47,888 nt of DNA from Thermodesulfobacterium hveragerdense DSM 12571 (GCF_000423845.1 NZ_KE384097.1:57090-104977), one strand, 5' to 3'. Shown: positions 1-47,888, numbered from the stretch's first letter. Notes: generated by a model from the letters alone, not told the origin. A program made the numbers and translations.

Positions 1-27
1 TAGTTTGTTTGCTTCTACTGAATGTAG

Positions 28-168
28 AAATCTTCCTTATTTAAAAATAATCTGGTGATTGGTAAGTGGTCTGAGTTGCTTAAAATATCTGCAATTATAA
101 ACGAACAGGGGAAAACCTCTAAATTCGGTGGCTATTCCATTTTTAGTGAGAAGAAAAATAAAGAATAG
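28..168 (+). other. possible 3' remnant of a reading frame
   Basis: No firm gene lies in bases 1-232. The plus strand has an open stretch from base 28 to a TAG at 166-168, with a possible GTG start at 55. It would encode a short peptide with ordinary-looking composition (ending near GGYSIFSEKKNKE). A second frame, open from base 2 to a TGA at 56-58, reads into the same area, as a frameshifted gene end would. I recognise no family. It could be the decayed end of a gene beyond the left edge or chance. The remaining bases, 169-232, show no clear hairpin, although the minus-strand efflux operon should end there. Confidence 0.18.
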
Positions 169-232
169 CTTTAATCTTACTCCATTAACGCAATTGTTTG
201 ATAGAGCGTACTCATAAAATTAATTTGTAAGG

Positions 233-1282
233 CTATACTAAAGTTTTGCTTAGATTAAAAATTTTATTTTTACAGGTAGTTTTTATTAGCTCAGCCTCAG
301 GTAAAAAAGACCAGATTTTGTGAGTTATCAAAGAGATAGCAAGGTGGACTCCATCTGTTGGGTCAGGATGGTCTGAACTATGAACAGAAATAAGAATCCC
401 TCTGGTTTCATAAGGATTTACAGCTACAAAAAACCGTTGTTGCAGACTCTTTTCTAACACTATGAGGTCTATAAGTAACCCATCTTCTTTGGTATAAACA
501 TCTAAAACCTTTATTAAATCCCCTTCGCTTTGGTATAAAATGCCCTTAGATATAGCTTTAGCCAAGGCTCGAAAATCTGGCAATTCTTTTACCTTCAACA
601 CACTTATTATGGGCACATAGTCCTCCTTCGTTAACCTTAATAAAGAATATTTCTCTTTTATCCAATCAGGCAACCTAACCCTTTTTATCTTTTTAAAACC
701 GGTAAAATATAAAGGTAGACCTTGAGAAAGCCATTTTCTTGCATATTTGGTAGGATAAAAATCTTCTATCTCAGTTCTTATAAGCTCTTCCCAAAGAGGA
801 GAAAAAGCCTCATTAGTGGTAAATAATTTTACTACCTCCTCAAGATAAGGTCTATGGTCTGTTGCCATCCGAAAAAATCCACCTTCTTTAAGCCGGTCTG
901 CAAGCAACCATACAAACGCTTCATTAACTAACCTGTTTCGTCTTTTCTTACGTTTATCCCAAGGATCTGGAAAATTAAGATAAAGTCCAGAGATACTTTC
1001 TGAAGTAAACCCTTTAATAAGAAGTTTGGTCCCTTCCATCGGTAAGAGTCTTAAATTTGAAAGACCTTCTCCTTCTGCCCTTTTTAAAGCCTTTCTTAAA
1101 ACCTCCCGGCAAAACTCGGTGCCAACAAAGTTAAAATGAGGGTAAGTTTTGGCTAAATGAACGATAAACTCTCCGTTTCCTATACCTATCTCTACATAAA
1201 TAGGGTTTAAATTGTTAAAAATCTCAGACCACTTAGGTTGAAAGCCTAAATCTTCTTCTTTTAAGTAGACTTTATTTTCCAT
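233..1282 (-). CDS. trmB: tRNA (guanine-N7-)-methyltransferase
   Basis: Methylates G46 in the tRNA variable loop using S-adenosylmethionine; cytoplasmic. The SAM-binding loop EIGIGNGE is near residues 31-38. The family signature FPDPW followed by a basic run is near 104-117. The TDHRPYLEEV and FYPTKYARKW stretches complete the methyltransferase core, which ends near residue 198. About 150 residues follow, a C-terminal extension of the kind found in some thermophile TrmB proteins but absent from E. coli TrmB. The ATG at 1282 is chosen because a longer frame to 1348 would run deep into the upstream tolC-like gene, while residue 1 here matches the start of the conserved region. It overlaps the tolC-like stop by 11 bases, so it is probably translated from the efflux operon mRNA. 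Confidence 0.93.
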   Translation of the reverse strand: MENKVYLKEEDLGFQPKWSEIFNNLNPIYVEIGIGNGEFIVHLAKTYPHFNFVGTEFCREVLRKALKRAEGEGLSNLRLLPMEGTKLLIKGFTSESISGLYLNFPDPWDKRKKRRNRLVNEAFVWLLADRLKEGGFFRMATDHRPYLEEVVKLFTTNEAFSPLWEELIRTEIEDFYPTKYARKWLSQGLPLYFTGFKKIKRVRLPDWIKEKYSLLRLTKEDYVPIISVLKVKELPDFRALAKAISKGILYQSEGDLIKVLDVYTKEDGLLIDLIVLEKSLQQRFFVAVNPYETRGILISVHSSDHPDPTDGVHLAISLITHKIWSFLPEAELIKTTCKNKIFNLSKTLV

Positions 1283-2684
1283 TAAAGTTGAAGTTTTCTT
1301 TATAAGAGTAACCGCCTCCAAGGGCTTTGTAAAGATTAACATAGGCATTAAGAAGGTCTGTTTGTAGTTGGATTAGGTTAAGCTTAGCGTTGAGATAGTT
1401 TCTCTGAGCATCAATTACCACCAAATAATCAATCAACCCTTGTTCAAACTTTTTTTCTGAAAGGGAAAGAACCTTTTCTAAAGAGGCTAATCGCTCCTTT
1501 TGAACTTCCAACTTTTTCTCTGCTGTTTCTATGGCTACCAAAGCATCATATACTTCTTTAAAAGCAGTTTTTACGGTTTTTACATAGGTATACAAAGCCT
1601 CCCTCTTTTGAGCCTCTTTTAGTTCTACCTGGCTTTTAGTTCTACCAAAATCAAGTATCGGTCCTGCTAAAGAAAGTCCCAGATTCCAAAAAGAGGCTGA
1701 ATGTGTAATAAGGTTTGACAACTCATTACTTTTATACCCTAAAGCACCTGTTAAAGAAATACTCGGAAAATAGGCTGATTTGGCTACACCTATCTCAAAG
1801 TTAGCGGCTTTAAGGGTCTCTTCTGCCGCGATGATATCAGGCCTGCGCACCAAAACTTCAGAAGGTAAAACTGAGGGAGGTTTTAAAGGCTGAGGTAAAT
1901 CCTGCCTTACCAAAAAATTTTTTTCAAAAATCTCCTTAGGACTTCTTCCTAAAAGGACGGACAAAACAGTTTTCAAAACTTCTCTTTGATTTTTCAAAGT
2001 TTCTACCGTTAATTTGGCAGATTCATACTCTGCCTTAGCCTGTTCTACAACTATTTTGCTAACCAAACCTTTTTGAAACTGAGTTTTTCTATATTCGTAA
2101 GTTTCTCTAAGCTTTTCGGCGTAATCTTCGGCGGTTTTAAGTTGCAAGGTGGTTGAAGTTAGGTTTAAATAGGTAGAGACTACGTTTGCAATCAGGCTGA
2201 TTTTTAAAGCTTCTTGGTTAGCTTTAGCAGATAAAAGCCTTGCAAGACCTGCCTTTTCTTGATTTCTAAGTTTACCCCAAAGGTCTATCTCATAAGACAC
2301 CAAACCAGAAAAAGAAAAGGAATAATCTGTTTTGCCTCCAAGAGGACCAGTATATTCAGAATTTCTACCTCTTTCAGCCTGACCTTGATAACCAAAATAA
2401 GGATAAAGCTGAGCCCTTAGGTTGCCAAGCATAGCTAAGGCTTGTTCCACACGAGACTGCGCGATCATAAGATCATCGTTTGCTTTTAGGGCCTCTTCTA
2501 CCAGCTGGTTTAAGTAAGGATCATCAAAGTTTTTCCACCAGTTATCTGTTAAGCTAACGGTCCCATTTTCTAACCTAATACTCTGAGGTAAAGGTAGATC
2601 AGGCTTCTTAAGCTCTGGGGCTAAAGAGCAACCAAAAACCAAAAACATGCTTAAACCTAAAATCGTTAGTTTAGATTTTTTCAT
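1272..2684 (-). CDS. RND efflux outer-membrane lipoprotein, TolC/OprM family
   Basis: Outer-membrane channel of a tripartite RND pump; the trimer forms a barrel and a long periplasmic helical tunnel. The protein is 470 residues, normal for the NodT/OprM branch. An N-terminal hydrophobic segment ends in a lipobox (VFGCSLAPEL, Cys about residue 19), so it is lipid-anchored. Two repeated coiled-coil halves are visible. Landmarks are the NWWKNFDDPYLNQLVEEAL start of the mature domain and the PSEVLVRRPDI motif typical of OprM-type proteins. Its start overlaps the stop of the permease gene by 4 bases (ATGA type), and trmB overlaps its end. Substrate cannot be told from sequence. Confidence 0.93.
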   Translation of the reverse strand: MKKSKLTILGLSMFLVFGCSLAPELKKPDLPLPQSIRLENGTVSLTDNWWKNFDDPYLNQLVEEALKANDDLMIAQSRVEQALAMLGNLRAQLYPYFGYQGQAERGRNSEYTGPLGGKTDYSFSFSGLVSYEIDLWGKLRNQEKAGLARLLSAKANQEALKISLIANVVSTYLNLTSTTLQLKTAEDYAEKLRETYEYRKTQFQKGLVSKIVVEQAKAEYESAKLTVETLKNQREVLKTVLSVLLGRSPKEIFEKNFLVRQDLPQPLKPPSVLPSEVLVRRPDIIAAEETLKAANFEIGVAKSAYFPSISLTGALGYKSNELSNLITHSASFWNLGLSLAGPILDFGRTKSQVELKEAQKREALYTYVKTVKTAFKEVYDALVAIETAEKKLEVQKERLASLEKVLSLSEKKFEQGLIDYLVVIDAQRNYLNAKLNLIQLQTDLLNAYVNLYKALGGGYSYKENFNFNGK

Positions 2685-5600
2685 TTTCTTCCCGTTATTT
2701 TAGAAAGTCTCTCTCTTAATTTTACCACCACGTAATAAAAAAGAGGTATAAAGAAAACCCCAAACAACGTTGCAAAGGTCATTCCCATAACCACGGTTGT
2801 TCCGATGATCATTCTGCTGTGAGCTCCAGCTCCACTTGCAAACATAAGAGGTATAGCCCCGGCAATAAAAGCAAACGAGGTCATCATAATCGGTCTATAC
2901 CTGAGATAAGCAGCCTCTATCGTTGCTTCAACCAACCCCATACCACGTTTTAACCTTTCTTCTGCAAACTCAACGATCAAAATAGCATTTTTGGCAGAAA
3001 GTCCGATCAAAACCAAAAGCCCTGCTTGGAAATATATGTCATTCTGTAAACCAAAAAGATTTAATCCCAAGGCTGCCCCAAAAAGGGCAAAAGGTGCACT
3101 TAAGAGGATGGCAAGAGGAGCACTCCAGCTTTCATAAAGCGCAACCAAGATAAGATAAATAAAAATTAAGGCATATATAAGGGCTAAATTACCCTTAGTT
3201 TGTACCTTGACCTCCTGATAAGACGTTCCTGCCCAGGCTATCGTATATCCTGGAGGTAAAACTTCTTTGGCTACCTCAGAAATAGCCTTGATAGCATCAC
3301 CTGAAGTATATCCAGGCTTAGGATTTCCTAAAACTTTAGCACTTACGAACATATTAAATTTTTCTAAAATAGGAGCATCTGGGATTAACTCTACTTTAAT
3401 CAAACTACTGATAGGGATCAAGTTTCCATTTTTTGAGCGAACATAGACATAACTATAATCTCTTAAATCATCACGATATTCACCTTCTGCACCTAAGTTA
3501 ACATGAAAAATTCTACCGTAAAGGTTAAAATCATTAACATAGTATTTACCAAACACGATGTTTAAAGTACGATAAACTTCATCTACATCTACCTCATAGG
3601 CCTTAGCTTTTTCTCTGTCAACTGTAACCTTATAAGTAGGAACATTAGGAACAAAAGTAGTTCTAACTGCGGTAAGTTCAGGCCTTTGATTAGCTTTAGC
3701 CACTATCTCTTGAACATATTTATAAAGGTCAGAAAGAGGTCTTCCTGACCTATCCTGGATATACATTTCAAAACCACCTACCAAACTCATGCCTCTAATA
3801 GGAGGTGGATTTACTACAAAGATTAAAGCCTCCCGGTTTTTCGCAAATTGTTGATTTAATCTCTGAACCAAAGCAAATGAAGAATGTTCTCTACCCTTCC
3901 TTTCTTTCCAATCCTTTAGATGAATAAAAGTAGTCAAAGAATCGCTTTTAAAATCAAAAGTTTGCAAATCGAGACCTGCTATGTTTATCCACTCCTCTAT
4001 TTCTTTGGTTTTGGCTAAGGTATCACTTATTTCGTTGGCAACATTTATCGTTCTTTTTAATGAAGATCCTGGAGGTAGGTTAGTAAAGATATTAAGAAGA
4101 CCATTATCTTCAAAAGGCACTAGTCCTGTAGGTAGACGTTTGATAAAAAATATAGTTCCTATTACCACAAAAATAAATACCGCTATTCCTATCGGTACAA
4201 ATCTAAGAAAATTTTTAACTGTGTTTACAAACCACTTTCTACTTTTAAAAAAGAATAGATTAAACAATCTAATAGGTAAAGGCATCTTTTTATGCTCTTC
4301 CTCTAAAAATCTTGCACAAAGGGCTGGGGTCAGTGTGAGAGCTACAATTCCAGAGAGGATCATAGAAATAGCGATGGTTACGGCAAACTGACGATAAAAA
4401 GCACCGGTAAAACCTCCTAAAAAGGCTGCGGGGATAAAAACCGCAGAAAGCACAAGTACTATCGCTATGATAGGCCCTGTTATCTCTTGCATAGCCTCGA
4501 TGGTTGCTTCTTTAGAAGAAAGCCTTTTAACCCTCTTTATTCTTTCTGCATTTTCTATCACGATGATGGCATCATCTACCACAAGTCCTATGGCTAATAC
4601 CAGACCAAAAAGGGTAAGAAGGTTGATAGAAAAACCTAAGGCATACATGCCAGCAAATGTTCCAATGATAGAAACAGGTATGGCAAGCACAGGGATGATG
4701 GTAGCCTTTAAACTCCCTAAGAAAAGATAGATAACAAACACTACCAAAACTAAAGCTATCACAAAAGTAAGGATAACCTCTTTGATAGCTTCCTTAACAT
4801 AAGGAGCTGGGTCATAAGGATAATAAAATTTTATATCCTCTGGAAAGTTATGCGAAAGTTCTTTTAACGTCTCTTTTGCCTTTTTGTTTACTTCTAAAAG
4901 GTTAGCATTGGGGGCCAAAAAAATACCTACTAGGATAGCAGGGTCTTTCTTATAAAAAGACTGTCTGTTAAAGTTTTCTGAACTTAGCTCTACGGTTGCT
5001 ACGTCCTTTAAAAGTAGCTTAGACCCATCAGGATTTGACCTCAAGATGATGTTTTCAAACTGAGAAACCTTTTCAAACCTTGGATCTCCTTTTACGGTGT
5101 AAGAAAAACTATAAGCCTTATCTGTAGGTTCTTGAGCTATACCTCCTGCAGAAAACTGTTGATTTTGAGACGCAATAGCTTGGGCTACTTCTATCGGGGT
5201 TAAACCATATTTAGCAAGTTTATCGGGTTTTAACCAAACCCTGATAGAATAACTTTTATCATCAAAAATTACAACGTCTCCTACCCCGGGTATACGCTTT
5301 AACTCTTCTACCACGTTTATCAAAACAAAGTTAGAAATTTCTACCGGGCTTCTTACCCCTCCCTGAGAGATAAAAGCTACCACCAAAGCAATGTCAGGGG
5401 AACGTTCTCTTACCTGAACTCCTTGTCTTCTTACCTCTTCAGGAAGTTTACTCAAGGCCATTTGTACCCTGTTATTTACATCCATCTTCGCAACGTTAAC
5501 ATCAGTCCCTACTTCAAAGTAAACATTTATGTTAACATCTCCGCTTGAAGAAGCAGTACTTGACATATAAATCATGTTAGGGACACCGTTAATACTTTCT

Positions 5601-5800
5601 TCTAAAGGAGTAACTACTGTTTTTAAAACAGTTTCGGCGTCTGCCCCAGGATAAACAGTTCTAACCATTATTTGAGGAGGGGTAAGGGCTGGATATTCTT
5701 GGATAGGGAGTACTTGTATAGCTAAAATCCCAAGCAAAACAAAAAAGATAGAAACTACTGCCGCAAATCTCGGCCTTTCTATAAAAAACTTTGAAATCAT
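2681..5800 (-). CDS. RND multidrug efflux permease, AcrB/MexB (HAE1) family
   Basis: Inner-membrane proton/drug antiporter of the tripartite pump. At 1039 residues it has family length: TM1, a large periplasmic loop, TM2-6, a second loop and TM8-12. The paired proton-relay aspartates are seen in TM4 (GLVVDDAIIVIENAERI, Asp near 407-408). A matching lysine-bearing segment lies in TM10 (LIGLSAKNAILIVEFAEE). The start MISKFFIERPRFAAVVS is the classical HAE1 N-terminus. A Shine-Dalgarno-like GGAG precedes the ATG. It sits between the adaptor gene (2-base gap) and the tolC-like gene (4-base overlap). Family and role are secure; calling it AcrB itself would go too far. Confidence 0.95.
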   Translation of the reverse strand: MISKFFIERPRFAAVVSIFFVLLGILAIQVLPIQEYPALTPPQIMVRTVYPGADAETVLKTVVTPLEESINGVPNMIYMSSTASSSGDVNINVYFEVGTDVNVAKMDVNNRVQMALSKLPEEVRRQGVQVRERSPDIALVVAFISQGGVRSPVEISNFVLINVVEELKRIPGVGDVVIFDDKSYSIRVWLKPDKLAKYGLTPIEVAQAIASQNQQFSAGGIAQEPTDKAYSFSYTVKGDPRFEKVSQFENIILRSNPDGSKLLLKDVATVELSSENFNRQSFYKKDPAILVGIFLAPNANLLEVNKKAKETLKELSHNFPEDIKFYYPYDPAPYVKEAIKEVILTFVIALVLVVFVIYLFLGSLKATIIPVLAIPVSIIGTFAGMYALGFSINLLTLFGLVLAIGLVVDDAIIVIENAERIKRVKRLSSKEATIEAMQEITGPIIAIVLVLSAVFIPAAFLGGFTGAFYRQFAVTIAISMILSGIVALTLTPALCARFLEEEHKKMPLPIRLFNLFFFKSRKWFVNTVKNFLRFVPIGIAVFIFVVIGTIFFIKRLPTGLVPFEDNGLLNIFTNLPPGSSLKRTINVANEISDTLAKTKEIEEWINIAGLDLQTFDFKSDSLTTFIHLKDWKERKGREHSSFALVQRLNQQFAKNREALIFVVNPPPIRGMSLVGGFEMYIQDRSGRPLSDLYKYVQEIVAKANQRPELTAVRTTFVPNVPTYKVTVDREKAKAYEVDVDEVYRTLNIVFGKYYVNDFNLYGRIFHVNLGAEGEYRDDLRDYSYVYVRSKNGNLIPISSLIKVELIPDAPILEKFNMFVSAKVLGNPKPGYTSGDAIKAISEVAKEVLPPGYTIAWAGTSYQEVKVQTKGNLALIYALIFIYLILVALYESWSAPLAILLSAPFALFGAALGLNLFGLQNDIYFQAGLLVLIGLSAKNAILIVEFAEERLKRGMGLVEATIEAAYLRYRPIMMTSFAFIAGAIPLMFASGAGAHSRMIIGTTVVMGMTFATLFGVFFIPLFYYVVVKLRERLSKITGRK

Positions 5801-5802
5801 AC

Positions 5803-6912
5803 TTATTCTCCAACTACCTTTTCCACCTTTACAGGAACACCTGGCTTGAGCTTAAGGAGATTGTCTAAAGCTATAATATCTCCTGGTTTAAGGCCTTCTT
5901 CTATCACTACATACTCGTCTGAAGTTTCTCCAAGTTTTACTGGCTGAGGCTGTACCTTGTTATCCTTTATTATCCAGACCACAGGACCGGTAGGTGTCTG
6001 AAACACAGCTTTTTGAGGTATTAGGATTATGTTCTTTCTTGTGATACCTTTTACTACAACCTGCACAAACTGCCCTGGAAGTAAAATCCTTTCAGGATTT
6101 TTAAAAAGTCCCCTGGCTTTAACTGATGCGGTCTTTTCATCGATGATGGTGTCTACAAAATCTATCACCCCTGAATAAGGATAAGTTTTACCTTCAAGGA
6201 TTAAGCCAAGGTTTAGACCTTTTAGTCCCATAAGCCCCTTTTTGGTGATCTCGAACCCTAATTTAACCAAATCTCTGTCAGGAAAAGAAAAATCAACATA
6301 AATAGGGTCTATCTGGTTTATCGTTACCAAAGGCGTACCAGGATTTACCAGATTCCCTACGTCTACCATTCTCTGTCCTACAATACCAGAAACCGGGGCT
6401 ACAACTTTGGTGTAGCCTAAGTTTATCTCTGCTTGTCTTAACTGGGCCTTAGCATATTCAACATTTGCCTTAGCAGTTTTATAAGCAGAAAGGGCAAAGT
6501 CTCTTTCTTGTTCACTTACTACCTTTGCTTTAAAAGATGCTTCTATCCTTCTCCAATCTTTTTCTGCTTTCTCATACTCGGCAAGGGCTCTTTCTAAATT
6601 AGCCTTTGCACTTCTATAATTAGCTTCATACAAATCAGGTTCTATCAAAAAAAGCACCTGACCCTTTTTAACAAAATCCCCTTCCTTAAAATACTGCTTT
6701 TGTAATACCCCGGTAATTCTTGCCGATACTGTTACAAAAGAAATACTCTTAGTTTTACCAGGATAGACCAATTCAACCTTATGATCTTTAGGTTGAAGAA
6801 CCTGATAAGCAGTTACAGGTACGACCATAGGTTTTGGTTGCTCTCCATTTTTCTTATAACAACCGAAAAGACTTAAACTTATGATAAATGTCCAGACTAA
6901 TATCCTAAACAT
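5803..6912 (-). CDS. RND efflux periplasmic adaptor (membrane fusion) lipoprotein, AcrA family
   Basis: Connects the inner-membrane permease to the outer-membrane channel. It is 369 residues with an N-terminal signal ending in lipobox LFGCYKKN (Cys about residue 18). The biotinyl-lipoyl half motifs flank a coiled-coil hairpin: LQKQYFKEGDFVKKGQVLF near 89-107 and INLGYTKVVAPVSGIVGQR near 164-182. A beta-barrel and membrane-proximal domain follow. A Shine-Dalgarno AAGGAG stands before the ATG. It is 17 bases after tetR and 2 bases before the permease, so all are probably one transcript. Confidence 0.94.
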   Translation of the reverse strand: MFRILVWTFIISLSLFGCYKKNGEQPKPMVVPVTAYQVLQPKDHKVELVYPGKTKSISFVTVSARITGVLQKQYFKEGDFVKKGQVLFLIEPDLYEANYRSAKANLERALAEYEKAEKDWRRIEASFKAKVVSEQERDFALSAYKTAKANVEYAKAQLRQAEINLGYTKVVAPVSGIVGQRMVDVGNLVNPGTPLVTINQIDPIYVDFSFPDRDLVKLGFEITKKGLMGLKGLNLGLILEGKTYPYSGVIDFVDTIIDEKTASVKARGLFKNPERILLPGQFVQVVVKGITRKNIILIPQKAVFQTPTGPVVWIIKDNKVQPQPVKLGETSDEYVVIEEGLKPGDIIALDNLLKLKPGVPVKVEKVVGE

Positions 6913-6929
6913 ATAGACTACTCCTTCGC

Positions 6930-7520
6930 TTAGGGTTTAAGGCCAACTCCTTTTATAAAAAATTCTACATAACAGTCTATAATTGTTTCTAAATCATTTT
7001 TTCTGATGTTTAAAAACTCTTTGATTTCTTTAGCATAAAAGTAAGAAAAAAACATCCCTAAAAAGGCTCTCGCTGCAAACTGTGTATTTACTCTTCTAAA
7101 AATACCCCTTTCTATTAACTCGTTAAAATATGAAGATATAAGTTCTATGATGCTTTCTACGATGGATTCGTGAATCTTTTTTATATAATCAGGATATCGG
7201 TAAAAATCTGTATACATGATTCTTATCAAGTTTTTCTTAGACTCAAGAACGTTTAAAAACTCTCGAGCTATCTTTTTTAAAGCAATGTCTGGAGGTTCAG
7301 TTTTTATCTCAGACAAAATCTCTTTGAGTTTAGGTAAAAAAGAATACTGATTTATGGTTTCTGCAAAAAGATTTTCCTTAGAACCAAAGTGTCTAAAAAG
7401 AGTTACCTCAGCTACCCCAGCCTGTTTAGCGATCTCTTTGGTGGTTGCCCCTAAAAACCCTTTCTCTGAAAAAACCTTTAAGGCAGCTTCAAGAATCCTT
7501 TTTTTTGTATTTTTGCCCAT
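6930..7520 (-). CDS. TetR/AcrR family transcriptional regulator
   Basis: Predicted ligand-responsive repressor of the efflux operon it heads. The N-terminal helix-turn-helix is clear, residues about 6-52 (RILEAALKVFSEKGF, TTKEIAKQAGVAEVTLFRHF). The C-terminal part is the usual helical ligand/dimer domain; total length 196 is normal. A Shine-Dalgarno AAGGAT lies before the ATG. The promoter and the 12-base palindrome just upstream suggest that it represses its own operon, since the palindrome lies across the expected transcription start. The inducer is unknown. Confidence 0.92.
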   Translation of the reverse strand: MGKNTKKRILEAALKVFSEKGFLGATTKEIAKQAGVAEVTLFRHFGSKENLFAETINQYSFLPKLKEILSEIKTEPPDIALKKIAREFLNVLESKKNLIRIMYTDFYRYPDYIKKIHESIVESIIELISSYFNELIERGIFRRVNTQFAARAFLGMFFSYFYAKEIKEFLNIRKNDLETIIDCYVEFFIKGVGLKP

Positions 7521-7536
7521 CTTATCATCCTTTTTA

Positions 7537-7548
7537 GTAAGTACTTAC
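7537..7548 (-). promoter_or_regulatory. palindromic operator for the TetR-type repressor
   Basis: GTAAGTACTTAC is a perfect 12-base palindrome, 16 bases before the tetR start codon and 11 bases downstream of the predicted -10 box, so it covers or closely follows the transcription start. Placement and symmetry fit an autoregulatory TetR-family operator. The link to this particular regulator is inferred. Confidence 0.65.
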
Positions 7549-7559
7549 ATTAATTTTTA

Positions 7560-7587
7560 ACTATAGCACGATTTTTTTATTTATCAA
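7560..7587 (-). promoter_or_regulatory. sigma-70-type promoter of the tetR-efflux-trmB operon
   Basis: On the minus strand, a -35 box TTGATA (7582-7587) and a -10 box TATAGT (7560-7565) are separated by 16 bases. The predicted start falls next to the palindromic operator, giving a leader of about 30 bases with a Shine-Dalgarno sequence. Confidence 0.65.
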
Positions 7588-7636
7588 GAGAAAAACAAAA
7601 CGATTGGTTTATAAAGTTTTTGACAGAAAAGGACAG

Positions 7637-7670
7637 AAAAAAATAAAAAAGGGCGGGTTTAGACCCGCCC
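7637..7670 (-). terminator. rho-independent terminator of the flagellin gene
   Basis: A GC-rich 8-bp stem, GGGCGGGT with ACCCGCCC (7651-7658 and 7663-7670), closes a 4-base loop. On the minus strand it is followed by a T-rich tract (7637-7650). It lies 62 bases beyond the flagellin stop. A second small hairpin (GCAGG/CCTGC, about 7697-7712) lies between the stop and the terminator. Confidence 0.9.
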
Positions 7671-7732
7671 CTCTCTTAAGCATAAACAAAGGCAGAAGCA
7701 GGATAACCCCTGCCTCCACCCTCTAAATCTTA

Positions 7733-9265
7733 CTACCTCAACAACTGAAGCACTAATTGTGGCTGAGTATTTGCCTGAGCAAGCATCGCAACCGTTGCCT
7801 GCATACGAATCTGATAAGTAGTAAACTCTGCCATCTCCTTCGCATAGTCTGTATTCCTAATCACAGACTCAGCCTCCTTGGTGTTGTCATAAGCTACCTT
7901 TTGACTGTCAAAAATAGACTGAAGGTTGTTCATCGTCGCACCAATCTGTGCCCTTATGGTATCAACCTTCCTCAACGCTACCTCTGCAATAAGCATCGAT
8001 GCCTCTGCACCTTCGTTTGAAGTCACATCTATAGAATAAAGATTCTTAAACTGAGAACCTGCTGAGCTTCCTATTTCAAAATTTCCTAAAGCAGTAGCAC
8101 TTACTGACCCTAAAGCCAAACTAAAGTCTTTGTCATTAGCAATATAAAGGTCTCCAACCTTCATCGCAGCAACCGCAGTTGCGTTGTTGTTAGATGCGGT
8201 TACCGTCCCTGAAGAAGCATTACTCAGGTCGTTTATAATCTGGTTAACATTTATTACTCCACTTCCGCTTGCAAGATTAATCTCAACACCTATGGTATAA
8301 CCTTTAGATGAAGTTAACACAAGTCTTCCTGCATCGGTTGATGCGGTAAGATCAGCATTAGCTGTTGCTGCCGCACGATTAATCTTCTCAACAAGCTCAT
8401 CAAGAGAAACTGTTGTTTCCGCGGTAAAATTAAAAGATTTATCCCCTACATAAAAAGTTAAGGTAGCAGAAGTAGCAACATTAGCTATACCTGTATACTT
8501 TTCACCAACACTAACATTTATAGCCTTAGCCTTGAAACCTACATCATTCAATTTTTCGTTTATCTGTTCTGCCATATACCCTGCATCCAGGATGTAGTTG
8601 GTTGCAGAACCATTAACATTTTTTATGGTTGCTTCAATTACTCTGCCGCCAACAGTTATGTTTTGTGAAGTGGTAGAAACAAAATCTGTAAAGTCTGTGA
8701 TAGCATCGTTTGTACCACCACCTGATTTGTTACCACTGGTTTTTACCATATGAGCTCCCAATTTCTGTGCCCTGATATCATCTACCGACAAATATACCGT
8801 CTGCTCAAGTCTAGCTCCATAATGTATATACTTGTCCTTAAACGTCCCATCTAAAAGCTTTATACCGTTATACTCCGTGTCTGCTCCTATCTTCTGTATA
8901 GCCTCAACAAAATTCCTTATCTCCTGCTGCAAAGCCTGCCTTGCCGTGGGATCATTGATGTCGTTTGCCGCGTTCTGGGCCCTCACATAAATCTCCTGAA
9001 GCTTGTCAAAGATCTGTCCTGCTGAAGCCTCTGCGATCTGTAAAGCTGAAATCCCTGTCTGAATGTTACGATTTCCCTGCTCATACCCCTTCGCAACCGT
9101 TCCAAGCATGTCCGCAATAAATAACCCTGCTGAGTCGTCTGCCGCATTCAAAATCCTGTTCCCTGTCGACAACCTCAACAAACTCTTGTTCAACGACCTC
9201 TCGTTCCTTAACAACGCTGTATGCGTCTGCGCTGCTCCTTCGTTAAAATTAATCCTCACTGCCAT
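7733..9265 (-). CDS. fliC: flagellin
   Basis: Structural subunit of the flagellar filament, exported unfolded by the flagellar type III system. The conserved N-terminal helical region (RINFNEGAAQTHTALLRN, LSTGNRILNAADDSAGL) and the C-terminal region (NLQSIFDSQKVAYDNTKEAE, RNTDYAKEMAEFTTYQIRMQ) form the D0/D1 core. The middle 200 or more residues are Ala/Thr/Gly/Asn-rich and variable. The protein is 510 residues and ends in LVLQLLR as flagellins do. The ATG at 9265 is chosen over an in-frame GTG at 9274 because that GTG lies inside the Shine-Dalgarno AGGAGGTG (9273-9280). It is monocistronic, with a sigma-28 promoter and its own terminator; no other flagellar gene is in the window. Confidence 0.96.
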   Translation of the reverse strand: MAVRINFNEGAAQTHTALLRNERSLNKSLLRLSTGNRILNAADDSAGLFIADMLGTVAKGYEQGNRNIQTGISALQIAEASAGQIFDKLQEIYVRAQNAANDINDPTARQALQQEIRNFVEAIQKIGADTEYNGIKLLDGTFKDKYIHYGARLEQTVYLSVDDIRAQKLGAHMVKTSGNKSGGGTNDAITDFTDFVSTTSQNITVGGRVIEATIKNVNGSATNYILDAGYMAEQINEKLNDVGFKAKAINVSVGEKYTGIANVATSATLTFYVGDKSFNFTAETTVSLDELVEKINRAAATANADLTASTDAGRLVLTSSKGYTIGVEINLASGSGVINVNQIINDLSNASSGTVTASNNNATAVAAMKVGDLYIANDKDFSLALGSVSATALGNFEIGSSAGSQFKNLYSIDVTSNEGAEASMLIAEVALRKVDTIRAQIGATMNNLQSIFDSQKVAYDNTKEAESVIRNTDYAKEMAEFTTYQIRMQATVAMLAQANTQPQLVLQLLR

Positions 9266-9309
9266 ATCAGGCACCTCCTTTTTTGGTTTTCTTTTTTCTT
9301 TTGTATTTT

Positions 9310-9336
9310 TTATCGGAACTTTCTTAAATTTCTTTA
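9310..9336 (-). promoter_or_regulatory. sigma-28 (FliA) promoter of flagellin
   Basis: On the minus strand TAAAGAAA (9329-9336), 11 bases, then TCCGATAA (9310-9317). This matches the known FliA consensus TAAAGTTT-N11-GCCGATAA at 13 of 16 positions with the exact spacing. It gives a leader of about 40 bases before the ATG at 9265 and predicts that flagellin is a late, FliA-dependent gene. Confidence 0.85.
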
Positions 9337-9356
9337 GCTATGATATCTAAAATTCA

Positions 9357-9384
9357 TGGTCAACCCTTTTACTTTTTCTATAAA
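9357..9384 (+). promoter_or_regulatory. possible promoter of the plus-strand operon 9430-12810
   Basis: A weak -35 TGGTCA (9357-9362), 16 bases, then TATAAA (9379-9384). Transcription would begin near 9391, after an ATG at 9385, which supports the ATG at 9430 as the first usable start. It is divergent from the flagellin promoter. Confidence 0.45.
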
Positions 9385-9429
9385 ATGTTAAAATTTAGAT
9401 CAAAACTTAACTGGAAAAGGGTACATACG

Positions 9430-10116
9430 ATGATTCAAAAGTTATCCTCAGATCAAAGTTTAGCTCCTCTATCTTACTTAAAATCTCTTAAAAAAACTAA
9501 AGACCAGTCTATCTTTATTTCACCTGACTTTAACTTTTTAATTTTTAAAGCTAAAGATGAACATGACGAGCCACCTCCAGTCCTTCCTATTCATTTTTCT
9601 CACTTTCTTTCTTTGTATGATAAAGTCAAGCATCAAGCCTCTCCTGTAAGGTTATACCTTACCAAACCTGCTTGGGTAGAAATCCTCTCTACTGAAGGAG
9701 GAGCAACTAAGGAATATTTTTTATACTTGGAAGAAGGAGAAAAACATCTTATAGACAATCGGGCAATCCAGTCCATATCTTACGAAATTCTTAATAAACT
9801 TAGGGATTTACCTTTTGAAAAGGCAAGCTTTACCCCTCCTAACCAACCTAACGTATATGTGTATACCCATCTATGGACGGTTGAATGGTTTGACCAAACT
9901 CTTATGACCCTTACTTTTCAGGAGGGATTTGTACACCAACATTTAGTTCTGCAGTTTGACTGGATGGAAGGACAAGTGCTTATTCCTTCGGTAAACTCAG
10001 CCTGCTTTGGTTATAGATTTTATATAGATGACCCATTGATTTTAAAAGCTTTTGAAACCCTATGGGAAATATCCCAAACCTCAGGTTTTACGCCAGAAAT
10101 TTTTAAAAATCTATAA
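9430..10116 (+). CDS. hypothetical protein (228 aa)
   Basis: I do not recognise this family. No signal peptide, membrane segment or cysteine motif is apparent; it looks soluble, rich in aromatic and Leu residues, mixed alpha/beta. The frame is open back to 9340. The ATG at 9430 is preferred because a promoter -10 box lies at 9379-9384 and a GGAAAAGGG Shine-Dalgarno-like run ends 9 bases before it; an upstream ATG at 9385 remains possible. It ends 20 bases before the aminotransferase gene, so co-transcription is likely. Codon use resembles the neighbours. Confidence 0.75.
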   Translation: MIQKLSSDQSLAPLSYLKSLKKTKDQSIFISPDFNFLIFKAKDEHDEPPPVLPIHFSHFLSLYDKVKHQASPVRLYLTKPAWVEILSTEGGATKEYFLYLEEGEKHLIDNRAIQSISYEILNKLRDLPFEKASFTPPNQPNVYVYTHLWTVEWFDQTLMTLTFQEGFVHQHLVLQFDWMEGQVLIPSVNSACFGYRFYIDDPLILKAFETLWEISQTSGFTPEIFKNL

Positions 10117-10136
10117 TATTTTTGAGGAGAAAACCC

Positions 10137-11321
10137 ATGGTTTCACAGCAAATCAAAGACTATCTGGAGAGAAGTTCCTGGATAAGAAAGATGTTTGAAG
10201 AAGGGATAAAACTTAAAAAAACTCATGGTGAGGACCAAGTTTTAGACCTAACCTTAGGGAATCCAGACCTTCCCCCTCCTCCTCAAGTCAAAGAAGCCTT
10301 AAAAAATTTTGTAGAAAACTATACACCCTACTTTCATCGTTATATGTCTAATGCTGGATTTCCTTTTGTAAGAGAGGTAATGGCTAAAAAGGTGAGTGTA
10401 GAACAAGGGGTTACGCTCACCTCCGAAGACGTAATTATGACCTGTGGTGCAGCTGGTGCTTTAAATGTCATTTTTAAAACTCTTCTCAACCCAGGAGAAG
10501 AGGTGATTTTCCCTTCTCCATTTTTCGTAGAATACATCTTTTATACAGAAAACCATCAAGGTATACCTAAACCTGTGTCTACCAATCCGGATTTTTCCCT
10601 TAACCTTGAGGCTTTAGACCAAAATATCACCGAAAAAACCAAAATAGTCCTGATAAACTCTCCTAACAACCCAACAGGGCAAATTTATACCGAGGAAGAA
10701 ATAAAAGGTCTTGCTGAACTTCTAACAGAAAAAAGTAAAACCTTTGGACATCCTATATACCTAATTTCTGATGAACCATACAGAAATTTAGTTTTCGATA
10801 ATCATCAGGTACCCTCTATTTTTAAACACTATCCAAACAGTCTTATTGCCTATTCCTTTTCTAAAGAACTTTCTCTTGCAGGAGAAAGGATAGGTTTTGT
10901 AGCCGTTCATCCTGAGATACAATCTAAGAAACTCATCTTGGAAGGATTAATCCTCTGCAATAGGATTTTAGGGTTTGTAAACGCACCGGCTTTAGCTCAA
11001 AGGTTGGCTGCAGAGTGCGCTTTTGCAAAGGTAGAAACCAATATTTATAAAAGAAGAAGGGACCTTATTTGCGATATGCTCCAAGAGGCAGGGCTTGAGT
11101 TTGTTAAACCTAAAGGTGGACTTTTTATCTTTCCTAAAGTACCGATGGATGATGTTATCTTCTGCCAAAAACTAAAAGAACATCTGATATTGGCTGTGCC
11201 AGGGCGTGGTTTTGGTGTATCAAACCATATAAGACTTTCTTTTTGCGTAGATGAAGAAACCCTAAAAAGGCATAAAAAATCTTTTGTCGAAGCAGTAAAA
11301 ACTATCCTTAAATACACTTAA
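10137..11321 (+). CDS. PLP-dependent aminotransferase, class I/II fold
   Basis: Fold-type I aminotransferase of the AspC-like superfamily; transfers an amino group between an amino acid and a 2-oxo acid using pyridoxal phosphate in the cytoplasm. Motifs (numbered from this start): LDLTLGNPDLPPP near 36-49, NSPNNPTGQIY near 174-184, ISDEPYRN with the PLP-ring Asp near 212, and SFSKELSLAGERIG with the Schiff-base Lys near 243. Length 394 is normal. The ATG at 10137 follows a Shine-Dalgarno GAGGAG; a TTG at 10122 lies upstream of it. Substrate specificity cannot be assigned. It is 5 bases upstream of tgt. Confidence 0.92.
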   Translation: MVSQQIKDYLERSSWIRKMFEEGIKLKKTHGEDQVLDLTLGNPDLPPPPQVKEALKNFVENYTPYFHRYMSNAGFPFVREVMAKKVSVEQGVTLTSEDVIMTCGAAGALNVIFKTLLNPGEEVIFPSPFFVEYIFYTENHQGIPKPVSTNPDFSLNLEALDQNITEKTKIVLINSPNNPTGQIYTEEEIKGLAELLTEKSKTFGHPIYLISDEPYRNLVFDNHQVPSIFKHYPNSLIAYSFSKELSLAGERIGFVAVHPEIQSKKLILEGLILCNRILGFVNAPALAQRLAAECAFAKVETNIYKRRRDLICDMLQEAGLEFVKPKGGLFIFPKVPMDDVIFCQKLKEHLILAVPGRGFGVSNHIRLSFCVDEETLKRHKKSFVEAVKTILKYT

Positions 11322-11326
11322 TTTTG

Positions 11327-12448
11327 ATGTTTAAGTTCCACGTTTTATACGAAAGCCAGACCACCCAGGCCAGAATCGGGATGTTAATCACCCACCGAGG
11401 GGTGGTTGAAACACCAGTCTTTATGCCTGTAGGTACTCAGGCTACCATCAAAGCTGTTCCTCCTGAGAACATAGCTTCTTTAGGCTATAGAATAGTTTTA
11501 GCTAACACCTATCATCTTTACCTAAGACCTGGGGCTGAAGCTATCAAAGATTTGGGCGGACTTCATAGATTTATGAGGTGGCCAAGACTTATCCTCACAG
11601 ATAGCGGAGGGTTCCAAGTATACAGTCTATCGCAGTTTAGAACGATAAAAGAAGACGGAATCATTTTTAAATCTCACCTCGACGGGTCAGAGCATTTTAT
11701 CACCCCGATTGAGGCTTTAGAAATTCAAACAAAACTTGGTTCTGACATAGCGATGGTCCTTGACACATGTATTCCTTATCCGCTATCTTATGAAGAAACT
11801 AAAGCCCTTACTGAACTTACCCACCGATGGGCCTTAGAATCTTTTAAATATAGACAAAGACACAAAAACACCAAACAAGCCGTTTTTGGTATCATTCAGG
11901 GAGGTATGTTTGTAGACCTTAGACAAAAAAGCACTTCTTTTATCACTTCTCTTGAGTTTGACGGCTATGCGATAGGAGGCCTTTCAGTAGGAGAACCTTT
12001 AGAACTAAGAAACGAAATGATCGAAGTTTCAACCAGTTTTATGCCTAAGGATAAACCAAGATATCTTATGGGGGTAGGAACTCCGATTGATATTGCTGAG
12101 GCAGTAGCCAGAGGGGTTGACATGTTTGATTGCGTCCTTCCCACCCGTAATGCCAGAAGAGGAAGTCTTTTTACCTCTCAAGGACCTTTATCGATAAAAT
12201 CTTCCAGATTCAAAACCGACTCTGAACCGATAGACCCAAATTGCGTTTGTTATACCTGTCGGAACTTTTCTAAGGGATATCTAAGACATCTTTTTCATAC
12301 CAAAGAACTTTTGGTCTATCAACTATTAACCCTTCACAATCTATTTTATTATGCTAAACTTATAGAAAAAATAAAACAAAGCATCAAACAAGAAACCTTG
12401 TTGAACCTAATTCAAGAAATTAAAGAGTTATATTTAAAAACCACCTAA
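11327..12448 (+). CDS. tgt: tRNA-guanine transglycosylase
   Basis: Exchanges guanine for preQ1 at wobble position 34 of GUN-anticodon tRNAs. Motifs: LTDSGGFQVYSL with the general base Asp near 92, GGLSVGEP near 218-225, and MFDCVLPTRNARRG with the nucleophilic Asp near 268. The zinc site is C-x-C-x2-C (CVCYTC, from about residue 306) with the distal His 26 residues after the last Cys. Length 373 is typical. The ATG at 11327 follows a TTG at 11324; neither has a convincing Shine-Dalgarno, so translation is probably coupled to the aminotransferase, whose stop is 5 bases upstream. yajC follows, as in many bacteria. Confidence 0.96.
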   Translation: MFKFHVLYESQTTQARIGMLITHRGVVETPVFMPVGTQATIKAVPPENIASLGYRIVLANTYHLYLRPGAEAIKDLGGLHRFMRWPRLILTDSGGFQVYSLSQFRTIKEDGIIFKSHLDGSEHFITPIEALEIQTKLGSDIAMVLDTCIPYPLSYEETKALTELTHRWALESFKYRQRHKNTKQAVFGIIQGGMFVDLRQKSTSFITSLEFDGYAIGGLSVGEPLELRNEMIEVSTSFMPKDKPRYLMGVGTPIDIAEAVARGVDMFDCVLPTRNARRGSLFTSQGPLSIKSSRFKTDSEPIDPNCVCYTCRNFSKGYLRHLFHTKELLVYQLLTLHNLFYYAKLIEKIKQSIKQETLLNLIQEIKELYLKTT

Positions 12449-12477
12449 TAAAAAACCACCTAAAAGGAGGCAGTTTT

Positions 12478-12810
12478 ATGGACTTAAACTTAGTTTCTAA
12501 TCTTTGGGCTATGGGTACCCCTCAAGGACAACCTCCTCAAGGAGGACTAATAGGTTTTATCGTCTCTCTTCTACCTCTTATCATCATCTTTGTAATCTTC
12601 TATTTCCTTCTTATCAGACCTCAACAAAAAAGAATGAAAGAGCATCAAAAATTTCTTTCTGAACTAAGGCCAGGACAAAAAGTTTTTACCACCGGTGGTA
12701 TCGTTGGAAAGATCGTAAAGATTGAAGGAGATATCGTCTGGTTAGAGGTTGACAAAGATACCAACATCCCTGTGGTAAAAGGCTATATCGCCGGTCCCAT
12801 CAACTTTTAA
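12478..12810 (+). CDS. yajC: preprotein translocase subunit YajC
   Basis: Small accessory subunit of the SecDF-YajC complex. Of 110 residues, about 23-46 form one transmembrane helix, followed by the signature LLIRPQQKRMKEHQKFL and a short cytoplasmic beta domain with LRPGQKVFTTGGIVGKIV. A strong Shine-Dalgarno AAGGAGG precedes the ATG. The tgt-yajC order is common, but secD and secF do not follow: the next gene is convergent trmFO, only 3 bases away, so secDF must be elsewhere. Confidence 0.95.
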   Translation: MDLNLVSNLWAMGTPQGQPPQGGLIGFIVSLLPLIIIFVIFYFLLIRPQQKRMKEHQKFLSELRPGQKVFTTGGIVGKIVKIEGDIVWLEVDKDTNIPVVKGYIAGPINF

Positions 12811-12813
12811 CCT

Positions 12814-14124
12814 TTATAACACCTGATTTTTTTTGATCCATTCAGAAAGGGCCTTTAGTGCCCTTTCTGCCATTAACTGATATCTTTGATTTTTATTAAC
12901 CTTTTTATCAAGCTGAGGGAGAAGTCCCCAGTTTATGTTCATAGGTTGAAAATACTTAGGATTTCCTTCAACCAAATAGTGCACCAATGCCCCGATAGCT
13001 GTTTCTTTAGGAGGAATTAATAAAGGCTCTCCCTTAATCAACCTTTCTGCGTTAATTCCTGCTAAAAAACCCATGGCAGTAGATTCTACATAACCTTCAA
13101 CACCTGTAAGTTGTCCTGCTAAAAAAACATTAGAACTTTTTTTTAGCTGAAGGGTAGGACTTAAAACCAAAGGGGCATTAACAAAGGTATTTCTATGAAT
13201 AGAACCTAACCTTGCAAACTCTGCACGCCCAAGCCCTGGAATAAGCCTAAAAACCCTTTTTTGTTCCTCATATTTAAGCTTGGTTTGAAACCCTACCATG
13301 TTGTATAAAGTCTTTTCCCGATTTTCAGGCCTTAGTTGTATTACTGCATAAGGCTGTTTACCTGTTTTTGGATCTACCAATCCTACAGGTTTCATCGGAC
13401 CATAAAGCAGGGTTTCTTTCCCCCTTTCAGCCATCACCTCTATAGGAAGGCATCCTTCAAAATACTTTGGGTCTTCAAAGGAATGTAGAGGAACTTTTTC
13501 TGCTTTTATCAAAGCCTCCCAAAACATTTCGTATTCCTCTTTAGTAAGAGGACAATTTACATAAGATCCTTCTTCTTTTCCATAACGGTCTGCCACAAAC
13601 ACCTTATCCCAATCTATGGTTTCTGCATAAACCACCGGAGAGATGGCATCATAAAAATGTAAATAAGGAACCTCTATCAGGGTTGCCAAAGCTTTAGTCA
13701 TGGCTTCACTGGTAAGAGGTCCTGTGGCTAAAATGACTATCTTATCCTTAGGAATCTCCGTTAATTCTTCTCTGATAATTTTTATGTTAGGATGAGAAGA
13801 AAGTTTTTGGGTTATATACTCAGAAAAAAGTTTTCTATCTACTGCTAAAGCTTTGCCTGAGGGAATTTCAGCGTTTAAAGCCGACTCAAGTATCAAAGAT
13901 TTTAAAAACCTTAGTTCTTCTTTTAAAAGGCCTACAGCCTTAGTAAGCTCTTTAGAACGAAGGGAGTTTGAACATACAAGTTCAGCTAATAAGTCTGTTT
14001 TATGGGCTGGGGTAAGTTTAGTAGGGCGCATCTCAAACAGGACAACCTTAACCCCTCTAACCGCAAGCTGCCAGGCAGCCTCAGAACCAGCAAGCCCTCC
14101 CCCTACTACCCAAACTTCAGACAT
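12814..14124 (-). CDS. trmFO: methylenetetrahydrofolate--tRNA-(uracil-5-)-methyltransferase
   Basis: Folate- and FAD-dependent enzyme that makes 5-methyluridine at tRNA position 54. The FAD-binding GGGLAGSEAAWQLA motif is at residues 8-21. A LVCSNSLRSKE block near 49-59 and a GQLTGVEGYVESTAMGF block near the C-terminus are diagnostic of TrmFO/GidA relatives. Length 436 matches TrmFO rather than the longer GidA/MnmG. It starts 9 bases after pilQ with no clear Shine-Dalgarno, so it is probably the last gene of the pil operon transcript. A 10-bp inverted repeat (12843-12852 with 12860-12869) lies inside its 3' end and has no T-tract on either side. Confidence 0.95.
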   Translation of the reverse strand: MSEVWVVGGGLAGSEAAWQLAVRGVKVVLFEMRPTKLTPAHKTDLLAELVCSNSLRSKELTKAVGLLKEELRFLKSLILESALNAEIPSGKALAVDRKLFSEYITQKLSSHPNIKIIREELTEIPKDKIVILATGPLTSEAMTKALATLIEVPYLHFYDAISPVVYAETIDWDKVFVADRYGKEEGSYVNCPLTKEEYEMFWEALIKAEKVPLHSFEDPKYFEGCLPIEVMAERGKETLLYGPMKPVGLVDPKTGKQPYAVIQLRPENREKTLYNMVGFQTKLKYEEQKRVFRLIPGLGRAEFARLGSIHRNTFVNAPLVLSPTLQLKKSSNVFLAGQLTGVEGYVESTAMGFLAGINAERLIKGEPLLIPPKETAIGALVHYLVEGNPKYFQPMNINWGLLPQLDKKVNKNQRYQLMAERALKALSEWIKKNQVL

Positions 14125-14133
14125 GTTTTATTT

Positions 14134-16062
14134 TTAATAATCTATCCCTTCAATAGGGATATAGGCTATTCTTGGGGTTATAAAAATCATAAGTTCGCTG
14201 GTAGACAACGTTTTTTCTTTTCTTTTGAAAAATTCTCCTGCGCCTGGAATACTTCCAAGCCCAGGAACTTTATCTATGTTATCAGAAATGTTATTTATTT
14301 TAACCCCTCCTATTACTAAAGTTTCTCCATTATCAAGTAAAGCAGAGGTAGAAATGTTACTGGTATTAATAGTTGGTTCACCTTGAACTGTACGCCCCCA
14401 ATCAGGTTCTGACTTTTCTATAACCACATCTACAAAAATTTTACCCTCTGGGGTAACAGAAGGGGTTACCAAAAGTTTTAACCCTGCATCTATAAAACTT
14501 ACAGTTGCTTGGTTAATGTTAGCTGCATAACTCAAATAAGGAATTCTGTAACCCTGCTGTATTATAGCTTGTTCCTTATCAAGGGTTAAAATTTGAGGTT
14601 TTGAAAGAACCCTTGCAACCCCTGATTCTTCAAGAGCAGAAAGAGTTACATCAAGCACAGCCGTGGTAGCACCAAAATAACCTAAAGCAACCCCTAAATT
14701 TGCTATGCTATTGGCAACACCTAAATCAAAGATGGTTGTGTTAGGAACGTTAATACTTGGTGTTTTTGTGGTCATGGTATCATTTGTGGTGATAGAATGA
14801 CCTGGAGCAATACCCCAAATACTATGTTCCGTTCTTTTCCAAGCAGCTCCTCCCCACTTAATACCCAATTTATGTGCATATTCATCTCTCATTTCTACTA
14901 TTCTTGCCTCTATCATTATCTGAGGCCTTGGTTTATCTATGGCTTTGATGATTGCCTCAACCTCATCTAATATCTTAGGAGTTGCTTTAACTATGATGGT
15001 GTTGGTCAGAGGTTCAAAGGTTATTTTATTAGGATCCTTAAGTAACTCCTGAAGTTTCTCTGGAAAACGATGGCTCTTTAGAAGGTCTATGACCTTGCTT
15101 GCTCTTAAATACTTAAGCGTAAAAATTTTGGTAATAAGCAGGTTTTTTTCTTCTTGAACCTTTTGTAAAGCATCAAAAATATCTCGCTGAGCTTCTATTT
15201 CTGCTTTAATACCCTCTTTACCCTGAGCTACAGCCTTTAAGTAATCTTTATACTGTTCTGCATATTTTTTGACCTCATCTAACGTAGCAATCACAATCAA
15301 ATTTTCTGTTTTCAACTTCGCTAAACCAAAGTTAGAGATTATCGCATCTAATAACAGATCCCACGGAACATCTTTGGCTTTAAGGGTAACTATACCGTTA
15401 ACTTTATCACTCACCAAAATATTAATACCACCTACCTCTGAAAGAAGCCTTAAAACGGCATGTAGGTCTGCCCCTTGGAAATCAACCGTTATAGGAATAC
15501 CTTTATATTTAAGCTCAGAAAGAGGAAGAGTAACCCTTCTTTCGTTTAAAAAAATCTCGTATGGTTGGGTAGTTATCTTATTTTCTAAAATATTCCTTAG
15601 TTCCTTTAAAGTTTTTTCCTCCAAGGTTTCTACTTTTTTATCTTTAATAACCACGTTGACTGGTTTAACAGGTTTTTCCCATAAAAATTCAACCAAAATC
15701 TTATTTTCTAAATCTTTTACCTGAACGTTAAACTTTTTGGTCAAGATTAAATTTAATCTAATCCCATTCTTTTCTAAAGAAACATCTACTTCTTTAATCA
15801 AATCCTTGGGTAAAGTTTTTACCCAGTTTGATTTTAAAGGAACCACGTTTTGTAAAAATAGAGTTAATTTAGTCTCTTCAACATTTAAGGTATATTGGGG
15901 TTTTCCGTCAAACTCAAAAATCAAAGTATCAACCGGTTGTTTCAAGTAAAAAACCTCTCTTAGATTGGTCTTAGCCTTTACCTCACCCCTTCCCAAACTT
16001 AAAATAAACGTAAAAGCTAAAATAAATATAAACATGTTAAAAATAAATATCCTTATCTTCAT
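14134..16062 (-). CDS. pilQ: type IV pilus secretin PilQ
   Basis: Outer-membrane multimeric channel through which the type IV pilus passes. It has an N-terminal signal peptide (about 1-30). An AMIN-type peptidoglycan-binding region is near 35-130. An STN/secretin N0 domain (ITVDFQGADLHAVLRLLSEV) is near 193-265. A NolW-type N1 domain is near 308-378. The C-terminal secretin barrel carries the family motif VPGLGSIPGAGEFFK and ends LMIFITPRI. At 642 residues it is near the usual length. It is the fifth gene of pilMNOPQ, 3 bases after pilP. Confidence 0.95.
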   Translation of the reverse strand: MKIRIFIFNMFIFILAFTFILSLGRGEVKAKTNLREVFYLKQPVDTLIFEFDGKPQYTLNVEETKLTLFLQNVVPLKSNWVKTLPKDLIKEVDVSLEKNGIRLNLILTKKFNVQVKDLENKILVEFLWEKPVKPVNVVIKDKKVETLEEKTLKELRNILENKITTQPYEIFLNERRVTLPLSELKYKGIPITVDFQGADLHAVLRLLSEVGGINILVSDKVNGIVTLKAKDVPWDLLLDAIISNFGLAKLKTENLIVIATLDEVKKYAEQYKDYLKAVAQGKEGIKAEIEAQRDIFDALQKVQEEKNLLITKIFTLKYLRASKVIDLLKSHRFPEKLQELLKDPNKITFEPLTNTIIVKATPKILDEVEAIIKAIDKPRPQIMIEARIVEMRDEYAHKLGIKWGGAAWKRTEHSIWGIAPGHSITTNDTMTTKTPSINVPNTTIFDLGVANSIANLGVALGYFGATTAVLDVTLSALEESGVARVLSKPQILTLDKEQAIIQQGYRIPYLSYAANINQATVSFIDAGLKLLVTPSVTPEGKIFVDVVIEKSEPDWGRTVQGEPTINTSNISTSALLDNGETLVIGGVKINNISDNIDKVPGLGSIPGAGEFFKRKEKTLSTSELMIFITPRIAYIPIEGIDY

Positions 16063-16065
16063 AAC

Positions 16066-16524
16066 TCACTCCTTGACTAAACTTAAAACCCTTTGTACCT
16101 TTTTACGATTGCCATAAAGGTCGGTAATCTCTTCTTCTACCAAAATCTGATTCTTTTCTATCTTTAAGATCCTGTAATTTCCTATCTTACTTCCTGATTT
16201 AACCAGATAACCCATCTTGCTTTCGTCCTGAATAAGAGCCCACTTTTTTCCTTGTTTATCAACTATACCTACTAAACGTATAGAAAGGACATTTTCATAA
16301 CTTATGGTTTTACCTACTACAGGGGCAATAAAAGGATTTTTAACCTCTTTAGAGTTTATTATATAAGGTTCTTTAGCAAGCTCAACCTTCCAGGTGTCGA
16401 GTTCCTTATCGATTAAGTTTGCATTTACCCCCATCTTGGGAGAAATAGGTTCCTCTTTCTTTTTATTACATCCTATTAAAAAACCAATCAAAACTAAACT
16501 TATCACCCAAACCTTAGATTTCAT
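16066..16524 (-). CDS. pilP: type IV pilus lipoprotein PilP
   Basis: Periplasmic lipoprotein that links the PilMNO inner-membrane complex to the PilQ secretin. Lipobox LIGCNKKK puts Cys near residue 19. The conserved part runs from KNPFIAP (about 62) to the end, including a beta domain with LVGIVDKQGKKWALI and GSKIGNYRILKI, as in other PilP proteins. Length 152 is normal. Its start overlaps the pilO stop by 4 bases. Confidence 0.9.
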   Translation of the reverse strand: MKSKVWVISLVLIGFLIGCNKKKEEPISPKMGVNANLIDKELDTWKVELAKEPYIINSKEVKNPFIAPVVGKTISYENVLSIRLVGIVDKQGKKWALIQDESKMGYLVKSGSKIGNYRILKIEKNQILVEEEITDLYGNRKKVQRVLSLVKE

Positions 16525-17123
16525 TTCTTTTCCTTACTCTCTTTAGTTTCTAAAGGTTTACCTGTATACTGAAAAGTACTTAAGTTTAATCCAAGGGTAA
16601 GCCTCTTATCCTTAACTTTAAACTCAAGTTCGTTTATTACCACTAAACGAGGAAGCTTTTGAATCTCGTTTAGAAAATTTATCATGTTGCTAAAATCTCC
16701 TACAAGCTCAACAGTAATAGGAATGATCTTATAGTAATCTTTTAGCTCTTCCTTCTCTGGTTTAAACAAGGCTAAGTCTAAGTTGTTCTTTTTAGCAAGC
16801 TCTGCTATCTTTTGCAGGATGACAGGTATCTCCTTTTCATCAGGAAAGATAGTCTTTACCACTTCCAAAAATTCTTTTCTTGCTGCCATTTGTTTATTAA
16901 GAAAATCAAGTTTGTTAACAACCTGAGAATATTTAGCTATTTCCAAATCTAACTTTTTAACGTCTTCTTCTAAAATATTTATAGCCTCTTTACTGGGTTG
17001 ATAATAAAACTGATAGAACAACGCAAGGGGACCTATCACTAAAACAATCAAAAGAAGTATTTTTGTTCTTTTAGGGGTAACTTCATCCCAAGCTTTAACT
17101 CTTTCGATCAAAGCCTTCATCAA
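16521..17123 (-). CDS. pilO: type IV pilus assembly protein PilO
   Basis: Bitopic inner-membrane protein that pairs with PilN. It has a short cytoplasmic N-terminus, one transmembrane helix (about 23-42), a coiled coil (about 50-90) and a ferredoxin-like periplasmic domain (DYYKIIPITVELVGDFSNM). Length 200 and the position between pilN and pilP, with 4-base overlaps at both ends, support the name. Confidence 0.9.
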   Translation of the reverse strand: MMKALIERVKAWDEVTPKRTKILLLIVLVIGPLALFYQFYYQPSKEAINILEEDVKKLDLEIAKYSQVVNKLDFLNKQMAARKEFLEVVKTIFPDEKEIPVILQKIAELAKKNNLDLALFKPEKEELKDYYKIIPITVELVGDFSNMINFLNEIQKLPRLVVINELEFKVKDKRLTLGLNLSTFQYTGKPLETKESKEKK

Positions 17124-17662
17124 AAACTAACCTCAGCCTGGAATTCTACCAGCTTATCTTGTTTTTTAACCTGGGTAATGTTTACCTGTCTTACTATATC
17201 CTTTTTTTCTTCTAAAGTTCTTAAATATTCACCCACTTCTTTCATATCAGCACTTATACCTTCTATCTTGGTTTGATTAGAGCTTATCTTTAATAAACTA
17301 AAATAAACCTGAGTTTTACCAAGATTACTAAGGACAACATCTAATCTTTTTAAAATTTTTTCTCTATCCTTTTTAAGAGATAAAATGGTTTCTATCCTTC
17401 TTTTAACCTCTTCGTTTTCCTTTTCAAGTTGTTCTACCTTTTGCGCTACCATCTTATATTCCTTAAGCTTAGTTTCTTTAGTTGTTTTTTCTTTAATCAG
17501 GTCTTTCTTCTGTTTTTCCATAGAAATAATACCACTTAACATCACAGATAATACAAAAATAACTAAAGGTATGATAAGTTTATAAAACCTGAAAGGTTCT
17601 TTATGAATTTCCTCCTTTACTGTTTCCTTAGGTTTAGGTAAAAGATTAAACTTAATGATCAT
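17120..17662 (-). CDS. pilN: type IV pilus assembly protein PilN
   Basis: Bitopic inner-membrane protein. The N-terminal IIKFNLLPKPKE segment matches the INLLP motif by which PilN binds PilM in the cytoplasm. One transmembrane helix lies at about 29-47, then a Lys/Glu-rich coiled coil (50-110) and a small periplasmic domain. Length 180 is typical. It overlaps pilM and pilO by 4 bases each, so it should be translated by coupling. Confidence 0.92.
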   Translation of the reverse strand: MIIKFNLLPKPKETVKEEIHKEPFRFYKLIIPLVIFVLSVMLSGIISMEKQKKDLIKEKTTKETKLKEYKMVAQKVEQLEKENEEVKRRIETILSLKKDREKILKRLDVVLSNLGKTQVYFSLLKISSNQTKIEGISADMKEVGEYLRTLEEKKDIVRQVNITQVKKQDKLVEFQAEVSF

Positions 17663-18720
17663 ATAAATTCCCTCAAAGCTGCAGCTACAGCATTCGCCCC
17701 TTGAGTGTTTATGATCTTAAGATAAGTTGGGTCAACATTAGAGTCTATCTCGATCCTATCTTGTAGATTGATCTTTTTGGTTTCAAGTTTAAGTTTTGAA
17801 GTAAAAATCTTTTCTATATCTAAAATTCTTGCTCCTCCTCCTACCAGATATACTACTTCTAAGATTAAATTAAACTTACCTTGTACAAACTCGATGGTGT
17901 ACTGAATTTCTTTTATGATTTCGTTGATATAGTTTTTGTAAATTTCTTTTACCTCTTGAAATTTCTCAAAATTAGAAGGATTAACCATTACCATCTCTAC
18001 CATGTCCTTATCCGGAACCAGCTTTCTTATTTCTTTTTTAAGGTTTTTCAAACCAAGATTAAAAAGTTCTCGGTTGTATACAGGAATGTCTTTGGTAGAA
18101 AAAAGAAGTCTAACCTTACTTTCTCCCCAATCGACGATTAGTTTGGCCTTTTCTTCCCCTTCTAAAAACTCTACAAGGTTGTGAATATTTATAAAATCTG
18201 CATCCATGTTTTTTATGCTAAAATTAAGGCCTTTCAAAAGATTTTCAAACTGTTGAGCTATATCCTTTTTTATAACCAAATAAAGAATCTTATAACTATT
18301 TTGCATAGGGAAGATAAAATAACTGTAATAAACATCATCTAAATTATAGGGAACGTCTTCATTAAGCTTATTTCTTATTTCTTCTTCAGAAGGTATATAT
18401 TGAGATTGAAAAGAATCATATATAAGTACATCATACGAAAGAGAAAGATTAATTTGATTAGAAATTGGTTGAAAAACTTCAAAAATATTTTTTAAATTAG
18501 TGCTTAGATATTGAAAATCGTTGATTATTCCGTTTACGATAACATTCGGATAGGTTTTTCCCTGGATGAAATTAGTAAGGATTATATCGTTTTTATTTAA
18601 AACCACCTCTGCTATTTTGATAGAGTATGTCCCTATATCTACACCTATATAAGCATCTTTTTGAGGTTTTTTAAAAGTTAACAAACTTTTAAGGTTTTTT
18701 AAGTCAAAAATTTTATTCAT
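17659..18720 (-). CDS. pilM: type IV pilus assembly ATPase-fold protein PilM
   Basis: Actin/FtsA-fold cytoplasmic protein that recruits PilN and couples the pilus motor to the periplasmic complex. The N-terminal phosphate-binding segment AYIGVDIGTYSIKIAEV (about 23-39) and the second segment LIVDWGESKVRLLFS (near 194-208) are the FtsA-like motifs, and VYLVGGGARI (near 287-296) is the adenosine motif. Length 353 is normal. It heads pilMNOPQ. No properly spaced Shine-Dalgarno is present and the -10 box ends 9 bases before the ATG, so the mRNA is likely nearly leaderless. Confidence 0.93.
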   Translation of the reverse strand: MNKIFDLKNLKSLLTFKKPQKDAYIGVDIGTYSIKIAEVVLNKNDIILTNFIQGKTYPNVIVNGIINDFQYLSTNLKNIFEVFQPISNQINLSLSYDVLIYDSFQSQYIPSEEEIRNKLNEDVPYNLDDVYYSYFIFPMQNSYKILYLVIKKDIAQQFENLLKGLNFSIKNMDADFINIHNLVEFLEGEEKAKLIVDWGESKVRLLFSTKDIPVYNRELFNLGLKNLKKEIRKLVPDKDMVEMVMVNPSNFEKFQEVKEIYKNYINEIIKEIQYTIEFVQGKFNLILEVVYLVGGGARILDIEKIFTSKLKLETKKINLQDRIEIDSNVDPTYLKIINTQGANAVAAALREFI

Positions 18721-18729
18721 ATCCTTATT

Positions 18730-18757
18730 ATAATATTTTTTTTAAACATAAAGTCAA
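18730..18757 (-). promoter_or_regulatory. promoter of pilMNOPQ-trmFO, probably leaderless
   Basis: On the minus strand TTGACT (18752-18757), 16 bases, TATTAT (18730-18735). An overlapping TATAAT at 18727-18732 would have 19-base spacing. The start codon is at 18720, so initiation is expected within about 0-4 bases of the ATG. Confidence 0.65.
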
Positions 18758-18758
18758 G

Positions 18759-19421
18759 TTATAATGCCAATTTTTTACAAAAATCATTCAGTTCTTTTTC
18801 AAACTTTTCGATCACTTTTATCAACCAAAATTTCAACTCTTTTTTAGCCTTTTCTAAATAACTGTTTATTTCTTTTTTCCATATTTTTTTTAATCTCTTG
18901 TTTTTTTCTTTTATTTTTTTAAAGATATAAATCGGACCTGCTAAAGTAGAGACCGCAGGAATAGCTTTTAAAACTAAAGTTTCAGGGACTGAAGCTATAG
19001 CGATTATCCCTCCAGCACTAACAACTACACCTGGTGCTACAGTAATAGTTTTTTCTACTATGGTCTCTTCCTCTTTCAATTTAAGTAGAGAAGGATTATA
19101 CCTGTTTTCTTTAACTAAAGCCCAATCCTTTATTTTTTCTCTTAAGTTTTCTTTAGAAAAGGCATACTGAACGTCTGAGCCTTTTGTTCTAATTTGTTCT
19201 AACACCTCTTTCATAAGATAATTAAGTACTGTATCCAGTAAAACCTCAGACCTTTCTCTCAGAAGTTTTCTCGGATAATGTTTGACAAACTCCTTTAAAA
19301 AAAACATGTCTAAATCTTTATCTAAAAAATAAAAAAGTTCATTTTTAATCAACTCGATTTCTTTATCTATGTCTTTATCAAGCTGACTTTCTATGTTTTT
19401 TATAGTCTCTTTCTTTAACAT
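18759..19421 (-). CDS. hypothetical membrane-hairpin protein, partner of the dynamin-like GTPase
   Basis: I recognise no family. The 220 residues are mostly charged helix (Lys/Glu-rich, about 1-115 and 167-220) around one long Gly/Ala/Val-rich hydrophobic block (about 127-166, including VVSAGGIIAIASV and PAVSTLAGPIYIF), which could cross or dip into the membrane as a hairpin. This layout resembles the C-terminal membrane part of bacterial dynamin-like proteins, which the upstream gene seems to lack. Its start overlaps the GTPase stop by 7 bases, so the products are likely made together. Function is inferred from context only. Confidence 0.8.
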   Translation of the reverse strand: MLKKETIKNIESQLDKDIDKEIELIKNELFYFLDKDLDMFFLKEFVKHYPRKLLRERSEVLLDTVLNYLMKEVLEQIRTKGSDVQYAFSKENLREKIKDWALVKENRYNPSLLKLKEEETIVEKTITVAPGVVVSAGGIIAIASVPETLVLKAIPAVSTLAGPIYIFKKIKEKNKRLKKIWKKEINSYLEKAKKELKFWLIKVIEKFEKELNDFCKKLAL

Positions 19422-21418
19422 ATAAGAGCACTCTTTAAATTATCGATTTTTTTAATCTCACCTTCGATCAAGTTAATGTTCTTTTCTAACATAAGAATTT
19501 CATAATCTATAAGTTCGTTTGATTTTAACTCTTGTCTTAATTTTTCCAAACCCCTTCTCTTTTCTTCTAAAATTAAAGTAATCCTTTTTTTATAAAAATC
19601 AAAAGCACTGTAAAACTCTTCTCTCAATTTCTCGATGATTTCCACAAAATTTTCTATCAGATTGTTTTTCAAAGTCTTAAAAAACATATTTTCATCTAAC
19701 ACCTCTTTAGTACCTATAACCGTCTTTTTTGTACGCCCAGATTTAAACCATTTCCAAGGTTTAAGAAAATTCCAATTCTCAAATAGATCTTCTATCCTTT
19801 CTTCTACGATTTCTTCCCTTTTTACCACTCTCTTTTTACAGCTCTCTTCTATGGCCTTAAAATCTATTTTGGGTAAATTTATGTTATATTCCTCTTTAAA
19901 CTGTTCTCCTATTTGTTTAAGCTTTTCTTTAAAAAATTCAGTAATTTTTTGCAGGTTTTCTCTCACTATCTGGTCTAAATCATTTTCAGCATCTCGATAA
20001 TACTTTCTCAATTCTTCTAAATCGGAACTTTTTAAAAAAAATTCATAGTAATTAAACTTAAACTCATTTAAAGTAGTCTCTACAGGAGAATGAACCCCTC
20101 TAAAAATGGTCATAGCTTCTTCCAAAACTAAATAACAGTAAGCTTCTAACTTCTTCAAACCCTCCTGTCTTCTTTCTATCTCTTTTAAAAACTCCTCTCG
20201 ATCTTTTTTCTGACTTTGAAGTAAAGCGATCGTTTCTTGATAATGGTTTATCTGTTCTTTATAACCATCTTTAATAGTCTCTAAAACCTCGGTTAAAATA
20301 GAAAAGGGTGCTTCAACCAAAAATCTTTCAAGGTTAGGAAGTAGTTGTTTAAAACCAGAAAACTCTAAAAAAGCTTCTTTTTCATCTAATCCTTCTTCGT
20401 CTGCCAAATCCTGAAAATAAACTACCCATTTTCTTTTACTCTTATCTTTTTTTATTTCAGCTAAAGGTTTCCCCTTATTTAGCTCTTCATAAATAAGCTT
20501 CAGAACACTATCTACCGCAAAAATCCTGTCAGACGAAATAATAGAACCATAAATACGCTTAGCCTCATCTAACAATCTCTCTTTTTCTTCATGAAAAACC
20601 GCAGCATGGGTTAAAACTAAAAACAGTACATCTTTACTTTTCTTAGTAATAACCGAAGAAACAAACCTTTTGAAAGACTCAGATTCCACCGGTTTAATAG
20701 GGTGGATAAAAAGGACAGCGTTAGCTTTATCCAAAAAAGAAAAAGAAATATCGTATACCCCTCCTACCGCGTTAACCCCTGGCATGTCAACAAAACGTAA
20801 CTCGTCAAAATCCCAATCAAAGGGATATCCAAGCTCTATCCTTATCGGGATTTTATCTTTACTACGATCCATAGCATATTGTTCCAGTTTATACTTGACC
20901 TCCTTAAGTCTTTCCATTCCTGACTTTTCTTCTAAGTACTTTATAAAGTCATCGTCTATCAGAGGAACCTTATCGTGTTCTAAAATATAAAGATCTATCA
21001 AGGTTACCGGAATATCCCTGTATTCTTCAGGAATAGAGGCAATCGACTTAAGTCTCTCTCTAAAAATCTCTTTTGATTCTTCTTCAAAAAGTTCTACCCT
21101 ACCTGAGGCGTAAGTAACTCTTAAAAAAGGTTTTTTAGCATAAAAAATTTCGATAAGTGCACTGGTAGCCTGTAAAACATCGGTAGGAAGTATCTCTTCT
21201 TTTATTAAACTATTTATAAAACTTGATTTTCCTGCCTTTACCTCGCCGGCTACCGCCACCAAAAATTGACTGTTCTTTAAGTTTTCCACCTTTTTGGAAA
21301 GACTTTCAAGATCTACTCCATCGTTAACCTCTCCCCTTAAAGATTTGTAGATCTCAAAAGCTTCTATAACCTGTTGTTTATAAAATTTATAATCTGTAAA
21401 ACCTAAACGAGTAAACAT
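19415..21418 (-). CDS. dynamin-family large GTPase
   Basis: Bacterial dynamin-like protein of 667 residues; the family binds GTP and remodels or tethers membranes. G1 P-loop GEVKAGKSS is at 58-66, a G2-like LPTDVLQATS at 78-86 and G3 DMPG at 211-214. The expected G4 (T/N-K-x-D) position reads LVLTHAAVF (268-275) and is degenerate. Long coiled coils cover about 380-430, 465-510 and 585-665. A Trp/Phe/Lys/Arg-rich patch (WNFLKPWKWFKSGR, 549-562) could be a membrane-contact paddle. No transmembrane helix is seen. A Shine-Dalgarno GAGGT precedes the ATG. It is 19 bases after the sensor gene and overlaps the membrane-hairpin gene. Confidence 0.88.
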   Translation of the reverse strand: MFTRLGFTDYKFYKQQVIEAFEIYKSLRGEVNDGVDLESLSKKVENLKNSQFLVAVAGEVKAGKSSFINSLIKEEILPTDVLQATSALIEIFYAKKPFLRVTYASGRVELFEEESKEIFRERLKSIASIPEEYRDIPVTLIDLYILEHDKVPLIDDDFIKYLEEKSGMERLKEVKYKLEQYAMDRSKDKIPIRIELGYPFDWDFDELRFVDMPGVNAVGGVYDISFSFLDKANAVLFIHPIKPVESESFKRFVSSVITKKSKDVLFLVLTHAAVFHEEKERLLDEAKRIYGSIISSDRIFAVDSVLKLIYEELNKGKPLAEIKKDKSKRKWVVYFQDLADEEGLDEKEAFLEFSGFKQLLPNLERFLVEAPFSILTEVLETIKDGYKEQINHYQETIALLQSQKKDREEFLKEIERRQEGLKKLEAYCYLVLEEAMTIFRGVHSPVETTLNEFKFNYYEFFLKSSDLEELRKYYRDAENDLDQIVRENLQKITEFFKEKLKQIGEQFKEEYNINLPKIDFKAIEESCKKRVVKREEIVEERIEDLFENWNFLKPWKWFKSGRTKKTVIGTKEVLDENMFFKTLKNNLIENFVEIIEKLREEFYSAFDFYKKRITLILEEKRRGLEKLRQELKSNELIDYEILMLEKNINLIEGEIKKIDNLKSALIC

Positions 21419-21437
21419 CTTTCATTACCTCTTTATT

Positions 21438-23093
21438 CTATAAAGTTTTTATTTTAGAGTAATGCTCTCTCAACTCCTCTAAAAGAAGCTTTAGTCTTCT
21501 TGCTATACCTCTAAGCTGAACCTGTAATTTTTCTACCTTTATAGAATCTTCCTGATTATGAGCAACAATAAGGTCTTTACCTACATTATGAAGGTTTTTC
21601 AAAAGACTTTCAAACTCATCAAAGTCAAAATCTTGCACCATCTGTCTTAACCTTTGACCTTCTTCAGAATAATACCACTTTCCGATAGGAAAGGCCTGAT
21701 AATCTCCCCATCTTTCTGGGTCAAGTCTATCTATACCTTTTATATGAGCCTGCAAACGTAACATATAGCGGTCTATATCCTTTTCGAAAAGTTCAAACAA
21801 CATTTCTTCCATCTTCTTGGTTTTTACTGTAGAAGCTATGGTTTTCATATAAGAAGAAATAAGCAAGGTTTCATAAGCATTCTCGCTCATCTTATCCATA
21901 AGTTGACTGATCTCGTTTGAAACTTGGGTAATTTCTTCAAAAGCCTCGTTAATACTTTCAGAGGTTTTAAGACCTTTGTCTAAATCTTCTGCTATTTCTA
22001 ATATCTTAGCATTTAAGCCTTCAAGCAACCCTAATATCTTTACTAAAATCTCTGGTTGTTCTTGACTCTCTACATGTTTTAACTTTTCTATCTGGGTTAA
22101 TATTTCTTTAGCAATGTTATTGATAGCACTGGTGTTCCTTGAAATAGAACCCACAGTCAAAGCAAAATCCTCAGATATTATAGAGGTCTGTGCTACCTGC
22201 AAATTCTGGAACTTGATTTTCTCATTAACGTTGTCTACCAATCTAAAAACGTTATCCACCTGGTCTACCAATTTTACTGAATAATCAAGGGTTTTAGAAG
22301 TAAAGTTTTTCATATACTCTAACACTTTTTCTACTGCTTTAGACAATCTTCCTATCATGTCCTCTCTTTCTTTGAAAGCTGTTGGAACTTCAACCGTAAG
22401 GTCTCCCTCTGCTATTTTATCCAAAACTCTTACTACAGACTCCAAAGGCTGATGGGCTATTTTTATATAGGTAAAATATACAGCTAATGCTGCAGTTATA
22501 ATACCTCCTAAACCTAAAAATATATATACCAGTGTTACCAGTTTAGTTTCAGAAAATATATACTCTACAGGAACAACAATACTTATAACTCCTATTACTT
22601 CTTTTTCTCCTACATTATAATGACATCTTAAACACTCTATGTTAGACTTAATCGGAAAAACTCCTCTCAACTCAAAACCTTCCCTTACTATTACCTCATT
22701 TCCTTCTTTTAAGACCTTTCTTTCTAACTCATCTTTCGCATAGTATTGAGGAGATTCTTTGCCATATAACTCGTCTATTTTTTCGTTTCTTATAATCCTA
22801 ACATTAGGTTGTTGTCTTAAAAATTCTTCTCTAATAATTTTATAGTTTTGCCTTTTATCCCCTACCATTTTATCAAGAAGCGGTCCATGTTTAATGATTG
22901 CATTAGATACTATTTCATATTTTTCTTTTAAAGATTGTTTAGCATGTTTTAAACCAAAAAAATAGTTAGCATAAGAAGTAACGATGATGGTTAAAATTAT
23001 CAACACAGAAAAACAAACTACAATAATAGGAATAATCTTTTGATGTAACTCTAATTTTTTATTTAAATTGCTGAACCAACCTTGAGAAGACAT
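21438..23093 (-). CDS. membrane c-haem sensor with HAMP and CZB-like domains
   Basis: Predicted inner-membrane signal protein of 551 residues. TM1 is at about 19-41. A periplasmic DUF3365/Tll0287-like domain carries one c-haem site, CLRCH, at 154-158. TM2 is at about 184-211, a HAMP domain at about 206-258, then a long helical segment, and a C-terminal chemoreceptor-zinc-binding-like domain at about 435-515. The helical segment lacks the conserved chemoreceptor hairpin tip, so CheA/CheW coupling is unlikely. In the CZB motif the zinc Cys seems to be Phe 468 (FPIGKWYY) and one expected His is Gly 505. It lies 15 bases after bacteriohemerythrin and before the GTPase. Signal output is unknown. 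Confidence 0.82.
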   Translation of the reverse strand: MSSQGWFSNLNKKLELHQKIIPIIVVCFSVLIILTIIVTSYANYFFGLKHAKQSLKEKYEIVSNAIIKHGPLLDKMVGDKRQNYKIIREEFLRQQPNVRIIRNEKIDELYGKESPQYYAKDELERKVLKEGNEVIVREGFELRGVFPIKSNIECLRCHYNVGEKEVIGVISIVVPVEYIFSETKLVTLVYIFLGLGGIITAALAVYFTYIKIAHQPLESVVRVLDKIAEGDLTVEVPTAFKEREDMIGRLSKAVEKVLEYMKNFTSKTLDYSVKLVDQVDNVFRLVDNVNEKIKFQNLQVAQTSIISEDFALTVGSISRNTSAINNIAKEILTQIEKLKHVESQEQPEILVKILGLLEGLNAKILEIAEDLDKGLKTSESINEAFEEITQVSNEISQLMDKMSENAYETLLISSYMKTIASTVKTKKMEEMLFELFEKDIDRYMLRLQAHIKGIDRLDPERWGDYQAFPIGKWYYSEEGQRLRQMVQDFDFDEFESLLKNLHNVGKDLIVAHNQEDSIKVEKLQVQLRGIARRLKLLLEELREHYSKIKTL

Positions 23094-23108
23094 GTCAAAC
23101 CTCCCCTT

Positions 23109-23507
23109 TTATTGACTATTTATCTTTCCAGCTAAAAAATTTCCATATTTTTTATCATGAACCAAAAGATGGTTAACCCACCAATTTTTCAAATGTTTTA
23201 AAACCTCAGAAAAATTAATTTCTTCCTGATCGATTAACTCTTTAAAAGATCTTTCAAAACCTTCGTGTTCCTCTTTATGCTTCTCTATTTCAGGATAACC
23301 ATACCTTTCTAAAATTTCTTCCTCAAATTTAAAATGGGTTTCAAAGTAGTTTTTAAGCGTATTTATCGAATTTATCAAAAGTTTTTTGTCTACCTTAAGT
23401 CTTACCGCCTCATATAAAGCATTAACCATGTTAAACATCTTTTTATGTTGTTGATCAATCTCTTTAATACCTGTAAGAAAATTATCATTCCATTCTAAAA
23501 AAGGCAC
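23109..23507 (-). CDS. bacteriohemerythrin
   Basis: Small cytoplasmic four-helix protein with a non-haem di-iron centre that reversibly binds O2 (or NO). All ligands are present: His21 (IDQQH), His58 and Glu62 (HFKFEE), His77 and His81 (HKEEH), and His113 and Asp118 (HLLVHD). Length 132 is typical. The start is GTG at 23507 with a Shine-Dalgarno GGAGG. It is the first gene of the operon that continues into the haem sensor and dynamin-like GTPase, which suggests oxygen or NO supply/sensing for that system in this anaerobe. Confidence 0.95.
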   Translation of the reverse strand: MPFLEWNDNFLTGIKEIDQQHKKMFNMVNALYEAVRLKVDKKLLINSINTLKNYFETHFKFEEEILERYGYPEIEKHKEEHEGFERSFKELIDQEEINFSEVLKHLKNWWVNHLLVHDKKYGNFLAGKINSQ

Positions 23508-23525
23508 AGTTTTGCCTCCAATTGA

Positions 23526-23545
23526 TATCTAACAATTATTAGATA
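23526..23545. promoter_or_regulatory. inverted repeat upstream of bacteriohemerythrin
   Basis: TATCTAA (23526-23532), 6 bases, TTAGATA (23539-23545): a perfect 7-bp inverted repeat. It sits 18 bases before the GTG start and about where the minus-strand -10 box would be, downstream of a TTGACA -35 candidate near 23562-23567. Likely an operator; the regulator is unknown. Confidence 0.5.
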
Positions 23546-23628
23546 ATCTTTTTAACAAATTTGTCAAACTCAAAAAAAACAAAAAATTGTATTTTTAATA
23601 AAATTTTAGAGGCTTTATCTAAAAATTA

Positions 23629-23657
23629 TTGACATTTTTCAAAAATTTTTTTATAAT
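23629..23657 (+). promoter_or_regulatory. consensus sigma-70 promoter, probably leaderless
   Basis: TTGACA (23629-23634), 17 bases, TATAAT (23652-23657): perfect consensus boxes with ideal spacing. The start codon of the repeat-protein gene is at 23667, only 9 bases after the -10, with no Shine-Dalgarno and no alternative Met within the signal peptide. Confidence 0.85.
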
Positions 23658-23666
23658 TTTAAAATC

Positions 23667-25112
23667 ATGTCTAAAATATTAAAGACATTTTTTTTAATAC
23701 TTATTTTTTTGTCTATATATTCTCATCTTTATGCCTATAAAGACTCCCAGGAAAAACGGTTTAATCTTTGGCCGATTTTTTTCTTTTCCCAAAATTATGA
23801 ACTAAATTCTACCAGGGTTGAAGCCTTAGGTCCCTTATATCAAAAAACATCTTTTTCTAAAGAAAATGCTACTTCTATAAGACCTATTACTTCTAAAGTT
23901 GTCACATCAGAAGGTAAAAAGATCTTTTTTATATCTCCTTTAGGAATTTATCAGTCTGATTCCCAAAGTTCTACCTTAAAAATAGTTCCTATAATCAACA
24001 AAACTTGGTATAAGCACTCTCCAGAAGAGCCCGAAGAAAGACAATTTACTTTTTTCCCTTTTTTTACGGGTAAAACCGCTTCGAACGAAACCTATGGAGG
24101 CTTTTTTCCTTTTTATGGAAAAATCAAAAATCGGTTTGGTGCTGAAGAAATAACCTTCTTTATATGGCCTCTTTACAGTAAAACTAAATATGAAGAATAT
24201 ACAGCCTACAACATCCTATGGCCTTTTATAAGAACTGTATCTGCTAACCAAGAAAAAAACCGAGCTCTTTACCAAGGCTTTAAAATCTGGCCTTTTTATG
24301 GAAACTTCAGAGAAGAGGAACAGGAACGCAAGTTTATCCTATGGCCTTTTTATATAAAAGAAACCATCCATTCTTCAGAAGAAGATTCTTCAGAAAAACT
24401 GATAATCTTTCCTTTTTATATTCGCGAAAAAAACGAGGACTTCAAAAAAAAGATAATACTTTGGCCATTTTTTCAAAAAATCACCACCCCAGACAACTCA
24501 TACTCTCAGTTAGATGCACCATGGCCATTTTTCAGAAAAATTCAAGGTAAAGAAATAGAAGGAAAACGTTTTTGGCCTTTGTACGGTTATGTCAAAAAAG
24601 AAGACACCTTTGATTCTTTTGTTTTATGGCCTCTCTATTTTTATCAAAAAACTTACATATCTTATAAAGGAAAAAACTATCATGAAGAGATACATCGTTT
24701 CTTAATTCTTTCTAAAGCTCAAAAAACGTGGGAAGGTAACCAAACAGTTGCCAGAGAGTTTAAGATCTGGCCTCTTTTTCATACTATTTCTCAAGGTTCA
24801 CCTGAGGTCAAAATCTGGTATTTTCCAACGATTTTACCTATTTTTGACGAAGGGTTAGAAAGAAACTATGGTCCACTTTTAAAACTGATGGAATACTACA
24901 AAAAAGAAGAATATGTTATTTTTAAGATACTATGGGGTCTTTATAGATATGAAAGATATAAAACTAGAAAAGTACAGGAAATAGGCCCTATCTTAAGGAT
25001 AGTAGATGGTGAGAAGACAGGTTATGTAGAAATTTTAGAAGGACTTTTTGGAATAGGTCAAAAAGACGGTTCAGCTGTTCTCAAAATATTTTATATTCCA
25101 ATTAAAGAGTAA
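23667..25112 (+). CDS. secreted WPF/WPLY-repeat protein, unknown function
   Basis: I recognise no family. It has an N-terminal signal peptide (about 1-23, ending SHLYA). The mature protein, about 458 residues, holds some 11 W-P-[FLI]-[FY] units (LWPIFF, IWPLYS, LWPFIR, IWPFYG, LWPFYI, LWPFFQ, PWPFFR, FWPLYG, LWPLYF, IWPLFH) plus FPFF, FPFY and GPLY variants, spaced roughly 20-45 residues. Each is usually preceded by a hydrophobic strand and followed by a charged turn. Such alternation suggests a repeated beta structure, perhaps an outer-membrane barrel or surface protein; this is inference. It has no cysteine. It is transcribed from a consensus promoter with coaD 39 bases downstream. Confidence 0.85.
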   Translation: MSKILKTFFLILIFLSIYSHLYAYKDSQEKRFNLWPIFFFSQNYELNSTRVEALGPLYQKTSFSKENATSIRPITSKVVTSEGKKIFFISPLGIYQSDSQSSTLKIVPIINKTWYKHSPEEPEERQFTFFPFFTGKTASNETYGGFFPFYGKIKNRFGAEEITFFIWPLYSKTKYEEYTAYNILWPFIRTVSANQEKNRALYQGFKIWPFYGNFREEEQERKFILWPFYIKETIHSSEEDSSEKLIIFPFYIREKNEDFKKKIILWPFFQKITTPDNSYSQLDAPWPFFRKIQGKEIEGKRFWPLYGYVKKEDTFDSFVLWPLYFYQKTYISYKGKNYHEEIHRFLILSKAQKTWEGNQTVAREFKIWPLFHTISQGSPEVKIWYFPTILPIFDEGLERNYGPLLKLMEYYKKEEYVIFKILWGLYRYERYKTRKVQEIGPILRIVDGEKTGYVEILEGLFGIGQKDGSAVLKIFYIPIKE

Positions 25113-25151
25113 ACACCCAACACATTTAAAAGTCAAAAAAAGGAGGCATTG

Positions 25152-25655
25152 ATGAGTTGTCCTAAGGTAGTTATTTATCCTGGAACTTTTGACCCTATTA
25201 CCAATGGACACTTAGACATAATAAACAGGGCTTTAAAGCTTTTTGACAAGGTAATTGTGGCAATAGGTGAAAATCCAGCCAAAAAACCCCTTTTTTCTAT
25301 AGAAGAGAGGTTGATGATGGTGGAGGAAGCAGTCAAAGAACTTCCAGAAGGACATCGAGTAGAAGTGGAAACCTTTTCTGGATTGTTGGTAGAGTTTGCT
25401 AAAGCTAAAAACGCATGTGCCATTATCAGAGGTCTAAGGGCAGTTTCTGATTTTGAATATGAAATGCAATTAGCCTTGATGAACAGGAAACTTTCTAACA
25501 GCATTGACACCATTTTCCTTTTATCAAGCCTTAAATGGATCTTTTTAAGCTCTTCTATAGTAAAGGAGGCTGCAAGATTAGGTGGAAAAGTAGAAGATTT
25601 AGTTCCTAAGATAGTTTTTGAAAAACTGAAAGAAAAGTTCCCTCTGGGGCTTTAA
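25152..25655 (+). CDS. coaD: pantetheine-phosphate adenylyltransferase
   Basis: Fourth step of coenzyme A synthesis: 4'-phosphopantetheine plus ATP gives dephospho-CoA. Nucleotidyltransferase motif PGTFDPITNGHLDI with (T/H)xGH is at about 10-23. RGLRAVSDFEYEMQLALMNR is near 90-110. The second ATP motif LSSSIVKE (ISSTxVR equivalent) is near 134-141. Length 167 is normal. The ATG at 25152 is used, 5 bases after AGGAGG; a TTG directly before it is less likely. It lies behind the WPF-repeat gene. Its stop codon lies inside an inverted repeat that terminates the opposite strand. Confidence 0.96.
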   Translation: MSCPKVVIYPGTFDPITNGHLDIINRALKLFDKVIVAIGENPAKKPLFSIEERLMMVEEAVKELPEGHRVEVETFSGLLVEFAKAKNACAIIRGLRAVSDFEYEMQLALMNRKLSNSIDTIFLLSSLKWIFLSSSIVKEAARLGGKVEDLVPKIVFEKLKEKFPLGL

Positions 25656-25670
25656 AGCCCTCAGAGGGAA
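25638..25670 (-). terminator. terminator of the dsrN-ferredoxin unit, overlapping the coaD end
   Basis: Inverted repeat with arms TTCCCTCTG and CAGAGGGAA around an inner GGGCTTTAAAGCCC with a one-base bulge. On the minus strand a T-rich run follows (toward 25625), fitting a terminator for the ferredoxin gene 14 bases upstream. The plus strand has no T-tract. The coaD stop (25653-25655) lies in the hairpin centre. Confidence 0.7.
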
Positions 25671-25684
25671 ACAGTCTAAAACAA

Positions 25685-25873
25685 CTAAATTTCTTTAACA
25701 GTGATAGAACCTGTTGGGCATACCTCCACACAGGTCATGCAACCAAGACAATCCTCTGCTCTTGAAATGACAGGTTTCCCATCATCTCCTTTGTCATAAA
25801 CCTGAGCAGGACAAGATTCAATGCAGGTCCCACAACCATCACAAGTGTCATAATTCACGGTAATTTCAAACAT
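25685..25873 (-). CDS. 2[4Fe-4S] ferredoxin
   Basis: Small electron carrier of 62 residues. Two complete cluster motifs are visible: CDGCGTCIESCP (from residue 11) and CLGCMTCVEVCP (from about 42). Strong Shine-Dalgarno AAAGGAGG. It is 13 bases after the dsrN-type gene and probably co-transcribed. It could serve as a low-potential donor for sulfur metabolism, but the partner is not shown by the sequence. Confidence 0.95.
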   Translation of the reverse strand: MFEITVNYDTCDGCGTCIESCPAQVYDKGDDGKPVISRAEDCLGCMTCVEVCPTGSITVKEI

Positions 25874-25886
25874 GTTGCACCTCCTT

Positions 25887-27290
25887 TTATGATGATTTTT
25901 GTAGGTTAAACTCTTTGGCTTTTTTTAAAAACTTCTCTGTCCAACATTTTACACTAAAAACATGAATATGTGTATAGGCTGCCAGTAAATTTTTAAATAA
26001 AATACCATCTTTTTTTTCTTTAAACCCTACTCCTTTTTCCAAGTCAAAGACAAACTTAACATCTTGATTAAGTTCAAAATCTACAGGTTTTGAATAATGA
26101 AATTCATGTCCCTTTATAGAAAGCCCTACGTCAAAATAAGGATTTTTCTCTTTTACCTTGGCAACTACGTATCCATGTCCTTGAGGGGTCGGTTCTACCT
26201 TAAAAATTATCGGTAATACTTCTGACATTGGATATTCCTTATTTTTCCAAATTATCTTTTTTCCTAAATACATTAAACCACCACATTCAGCATAAACCGG
26301 CATCCCTTCTAAAACTGCCTCTTTCACCTCTTTCATCAAGGCTTTATTCTCCGAAAGAGCTTCTGCCTGAACCTCAGGGAACCCTCCTCCTAAATAAAGC
26401 CCGTCTATATCTTCAAGAGATTTATCTTCAAAAGCGTTTATCAACTTAATTTCTGCTCCAAGGTTTTGAAAACTTTCTAAATTTTCTGGATAGTAAAATT
26501 GAAAAGCCTTATCCCAAAAAACACCGATTTTAATCCCATTTAATTTATTTTTATTTTCTGTTGAATCTTGAGATGAAAGGGATAACTCAAGAGAAGGAAC
26601 ATCCTTAGCCATGGTCAAAAATTTTTCTAAATCAAAATTCTGCTTAATCGCTTGAGAAAGTTCATTCAAAAAGAGTTCCTGTTGATATTCAAAAGAGGTA
26701 ACCAACCCTAAATGCCTTTCAGGAGGTAAATTTTTCAGTTTAGGTAAAGCTCCTAAAACCTTTACTCCTGTATAATATTCTATAGACTTTCTTATGATAT
26801 CTTCGTGCCTGGGTCTGGCTATCTTGTTTAAAACAACCCCCTTGATTTCCACACCTTGTTCAAAGTTTAAAAATCCCTTAACCAAAGGGGCTAAACTTCT
26901 GGTAACCTTGGTACAATCAAGCACTAAAACTACAGGGGTTTTTAAAACTTGAGCTAACTTGGCAGTACTATAACTTCCATAAACGTCTAATCCGTCAAAA
27001 AGCCCTCTATTCCCCTCTATTATCACAAGGTCACTTTGTTTAGCTCCCTGATAAAAAGACTTTAAAACATCTTCTTCTTTAAATAAAAAAGGGTCTAAAT
27101 TTCTACAGACTACCCCAGAGACTTTAGACAACCAACCTGCATCGATGTAGTCAGGACCTTTTTTAAACCCTGCTACCTTTAATCCCAAATCCCGAAAAAC
27201 ATAGATAAGACCAATGGTTAACAACGTTTTACCAGAACCACCTTTGTGAGAAGAAACTAAAAACCTGGGAACGTTGAACTCTTTATTCAT
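25887..27290 (-). CDS. dsrN: cobyrinate a,c-diamide synthase family; probable sirohaem amidase DsrN
   Basis: ATP- and glutamine-dependent amidase of the CbiA/CobB family. The N-terminal P-loop SHKGGSGKT is at about 14-22, followed by GFKKGPDYIDAGWL. The C-terminal class I glutaminase-like domain has LGGGFPEVQAEAL (about 300-312) and the nucleophile Cys336 in YAECGG; the catalytic His is near the end (AAYTHIHVF). Length 467 is normal. In sulfur-metabolising organisms the homologue beside dsr genes (DsrN) is assigned to amidating the sirohaem of DsrAB. Here it follows dsrMKJOP by a terminator and 32 bases, and no other cobalamin gene is nearby, so DsrN is favoured over CbiA. No clear Shine-Dalgarno. 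Confidence 0.85.
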   Translation of the reverse strand: MNKEFNVPRFLVSSHKGGSGKTLLTIGLIYVFRDLGLKVAGFKKGPDYIDAGWLSKVSGVVCRNLDPFLFKEEDVLKSFYQGAKQSDLVIIEGNRGLFDGLDVYGSYSTAKLAQVLKTPVVLVLDCTKVTRSLAPLVKGFLNFEQGVEIKGVVLNKIARPRHEDIIRKSIEYYTGVKVLGALPKLKNLPPERHLGLVTSFEYQQELFLNELSQAIKQNFDLEKFLTMAKDVPSLELSLSSQDSTENKNKLNGIKIGVFWDKAFQFYYPENLESFQNLGAEIKLINAFEDKSLEDIDGLYLGGGFPEVQAEALSENKALMKEVKEAVLEGMPVYAECGGLMYLGKKIIWKNKEYPMSEVLPIIFKVEPTPQGHGYVVAKVKEKNPYFDVGLSIKGHEFHYSKPVDFELNQDVKFVFDLEKGVGFKEKKDGILFKNLLAAYTHIHVFSVKCWTEKFLKKAKEFNLQKSS

Positions 27291-27312
27291 ACAGGGAATA
27301 TATCATAGATTA

Positions 27313-27357
27313 AAAAAAATTAAAAGGGAAGAAGTTTAGAGTAACTTCTTCCCTTTT
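27313..27357 (-). terminator. rho-independent terminator of the dsr operon
   Basis: A perfect 15-bp stem AAAAGGGAAGAAGTT / AACTTCTTCCCTTTT (27322-27336 and 27343-27357) with a 6-base loop. On the minus strand it is followed by a run of eight T within 27312-27320. It lies 22 bases past the dsrP stop and separates dsrMKJOP from dsrN. Confidence 0.92.
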
Positions 27358-27379
27358 ATATTTTAAATCTCATTCCTTT

Positions 27380-28570
27380 CTACTTTTTAATCAATACCCC
27401 TTGATATTTAACCCTTAACTCCTTAGCTTCTTTGACCCCTAAGGCTATCTTATAAAGAATGGTTAAAACAAAAAACCCTAAGGCCCAAATACCGATAGCG
27501 ATACCTATTTCAGGTAATGTAGGACGATAAGGAGTTATGGTTTCAAATGGAGTAGGAGTATATCCTCCGGTAATCAGACCAATACCTTTGTCTATCCAAG
27601 CTGCTATAAAAACACTTAAACAAGCAACGGCTAATGTAGTTTCATTCTTTCTCGTAGCTGGAATCACTAAAAGGATTAATGCTATAAAAGCAAGAATATA
27701 AGAAGCCCACATAAAAGGCACCCACTCAGCATGTCCCTTTAATCCAGTAAACAAATATTTAATAGGGGCTTGATGGGAATGGATACCACTGTAAAAAGCT
27801 GTAAAGACTTCAAAGAAGAAGAAGAGTAAATTTAAAACAAAGGCATAGGTTACTATCTTAGCCAAAGTCTGTATTGCCTTTTGTCCTGCGTCAAAATTAG
27901 CAACCCTCTTTAGCAACAAAGCTAATATGATGATTAACGCTGGACCGGCAGAAAACGCAGAAGCTAAAAATCTGGGAGCCATGATTGCTGTTAACCAAAA
28001 GTGTCTTCCAGGTATACCTTGGTATATAAAAGCGGTTACAATATGGATACTTGGAGCCCAAAGAATAGCTAAGTAAATAAAAGGCTTTAACCAGGAAGGA
28101 TATTTTGTTCCTTTATATTCAGCATGCAAAACCGTCCATCCACAGAGAAGGTTTAAAATAAGATATCCAGAGAGAACACAAGCGTCAAAGAAGAAAACCG
28201 AGTTCGGGGTAGGATATCTTAAAACATTTAAAACTCTATTTGGTTGACCAAGGTCTACAAAAATAAAAAGCATACACATCAAAACCGCTGAAATGGCTAA
28301 AAACTCTCCTAAAACTGTAATCTTTCCAAAATCTTTATAGTTATGCCAGTAGTAGGGAAGAACTACCATGACAGCTGAAGCTGCTACACCAACCAAAAAG
28401 GTAAAGTTGGCAATATAAAATCCCCAGGAAACATCTCTACTCATACCAGTGATACCTAAACCAATCTTCCACTGGAGCAGATAGCATAAAAACCCTATAA
28501 AAATAAGGGTGCCTAAAAAGGCAAGCCATAACCAATACTTTTTACTTCCTGTTAATGCCTTTTCTATCAT
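27380..28570 (-). CDS. dsrP: DsrP, NrfD-family integral membrane quinol-interacting subunit
   Basis: Membrane subunit of DsrMKJOP that exchanges electrons with the quinone pool and the periplasmic DsrO/DsrJ. The 396 residues contain about ten hydrophobic helices. Landmarks are GMSRDVSWGFYIANFTFLVG near 39-58, GLGITGM before it, and PGRHFWLTAIMAPRFLASAF in the middle, all NrfD/PsrC family features. It is the last gene of the operon, 28 bases after dsrO, followed by a terminator. Confidence 0.94.
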   Translation of the reverse strand: MIEKALTGSKKYWLWLAFLGTLIFIGFLCYLLQWKIGLGITGMSRDVSWGFYIANFTFLVGVAASAVMVVLPYYWHNYKDFGKITVLGEFLAISAVLMCMLFIFVDLGQPNRVLNVLRYPTPNSVFFFDACVLSGYLILNLLCGWTVLHAEYKGTKYPSWLKPFIYLAILWAPSIHIVTAFIYQGIPGRHFWLTAIMAPRFLASAFSAGPALIIILALLLKRVANFDAGQKAIQTLAKIVTYAFVLNLLFFFFEVFTAFYSGIHSHQAPIKYLFTGLKGHAEWVPFMWASYILAFIALILLVIPATRKNETTLAVACLSVFIAAWIDKGIGLITGGYTPTPFETITPYRPTLPEIGIAIGIWALGFFVLTILYKIALGVKEAKELRVKYQGVLIKK

Positions 28571-28598
28571 ATTTCTACCCCTCTCTGTTTAAAATTTT

Positions 28599-29363
28599 CT
28601 ATCCGATCAAATAAAAAACCGAAGGATAGGTAGTCAATTCCTCCTTTCTTCTAACAGCTAAACGTTCTTTTAATATCTTGTTAATCTCATCGTTTGGATT
28701 TTTAAGATCTCCAAAAACGATTGCCTTGGCAGGACAGGCTTCTACGCAAGCAGGTATTTTACCTTCAGCTATCCTTTCATAACAAAAAGTACATTTTTCT
28801 ACTACACCTTTCATACGACTAGGATATTCAGGATTTACCTTAGCAATAAAAGGTCTTGGATCTATCCAGTTAAACGACCTTGCCCCATAAGGACAGGCAG
28901 CCATACAAAAACGACAACCTATACATCTGTGATAGTCCATCATTACAATACCATCTTCTCTCTTAAAAGTTGCCTTGGTAGGACAGACTCTAACACATGG
29001 TGGGTTATCACAATGGTTACATAAAAGCAAGAAAGGTGTATCATGAAGTTTTTCGTTTAAATAATGATTAGCTTCATGCTCAGGAAAAGCATGTTCAAAC
29101 TTCTCCTCCCAGATCCACTTAATTTCTTTTTTCTTATCAGGGATGCTGGGAACATTATGTAAAGAATGACATACCTCTACACATTTCAAACCACAGGTAG
29201 CTCGGTTCTCCTTACATTTAACCACGTCAATCGCTAAAGCCCATCGACTACCTTTCAAAGCCTCTTGAGGCTTTGTATAAACACCCCCTACAGCAGCTGA
29301 AGCTGCTGTACCTATTAAAGTTAAACCACCTAATTTTAAAAGGTCTCTTCTTTTTATTGCCAT
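28599..29363 (-). CDS. dsrO: DsrO, periplasmic ferredoxin-like iron-sulfur subunit
   Basis: Tat-exported electron-transfer subunit of DsrMKJOP. The N-terminal KRRDLLKLGGLTLIG is a Tat-type signal. Four Cys clusters follow: CGLKCVEVCH, CDNPPCVRVCP, CIGCRFCMAACPYG and CTFCYERIAEGKIPACVEACP. The ATG at 29363 is chosen because GGAGGTG precedes it and it gives the Tat signal at the N-terminus; a longer frame to 29402 would add 13 unlikely residues. It overlaps the dsrJ stop by 10 bases. Length 254 is normal. Confidence 0.95.
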   Translation of the reverse strand: MAIKRRDLLKLGGLTLIGTAASAAVGGVYTKPQEALKGSRWALAIDVVKCKENRATCGLKCVEVCHSLHNVPSIPDKKKEIKWIWEEKFEHAFPEHEANHYLNEKLHDTPFLLLCNHCDNPPCVRVCPTKATFKREDGIVMMDYHRCIGCRFCMAACPYGARSFNWIDPRPFIAKVNPEYPSRMKGVVEKCTFCYERIAEGKIPACVEACPAKAIVFGDLKNPNDEINKILKERLAVRRKEELTTYPSVFYLIG

Positions 29364-29740
29364 TTTTCTGCCACCTCCGGTGCAATGTGACAACTCCAAC
29401 AATCTGGGTGTGTTACTACAAAATTATGACAACTATCACAAAACTTTTCTTTGTTGTTATGGCACTTCATACAAGTTTTTTGTAAATTAATAAAATATTT
29501 TTCTCCATCTTTAGCAACATATACATGTTTGTTTTCACGAATGGCTTGTTTCCTCCAATCATCTAAAAGTTTCATATGATAGGCTCTCATGTATTCCTTA
29601 GATTCAATACATTTAGCCTTGTCTTTAGGCAGCTCTGGTTGAGGAATAGCCTCTACCCTTCCAAAATTTAACCACATAGGTATCGTAAAAAATACGATAA
29701 GAACTACTATAAAAACTATCACCTTTCCAGCATTATACAT
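29354..29740 (-). CDS. dsrJ: DsrJ, triheme cytochrome c subunit
   Basis: Periplasmic, membrane-anchored cytochrome of DsrMKJOP. The N-terminal helix at about 6-24 acts as an uncleaved anchor. Three CxxCH haem sites are at 90-94 (CMKCH), 101-105 (CDSCH) and 114-118 (CWSCH). Cys44 (AKCIES) may be the unusual thiolate haem ligand known for DsrJ; that assignment is by analogy. Length 128 is normal. It is 22 bases after dsrK. Confidence 0.95.
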   Translation of the reverse strand: MYNAGKVIVFIVVLIVFFTIPMWLNFGRVEAIPQPELPKDKAKCIESKEYMRAYHMKLLDDWRKQAIRENKHVYVAKDGEKYFINLQKTCMKCHNNKEKFCDSCHNFVVTHPDCWSCHIAPEVAEKWQ

Positions 29741-29762
29741 ACCATTTCCTCCTTAGGAAGAT

Positions 29763-31385
29763 TTAATCTACGCCTTTTACAGGAGTTTTTAATGGCCTTC
29801 TCCTCAAATCTACATCCCTTGACCTCTCTCCTTCAAACACTAAGGCATTGGCAACCAACTCATGAAGACCTCCTACCTCAACTCCAGGAACCCAATATTG
29901 TAAAAGAGTGGGTAAAGCAGCTCTATCTATAGCACAAATACAGGCAAGATGATTGACCCCATATTCTTTATGGACATATTCTACTGCGTTAGCCCTTGGT
30001 AAACCACCTCTCATCCTGATTTCCATGTTTTCTCCAGCATTAAGTCCAGATCCACTTCCACAACAGAAGGTCTTTTCACGAATGGTATTTTCTGGCATTT
30101 CTACAAAATTATTACATACATGCTTTAAGACAAACCTTGGTTCCTCAAAAATTCCCATACCTCTTGAAGTGTTACAAGAGTCGTGGAAAGTAACTACTAA
30201 GTGGTCGTTTCTTGATGGATCTAATTTTAATTTTCCGTGAGCGATCAAGTCAGCGGTAAACTCAACTATGTGAATGATTTTGTTAGATTTAGCATGCTCA
30301 AAAACTGTTCCAGTGATAGGTGATTTAGGAACCTCTAAGAAATCTAATGGACCAAAGAAAGTATTATGGTATTGATGCCAAATCCTCCACTTGTGCCCAC
30401 ATTCTCCACCCATCAACCATTTAACCTTAAGCCTTTTAGCTTCATCATATATTTTTGAATGTAGTCTCTTAGCCATTTCTAAAGAATTGAAAAAGCCGAA
30501 GTTTCCACCCTCAGTAGCAAAAGGGCTCATCGTAACATCTAGGTCTAAATAATGGAAAAGAACAAGATAACCTAACATAGTATAAATACCTGGCTCAGCA
30601 AAATAGTCCCCTGATAGGGGAACAAACATGATTTCAGCACCTTTTCTGTTTATATACTTGTCTAAATCAATCTTAATTCCCGTAATCTCTTCAAACTCCC
30701 AAACCAAAAACTCCAAGTTTTCTCTAAAAGATTGAGGAGGTACACCTACATGGTTACCTATATAATAACTGTTATGAACAGGCTTAATTCCCCAATCTGT
30801 ACCAATTCCAAGCTCAAGCAAGATCTCTCTCATCATCATGGTTATCTCTGCGGTATCAATCCCATAAGGACAGAAAACCGAACATCTTCTACATTCTGTA
30901 CACTGATAAAAATAATAAAACCATTCTTTTATTACATCTTCATCTAATTTCCTAGCTCCAGCTAACCTTCCAAATAACTTTCCAAAAGTACTAAACTCAC
31001 CTTTTATAACAGACCTGACCAACTCAGCCCTTAAAACCGGCATGTTCTTAGGATCTCCTGTACCAAGGAAAAAGTGACATTTATCGGCACAAGCTCCACA
31101 TCTTACACATATATCCATAAACAGCTTAAAAGCACGATTCATTCTCATCCTTCTTTGAAGTTCTTCCTTCACCGTTTCTTGCCAACCATCAGGCAAGGGC
31201 CATTTCTCATCATAAGGCTGCCATTTCCCCATGTGGTTAAGGTCTAACTCTTCTAAATATTTAGGCTCTACAATACTTAGATAATAACCTTTCTTCAATT
31301 CAGGTTTTATCTCCATCCAATCTTTAGCTGGAGTACTGTGCAATTTTACATCAGATATTAATTCGTCAGGCTTGGGAAGGCTCAT
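29763..31385 (-). CDS. dsrK: DsrK, HdrD-like catalytic iron-sulfur subunit
   Basis: Cytoplasmic-face subunit proposed to reduce the DsrC trisulfide. Two [4Fe-4S] motifs are CVRCGACADKCH (Cys 93, 96, 99, 103) and CTECRRCSVFCP (Cys 162, 165, 168, 172). The CCG-domain signature for the special non-cubane cluster is HDSCNTSRGMG (Cys404) with FCCGSGSG (Cys441-Cys442). Length 540 is as expected. It lies between dsrM (16 bases) and dsrJ (22 bases). Confidence 0.96.
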   Translation of the reverse strand: MSLPKPDELISDVKLHSTPAKDWMEIKPELKKGYYLSIVEPKYLEELDLNHMGKWQPYDEKWPLPDGWQETVKEELQRRMRMNRAFKLFMDICVRCGACADKCHFFLGTGDPKNMPVLRAELVRSVIKGEFSTFGKLFGRLAGARKLDEDVIKEWFYYFYQCTECRRCSVFCPYGIDTAEITMMMREILLELGIGTDWGIKPVHNSYYIGNHVGVPPQSFRENLEFLVWEFEEITGIKIDLDKYINRKGAEIMFVPLSGDYFAEPGIYTMLGYLVLFHYLDLDVTMSPFATEGGNFGFFNSLEMAKRLHSKIYDEAKRLKVKWLMGGECGHKWRIWHQYHNTFFGPLDFLEVPKSPITGTVFEHAKSNKIIHIVEFTADLIAHGKLKLDPSRNDHLVVTFHDSCNTSRGMGIFEEPRFVLKHVCNNFVEMPENTIREKTFCCGSGSGLNAGENMEIRMRGGLPRANAVEYVHKEYGVNHLACICAIDRAALPTLLQYWVPGVEVGGLHELVANALVFEGERSRDVDLRRRPLKTPVKGVD

Positions 31386-31401
31386 TCTTACCTCCTTTAG
31401 T

Positions 31402-32457
31402 TTATAGGTTTAAATTTTTATTAGGACCATAAATGGTATACCATTCATGCTCCTCTTTTTCTGCTTCTTCGTCTATAGGAATTCCGGCGTTTTCCATAGG
31501 TTCTCTAAACCTTTCCTGCCATTCTGCATAGGTTAAATGTTTAACCGGATAGTTCCAAGGATTAACATGCATATCAGCACGGTTGTTATTGGGCATATTA
31601 CGTGTGGGGCTAAAGAACACCCCTATCATATGGGCAAGCTTACTAAATGGAAAATAAGCAGCTAAAACTGAAACTAAGAAAAGATGCACATAAAAGATCG
31701 TTCCTATTTTCACTTCAGGCACAACTGGTTTAAAAGTAGCCAACCCTAAGGTTAACTGTTTGATGGCATATACATCAACCTTTAAGTTATACCTCATCAA
31801 AACACCAGTTATTACTATACCTAAAATAAGAAATAACGGAAAATAATCTGAACCATGAGAAATATAAGAAACCTTAGCGTCTACCAATCTTCTGAGAAGC
31901 AAAAAGGAAAGACCTGCAATAATTAAAATATCGGTAATATAAACTGGAGGAACACCAAAACTATGAATAAAACTATCCATATAGTCCAAAAATTGAATTA
32001 CCGAAGGAACAGGGTTCGTAAACAACCTAAGATGTCTTATAAGAATGATCAAAAAGGACCAATGAAAAAGAATAGCCCCTAACCACAACCACTTAGCAGA
32101 CCCATAAATAAGCTTTTTTCCCTGAAGGTCAGCCCTGAGATTTCTAAACAAGCTCCTAAAGAACAATACTTCTAAAACCATTCTTAAAACTACCTCAAAG
32201 GTGTTAAAAGGAGATTCTAAACGACTATACTTTATCCAGGGCAAACTCTTTTGTTGACCACAAGTAGTAGGGATTTTAAATGGCTGAGGAGACTTAGCCC
32301 AGTTTAATATCCTGTAAATAAGGCCTATCACAAAAACCAAAAAACATACATAAGGAATTACTATAGCAAACAATCCTTGCAAACCTAAAACCCCTACTCC
32401 AACCCAGGGGATAAGAAGTAAGACTAAAAAAATCAAAAAACTCCAGCCTACGTTCAT
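31402..32457 (-). CDS. dsrM: DsrM, NarI-like cytochrome b subunit
   Basis: Integral membrane di-haem b subunit that handles menaquinone. The 351 residues hold about six hydrophobic helices with several helix-embedded His residues (for example LFHWSFLIILIRHLRLF near 130-146 and YVHLFLVSVLAAYFPFSKLAH in the last third). It starts 15 bases after the RsbRD_N-like gene and precedes dsrK. A GA-rich Shine-Dalgarno-like run stands next to the ATG. Confidence 0.95.
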   Translation of the reverse strand: MNVGWSFLIFLVLLLIPWVGVGVLGLQGLFAIVIPYVCFLVFVIGLIYRILNWAKSPQPFKIPTTCGQQKSLPWIKYSRLESPFNTFEVVLRMVLEVLFFRSLFRNLRADLQGKKLIYGSAKWLWLGAILFHWSFLIILIRHLRLFTNPVPSVIQFLDYMDSFIHSFGVPPVYITDILIIAGLSFLLLRRLVDAKVSYISHGSDYFPLFLILGIVITGVLMRYNLKVDVYAIKQLTLGLATFKPVVPEVKIGTIFYVHLFLVSVLAAYFPFSKLAHMIGVFFSPTRNMPNNNRADMHVNPWNYPVKHLTYAEWQERFREPMENAGIPIDEEAEKEEHEWYTIYGPNKNLNL

Positions 32458-32472
32458 ACCTCTCTCCCTCTC

Positions 32473-33030
32473 TTATTGGTTTATTTTGTCTTCTGCCTCA
32501 ATTTGAGGCATTCCTTCCATAGGATCGTAAACTAACCCTGCTCTTTTTAACAATAAAAAATGATTCCTTTTCCATTCATCATATTTGATCTGATTTAACC
32601 TTTCTCTATATTCATAAAAATAATCAAATCCTTTGACAAGAAGGGCATTTATCTTATCTTCTAACCTTAAGAATTCTTCTACACCAAACCTTTTTAAAAA
32701 TTCTTCTCCCATTTCTTCTCTTATAATACCCTTGAGCTGAATGAATAAATTTAAAGCTTTTGAAGGAACTTGTTCTTGGACAGCCAGCAATTGCACAAGC
32801 CTTTTTAAATAATAATTAGCTTCTTCCCAGTTAAACTCACCCAACACAAGCCTTACCAAACCTTGAAAGGTTTCTTCTATCCTATGACCAAAAGGATTTT
32901 GAAAGGGATCAACTTCTCTGTTAAAAAACTTCTGAGCCTCCTCTCCTAAAGAACTTAAAAAAACAGATTTCCACTTTTTAAAAACCTTCTCTTGGTTATC
33001 TTCTAAAAATCTTATTAGCTCTTCAGACAA
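32473..33030 (-). CDS. RsbRD_N-domain-like protein at the head of the dsr operon
   Basis: A soluble helical protein of 185 residues with no cysteine clusters or membrane segments. LIRFLEDNQEKVFKKW at the N-terminus and the all-helix pattern resemble the RsbRD N-terminal sensory domain, and genes of this type occur upstream of dsrMKJOP in other sulfate reducers. The start is TTG at 33030, preceded by GAGGG. It is the first gene after the operon promoter and 15 bases before dsrM, so it may sense or regulate Dsr complex formation; this role is inferred. Confidence 0.78.
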   Translation of the reverse strand: MSEELIRFLEDNQEKVFKKWKSVFLSSLGEEAQKFFNREVDPFQNPFGHRIEETFQGLVRLVLGEFNWEEANYYLKRLVQLLAVQEQVPSKALNLFIQLKGIIREEMGEEFLKRFGVEEFLRLEDKINALLVKGFDYFYEYRERLNQIKYDEWKRNHFLLLKRAGLVYDPMEGMPQIEAEDKINQ

Positions 33031-33063
33031 TCTAAGGCCCTCTAAAAGGAATTTTAAACTAAA

Positions 33064-33091
33064 TTTATACCTTTATCTTAAGAAAAGTCAA
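33064..33091 (-). promoter_or_regulatory. promoter of the dsr operon
   Basis: On the minus strand TTGACT (33086-33091), 16 bases, TATAAA (33064-33069), giving a leader of about 27 bases with a GAGGG Shine-Dalgarno. Upstream, 33130-33190 is almost pure A/T with long T/A runs, possibly an UP-like element. The 206-base gap to fapA holds no other gene. Confidence 0.7.
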
Positions 33092-33236
33092 TCCTTGTTT
33101 TAAAAAGTAAACCTTTCTTTTAGCCTTCTTTTTAGGTTTAAAAAAGGATTTTTTTTATTTTTTTTAATTTTTTCAACTTTTTTATCTGAAACTATAAGCA
33201 TACATAAAAATAAGCTAAAATTTTTAAAATACTTTT

Positions 33237-34652
33237 TTAAATCTTTTTACAATCGATACTACCTTCCTCATAAAAGAAAACTAAAGGACCTTTTATCTCT
33301 TCTGAGATTATTTTTTGTTGGTCAGCTATACCGATGATAACCCCTGGATAGACCTTTTCTAAAACTTTTACGGTTTTTTGTTTAAATACACCAAGATTTT
33401 TTTTCAGTTCTTTTAACCTTTCTAATAGTTTTTTCAATTCTCTGTCGTAAAGCTCATACTGTTCAAAAAGTCTTTTGATTATGGTTTCTTTTTCAGGAGT
33501 AACCCTACCCTCCTTTATAAGCTTTTTCCCTATTTCAATCCCTGTTTTTAATTTATTTAAGGTTTCTTCATAAATAATACTTTTTTGGAGTATCTCAAAA
33601 TACTCAGTGATCAAATCAATCTTATATCCTGCATAAACCTTAGTAAAGGTCTGGCTTTGGTTGCCTAAAATTTTAACCTCTACGTTACCACCACACTTCA
33701 TTTCTGTACCATAAATTAAACCTTTACCTATAGTAGCTAAACAATCTCCTGAAACTGTAGCCTTAACAAAAATCATATAATTTTTAACCAAAAGATCTCC
33801 GTCTACTTCTAAACTTGCATGCTCAATCCCTTTAATCTCAGCTCTACCTTTTACCTTAACCTTGGTTTCTTCCCCTCTTAGGATCCCATCACACAGAAAA
33901 TTCCCTTCTACCTCTATCAAAACCTTGTTTTCTGTCCCTCCATAAAGCTCTAAGTCTCCCTTAACCCTAACCTTAAAACCAAATTTTACATCTCCTTTGA
34001 TGGTTAATTTTTTACCTACAAACCTTATGTTACCTACAGAAAAATCTACATCACCTTCGATGGTATACTCTGTCAAAATTTCAAGTTTATTACCTTGTAA
34101 AACCACCACTCCGCTTGTTTTAGCCTTAACCCATCCTTCTTCGTCGATAAAAAGATTTTCCCCTAAGATAATCTTGGAAGATTCTTTTATCTCAGGAGAG
34201 GGTATAGGTTCCCCTAAAACGTTAATGCCTGGTATACCTGGAATAGGAGGAATCCATTTTGCTATGATTTCATTTGGTTCAACACAAATAAGTCTTTTAG
34301 GTGTTTCTCTCAAATCTTGAGTATCTAATTCGAGTTTTTCAGCCTTAGGCTCTGACAATAAAGGGGCAAACTTTTCTAAAAATTCTAACTTTTCCGGAAT
34401 GGGTGGTTTGGGAAGTATTCCTTTTACTACTATCAGTTTATCGTCTACAAGTTCTGGCTCCTCTAAAACTCCAAAAATGTTTGCTTTTTTCAATTCTTCT
34501 TTTATTGTTTCCCAGTTTTTGATAAAATCTTTAAGAAGAACCCTTTCTGAAGGTTTTACAGGCAAATATATCATCATTTCATCTTGACTTAGATATAAAA
34601 GAAAATCTCCAAACCACAAACCCTCTTTTTTAAACTTTAACTTGTCTATCAT
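33237..34652 (-). CDS. FapA family (DUF342) polymer-like beta-helix protein, copy 1
   Basis: A FapA/DUF342 protein: a long right-handed parallel beta-helix of short repeats followed by a coiled coil. The centre (about 185-330) shows regular beta repeats such as EGDVDFSVGNIRFVGKKL and EVEGNFLCDGILRGEETKVK. A helical region with EGRVTPEKE and the LKELKKNLGVF coiled coil follows, and a short C-terminal domain (YPGVIIGIADQQK) ends it. Function of the family is poorly known; some members affect cell-surface or signalling processes. A paralogue lies three genes upstream and shares a 43-base identical stretch. It starts with a 4-base overlap on tilS. Confidence 0.88.
   Translation of the reverse strand: MIDKLKFKKEGLWFGDFLLYLSQDEMMIYLPVKPSERVLLKDFIKNWETIKEELKKANIFGVLEEPELVDDKLIVVKGILPKPPIPEKLEFLEKFAPLLSEPKAEKLELDTQDLRETPKRLICVEPNEIIAKWIPPIPGIPGINVLGEPIPSPEIKESSKIILGENLFIDEEGWVKAKTSGVVVLQGNKLEILTEYTIEGDVDFSVGNIRFVGKKLTIKGDVKFGFKVRVKGDLELYGGTENKVLIEVEGNFLCDGILRGEETKVKVKGRAEIKGIEHASLEVDGDLLVKNYMIFVKATVSGDCLATIGKGLIYGTEMKCGGNVEVKILGNQSQTFTKVYAGYKIDLITEYFEILQKSIIYEETLNKLKTGIEIGKKLIKEGRVTPEKETIIKRLFEQYELYDRELKKLLERLKELKKNLGVFKQKTVKVLEKVYPGVIIGIADQQKIISEEIKGPLVFFYEEGSIDCKKI
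33904..33946. repeat. 43-base exact repeat, copy 1 (in fapA copy 1)
   Basis: Identical at all 43 bases to 37441-37483, within the codons for the beta-helix segment EVEGNFLCDG and its flanks. The genes diverge on both sides. Suggests recent duplication or gene conversion between the two paralogues. Confidence 0.9.
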
Positions 34653-36016
34653 CTTAAAGAATAGACCTCCAACACCAATGCCTCTTGATTTTCTTTTATC
34701 TTATATTCTAGGTCAACGTATATCTTCCATATAGCTATGATTTTTTCTTTATGTTCTACGATTAAAACCTGATCTCTAAGATGATGGGCTACACCCTTTT
34801 CTTGAAAAAACTTTTTTATCTTTTTATGTCCTAAACCAGGGATAAACACTCTATCTCCAGGCTTTCTGTTTCTAACCTTAAAAGGAAAAGTAAGTTGCTC
34901 AGCTGAAAAACACATCATCAAAGGTGTTTCCTTTACCTCCTCTAAAGATTTCATCTTATAAACTTTTAAAATCTCTTGAGTTGGAAGTAAGTACTCCCCT
35001 TCGGCCGTTATTTCTATTTCAAAATAAGGAAGAGTAGGGCTTTTTTTAGAAAAAGCTAAATAACCTGGACCACGATAGGCTATATAGTCTCCGGGAAGAT
35101 ATACAGGACCTTTTATATTCTGGGTAACCAAACGTTCTAAACTTTCAAGATGGGTAAAAGTAATCCTAAACAAGGGAAGACCTACCTCTTGAAAAACCAA
35201 AAAATATATTCTCTTCCTTAAAGTAGGAGAAAGATTTTTAAGTTCATGAAATTTTAAACGCAGTGTGTTTCCCTCAAACACTTTTAATTTTTCATAATGC
35301 TTTTTAGCAAGATCCTCGATAAGCTCCTCTTCTTCTGCTATGATTAACGCAACTTTTTTAAGATTTTGTTTAATGTTTTTGTTAAAGGTTTGTTCTAAAT
35401 ATGGGATTAAAAGATGCCTTACTCGGTTTCTTAAAAACCTTAAATCATCGTTGGTTGGGTCTTCAACCCATCTAAGTCCTCTCTCTTGAGCAAAGTTTTT
35501 TATTTCTTCTTTACTTACAAATAAAAAGGGTCTTATGATAAGATCTTCTCGTTTTATAGGTATTCCTGCAAGACCTCTTTTACCAGTACCTTTTATGATT
35601 TTTAAAAAAATTTCTTCTGCCAAGTCGTCTAAATGGTGAGCCAAGGCTACTTTTTGAAAATCATACTTTTTGGCTAAAAAATACCACAATCTGTATCTTA
35701 ATTCTCTTCCTGCCATTTCTAAACTAAGCTTTTCACGCTTGGCATAAAGAGACACAGGAGAAGCTGTATAAAAAAAAGGAATTCCCTTTTGTTTGCAAAA
35801 CTGATAAACAAACATCGCATCTTGATGAGAATTCTTTCTTATTTTATGGTCATAATGAGACACAAACAGAGAAAGTTGGTACTCCTTTTTGAAGATATAA
35901 AAAACTTCTAAAAGGGCTACAGAATCAAGCCCACCAGAGATAGCAAGAAGCACCCGGTCTCCTTTTTGTAAAAGCTTAAACTTTTCGATAGTCTGTTTGA
36001 TGGTGTTAATAAACAT
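34649..36016 (-). CDS. tilS: tRNA(Ile)-lysidine synthetase
   Basis: Adds lysine to C34 of the CAU-anticodon tRNA-Ile, switching it to read AUA; essential in bacteria. The PP-loop SGGLDS is at 27-32. Supporting motifs are SHYDHKIRKNSHQD, GRELRYRLWYFLA and ALAHHLDDLAEEIFLKI. The C-terminal domain has RNRKPGDRVFIPG and KKIKKFFQEKGV. The ATG at 36016 is chosen because the conserved domain begins here and the longer frame to 36070 overlaps the upstream gene heavily. It overlaps the stop of that gene by 11 bases. A 16-base palindrome over the ribosome-binding region (36019-36034) may couple translation. Confidence 0.95.
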   Translation of the reverse strand: MFINTIKQTIEKFKLLQKGDRVLLAISGGLDSVALLEVFYIFKKEYQLSLFVSHYDHKIRKNSHQDAMFVYQFCKQKGIPFFYTASPVSLYAKREKLSLEMAGRELRYRLWYFLAKKYDFQKVALAHHLDDLAEEIFLKIIKGTGKRGLAGIPIKREDLIIRPFLFVSKEEIKNFAQERGLRWVEDPTNDDLRFLRNRVRHLLIPYLEQTFNKNIKQNLKKVALIIAEEEELIEDLAKKHYEKLKVFEGNTLRLKFHELKNLSPTLRKRIYFLVFQEVGLPLFRITFTHLESLERLVTQNIKGPVYLPGDYIAYRGPGYLAFSKKSPTLPYFEIEITAEGEYLLPTQEILKVYKMKSLEEVKETPLMMCFSAEQLTFPFKVRNRKPGDRVFIPGLGHKKIKKFFQEKGVAHHLRDQVLIVEHKEKIIAIWKIYVDLEYKIKENQEALVLEVYSLR

Positions 36017-36767
36017 ATCTAAGGATATCCTTAGTGTTTTCAGGATAAAGCTCGTAGGCCTTTTTAGCAAGTAATGAAAGTTGTTGATAAACCTTTCCCA
36101 ACTCGGGAAGAGGTTTAAATTCTTTAAAAATTAAATCCAAGGGAGGAGGTGTCTCTATTTTTAAAGCCTCAGAAAGAGAAGACCAGACTTTTTCTTTGTC
36201 TTCTATAGCACCAATTTCTAATCCTTCTCCAGAAAGTCTGTTAAAAAAACTTAAAATATAACTTAAATCAAATTTTTTATAAAAGTTTTTGGTTTCTTCT
36301 TTTAACTCTTGATAAAACTTTTTAAGGTTCTCTAATTTTAATAAATACTCCTCTAAAACCCTATTAAACCTTTTATACACAGTAAAAAAAAGCTTTACAA
36401 ACTTACTTTTGGTGGTTAGAGCAAAACAAGAGGTTACATTAGCAAAAAGCTTTTTTTTTAGATTTTCTTCAGGCTGATTGAATTCTTTAAAGAAAATTTC
36501 CTTACTTAAAATACAAACTTCGCTCAAAGGAAAGGCAGTAACTTTTTCAAATTCATAAACTAAAGTCTCATCCTTATTTAATAAAAAAAAAATCCGCCAA
36601 CTGTTGTTAAAAACTCTCTTATATAGTTTTTTTAGTTGGTCGCATTCCTCTTTGAAAAGGTTCCATTTTTCTTCTAAATAAACTTTTTCTCTAAAATAGT
36701 TTTCAGCTATTTCTTTTTTAATTTCTATGCTTAAACTTTCTGAAAACTCATCCCAGTCTTTTATCAT
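36006..36767 (-). CDS. hypothetical helical protein between the FapA paralogue and tilS
   Basis: I recognise no family. The 253 residues are rich in Lys, Glu, Phe and Leu and predicted mainly helical, with coiled-coil character around 125-160; no signal peptide, membrane segment or metal motif. It starts 6 bases after fapA copy 2 and overlaps tilS by 11 bases. Its position between two FapA paralogues suggests a link with them, but nothing in the sequence proves it. Confidence 0.8.
   Translation of the reverse strand: MIKDWDEFSESLSIEIKKEIAENYFREKVYLEEKWNLFKEECDQLKKLYKRVFNNSWRIFFLLNKDETLVYEFEKVTAFPLSEVCILSKEIFFKEFNQPEENLKKKLFANVTSCFALTTKSKFVKLFFTVYKRFNRVLEEYLLKLENLKKFYQELKEETKNFYKKFDLSYILSFFNRLSGEGLEIGAIEDKEKVWSSLSEALKIETPPPLDLIFKEFKPLPELGKVYQQLSLLAKKAYELYPENTKDILRYVY
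36019..36034 (-). promoter_or_regulatory. palindrome over the tilS ribosome-binding site
   Basis: CTAAGGATATCCTTAG is a perfect 16-base palindrome ending 2 bases before the tilS ATG. As RNA it can fold as a 6-bp stem with a 4-base loop, hiding the AAGGA Shine-Dalgarno. Ribosomes finishing the upstream gene (stop at 36006-36008) would open it. Confidence 0.5.
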
Positions 36768-36773
36768 TTTGCT

Positions 36774-38192
36774 TTAACTTTTCTGGATATTGATCTTACC
36801 ATTTTCTAAACTAAAAATTATCGGTCCAGGTATCTCCTCAACAACTGTATAAAACACATCAGCAATCCCTAGCATAACCCCTGGATAAACCCTTTCTTGA
36901 ACTTTAATAAACTTAGACTGATAAAAAGAAAGTTCTTTTTTAATGGTTTTTAGTTGTTGTAAAAGCTCTTCTAACTCTTTAGAATAAAGTTCGTACTGTT
37001 TTTGGATCTTTTCGAAAATCTTTTGTTTTTCCGGGGATAAGTTTTTTTCTTTTTTAAGCCTTTCTCCTAACTCAATGCCCACTTTAAGTTTGTTTAGCGT
37101 CTCTTCTAAAAGTATAGAATGTTGTAGCTTTTTTAGATAGTCATCTATCAAATCAGGTTGGTATCCGGCTAAAATTTTGGTAGAAGTATTGGTTTCATTT
37201 CCCAAGATTTTAGCTTCTATAACATCCGAAGCTTTAATCACCCCTCCATAGATGATCCCTTTACCTGCATTAACCTCTATCTTTCCAGAAACAGAGATTT
37301 CGGAAAAAATAAGGTAGTTTTTAACTATCAGATCTCCTAAAACCTCCAATTTAGCATGCTCAACCCCTTTAACCTCTGCTCTACCCTTTACTTTAACCCT
37401 GGTTTCTTCTCCTCTTATGATCCCATCGCACAAAAAGTTTCCTTCTACCTCTATCAAAACCTTGTTTTCTGTCCCTCCATAAACTTCTAAGTCCCCTCTG
37501 ACCCTAACCTTAAAACCAAACTTTACATCTCCTTTTATAATCAACTTTTTACCTATAAAATCTATGTTTCCTACAGAAAAATCTACATCTCCCTTTATTT
37601 CATACTCAGGGAGAATATCGATGGTATTTTGATGGTAAACCACAACCCCTGCCTGTTTAGCTCTGATAGATTTTTCTTCATCTATAAATAAATTTTCTCC
37701 TAACTGAATCTGAGATTGAGAGGAAGGTTGAGGAGCCTGAAGGGTTTCTCCAAACACATTAACCCCATCTAAACCAGGAATAGGAGGATACCATTTTCCA
37801 ACTACTTCGTTTTCTTCGGCACACACTATCTTTCTGTGAATTTCTCTTATATCTTTTCTCTCTCCTTTATCCTGTAAATCCAAAGGTTCGTCTTGAAAAA
37901 AAATAACCTTAGCAAATTTTTCCAAAAGTTCTATTTTTTCTGGTACAAAAGGAGTGATAGGTACTCCTTTTGCCACTATCAATCTATTATCTAAGATCTC
38001 TGGTTCTTCAAGCACCCCAAAGATACCTTCTTCTATAAGTTTCGATTTTACCTGAGGCCAAGCTTCTTTAAACTTCTTTGAATTCTCTTCAGTAGGTGGT
38101 TCAGCCCAAAAAAACATCAATTCATCGTCAGATACTCTAAAATCAAACCCTTCCAGATTAACTCCTTCTTTTTTTAATTTATCCTTATCCAT
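36774..38192 (-). CDS. FapA family (DUF342) polymer-like beta-helix protein, copy 2
   Basis: A paralogue of the gene at 33237-34652 with the same layout: N-terminal alpha/beta domain (about 1-110), KWYPPIPGLDGVNVFGE linker, a central beta-helix with EGNFLCDGIIRGEETRVKV, a coiled coil near 385-425 and the closing YPGVMLGIADVF segment. Length 472 against 471 for copy 1. Identity is highest in the beta-helix and lowest in the ends. It overlaps plsY by 8 bases. Function not known. Confidence 0.88.
   Translation of the reverse strand: MDKDKLKKEGVNLEGFDFRVSDDELMFFWAEPPTEENSKKFKEAWPQVKSKLIEEGIFGVLEEPEILDNRLIVAKGVPITPFVPEKIELLEKFAKVIFFQDEPLDLQDKGERKDIREIHRKIVCAEENEVVGKWYPPIPGLDGVNVFGETLQAPQPSSQSQIQLGENLFIDEEKSIRAKQAGVVVYHQNTIDILPEYEIKGDVDFSVGNIDFIGKKLIIKGDVKFGFKVRVRGDLEVYGGTENKVLIEVEGNFLCDGIIRGEETRVKVKGRAEVKGVEHAKLEVLGDLIVKNYLIFSEISVSGKIEVNAGKGIIYGGVIKASDVIEAKILGNETNTSTKILAGYQPDLIDDYLKKLQHSILLEETLNKLKVGIELGERLKKEKNLSPEKQKIFEKIQKQYELYSKELEELLQQLKTIKKELSFYQSKFIKVQERVYPGVMLGIADVFYTVVEEIPGPIIFSLENGKINIQKS
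37441..37483. repeat. 43-base exact repeat, copy 2 (in fapA copy 2)
   Basis: Partner of 33904-33946, identical over 43 bases in the same orientation, 3,537 bases apart. A direct repeat of this size could allow recombination deleting the hypothetical gene and tilS, though tilS is expected to be essential. Confidence 0.9.
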
Positions 38193-38796
38193 GTGGCTCT
38201 TTTTTCCAGGATTTTTCTTCTCCTCTTAAAATCCTCTTTATGTTCTCTTTATGCTTATACCAGATTAAAATACCCAAAAAGGTTGCACATATTATATATT
38301 CGGTAGGATAGTTAAAAATAAAAAGGTTTATAGGCAAGAAAAATGTTGCCAATAAAGATCCTACAGAAACAAAACCTGTCAAAGCTACACCTGCTAAAAA
38401 GGTTAACAAACTTACTAAAATAGCTTTAGGTGCAAGAAATAGAAAAACACCTATGGTAGTAGCCACCCCCTTTCCCCCCTTAAAACCCAAGAAAACAGAG
38501 AAAAGATGGCCTACTACAGCAAAAAAACCAGCTAAAGAAAGGATTAATTCCTGTGAATACGGTGTTTTTGAGCTTAAAAAAAAGGCTATTAAAAGAGCTA
38601 AAACACCCTTAGAGGCATCTCCTAAAAAGGTTATAAAACCCCATTTTTTACCTAAAAGTCTGGCAACGTTAGTAGCCCCAGGATTTTTACTACCTTCTTT
38701 TCTTGGGTCTACTCCAAAGGGCAAACATACCACTAAGGCAAAAGGAATAGACCCTAAAATATAGCTTAATATAGAGATAAAAATTAAATAAACCAC
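38185..38796 (-). CDS. plsY: acyl-phosphate--glycerol-3-phosphate acyltransferase
   Basis: Membrane enzyme that makes 1-acyl-glycerol-3-phosphate from acyl-phosphate. Motifs are LGSIPFALV at about 16-24, GSKNPGATNVAR near 35-46, and GHLFSVFLGFKGGKGVATTIG near 97-117. Five or so transmembrane helices in 203 residues. The start is GTG at 38796 with no Shine-Dalgarno; the -10 box ends 6 bases before it, so the mRNA is probably leaderless. It heads the plsY-fapA-hypothetical-tilS-fapA operon. The partner plsX is not in the window. Confidence 0.95.
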   Translation of the reverse strand: MVYLIFISILSYILGSIPFALVVCLPFGVDPRKEGSKNPGATNVARLLGKKWGFITFLGDASKGVLALLIAFFLSSKTPYSQELILSLAGFFAVVGHLFSVFLGFKGGKGVATTIGVFLFLAPKAILVSLLTFLAGVALTGFVSVGSLLATFFLPINLFIFNYPTEYIICATFLGILIWYKHKENIKRILRGEEKSWKKEPHG

Positions 38797-38802
38797 AAAG
38801 AA

Positions 38803-38830
38803 ATTTTAAACGAATTTTTAAAATTGACAA
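38803..38830 (-). promoter_or_regulatory. promoter of the plsY operon, probably leaderless
   Basis: On the minus strand TTGTCA (38825-38830), 16 bases, TAAAAT (38803-38808). The predicted start coincides with the GTG start codon at 38796. Confidence 0.65.
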
Positions 38831-38840
38831 GAAACAAGCA

Positions 38841-38879
38841 AGTAAAAATAAAAAAGTCAGTACTAAAGATACTACTGAC
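38841..38879 (-). terminator. terminator of rplU-rpmA
   Basis: A 7-bp stem GTCAGTA / TACTGAC (38856-38862 and 38873-38879) with a 10-base loop, followed on the minus strand by a T-rich tract (38843-38855), 15 bases past the rpmA stop. Confidence 0.75.
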
Positions 38880-38894
38880 CTTTAAAATTTTGGG

Positions 38895-39149
38895 TTATAA
38901 ACTGGGATAAACGCTGACTACTTTTCTTCCGTTTCTTGTTTCAAACTTAACAAATCCATTTATCTTTGCAAAAATGGTGTAGTCTTTGCCAACTCCCACG
39001 TTAAAACCAGGATGAACCTTGGTACCTCTTTGCCTAACGATGATTTCACCTGCTTTTACAAACTGACCGCCATACCTTTTAACACCTAAACGTTTAGAGT
39101 TAGAATCTCTTCCGTTTCTTGAAGATCCTCCTGCCTTCTTATGAGCCAT
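38895..39149 (-). CDS. rpmA: 50S ribosomal protein L27
   Basis: Ribosomal protein whose N-terminal tail reaches the peptidyl-transferase centre. It starts [20 protein letters not shown], the classical L27 N-terminus, with no cleavable Firmicute-type leader. 84 residues. It is 15 bases after rplU and followed by a terminator; obgE, often next, is absent and plsY follows instead. Confidence 0.98.
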
Positions 39150-39164
39150 TTATCCTTCCCCCTA

Positions 39165-39473
39165 TTACAAAATTTCCTTAATTTCTAATGTAGTTATAAG
39201 CTGTCTATGCCCTCTTTTTCTTTTATAACCCTTTTTTGGCTTTTTCTTAAAAACGATTACTTTCGGTCCTTTAGAATGTTCTACCACAGAAGCAATGACC
39301 TTCACTCCTTCGACTAAGGGGGTCCCCAGTTTTATTTCTCCATCTTTATTAACTAAAAGAACCTCTGAAATTTCTACAGTATCTCCTACATTAGCTTCGA
39401 CTTTTTCTACTTTGATTTTATCACCAGGTTTTACTACATATTGCTTTCCACCAGTCTTGATCACCGCAAACAC
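39165..39473 (-). CDS. rplU: 50S ribosomal protein L21
   Basis: Ribosomal protein binding 23S rRNA. It starts MFAVIKTGGKQYVVKPGD and carries VIVFKKKPKKGYKRKRGHRQ, the L21 signature, at about residues 73-92. 102 residues. The start codon is GTG at 39473 with GAGGG upstream. First gene of the rplU-rpmA unit. Confidence 0.98.
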   Translation of the reverse strand: MFAVIKTGGKQYVVKPGDKIKVEKVEANVGDTVEISEVLLVNKDGEIKLGTPLVEGVKVIASVVEHSKGPKVIVFKKKPKKGYKRKRGHRQLITTLEIKEIL

Positions 39474-39507
39474 GAAAATCCCTCTTTCCAGAAATTTTTC
39501 ACCTTAA

Positions 39508-39535
39508 AAGATATCTTAAAAACAGGTTTTGTCAA
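39508..39535 (-). promoter_or_regulatory. promoter of rplU-rpmA
   Basis: On the minus strand TTGACA (39530-39535), 16 bases, TATCTT (39508-39513), leaving about 30 bases of leader. The 299-base gap 39474-39772 also holds the divergent promoter at 39738-39765; bases 39536-39737 show nothing convincing, being A/T-rich with no hairpin and no believable gene. Confidence 0.6.
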
Positions 39536-39737
39536 TATTGTTTATCTGTTGTTTTAAAATTTGTTTTTCTGCTATGATTAGTCCTGACATTTTAAATCAT
39601 CTATTTATTTTTTTAAAGTTAAAATACCACGTTATTTTTTACATAAAAAATTTAATTCTGAAAAAGAGATACTTTTCAAGAAAGAGTCTATCCTCGGTAG
39701 AACAATCTATTTTTAGCCTCCAAATGCCGTTATTTTA

Positions 39738-39765
39738 TTGACTTTTAAACAAATACTAATAAAAT
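39738..39765 (+). promoter_or_regulatory. promoter of the CDP-alcohol/RibD pair, probably leaderless
   Basis: TTGACT (39738-39743), 16 bases, TAAAAT (39760-39765). The ATG is at 39773, 7 bases after the -10 box, with no Shine-Dalgarno, so the transcript should start at or next to the start codon. Confidence 0.65.
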
Positions 39766-39772
39766 ATTAATC

Positions 39773-40402
39773 ATGAACCTTACTTCAAAAAGGGCTTATT
39801 TTAGAAGGTTTTATTTTCCATTAAGTCTGCTACTTTACAAAGGCAATCTTTCTCCTAATTTTGTTACTTCTCTTTCTTTAGTATCAGGGACGATAGCTGG
39901 TGTTTGTTTTTATTATGAATATTTATTGACAGCTGCCTTTTTGTTACTTTTATCAGGCCTTTTAGACCTTATAGATGGAGAAATAGCAAGACTCTCTGGT
40001 AATACTACTAAATTTGGAGCGGTTTTTGATTGGATATCAGATAAGTGGGTAGATGGTATAGTATTAGGTACTATTGCCTATATCTATACTGATGGTTTTT
40101 GGACGATATTAGCTATAGTATCTTCTATGCTCCATTCCTTTCTCAAACCTGTGGTATATGCTGAAATAGGATATCAGGTAAAACTAAAAGGAAAAATCCA
40201 AGATCCTTTAGAAAACGTCGGTTTTTTTGGTCGCCCTGAAACTCATCTAAGCATATTAATCTTTACCTTTTTAGAAAAAATTACCTCTTATGAAATCGGA
40301 CTTGAGTTTGGTATAAAGTTCATTACTATTTTTACTTTATTTTCTCTTATCACAAGGCTGGTATATCTATATCAAAACTTTAGAGGGATAAAAGATGAAT
40401 AG
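39773..40402 (+). CDS. CDP-alcohol phosphatidyltransferase family protein
   Basis: Membrane enzyme that moves a phospho-group from a CDP-alcohol (CDP-diacylglycerol or similar) to a second alcohol. The full catalytic motif D-x2-D-G-x2-A-R-x8-G-x3-D-x3-D is present: Asp65, Asp68, Gly69, Arg73, Gly82, Asp86 and Asp90. The 209 residues contain about six hydrophobic helices. The acceptor (glycerol phosphate, serine, inositol phosphate) cannot be told. The pairing with a RibD-like reductase, overlapping by 8 bases, is unusual. Confidence 0.88.
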   Translation: MNLTSKRAYFRRFYFPLSLLLYKGNLSPNFVTSLSLVSGTIAGVCFYYEYLLTAAFLLLLSGLLDLIDGEIARLSGNTTKFGAVFDWISDKWVDGIVLGTIAYIYTDGFWTILAIVSSMLHSFLKPVVYAEIGYQVKLKGKIQDPLENVGFFGRPETHLSILIFTFLEKITSYEIGLEFGIKFITIFTLFSLITRLVYLYQNFRGIKDE

Positions 40403-41057
40403 ACCTTATGTGATAATAGTATCTGAGGTTACGATAGACGGAAAGCTTACGTTATATAGAGGAGCTTCAAGCAAAGAACTAATGAGTTTGATGACCAAAG
40501 AAGTTTACCGCTATTTACATGGCATAAGGGCTGAGGTAGACGGGATCATGGTAGGTTGCGAAACAGTAAGAACAGATGACCCGAGTTTGACTGTTAGATA
40601 TGTAGAAGGTAAAAATCCTATAAGAATCATTCCTTGCTCTACCGCCAACGTTCCCTATAACGCAAATATCTTTTCTAAAGACGCTCCTACCATCATTGCT
40701 ACTACCAAAAGAGCTCCTAAAGAAAAAATCAAAAAACTTGAAGAGCTTGGGGCTGAGGTTATCGTTGTCGGGGAAGAGTTGGTAGACTTTGGGGTACTTT
40801 TACCAGAGCTTTATCAAAGAGGAATCAAAATACTGATGGTAGAAGGAGGCTCTTCTATAAACTGGGAGTTTGTAAAAAATAGATATGTAGATGAAATCAG
40901 AATCATTCATCTTCCAGTAATAGTTGGTGGAGAAAACGTACCTACCTTTGTAGGAGGAGAAGGGTTTAAGTCGCTTACCAAGGTCTTAAAACTAAAAATC
41001 CAAAAATTCTTTCAGATAGACGATTTTTTGATTTCTGAGTGGAAAGTTCAAAAATAA
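40395..41057 (+). CDS. RibD C-terminal-type reductase (2,5-diamino-6-ribosylaminopyrimidinone 5'-phosphate reductase, archaeal style)
   Basis: Dihydrofolate-reductase-fold NAD(P)H enzyme predicted to reduce the ribosyl side chain in riboflavin synthesis. It begins RPYVIIVSEVTIDGKLTL, includes RAEVDGIMVGCETVRTDDPSLTVR near 45-68, and MVEGGSSINWEFVKNRYVDE near 149-168, all signatures of RibD reductases. At 220 residues it lacks the N-terminal deaminase domain of bacterial RibD and resembles the archaeal stand-alone enzyme. It overlaps the CDP-alcohol gene by 8 bases and the convergent pseudogene by 10. Confidence 0.85.
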   Translation: MNRPYVIIVSEVTIDGKLTLYRGASSKELMSLMTKEVYRYLHGIRAEVDGIMVGCETVRTDDPSLTVRYVEGKNPIRIIPCSTANVPYNANIFSKDAPTIIATTKRAPKEKIKKLEELGAEVIVVGEELVDFGVLLPELYQRGIKILMVEGGSSINWEFVKNRYVDEIRIIHLPVIVGGENVPTFVGGEGFKSLTKVLKLKIQKFFQIDDFLISEWKVQK

Positions 41058-42090
41058 AAAGAATAAGTGGTTAAAAGGCATTTGTTTTTACCAAATTGAG
41101 TTATGGTTTCTGCTACCCAATTTATGTTTATTTGTAGAGCATCTTTAGTGTAATGTGAGGTATGGGGGGTAAAAGCAACGTGAGGATAACTCAAAATATG
41201 AAGGGTTTTCAAAGCTTTTTCATAATCTTGAATTTGAAAATCTATTCTCTAAAATTTTTTCCATTTCAAGTAATACCCTTTCTCCTTCAAATACATCAAG
41301 AGTAATCCCTCCTTGTAGTTTTCGATTTTGTAAATCCCATATTAAAGCTTCTGTATCTACTATAGGCCCACGGGCGGTATTAATCAACATAGCTTCATCT
41401 TTTACTAATTTTATATTCTCAAGGTTTATCATATGATGAGTCTTAGAATAATATGGAACCATAACTACTATTATATCAAAATGTTTTAACAACTCCTCTA
41501 AAGAGAACATAACTTACCCCAAATTTTTCTTTTAACTGAAGGTCAGGCTTTATGTCATGCGCTAAAATTTTCATACCTATTCCGTAAGCTATCCTTGCAA
41601 CTTCTTTACCTATGTTACCTGTACCTATAATCCCTATGGTTTTACCAAATAAGTCTAACCCCAAAAGTCCTTCTCTTGAAAAATCTAAGTTTTTAACCTT
41701 TGAGATGGCCGTAGAAATCCTTTTTGCCAAAGTAAAAATAAGACCGATAGTATGTTCTGCTACGGTGGTAAAAGCAAAGTAAGGAGAATTGGCTACTACT
41801 ATACCTCTTTTTTGACAGGACAAAATATCTATATGATTTGTGCCTATGGTTCTTGTGATGAGAAGTTTTAAGTTAGAAAGTTGATCTAGCACTTTTTCGT
41901 CAACCAAAGAACGAATGTAAATCACTGCCACATTTAGATCTGAATAAGCATTACCCGTAAAACTATCCAAAGGTTCTAAGGTAAAAACGAGCTTCAAATT
42001 GCCTAAGGATTCTCCTAAGTTTTGTTTTAAAGTTTCTAAATAAACTTTCTTTTCTCAGTCTCTTTCGATTTCAAAGATACCTATTTTTAT
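41048..42090 (-). pseudogene. decayed D-2-hydroxyacid dehydrogenase (D-lactate dehydrogenase-like)
   Basis: The frames joined together give one NAD-dependent D-isomer dehydrogenase of usual length (about 345 residues): GKTIGIIGTGNIGKEVARIA (Rossmann), NTARGPIVDTEALI, GGITLDVFEGE and SYPHVAFTPHTSHYTKDA. Four lesions are visible. The start codon reads ATA (42088-42090) where ATG is expected. TGA at 42055-42057 replaces a probable Trp codon. One frameshift lies near 41480-41510 and another near 41220-41235. It overlaps the iron alcohol dehydrogenase stop and ends inside the convergent reductase gene. Sequencing error is unlikely to explain all four. Confidence 0.88.
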
Positions 42091-43262
42091 GGTTTAGACT
42101 CTCCAAAATAAGCTGTATAAAATACTTTACTTACCTCTTCTTTAGAATACTCATCGGCTACTTGCCATATGGTTAGGATATGATAAGCCTTGTCTATCAA
42201 GTACTCTAAATCTTCTTGAGGGAGTTTTAAATCTTTTAAAGTATAAAGAAGTCTCAGGTCCCTTAACCAGTTTTCAAAGACTTCTATCCCCATCTCTACA
42301 GAGATTTTATCTTCTACTTTTATGTTAAGAACCTTTTCAAAAAATTTATGAAGAAGCTTGTTTTTTTTATAAACCTTCATCCAGGCATAAGTTATGACCG
42401 CTAAACCCAATCCATGAGGAAGGTCATATACTCCGCTTAAAGTATGTTCTAAAGCATGGATAAAAAACCTATATTTTCCCATACCTGCCTTAGGTAATCC
42501 GCATAAAGCTAAGGAAGAAGCCCACATAAGATTAGCCCTGGCTTCATAATTAGTAGGATCATACATAGCAGCTTTAGACCACTTCATAAGGTTTTTCATC
42601 AAAGCTACCATAAAGTCTTCTGTAAGGCAGTCTTTCTTATACTCTCTACTTATAAAAACCTCAAAAACATGAGAAAAGGCATCAAAAGCTCCATAAGCGG
42701 TATAATCAGGGGGCACAGTAAAAGTAAAGGTAGGGTCTAAAAAAGTAAGTTTAGGGAAAATCCAGGGAGAGTTCATAGAAAGTTTAACCTTTGTTTCATC
42801 GTTTACTATAACGCTTATGTTGTTTAGCTCTGAACCAGTACCAGCGATAGTAGGCACTGCTACTATAGGAAGAGCCTGTTTAGGAAAATCCTTTCTTTCA
42901 TAAAAATCCCATATCTTTTCCTCTGCAAAAACCCCACAAGCAATAGCCTTGGCAGTGTCTATTACACTCCCGCCACCGGTAGCTAAGATGAAATCAACCT
43001 TTTCTTCTTTGACTACCTTGATACCCTCTAAGACCTTAGATAAAAGAGGGTTAGCCTTTACTCCTCCAAATTCTATATATTCTATCTTAGCTTTTTTTAA
43101 AATCTCTTTAACTTGGTCATAAACCCCATTTCTTATTATGGATCCTCTTCCAAAAACCCAAAGAGCCTTTTTTCCTATACCAGAAACTTCTTTAGGAAAT
43201 TGTCTCAAAACTTTTTTACCGAAAAAAACTTTTGTAGGAAGATAAAACTCAAAATTTTTCAT
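42087..43262 (-). CDS. iron-containing alcohol dehydrogenase
   Basis: NAD(P)H-dependent group III alcohol dehydrogenase interconverting alcohols and aldehydes; resembles the butanol/YqhD branch. The nucleotide-binding ATGGGSVIDTAKAIA is at about 94-108. The metal ligands are Asp194 and His198 (FDAFSH), His269 and His283 (HALEHTLSGVYDLPHG). Length 391 is typical. A strong GGGGGG-type Shine-Dalgarno region lies before the ATG. The degraded dehydrogenase follows directly, once probably in one operon. A terminator separates it from acs. Confidence 0.95.
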   Translation of the reverse strand: MKNFEFYLPTKVFFGKKVLRQFPKEVSGIGKKALWVFGRGSIIRNGVYDQVKEILKKAKIEYIEFGGVKANPLLSKVLEGIKVVKEEKVDFILATGGGSVIDTAKAIACGVFAEEKIWDFYERKDFPKQALPIVAVPTIAGTGSELNNISVIVNDETKVKLSMNSPWIFPKLTFLDPTFTFTVPPDYTAYGAFDAFSHVFEVFISREYKKDCLTEDFMVALMKNLMKWSKAAMYDPTNYEARANLMWASSLALCGLPKAGMGKYRFFIHALEHTLSGVYDLPHGLGLAVITYAWMKVYKKNKLLHKFFEKVLNIKVEDKISVEMGIEVFENWLRDLRLLYTLKDLKLPQEDLEYLIDKAYHILTIWQVADEYSKEEVSKVFYTAYFGESKP

Positions 43263-43284
43263 CGATTAACCCCCCTTCTAAAAT

Positions 43285-43325
43285 AAAAATAGACCTATAG
43301 GGCTTACCCCTATAGGTCTATTTTT
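43285..43325. terminator. bidirectional terminator between acs and the alcohol dehydrogenase
   Basis: A perfect 18-bp stem (43285-43302 with 43308-43325) with a 5-base loop, ending in five T on either strand. It acts as the terminator for acs on the minus strand; its A/T arms would also stop plus-strand transcription. Confidence 0.92.
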
Positions 43326-43352
43326 AATCAAAAACAAAAATAAATCAACCGG

Positions 43353-45329
43353 TTATTTTAAATTTTTTCTCGACTCTACCAGTTTCTCTACCACCTCAGG
43401 TTCTGCCAATGTACTGGTATCTCCCAAATCTTCAAACTGCTGGGCAGCTATCTTTCTTAAGATCCTTCTCATGATTTTTCCGCTTCGAGTTTTAGGTAAT
43501 CCAGGGGCAAAAAGTATGAAATCAGGAGTTGCTATAGGACCTATTACTTTTCTGATATGAAAGACTAACTCTTTCTTAAGTTCTGGGGTAGGCTCAAACC
43601 CTTCCTTAAGTACGATGTAAGCAAAGATTCCTTCTCCTTTGATGTCATGAGGGAATCCCACAACTGCAGCCTCTGCTACTGCAGGGTGTTCTACAAAAGC
43701 AGACTCTAATTCCATCGTACCAAGTCTGTGTCCAGAAACATTAATGACATCGTCAAGTCTTCCCATAATCCAGAAATAGCCGTCTTCGTCTTTTCTGGCA
43801 CCATCTCCGGTGTAATAATATCCTGGAAACCTGCTAAAATAGACCTCTTTAAACCTTTTTTCATCCCCCCAAACCCCTCTTGCCATACCAGGCCAGGCTC
43901 TTTTGATACAAAGATGACCTCCCTCGTTGATGTCTGCCTCTGTTCCATCAGCTCTTAGGATAATAGGCTCTATTCCAGGTAAAGGATAAGTAGCTGAACC
44001 AGGTTTCTGAGGTACTGCAAAGGGTATAGGGGCTATCATATGTCCACCGGTCTCGGTTTGCCACCAAGTATCTACTACAGGACAGCGTTTACGTCCTACA
44101 TTAACATAAAACCAAACCCAAGCCTCTGGGTTTATAGGTTCTCCCACCGTTCCTAAAATCCTTAAGCTCGAAAGATTGTATTTCTTAGGCCACTGATCTC
44201 CCTCTCTCATCAACGCCCTTATCGCTGTAGGAGCTGTATATAGAACAGTTACACCATAACGGTCTACCAACTCCCACCATCTTCCTGGATCTGGATAAGT
44301 TGGAACCCCCTCATACATAAAAACCGTAGCTCCTAAAGCTAAAGGACCGTAAACTACATAGGAATGCCCGGTAATCCAACCTATATCAGCAGTACACCAA
44401 TAGATATCGTCTGGTTTTAGGTCAAAAACCCACTGGGTGGTATGCGCGGCATATACCAAGTATCCACCTGTGGTATGGTAAACTCCTTTAGGTTTTCCTG
44501 TAGTACCTGAGGTATATAGAATAAAAAGAGGATCTTCAGCATCCATTACTTCATATTCACAATACTCAGCTACACTTAAATCTTTTTTTAAGTCGTCATA
44601 TAGGATACAACGGTTATCTTTTAGTTCTATAGGATCACCAAAACGATTTAACACAATACAATATTCCACACAAGCACAATCTCTTATAGCCTCTTCTGCC
44701 CTATCTAAAAGAGTTATTCTTCTTCCAGCTCTATAAGTGCCATCACAAGTGATAACTACCTTAGCCTGAGCATCAAGAATACGAACTTTAAGGGCTTCTG
44801 AGGAAAAACCTCCAAACACTACACTATGGATAGCCCCTATTCTTGCACAAGCCAACATCGCTGCCACAGCCTCTGGCATAGTAGGAAGATAAATGGTTAC
44901 CCTATCACCTTTTTCTACACCTAAATTCTTTAAAATCTTAGCAAACTTACATATCTCACTGTGCAGCATATGATAGGTATAAACCTTAGTGTCTCTGTCA
45001 GGTTCTCCTTGCCAAATGATAGCAGCCTTATTTTTTATAGCTGGATTGTCTAAATGTCTGTCTACACAATTAAAACAAGCATTTAGCTTACCACCTTCAA
45101 AAAACTTGATCTCTGGCTTGTAAAAATCCCAATAACAAGTCCTATCCCAGTACTTAAACCAAGTAATCAACTCTTTAGCCCTTTCAGCCCAAAACTCATC
45201 AGGGTCATCTAAAGAATACTGATAAATCTGTTTATATTTATAACGAGAAGAAATGTAAGCCTGGTCCTTACCTTCTTGAGGGGGATAGAAAATCCTCCCC
45301 TCTTTTAACAAAGATGTCAATTCCGCCAT
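43353..45329 (-). CDS. acs: acetyl-CoA synthetase (AMP-forming)
   Basis: Activates acetate with ATP and CoA to acetyl-CoA through acetyl-AMP. P-loop YTSGTTGKPKGV is near 268-279, the adenylate motif VDTWWQTETGGHM lies mid-protein, and GYYYTGDGARKDEDGY and the PKTRSGKIMRR tail with the acetylatable Lys follow. Length 658 is normal. The ATG at 45329 is chosen because AGGAGG lies 6 bases before it; a longer frame to 45359 covers that site. It follows the CBS gene by 53 bases and ends in a strong terminator. Confidence 0.97.
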   Translation of the reverse strand: MAELTSLLKEGRIFYPPQEGKDQAYISSRYKYKQIYQYSLDDPDEFWAERAKELITWFKYWDRTCYWDFYKPEIKFFEGGKLNACFNCVDRHLDNPAIKNKAAIIWQGEPDRDTKVYTYHMLHSEICKFAKILKNLGVEKGDRVTIYLPTMPEAVAAMLACARIGAIHSVVFGGFSSEALKVRILDAQAKVVITCDGTYRAGRRITLLDRAEEAIRDCACVEYCIVLNRFGDPIELKDNRCILYDDLKKDLSVAEYCEYEVMDAEDPLFILYTSGTTGKPKGVYHTTGGYLVYAAHTTQWVFDLKPDDIYWCTADIGWITGHSYVVYGPLALGATVFMYEGVPTYPDPGRWWELVDRYGVTVLYTAPTAIRALMREGDQWPKKYNLSSLRILGTVGEPINPEAWVWFYVNVGRKRCPVVDTWWQTETGGHMIAPIPFAVPQKPGSATYPLPGIEPIILRADGTEADINEGGHLCIKRAWPGMARGVWGDEKRFKEVYFSRFPGYYYTGDGARKDEDGYFWIMGRLDDVINVSGHRLGTMELESAFVEHPAVAEAAVVGFPHDIKGEGIFAYIVLKEGFEPTPELKKELVFHIRKVIGPIATPDFILFAPGLPKTRSGKIMRRILRKIAAQQFEDLGDTSTLAEPEVVEKLVESRKNLK

Positions 45330-45382
45330 GTCTACCTCCTTTTTAAAGTTTTTTTTCAAAATATTAAAAAATTATCTTTCTG

Positions 45383-45775
45383 TTATACATGAGGTTTTAT
45401 GATATCTCTTAAGGTTATCATACCTACCAATTTTTCTCCTGAAGTAACCGGAAGCCTTACTACATTTGCCATCGCCATAAGTTTAGCCGCATATTTTATA
45501 TCATAATAATCAGGAACGGTAATACATGGTTTGGTCATAACCTCTAAAACCCTAACCTTTTCCAAAGGTAACCCTTTAGCTATAACTTTATAAACTATAT
45601 CTTTAACTGTAATAATCCCGTAAGCATCTTCTTCGTCTACCTTATCGACTACCAATCCTCTGTAACCAGTTTTCATCATCAACTCTGCTGCTTCTTTAAC
45701 CGTAGCGTTACCATCAATAGTAGCTACTGGAGTAGTCATTACATCTCTAACTTTTATCTTTTCAATCTCTATCAT
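45383..45775 (-). CDS. CBS-domain pair protein
   Basis: 130 residues forming two CBS motifs (about 8-60 and 72-130): VRDVMTTPVATIDGNATVKE with GIITVKDIV, then VLEVMTKPCITVPDYYDIKY with GMITLRDIIKP. Such pairs bind adenosine nucleotides and report energy state. Strong Shine-Dalgarno GGAGGGG. Its position directly before acs suggests control of acetate activation by AMP/ATP, an inference. The 241-base gap upstream (45776-46016) holds an A/T-rich region with a TATAAA-like box near 45821-45826 but no convincing -35. Confidence 0.92.
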   Translation of the reverse strand: MIEIEKIKVRDVMTTPVATIDGNATVKEAAELMMKTGYRGLVVDKVDEEDAYGIITVKDIVYKVIAKGLPLEKVRVLEVMTKPCITVPDYYDIKYAAKLMAMANVVRLPVTSGEKLVGMITLRDIIKPHV

Positions 45776-46016
45776 AAGCCCCTCCTTCCTATAAAATAAT
45801 TTTTTATGGTTTATTAAATTTTATATTACAAACATAACAAAATTTAAAATAGCTTTGTTAAAAATTTCACTAACCTAAATTTATAGGAGTATGCTTTTTA
45901 TAACAAGATTTATGCCTGTCTTCTTATAATCAAAAATTCACAAAAAGCTGACGTTTTATAAAAAAAATAAGTGATGAAAAAGACCTCAATGAGAAAAAAT
46001 ACCTCAGTTATATCTT

Positions 46017-47324
46017 CTAAGAAATTATCTTCAAAACCTCTTTTTTTATTTTTTCTATCTCTTCTCTTACCTTTTCTTCATCGACAGTCAAAACTTGATA
46101 ATTTTTCATGATCCATTTTCCATCAACCATTAGGTGAGACACACAACCTGTCTTTGCTGTATAGACTATAAGGGCAAGAGGATTGTAGTCTGGTTGTAAA
46201 GAGTGGTTGCTGAGGTCTATCACAGCTAAATCTGCTTTATAACCTATGGAAAGTTTTCCTGTATCAAAAAAACCTAAGGCTTTACTTCCTCCTTCGGTAG
46301 CAGCGTAGAACATTTCTTTAGCGGTAATAATAGTTGGATCTTCATGTATCCCTTTTTGGATTAAACAAGCAGTCCTCATTTCAGAAAACATATCAAGGTC
46401 GTTATTACTAGCAGGCCCATCAGTACCTAAAGCCAAGTTTATACCTGCTTTTATTATTTCAGGGATAGGGGCGACCCCTGAACCTAACTTTAAATTACTC
46501 TCTGGACAATGGATAAAACTGGACTTAGCTTTAGACATAAGTTCTATTTCTTTAGGAGTTACCTTAACCCCATGGACAGCTATAAGATTTTCATTAACCC
46601 CTCCTATTTCAGCCAGAAGTTCTATAGGATTTTTACCATAACGCTCCCTTATCAGCTTTATCTCTTCTTGATTTTCAGAAAGATGGATGTGAAGTTTAGC
46701 TCCATATCTCTCAGAAATTTTGAGACAAGACTTGACCGTATCCGGAGAGCAAGTATATAAAGTGTGAGGACATACCGATATTTTTATCAAAGGATGGTTT
46801 TGAAAATTTTTTAACAAACTTTCTGTAAGTTCTAATCCTTTAACTAAAGGACCATAATTAGGAGAAGGAAAATCAAAAAGCCCTTCCCCAAGTAACCCTT
46901 TGATTCCAGATTCTTCCGTGGCTTTTATCACCTCTTCTTCAAAAAGATACATATCACAGAAAAGAGTGACCCCTGACTTTATCATCTCTATGAGAGAAAG
47001 TAAACTTCCCCAATAAACCCATTCTCTTTTTAATTTAGCTTCTACAGGAAAAATATATTGGTTTAACCAGGTCATCAAAGATAGGTCCTCTGCTAAACCT
47101 CTTAAGATACTCATAGGAATATGGGTGTGCCCGTTAACCAACCCCGGCATCAAAATACCGTTTTCAAATATTTCTCTTTCTATGTTTGGATATTTATTAA
47201 TGAGTTGCTCCTTATTACCTATATCTAAAATAACCCCCTTCTTTATAAAAACCCCACCTTCCCTTATAGGAGGTTCATAAGCCGAGGGCACTATCCATTT
47301 GGCTAAAATCAACCTCTCATCCAT
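46017..47324 (-). CDS. mtaD: amidohydrolase, MTA/SAH deaminase family
   Basis: Predicted zinc/iron deaminase of 5'-methylthioadenosine and S-adenosylhomocysteine. Metal ligands are HTH at 66-68 (NGHTHIP), LHIHLSE at about 211-217, AVHGV near 249-253 and the Asp in GTDGPASNND near 302. Length 435 is normal. A Shine-Dalgarno AAGAGG lies before the ATG. It is 5 bases after the DRTGG gene. Other substrates (adenosine, guanine analogues) are possible. Confidence 0.86.
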   Translation of the reverse strand: MDERLILAKWIVPSAYEPPIREGGVFIKKGVILDIGNKEQLINKYPNIEREIFENGILMPGLVNGHTHIPMSILRGLAEDLSLMTWLNQYIFPVEAKLKREWVYWGSLLSLIEMIKSGVTLFCDMYLFEEEVIKATEESGIKGLLGEGLFDFPSPNYGPLVKGLELTESLLKNFQNHPLIKISVCPHTLYTCSPDTVKSCLKISERYGAKLHIHLSENQEEIKLIRERYGKNPIELLAEIGGVNENLIAVHGVKVTPKEIELMSKAKSSFIHCPESNLKLGSGVAPIPEIIKAGINLALGTDGPASNNDLDMFSEMRTACLIQKGIHEDPTIITAKEMFYAATEGGSKALGFFDTGKLSIGYKADLAVIDLSNHSLQPDYNPLALIVYTAKTGCVSHLMVDGKWIMKNYQVLTVDEEKVREEIEKIKKEVLKIIS

Positions 47325-47329
47325 ATTGT

Positions 47330-47888
47330 CTAACCTCTTACTAAGTTTAAAAATTTTTCTAAATTAAGCTCTTTGGCTACCATCTCTTTAGCCCTTAGGG
47401 CTTTGCCTTTTTCTTTTAAGATGGCTTTGCCTACTAAGGCCTGTATTTTTTCAACTGCTGAGAAGGTATCAAGAGAGGTCACCACAACTGGCACTCCTTT
47501 TGTCTTAGCTATGTTTACCACCATCTCGCTTGGATATAATCCTCCTGTCAAAAGTAAACACTTGGTAGAAGTCTCTAAAGCTAAAATCTGAATGTCTGTC
47601 CTGTTCACCCCTGTTATCACTAACTTGTTAGGTATCCTTAAAAAATACCTCATCGCATTCTCAGGGTCCATCGCACCTATCGTGATGTTCTCTACAAACT
47701 CATCAAGCTTGTCCTCACAACACACAATACCCCCGTTAACCACCTCAAGTAAAGTCCTAACGGTTACTGCCTCAAGCAACTTATCCTTCTTAAACACCCC
47801 TAAAACCTCTATCCCTTTACCCTCTAAATAAGGCACCACCTTTTCCTTTATATAAGGATATTCCTCAACAGGGACCTTGTTTATCACC
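47330..47888 (-). CDS. DRTGG-domain protein, N-terminus missing (cut by window edge)
   Basis: Partial: the frame runs open to base 47888 and the GTG at 47887 need not be the real start. It shows a DRTGG domain (VNGGIVCCEDKLDEF, NKLVITGVNRTDIQILALE, LLLTGGLYPS, GVPVVVTSLDTFSAVEKI) and ends shortly after with no phosphotransacetylase domain. In the BioD-like/DRTGG family a P-loop ATPase domain normally precedes this; it would lie outside the window. The function is not known. Confidence 0.8.
   Translation of the reverse strand, partial: VINKVPVEEYPYIKEKVVPYLEGKGIEVLGVFKKDKLLEAVTVRTLLEVVNGGIVCCEDKLDEFVENITIGAMDPENAMRYFLRIPNKLVITGVNRTDIQILALETSTKCLLLTGGLYPSEMVVNIAKTKGVPVVVTSLDTFSAVEKIQALVGKAILKEKGKALRAKEMVAKELNLEKFLNLVRG

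Follow-up and report, generated by a model that had tools for sequence, protein, structure and literature searches.

A conserved operon of Thermodesulfobacterium joins a chemoreceptor-type haem receptor lacking its tip to a dynamin-like GTPase

The genus Thermodesulfobacterium comprises thermophilic, anaerobic sulphate reducers. In Thermodesulfobacterium hveragerdense DSM 12571, four closely spaced genes lie on the minus strand of the stretch of DNA that we analysed (NZ_KE384097.1:57090-104977; 47,888 nucleotides, called the window hereafter, with all positions counted from its first letter). The first gene encodes a bacteriohemerythrin (23109..23507, 132 aa), followed by a membrane haem receptor of a tip-less chemoreceptor type (21438..23093, 551 aa), a dynamin-like GTPase (19415..21418, 667 aa) and a stalk-only partner, the 'hairpin' protein (18759..19421, 220 aa), whose assignment comes from a predicted model. 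Hemerythrin and receptor genes are separated by 15 bases and receptor and GTPase genes by 19 bases, whereas the GTPase and hairpin genes overlap by 7 bases; the open reading frames and spacings are exactly those given by a first-pass annotation of this DNA. A promoter-like site, TTGACA-18 bases-TCTAAT (23538..23567, minus strand), precedes the hemerythrin gene and is a consensus match only. A palindrome in front of the same gene (TATCTAA-N6-TTAGATA) was considered as a regulator site and discarded, as it is not conserved in the other loci described below. Judged from the sequence, the four genes are one operon.

The first-pass annotation had made its proposal dependent on the four genes being conserved together, a test that the proposal withstood. 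Among 60 related genomes examined for a full-length GTPase, ten encode one: eight of the 14 genomes of the genus (including that of T. hveragerdense itself), one Caldimicrobium (G014) and one member of the Thermodesulfobacteriaceae (G024), and thus three genera. The closest named record found was the GTPase of Thermodesulfobacterium thermophilum DSM 1276 (98% identical). The order hemerythrin-receptor-GTPase-hairpin protein is intact in all ten GTPase-bearing genomes, with identities down to 31-51%, and is not due to chance. The distances between the genes range from -17 to +45 bases across the ten loci, apart from G024, where an extra putative lipoprotein gene is inserted after the hemerythrin gene. 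With dN/dS ratios of 0.05-0.21, each of the four genes evolves under purifying selection. In addition, all ten loci have a TTGAC element 44-62 bases in front of the hemerythrin gene, with a chance expectation of 2-6% per locus; it is a consensus match and not a mapped promoter.

The surroundings of the block vary. Its flanks are largely as in the window in four genomes (G001, G013, G010, G009), pilM alone is retained of them in three others (G008, G005, G004), and both flanks are entirely different in G014 and G024. A further genome of the same genus (G007) contains an exact empty site, in which pilM and a divergent gene are 160 bases apart with none of the four genes between them and a matching gene order on either side, indicating that the block was gained or lost as one piece. 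Membership of the block in a type IV pilus operon was considered and rejected: pilM lies directly 3' of the block in eight genomes, but it is found elsewhere in the Caldimicrobium genome and was not found in G024, and pilMNOPQ are present without the block in G002, G006 and G007, so that pilM is a neighbour and not a member. The conservation of the operon shows that the four genes share a function, which is not proof of a direct coupling between their products.

The hemerythrin protein matches NF033749 with 111 bits (NCBIfam cut-off 84), and its iron ligands, five histidines, a glutamate and an aspartate (H21, H58, E62, H77, H81, H113, D118), are invariant in nine orthologues. The GTPase matches Dynamin_N with 66 bits (Pfam cut-off 27). 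Its P-loop GEVKAGKS (G1; residues 58-65, 21224..21247, minus strand) and the G3 motif DxPG are invariant or nearly so in 17 homologues. The G4 position reads LTH in nearly all of these 17 relatives and the canonical N/TKxD is absent; because of this atypical G4 motif, GTPase activity and nucleotide specificity are uncertain, but the fold is not. A structural model of the protein (pLDDT 83) aligned with mitofusin-1 at a Z score of 25.7 (rmsd 4.4, 332 residues aligned) and with the bacterial dynamin-like protein BDLP at 21.1 (rmsd 4.0, 347 aligned), and its sequence profile finds BDLP1 with an E-value of 2e-19. The GTPase belongs to the dynamin superfamily, and its model has a neck/trunk helical stalk of the BDLP/mitofusin kind. 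A strongly hydrophobic segment is absent from 16 of the 17 homologues; instead, the stalk ends in an aromatic tip loop (residues 543-564, 19727..19792, minus strand), which is modelled with low confidence between two strands and represents a putative membrane contact. Five of its residues (W549, F551, P554, W555, W557) are invariant in nine orthologues. The GTPase gene is single-copy in the 1.73-Mb draft genome, the unit has no second GTPase, and a similarity search (E <= 0.001) detected none elsewhere in the genome.

The product of the last gene had no convincing match in Pfam, NCBIfam or PADLOC profile searches. Its model (pLDDT 80) is a helical bundle with a hydrophobic tip of low confidence (residues 125-167, 18921..19049, minus strand), and a hydrophobic segment is present in 17/17 homologues. 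The best matches among solved structures are the stalks of MxA, MxB, dynamin, SynDLP and LeoA, with Z scores of 8.2 to 13.7 (MxA stalk 13.7 with rmsd 3.0 and 160 residues aligned, dynamin 11.5, SynDLP 10.0, LeoA 8.2), although helical bundles easily score high and a designed bundle reaches 10.8 against the same model. Foldseek alone gave no significant match for the model, and when profiles were compared, no homology of the stalk partner to the stalk of the GTPase itself was detected. It is the model that supports a stalk-like fold, and according to it the hairpin protein seems to be a dynamin stalk that stands on its own and ends in a hydrophobic tip. For the membrane-hairpin partner of the first-pass annotation, 'hairpin' thus seems to fall short as a description, the model corresponding to a stalk of the dynamin/Mx type without a GTPase domain. 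Given this modelled fold, GTPase and hairpin protein resemble a split dynamin pair, in which the membrane-inserting segment sits in the stalk partner and not in the GTPase. In the part of the source available to us, most bacterial dynamins are described as paired in operons, and a stalk-only partner without a GTPase domain is not among the pairs described there (PMC6104087).

The receptor has two predicted membrane segments (residues 20-38 and 185-203) enclosing a periplasmic domain (residues 41-184, 22542..22973, minus strand). Within this domain, a CXXCH c-haem motif can be read in the sequence (CLRCH, residues 154-158, 22620..22634, minus strand), and C154, C157 and H158 are invariant in nine operon receptors. 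The Tll0287-like/sCache_heme (DUF3365) profile gave weak matches in 11 of 13 members (best E 0.018), that of the window receptor reaching 13.0 bits against a cut-off of 24.1. According to a 2026 preprint, the c-haem Cache domain of a HAMP-bearing membrane signalling protein behaves as a sensor of NO and not of O2 (PMC12889525). By analogy with this family, which the haem domain of the receptor matches weakly, NO is probably the ligand, and we treat it as a lead. On the cytoplasmic side follow a HAMP-like linker (residues 214-262, 22308..22454), a shortened coiled-coil hairpin (residues 263-406, 21876..22307) and a CZB-like domain (residues 407-508, 21570..21875), all on the minus strand. In the window receptor HAMP (PF00672) scores 19.3 bits (E 0.0014), which is below the Pfam cut-off of 25, while AF1503 HAMP structures match the receptor profile with an E-value of 3e-5. 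CZB (25.5 bits, cut-off 29.4) and MCPsignal (13.9 bits, cut-off 34.6) also remain under their Pfam thresholds.

In methyl-accepting chemotaxis proteins (MCPs), the tip of the coiled-coil hairpin is the part that binds CheA and CheW. About 115 residues including this tip are missing from all nine aligned operon receptors: the span from G230 to Y407 measures 171-180 residues in them versus 294 in four full-length MCP paralogues, where the typical tip IEAARAGEHG is present. Chemoreceptors of about 650 aa, also encoded in the genus, match the operon receptor at residues ~6-333 and ~305-545, with extra sequence in between; compared with a full-length MCP paralogue of the same genome, the operon receptor shows 24-46% identity, depending on the domain. 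Single-contig genomes are among the nine, so that the tip loss is not an assembly error. With five CheW-domain matches in the genome, chemotaxis genes are present and the loss is specific to the operon receptor. Since the part that binds CheA and CheW is gone, the output of the receptor would no longer be chemotaxis.

A second loss concerns the CZB-like domain, for which the zinc cysteine is reported to be conserved in approximately 100% of known domains (PMC8262984). Two of the four zinc ligands (3His/1Cys core) have disappeared: Cys468 is replaced by F, L or S and His498 by L or Y in 9/9 operon receptors, and both are retained in 4/4 paralogues. The domain recognised as CZB-like in the first-pass annotation is thus there, but its zinc site is broken, and this rules out the normal CZB zinc/redox switch for the receptor. 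At the same time, no other part of the protein is as well conserved, the mean identity being 58% versus 32-43% elsewhere. Strong conservation despite the broken zinc site points to selection for another role and suggests that the domain may have been retained for a purpose such as contact with another protein. Among the 60 relatives, the tip-less receptor was found only in genomes with the GTPase, and its profile gave no full-length match outside the operon-bearing genomes among 297 genomes of the phylum.

Taking the conservation of the operon, the losses of tip and zinc ligands, the haem motif and the dynamin family assignment as established from sequence comparison, we propose a receptor-gated dynamin system. 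The absence of the tip-less receptor from all searched genomes that lack the GTPase, together with the strongest conservation in a cytoplasmic domain whose known ligand site is gone, suggests that the receptor's partner is encoded within the operon. With the tip gone and both proteins encoded alongside, the GTPase or the stalk protein is the natural target. In such a system, the haem in the periplasmic domain would bind a gas, probably NO, or sense the redox state, and the signal would pass through the two membrane helices and the HAMP-like linker into the shortened cytoplasmic coiled coil. Its conserved CZB-like end, expected near the membrane, would contact the dynamin pair, which may consist of a soluble GTPase with its own stalk and a separate stalk protein without a GTPase domain, anchored in the inner membrane by its hydrophobic tip. 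Upon the signal, GTPase and membrane stalk could co-assemble and the membrane be remodelled, tethered, sealed or reshaped, while the hemerythrin in the cytoplasm would bind, scavenge or buffer the same gases (O2, NO). That a haem receptor for NO, or possibly for the redox state, directly controls the dynamin pair is the most likely explanation, although we regard its chances as evenly balanced; the ligand, the direct contact and a membrane-protecting purpose are inferred. Gas- or redox-triggered membrane remodelling, the idea put forward in the first-pass annotation, fits the operon's anatomy, and it stays an idea with respect to both the trigger and the remodelling.

A rather unlikely alternative is a shared stress operon without direct coupling, in which the hemerythrin would detoxify O2 or NO, the dynamin pair would repair the membrane and the receptor would signal to an unlinked partner, the genes simply being needed simultaneously. 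A single promoter-like site for the operon and the complete set of hemerythrin iron ligands are in agreement with this explanation, and dynamins of bacteria are known to help keep the membrane intact when it is attacked (PMC8844932). It is, however, at odds with a tip-less receptor that was never found without the GTPase in the genomes searched, and with a receptor conservation that peaks in a cytoplasmic domain from which the known ligand site has disappeared.

The dynamin pair also occurs outside this operon family, which, like the missing receptor tip, had escaped the first-pass annotation. A pattern-based scan of 84,980 species genomes for relatives of the GTPase identified about a dozen further proteins with 37-43% identity in Pseudomonadota, Bacteroidota, Planctomycetota, Myxococcota and WOR-3. 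The stalk protein is encoded directly 3' of the GTPase in 11/11 full-length distant relatives, and neither hemerythrin nor receptor was found beside the GTPase in any of these 11 loci. In nine of them the stalk gene is followed by a gene of 1009-1078 codons, which encodes a DUF87/HerA-like ATPase in 4/4 cases scanned; two loci were scanned further, and in both of them the ATPase gene is followed by genes for an LHH nuclease and a SUKH-family protein. Restriction-modification and WYL genes are among the neighbours of the distant loci. This GTPase-stalk-HerA-ATPase/LHH-nuclease/SUKH unit is apparently undescribed. In the tree, the GTPases linked to a receptor group as a single clade (support 99/94). 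As the distant pairs lack receptor and hemerythrin and adjoin a HerA-like ATPase, the genetic partners of this dynamin pair are of at least two kinds. The persistence of the GTPase-stalk pairing in other phyla counts in favour of the proposed receptor-gated dynamin system. Carriage by viruses or plasmids was considered and set aside: no relatives were found in viral contigs, and a plasmid search with the Vibrio GTPase gave no match at E <= 1e-30, a cut-off that leaves room for distant carriers.

These loci bear on a role in phage defence, for which the operon would be a variant of the GTPase-stalk-HerA-LHH-SUKH cassette with receptor and hemerythrin replacing ATPase and nuclease and triggering a membrane response to infection. 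Besides the occurrence of the same pair in a nuclease/immunity cassette close to restriction-modification genes, such a role could account for the weak LeoBC similarity specified below and for the all-or-none presence of the block within the genus, and DynA of B. subtilis delays phage lysis (PMC8844932). Nevertheless, we consider it improbable: no nuclease, ATPase or defence gene was found in the unit, and none was identified next to it in the window; infection is not what a periplasmic haem receptor would be expected to sense; and the viral contigs yielded no relatives. Least probable is a receptor that is still chemotactic and modulates a full-length paralogue in mixed dimers or arrays, with the dynamin pair doing something unrelated. 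In its favour, CheW-domain genes are present and the genus has full-length paralogues that resemble the receptor in their N- and C-terminal parts. Against it, the entire CheA/CheW-binding tip is missing in 9/9 receptors and the block including the receptor moves with dynamin genes and not with chemotaxis genes.

Returning to direct control of the dynamin pair by the receptor, the operon may represent a new type of signalling, in which a tip-less haem receptor of chemoreceptor descent directly gates a GTPase and a membrane-embedded stalk and the membrane is reshaped or sealed on NO or oxygen; for this full version we would put the chances a little under even. If true, a chemoreceptor scaffold has been re-wired by the loss of its tip to an output other than the CheA kinase, and the work of a dynamin can be shared between two proteins, a soluble GTPase and a stalk subunit bound to the membrane. 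To our knowledge, the signals that switch bacterial dynamins on are largely unknown. The operon ties a dynamin to a receptor whose haem sensor domain can be identified and thereby makes the question of the trigger directly testable.

The components are of known kinds, and what is new is the link between a chemoreceptor that lacks its tip and a dynamin pair; provided that the model is correct, the stalk-only subunit is new as well. In line with the first-pass annotation, which knew of no system of this make-up, our literature searches gave none, and no paper combining hemerythrin, dynamin, bacteria and operon was found. A literature match for dynamin-like protein, methyl-accepting chemotaxis and operon concerned, by its title, an unrelated topic.

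Among the described systems, the pairs of bacterial dynamin-like proteins (Cj-DLP1/2, DynA/DynB and LeoA with LeoBC, as well as BDLP1) share the dynamin fold and a putative membrane tip with the operon, and a second dynamin-related gene appears to follow the first here too, as reported for most bacterial dynamins (PMC6104087). In contrast to these pairs, the partner consists only of a predicted stalk with a hydrophobic tip and has no GTPase domain, and receptor and hemerythrin are linked to the pair. An assignment to a known defence system was rejected, PADLOC giving a weak and partial match to LeoBC only (GTPase E 7e-7, stalk protein E 0.015). The LeoA/LeoBC system with its two dynamin units was likewise dismissed, with one GTPase in the unit and none further in the genome at E <= 0.001; in place of a second GTPase-bearing dynamin gene, the operon contains receptor and hemerythrin. 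Moreover, the split in LeoBC differs from that in the operon, as it divides the GTPase domain itself over two genes (PMC4159319). The c-haem periplasmic chemoreceptors (GSU0582 and GSU0935 of Geobacter; sCache_heme family, PMC12889525) resemble the operon receptor as membrane receptors with a periplasmic CXXCH and a HAMP-like linker, but the latter is devoid of the CheA/CheW-binding tip and matches the c-haem Cache profile under its cut-off. Finally, CZB receptors such as TlpD and the CZB diguanylate cyclase DgcZ (PMC8262984) resemble the operon receptor in that a coiled coil of the chemoreceptor type ends C-terminally in a CZB-like domain; in contrast to these proteins, this domain has lost the zinc cysteine and one histidine in all nine operon receptors.

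The operon is flanked by a divergent gene (window 23667-25112, plus strand) on one side and, starting 38 bases past the stalk gene, by a type IV pilus pilM-N-O-P-Q operon (14134-18720, minus strand; read by sequence and order) on the other. The product of the divergent gene, 481 aa long, begins with a signal-like stretch and contains numerous repeats of the motif WP(F/L)(F/Y); no credible Pfam match was found for it. Within the genus, the gene occurs next to the site whether the operon is present or absent. In genomes G004, G005 and G008, pilM alone remains next to the four-gene block. An exact empty site was identified in G007, a genome of the same genus (L112:7625-7786): all four operon genes are absent, and 160 bases separate pilM from the divergent gene, here of 485 aa.

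In G024, another member of the Thermodesulfobacteriaceae, an extra gene (L052:6828-7691, plus strand) lies between hemerythrin and receptor. Its product is a putative lipoprotein of 287 aa without a Pfam match; on visual inspection it looks similar to a sensor domain of the extracytoplasmic kind.

Besides the hemerythrin of the operon, the window's own genome (G000) yielded a single further hemerythrin match, which forms the N-terminal domain of a protein of 574 aa (contig C2, L114:747-2471). By eye, the sequence of this protein suggests GGDEF-EAL; it may be a cyclic-di-GMP enzyme under gas control.

Across several phyla, a related GTPase-stalk pair is part of a multi-gene unit together with a DUF87/HerA-like ATPase of about 1045 aa as third gene, a nuclease of the LHH (HNH/EndoVII) type and an immunity-like protein of the SUKH family (L067:7992-14897 and L066:2829-9889; akin gene order in L065, L068, L069, L071, L072, L075 and L076). 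Restriction-modification and WYL genes are located nearby. The unit, which had no good match in PADLOC 2023 and is apparently undescribed so far, resembles a system for conflict or defence.

Comparison of the operon's GTPase with 17 homologues revealed LTH at the G4 place (residues 270-273, window 20600-20611), shared by nearly all of these relatives, instead of the dynamin motif N/TKxD. Since LTH replaces this motif and H271 is invariant (17/17), the nucleotide specificity may differ from that of dynamins.
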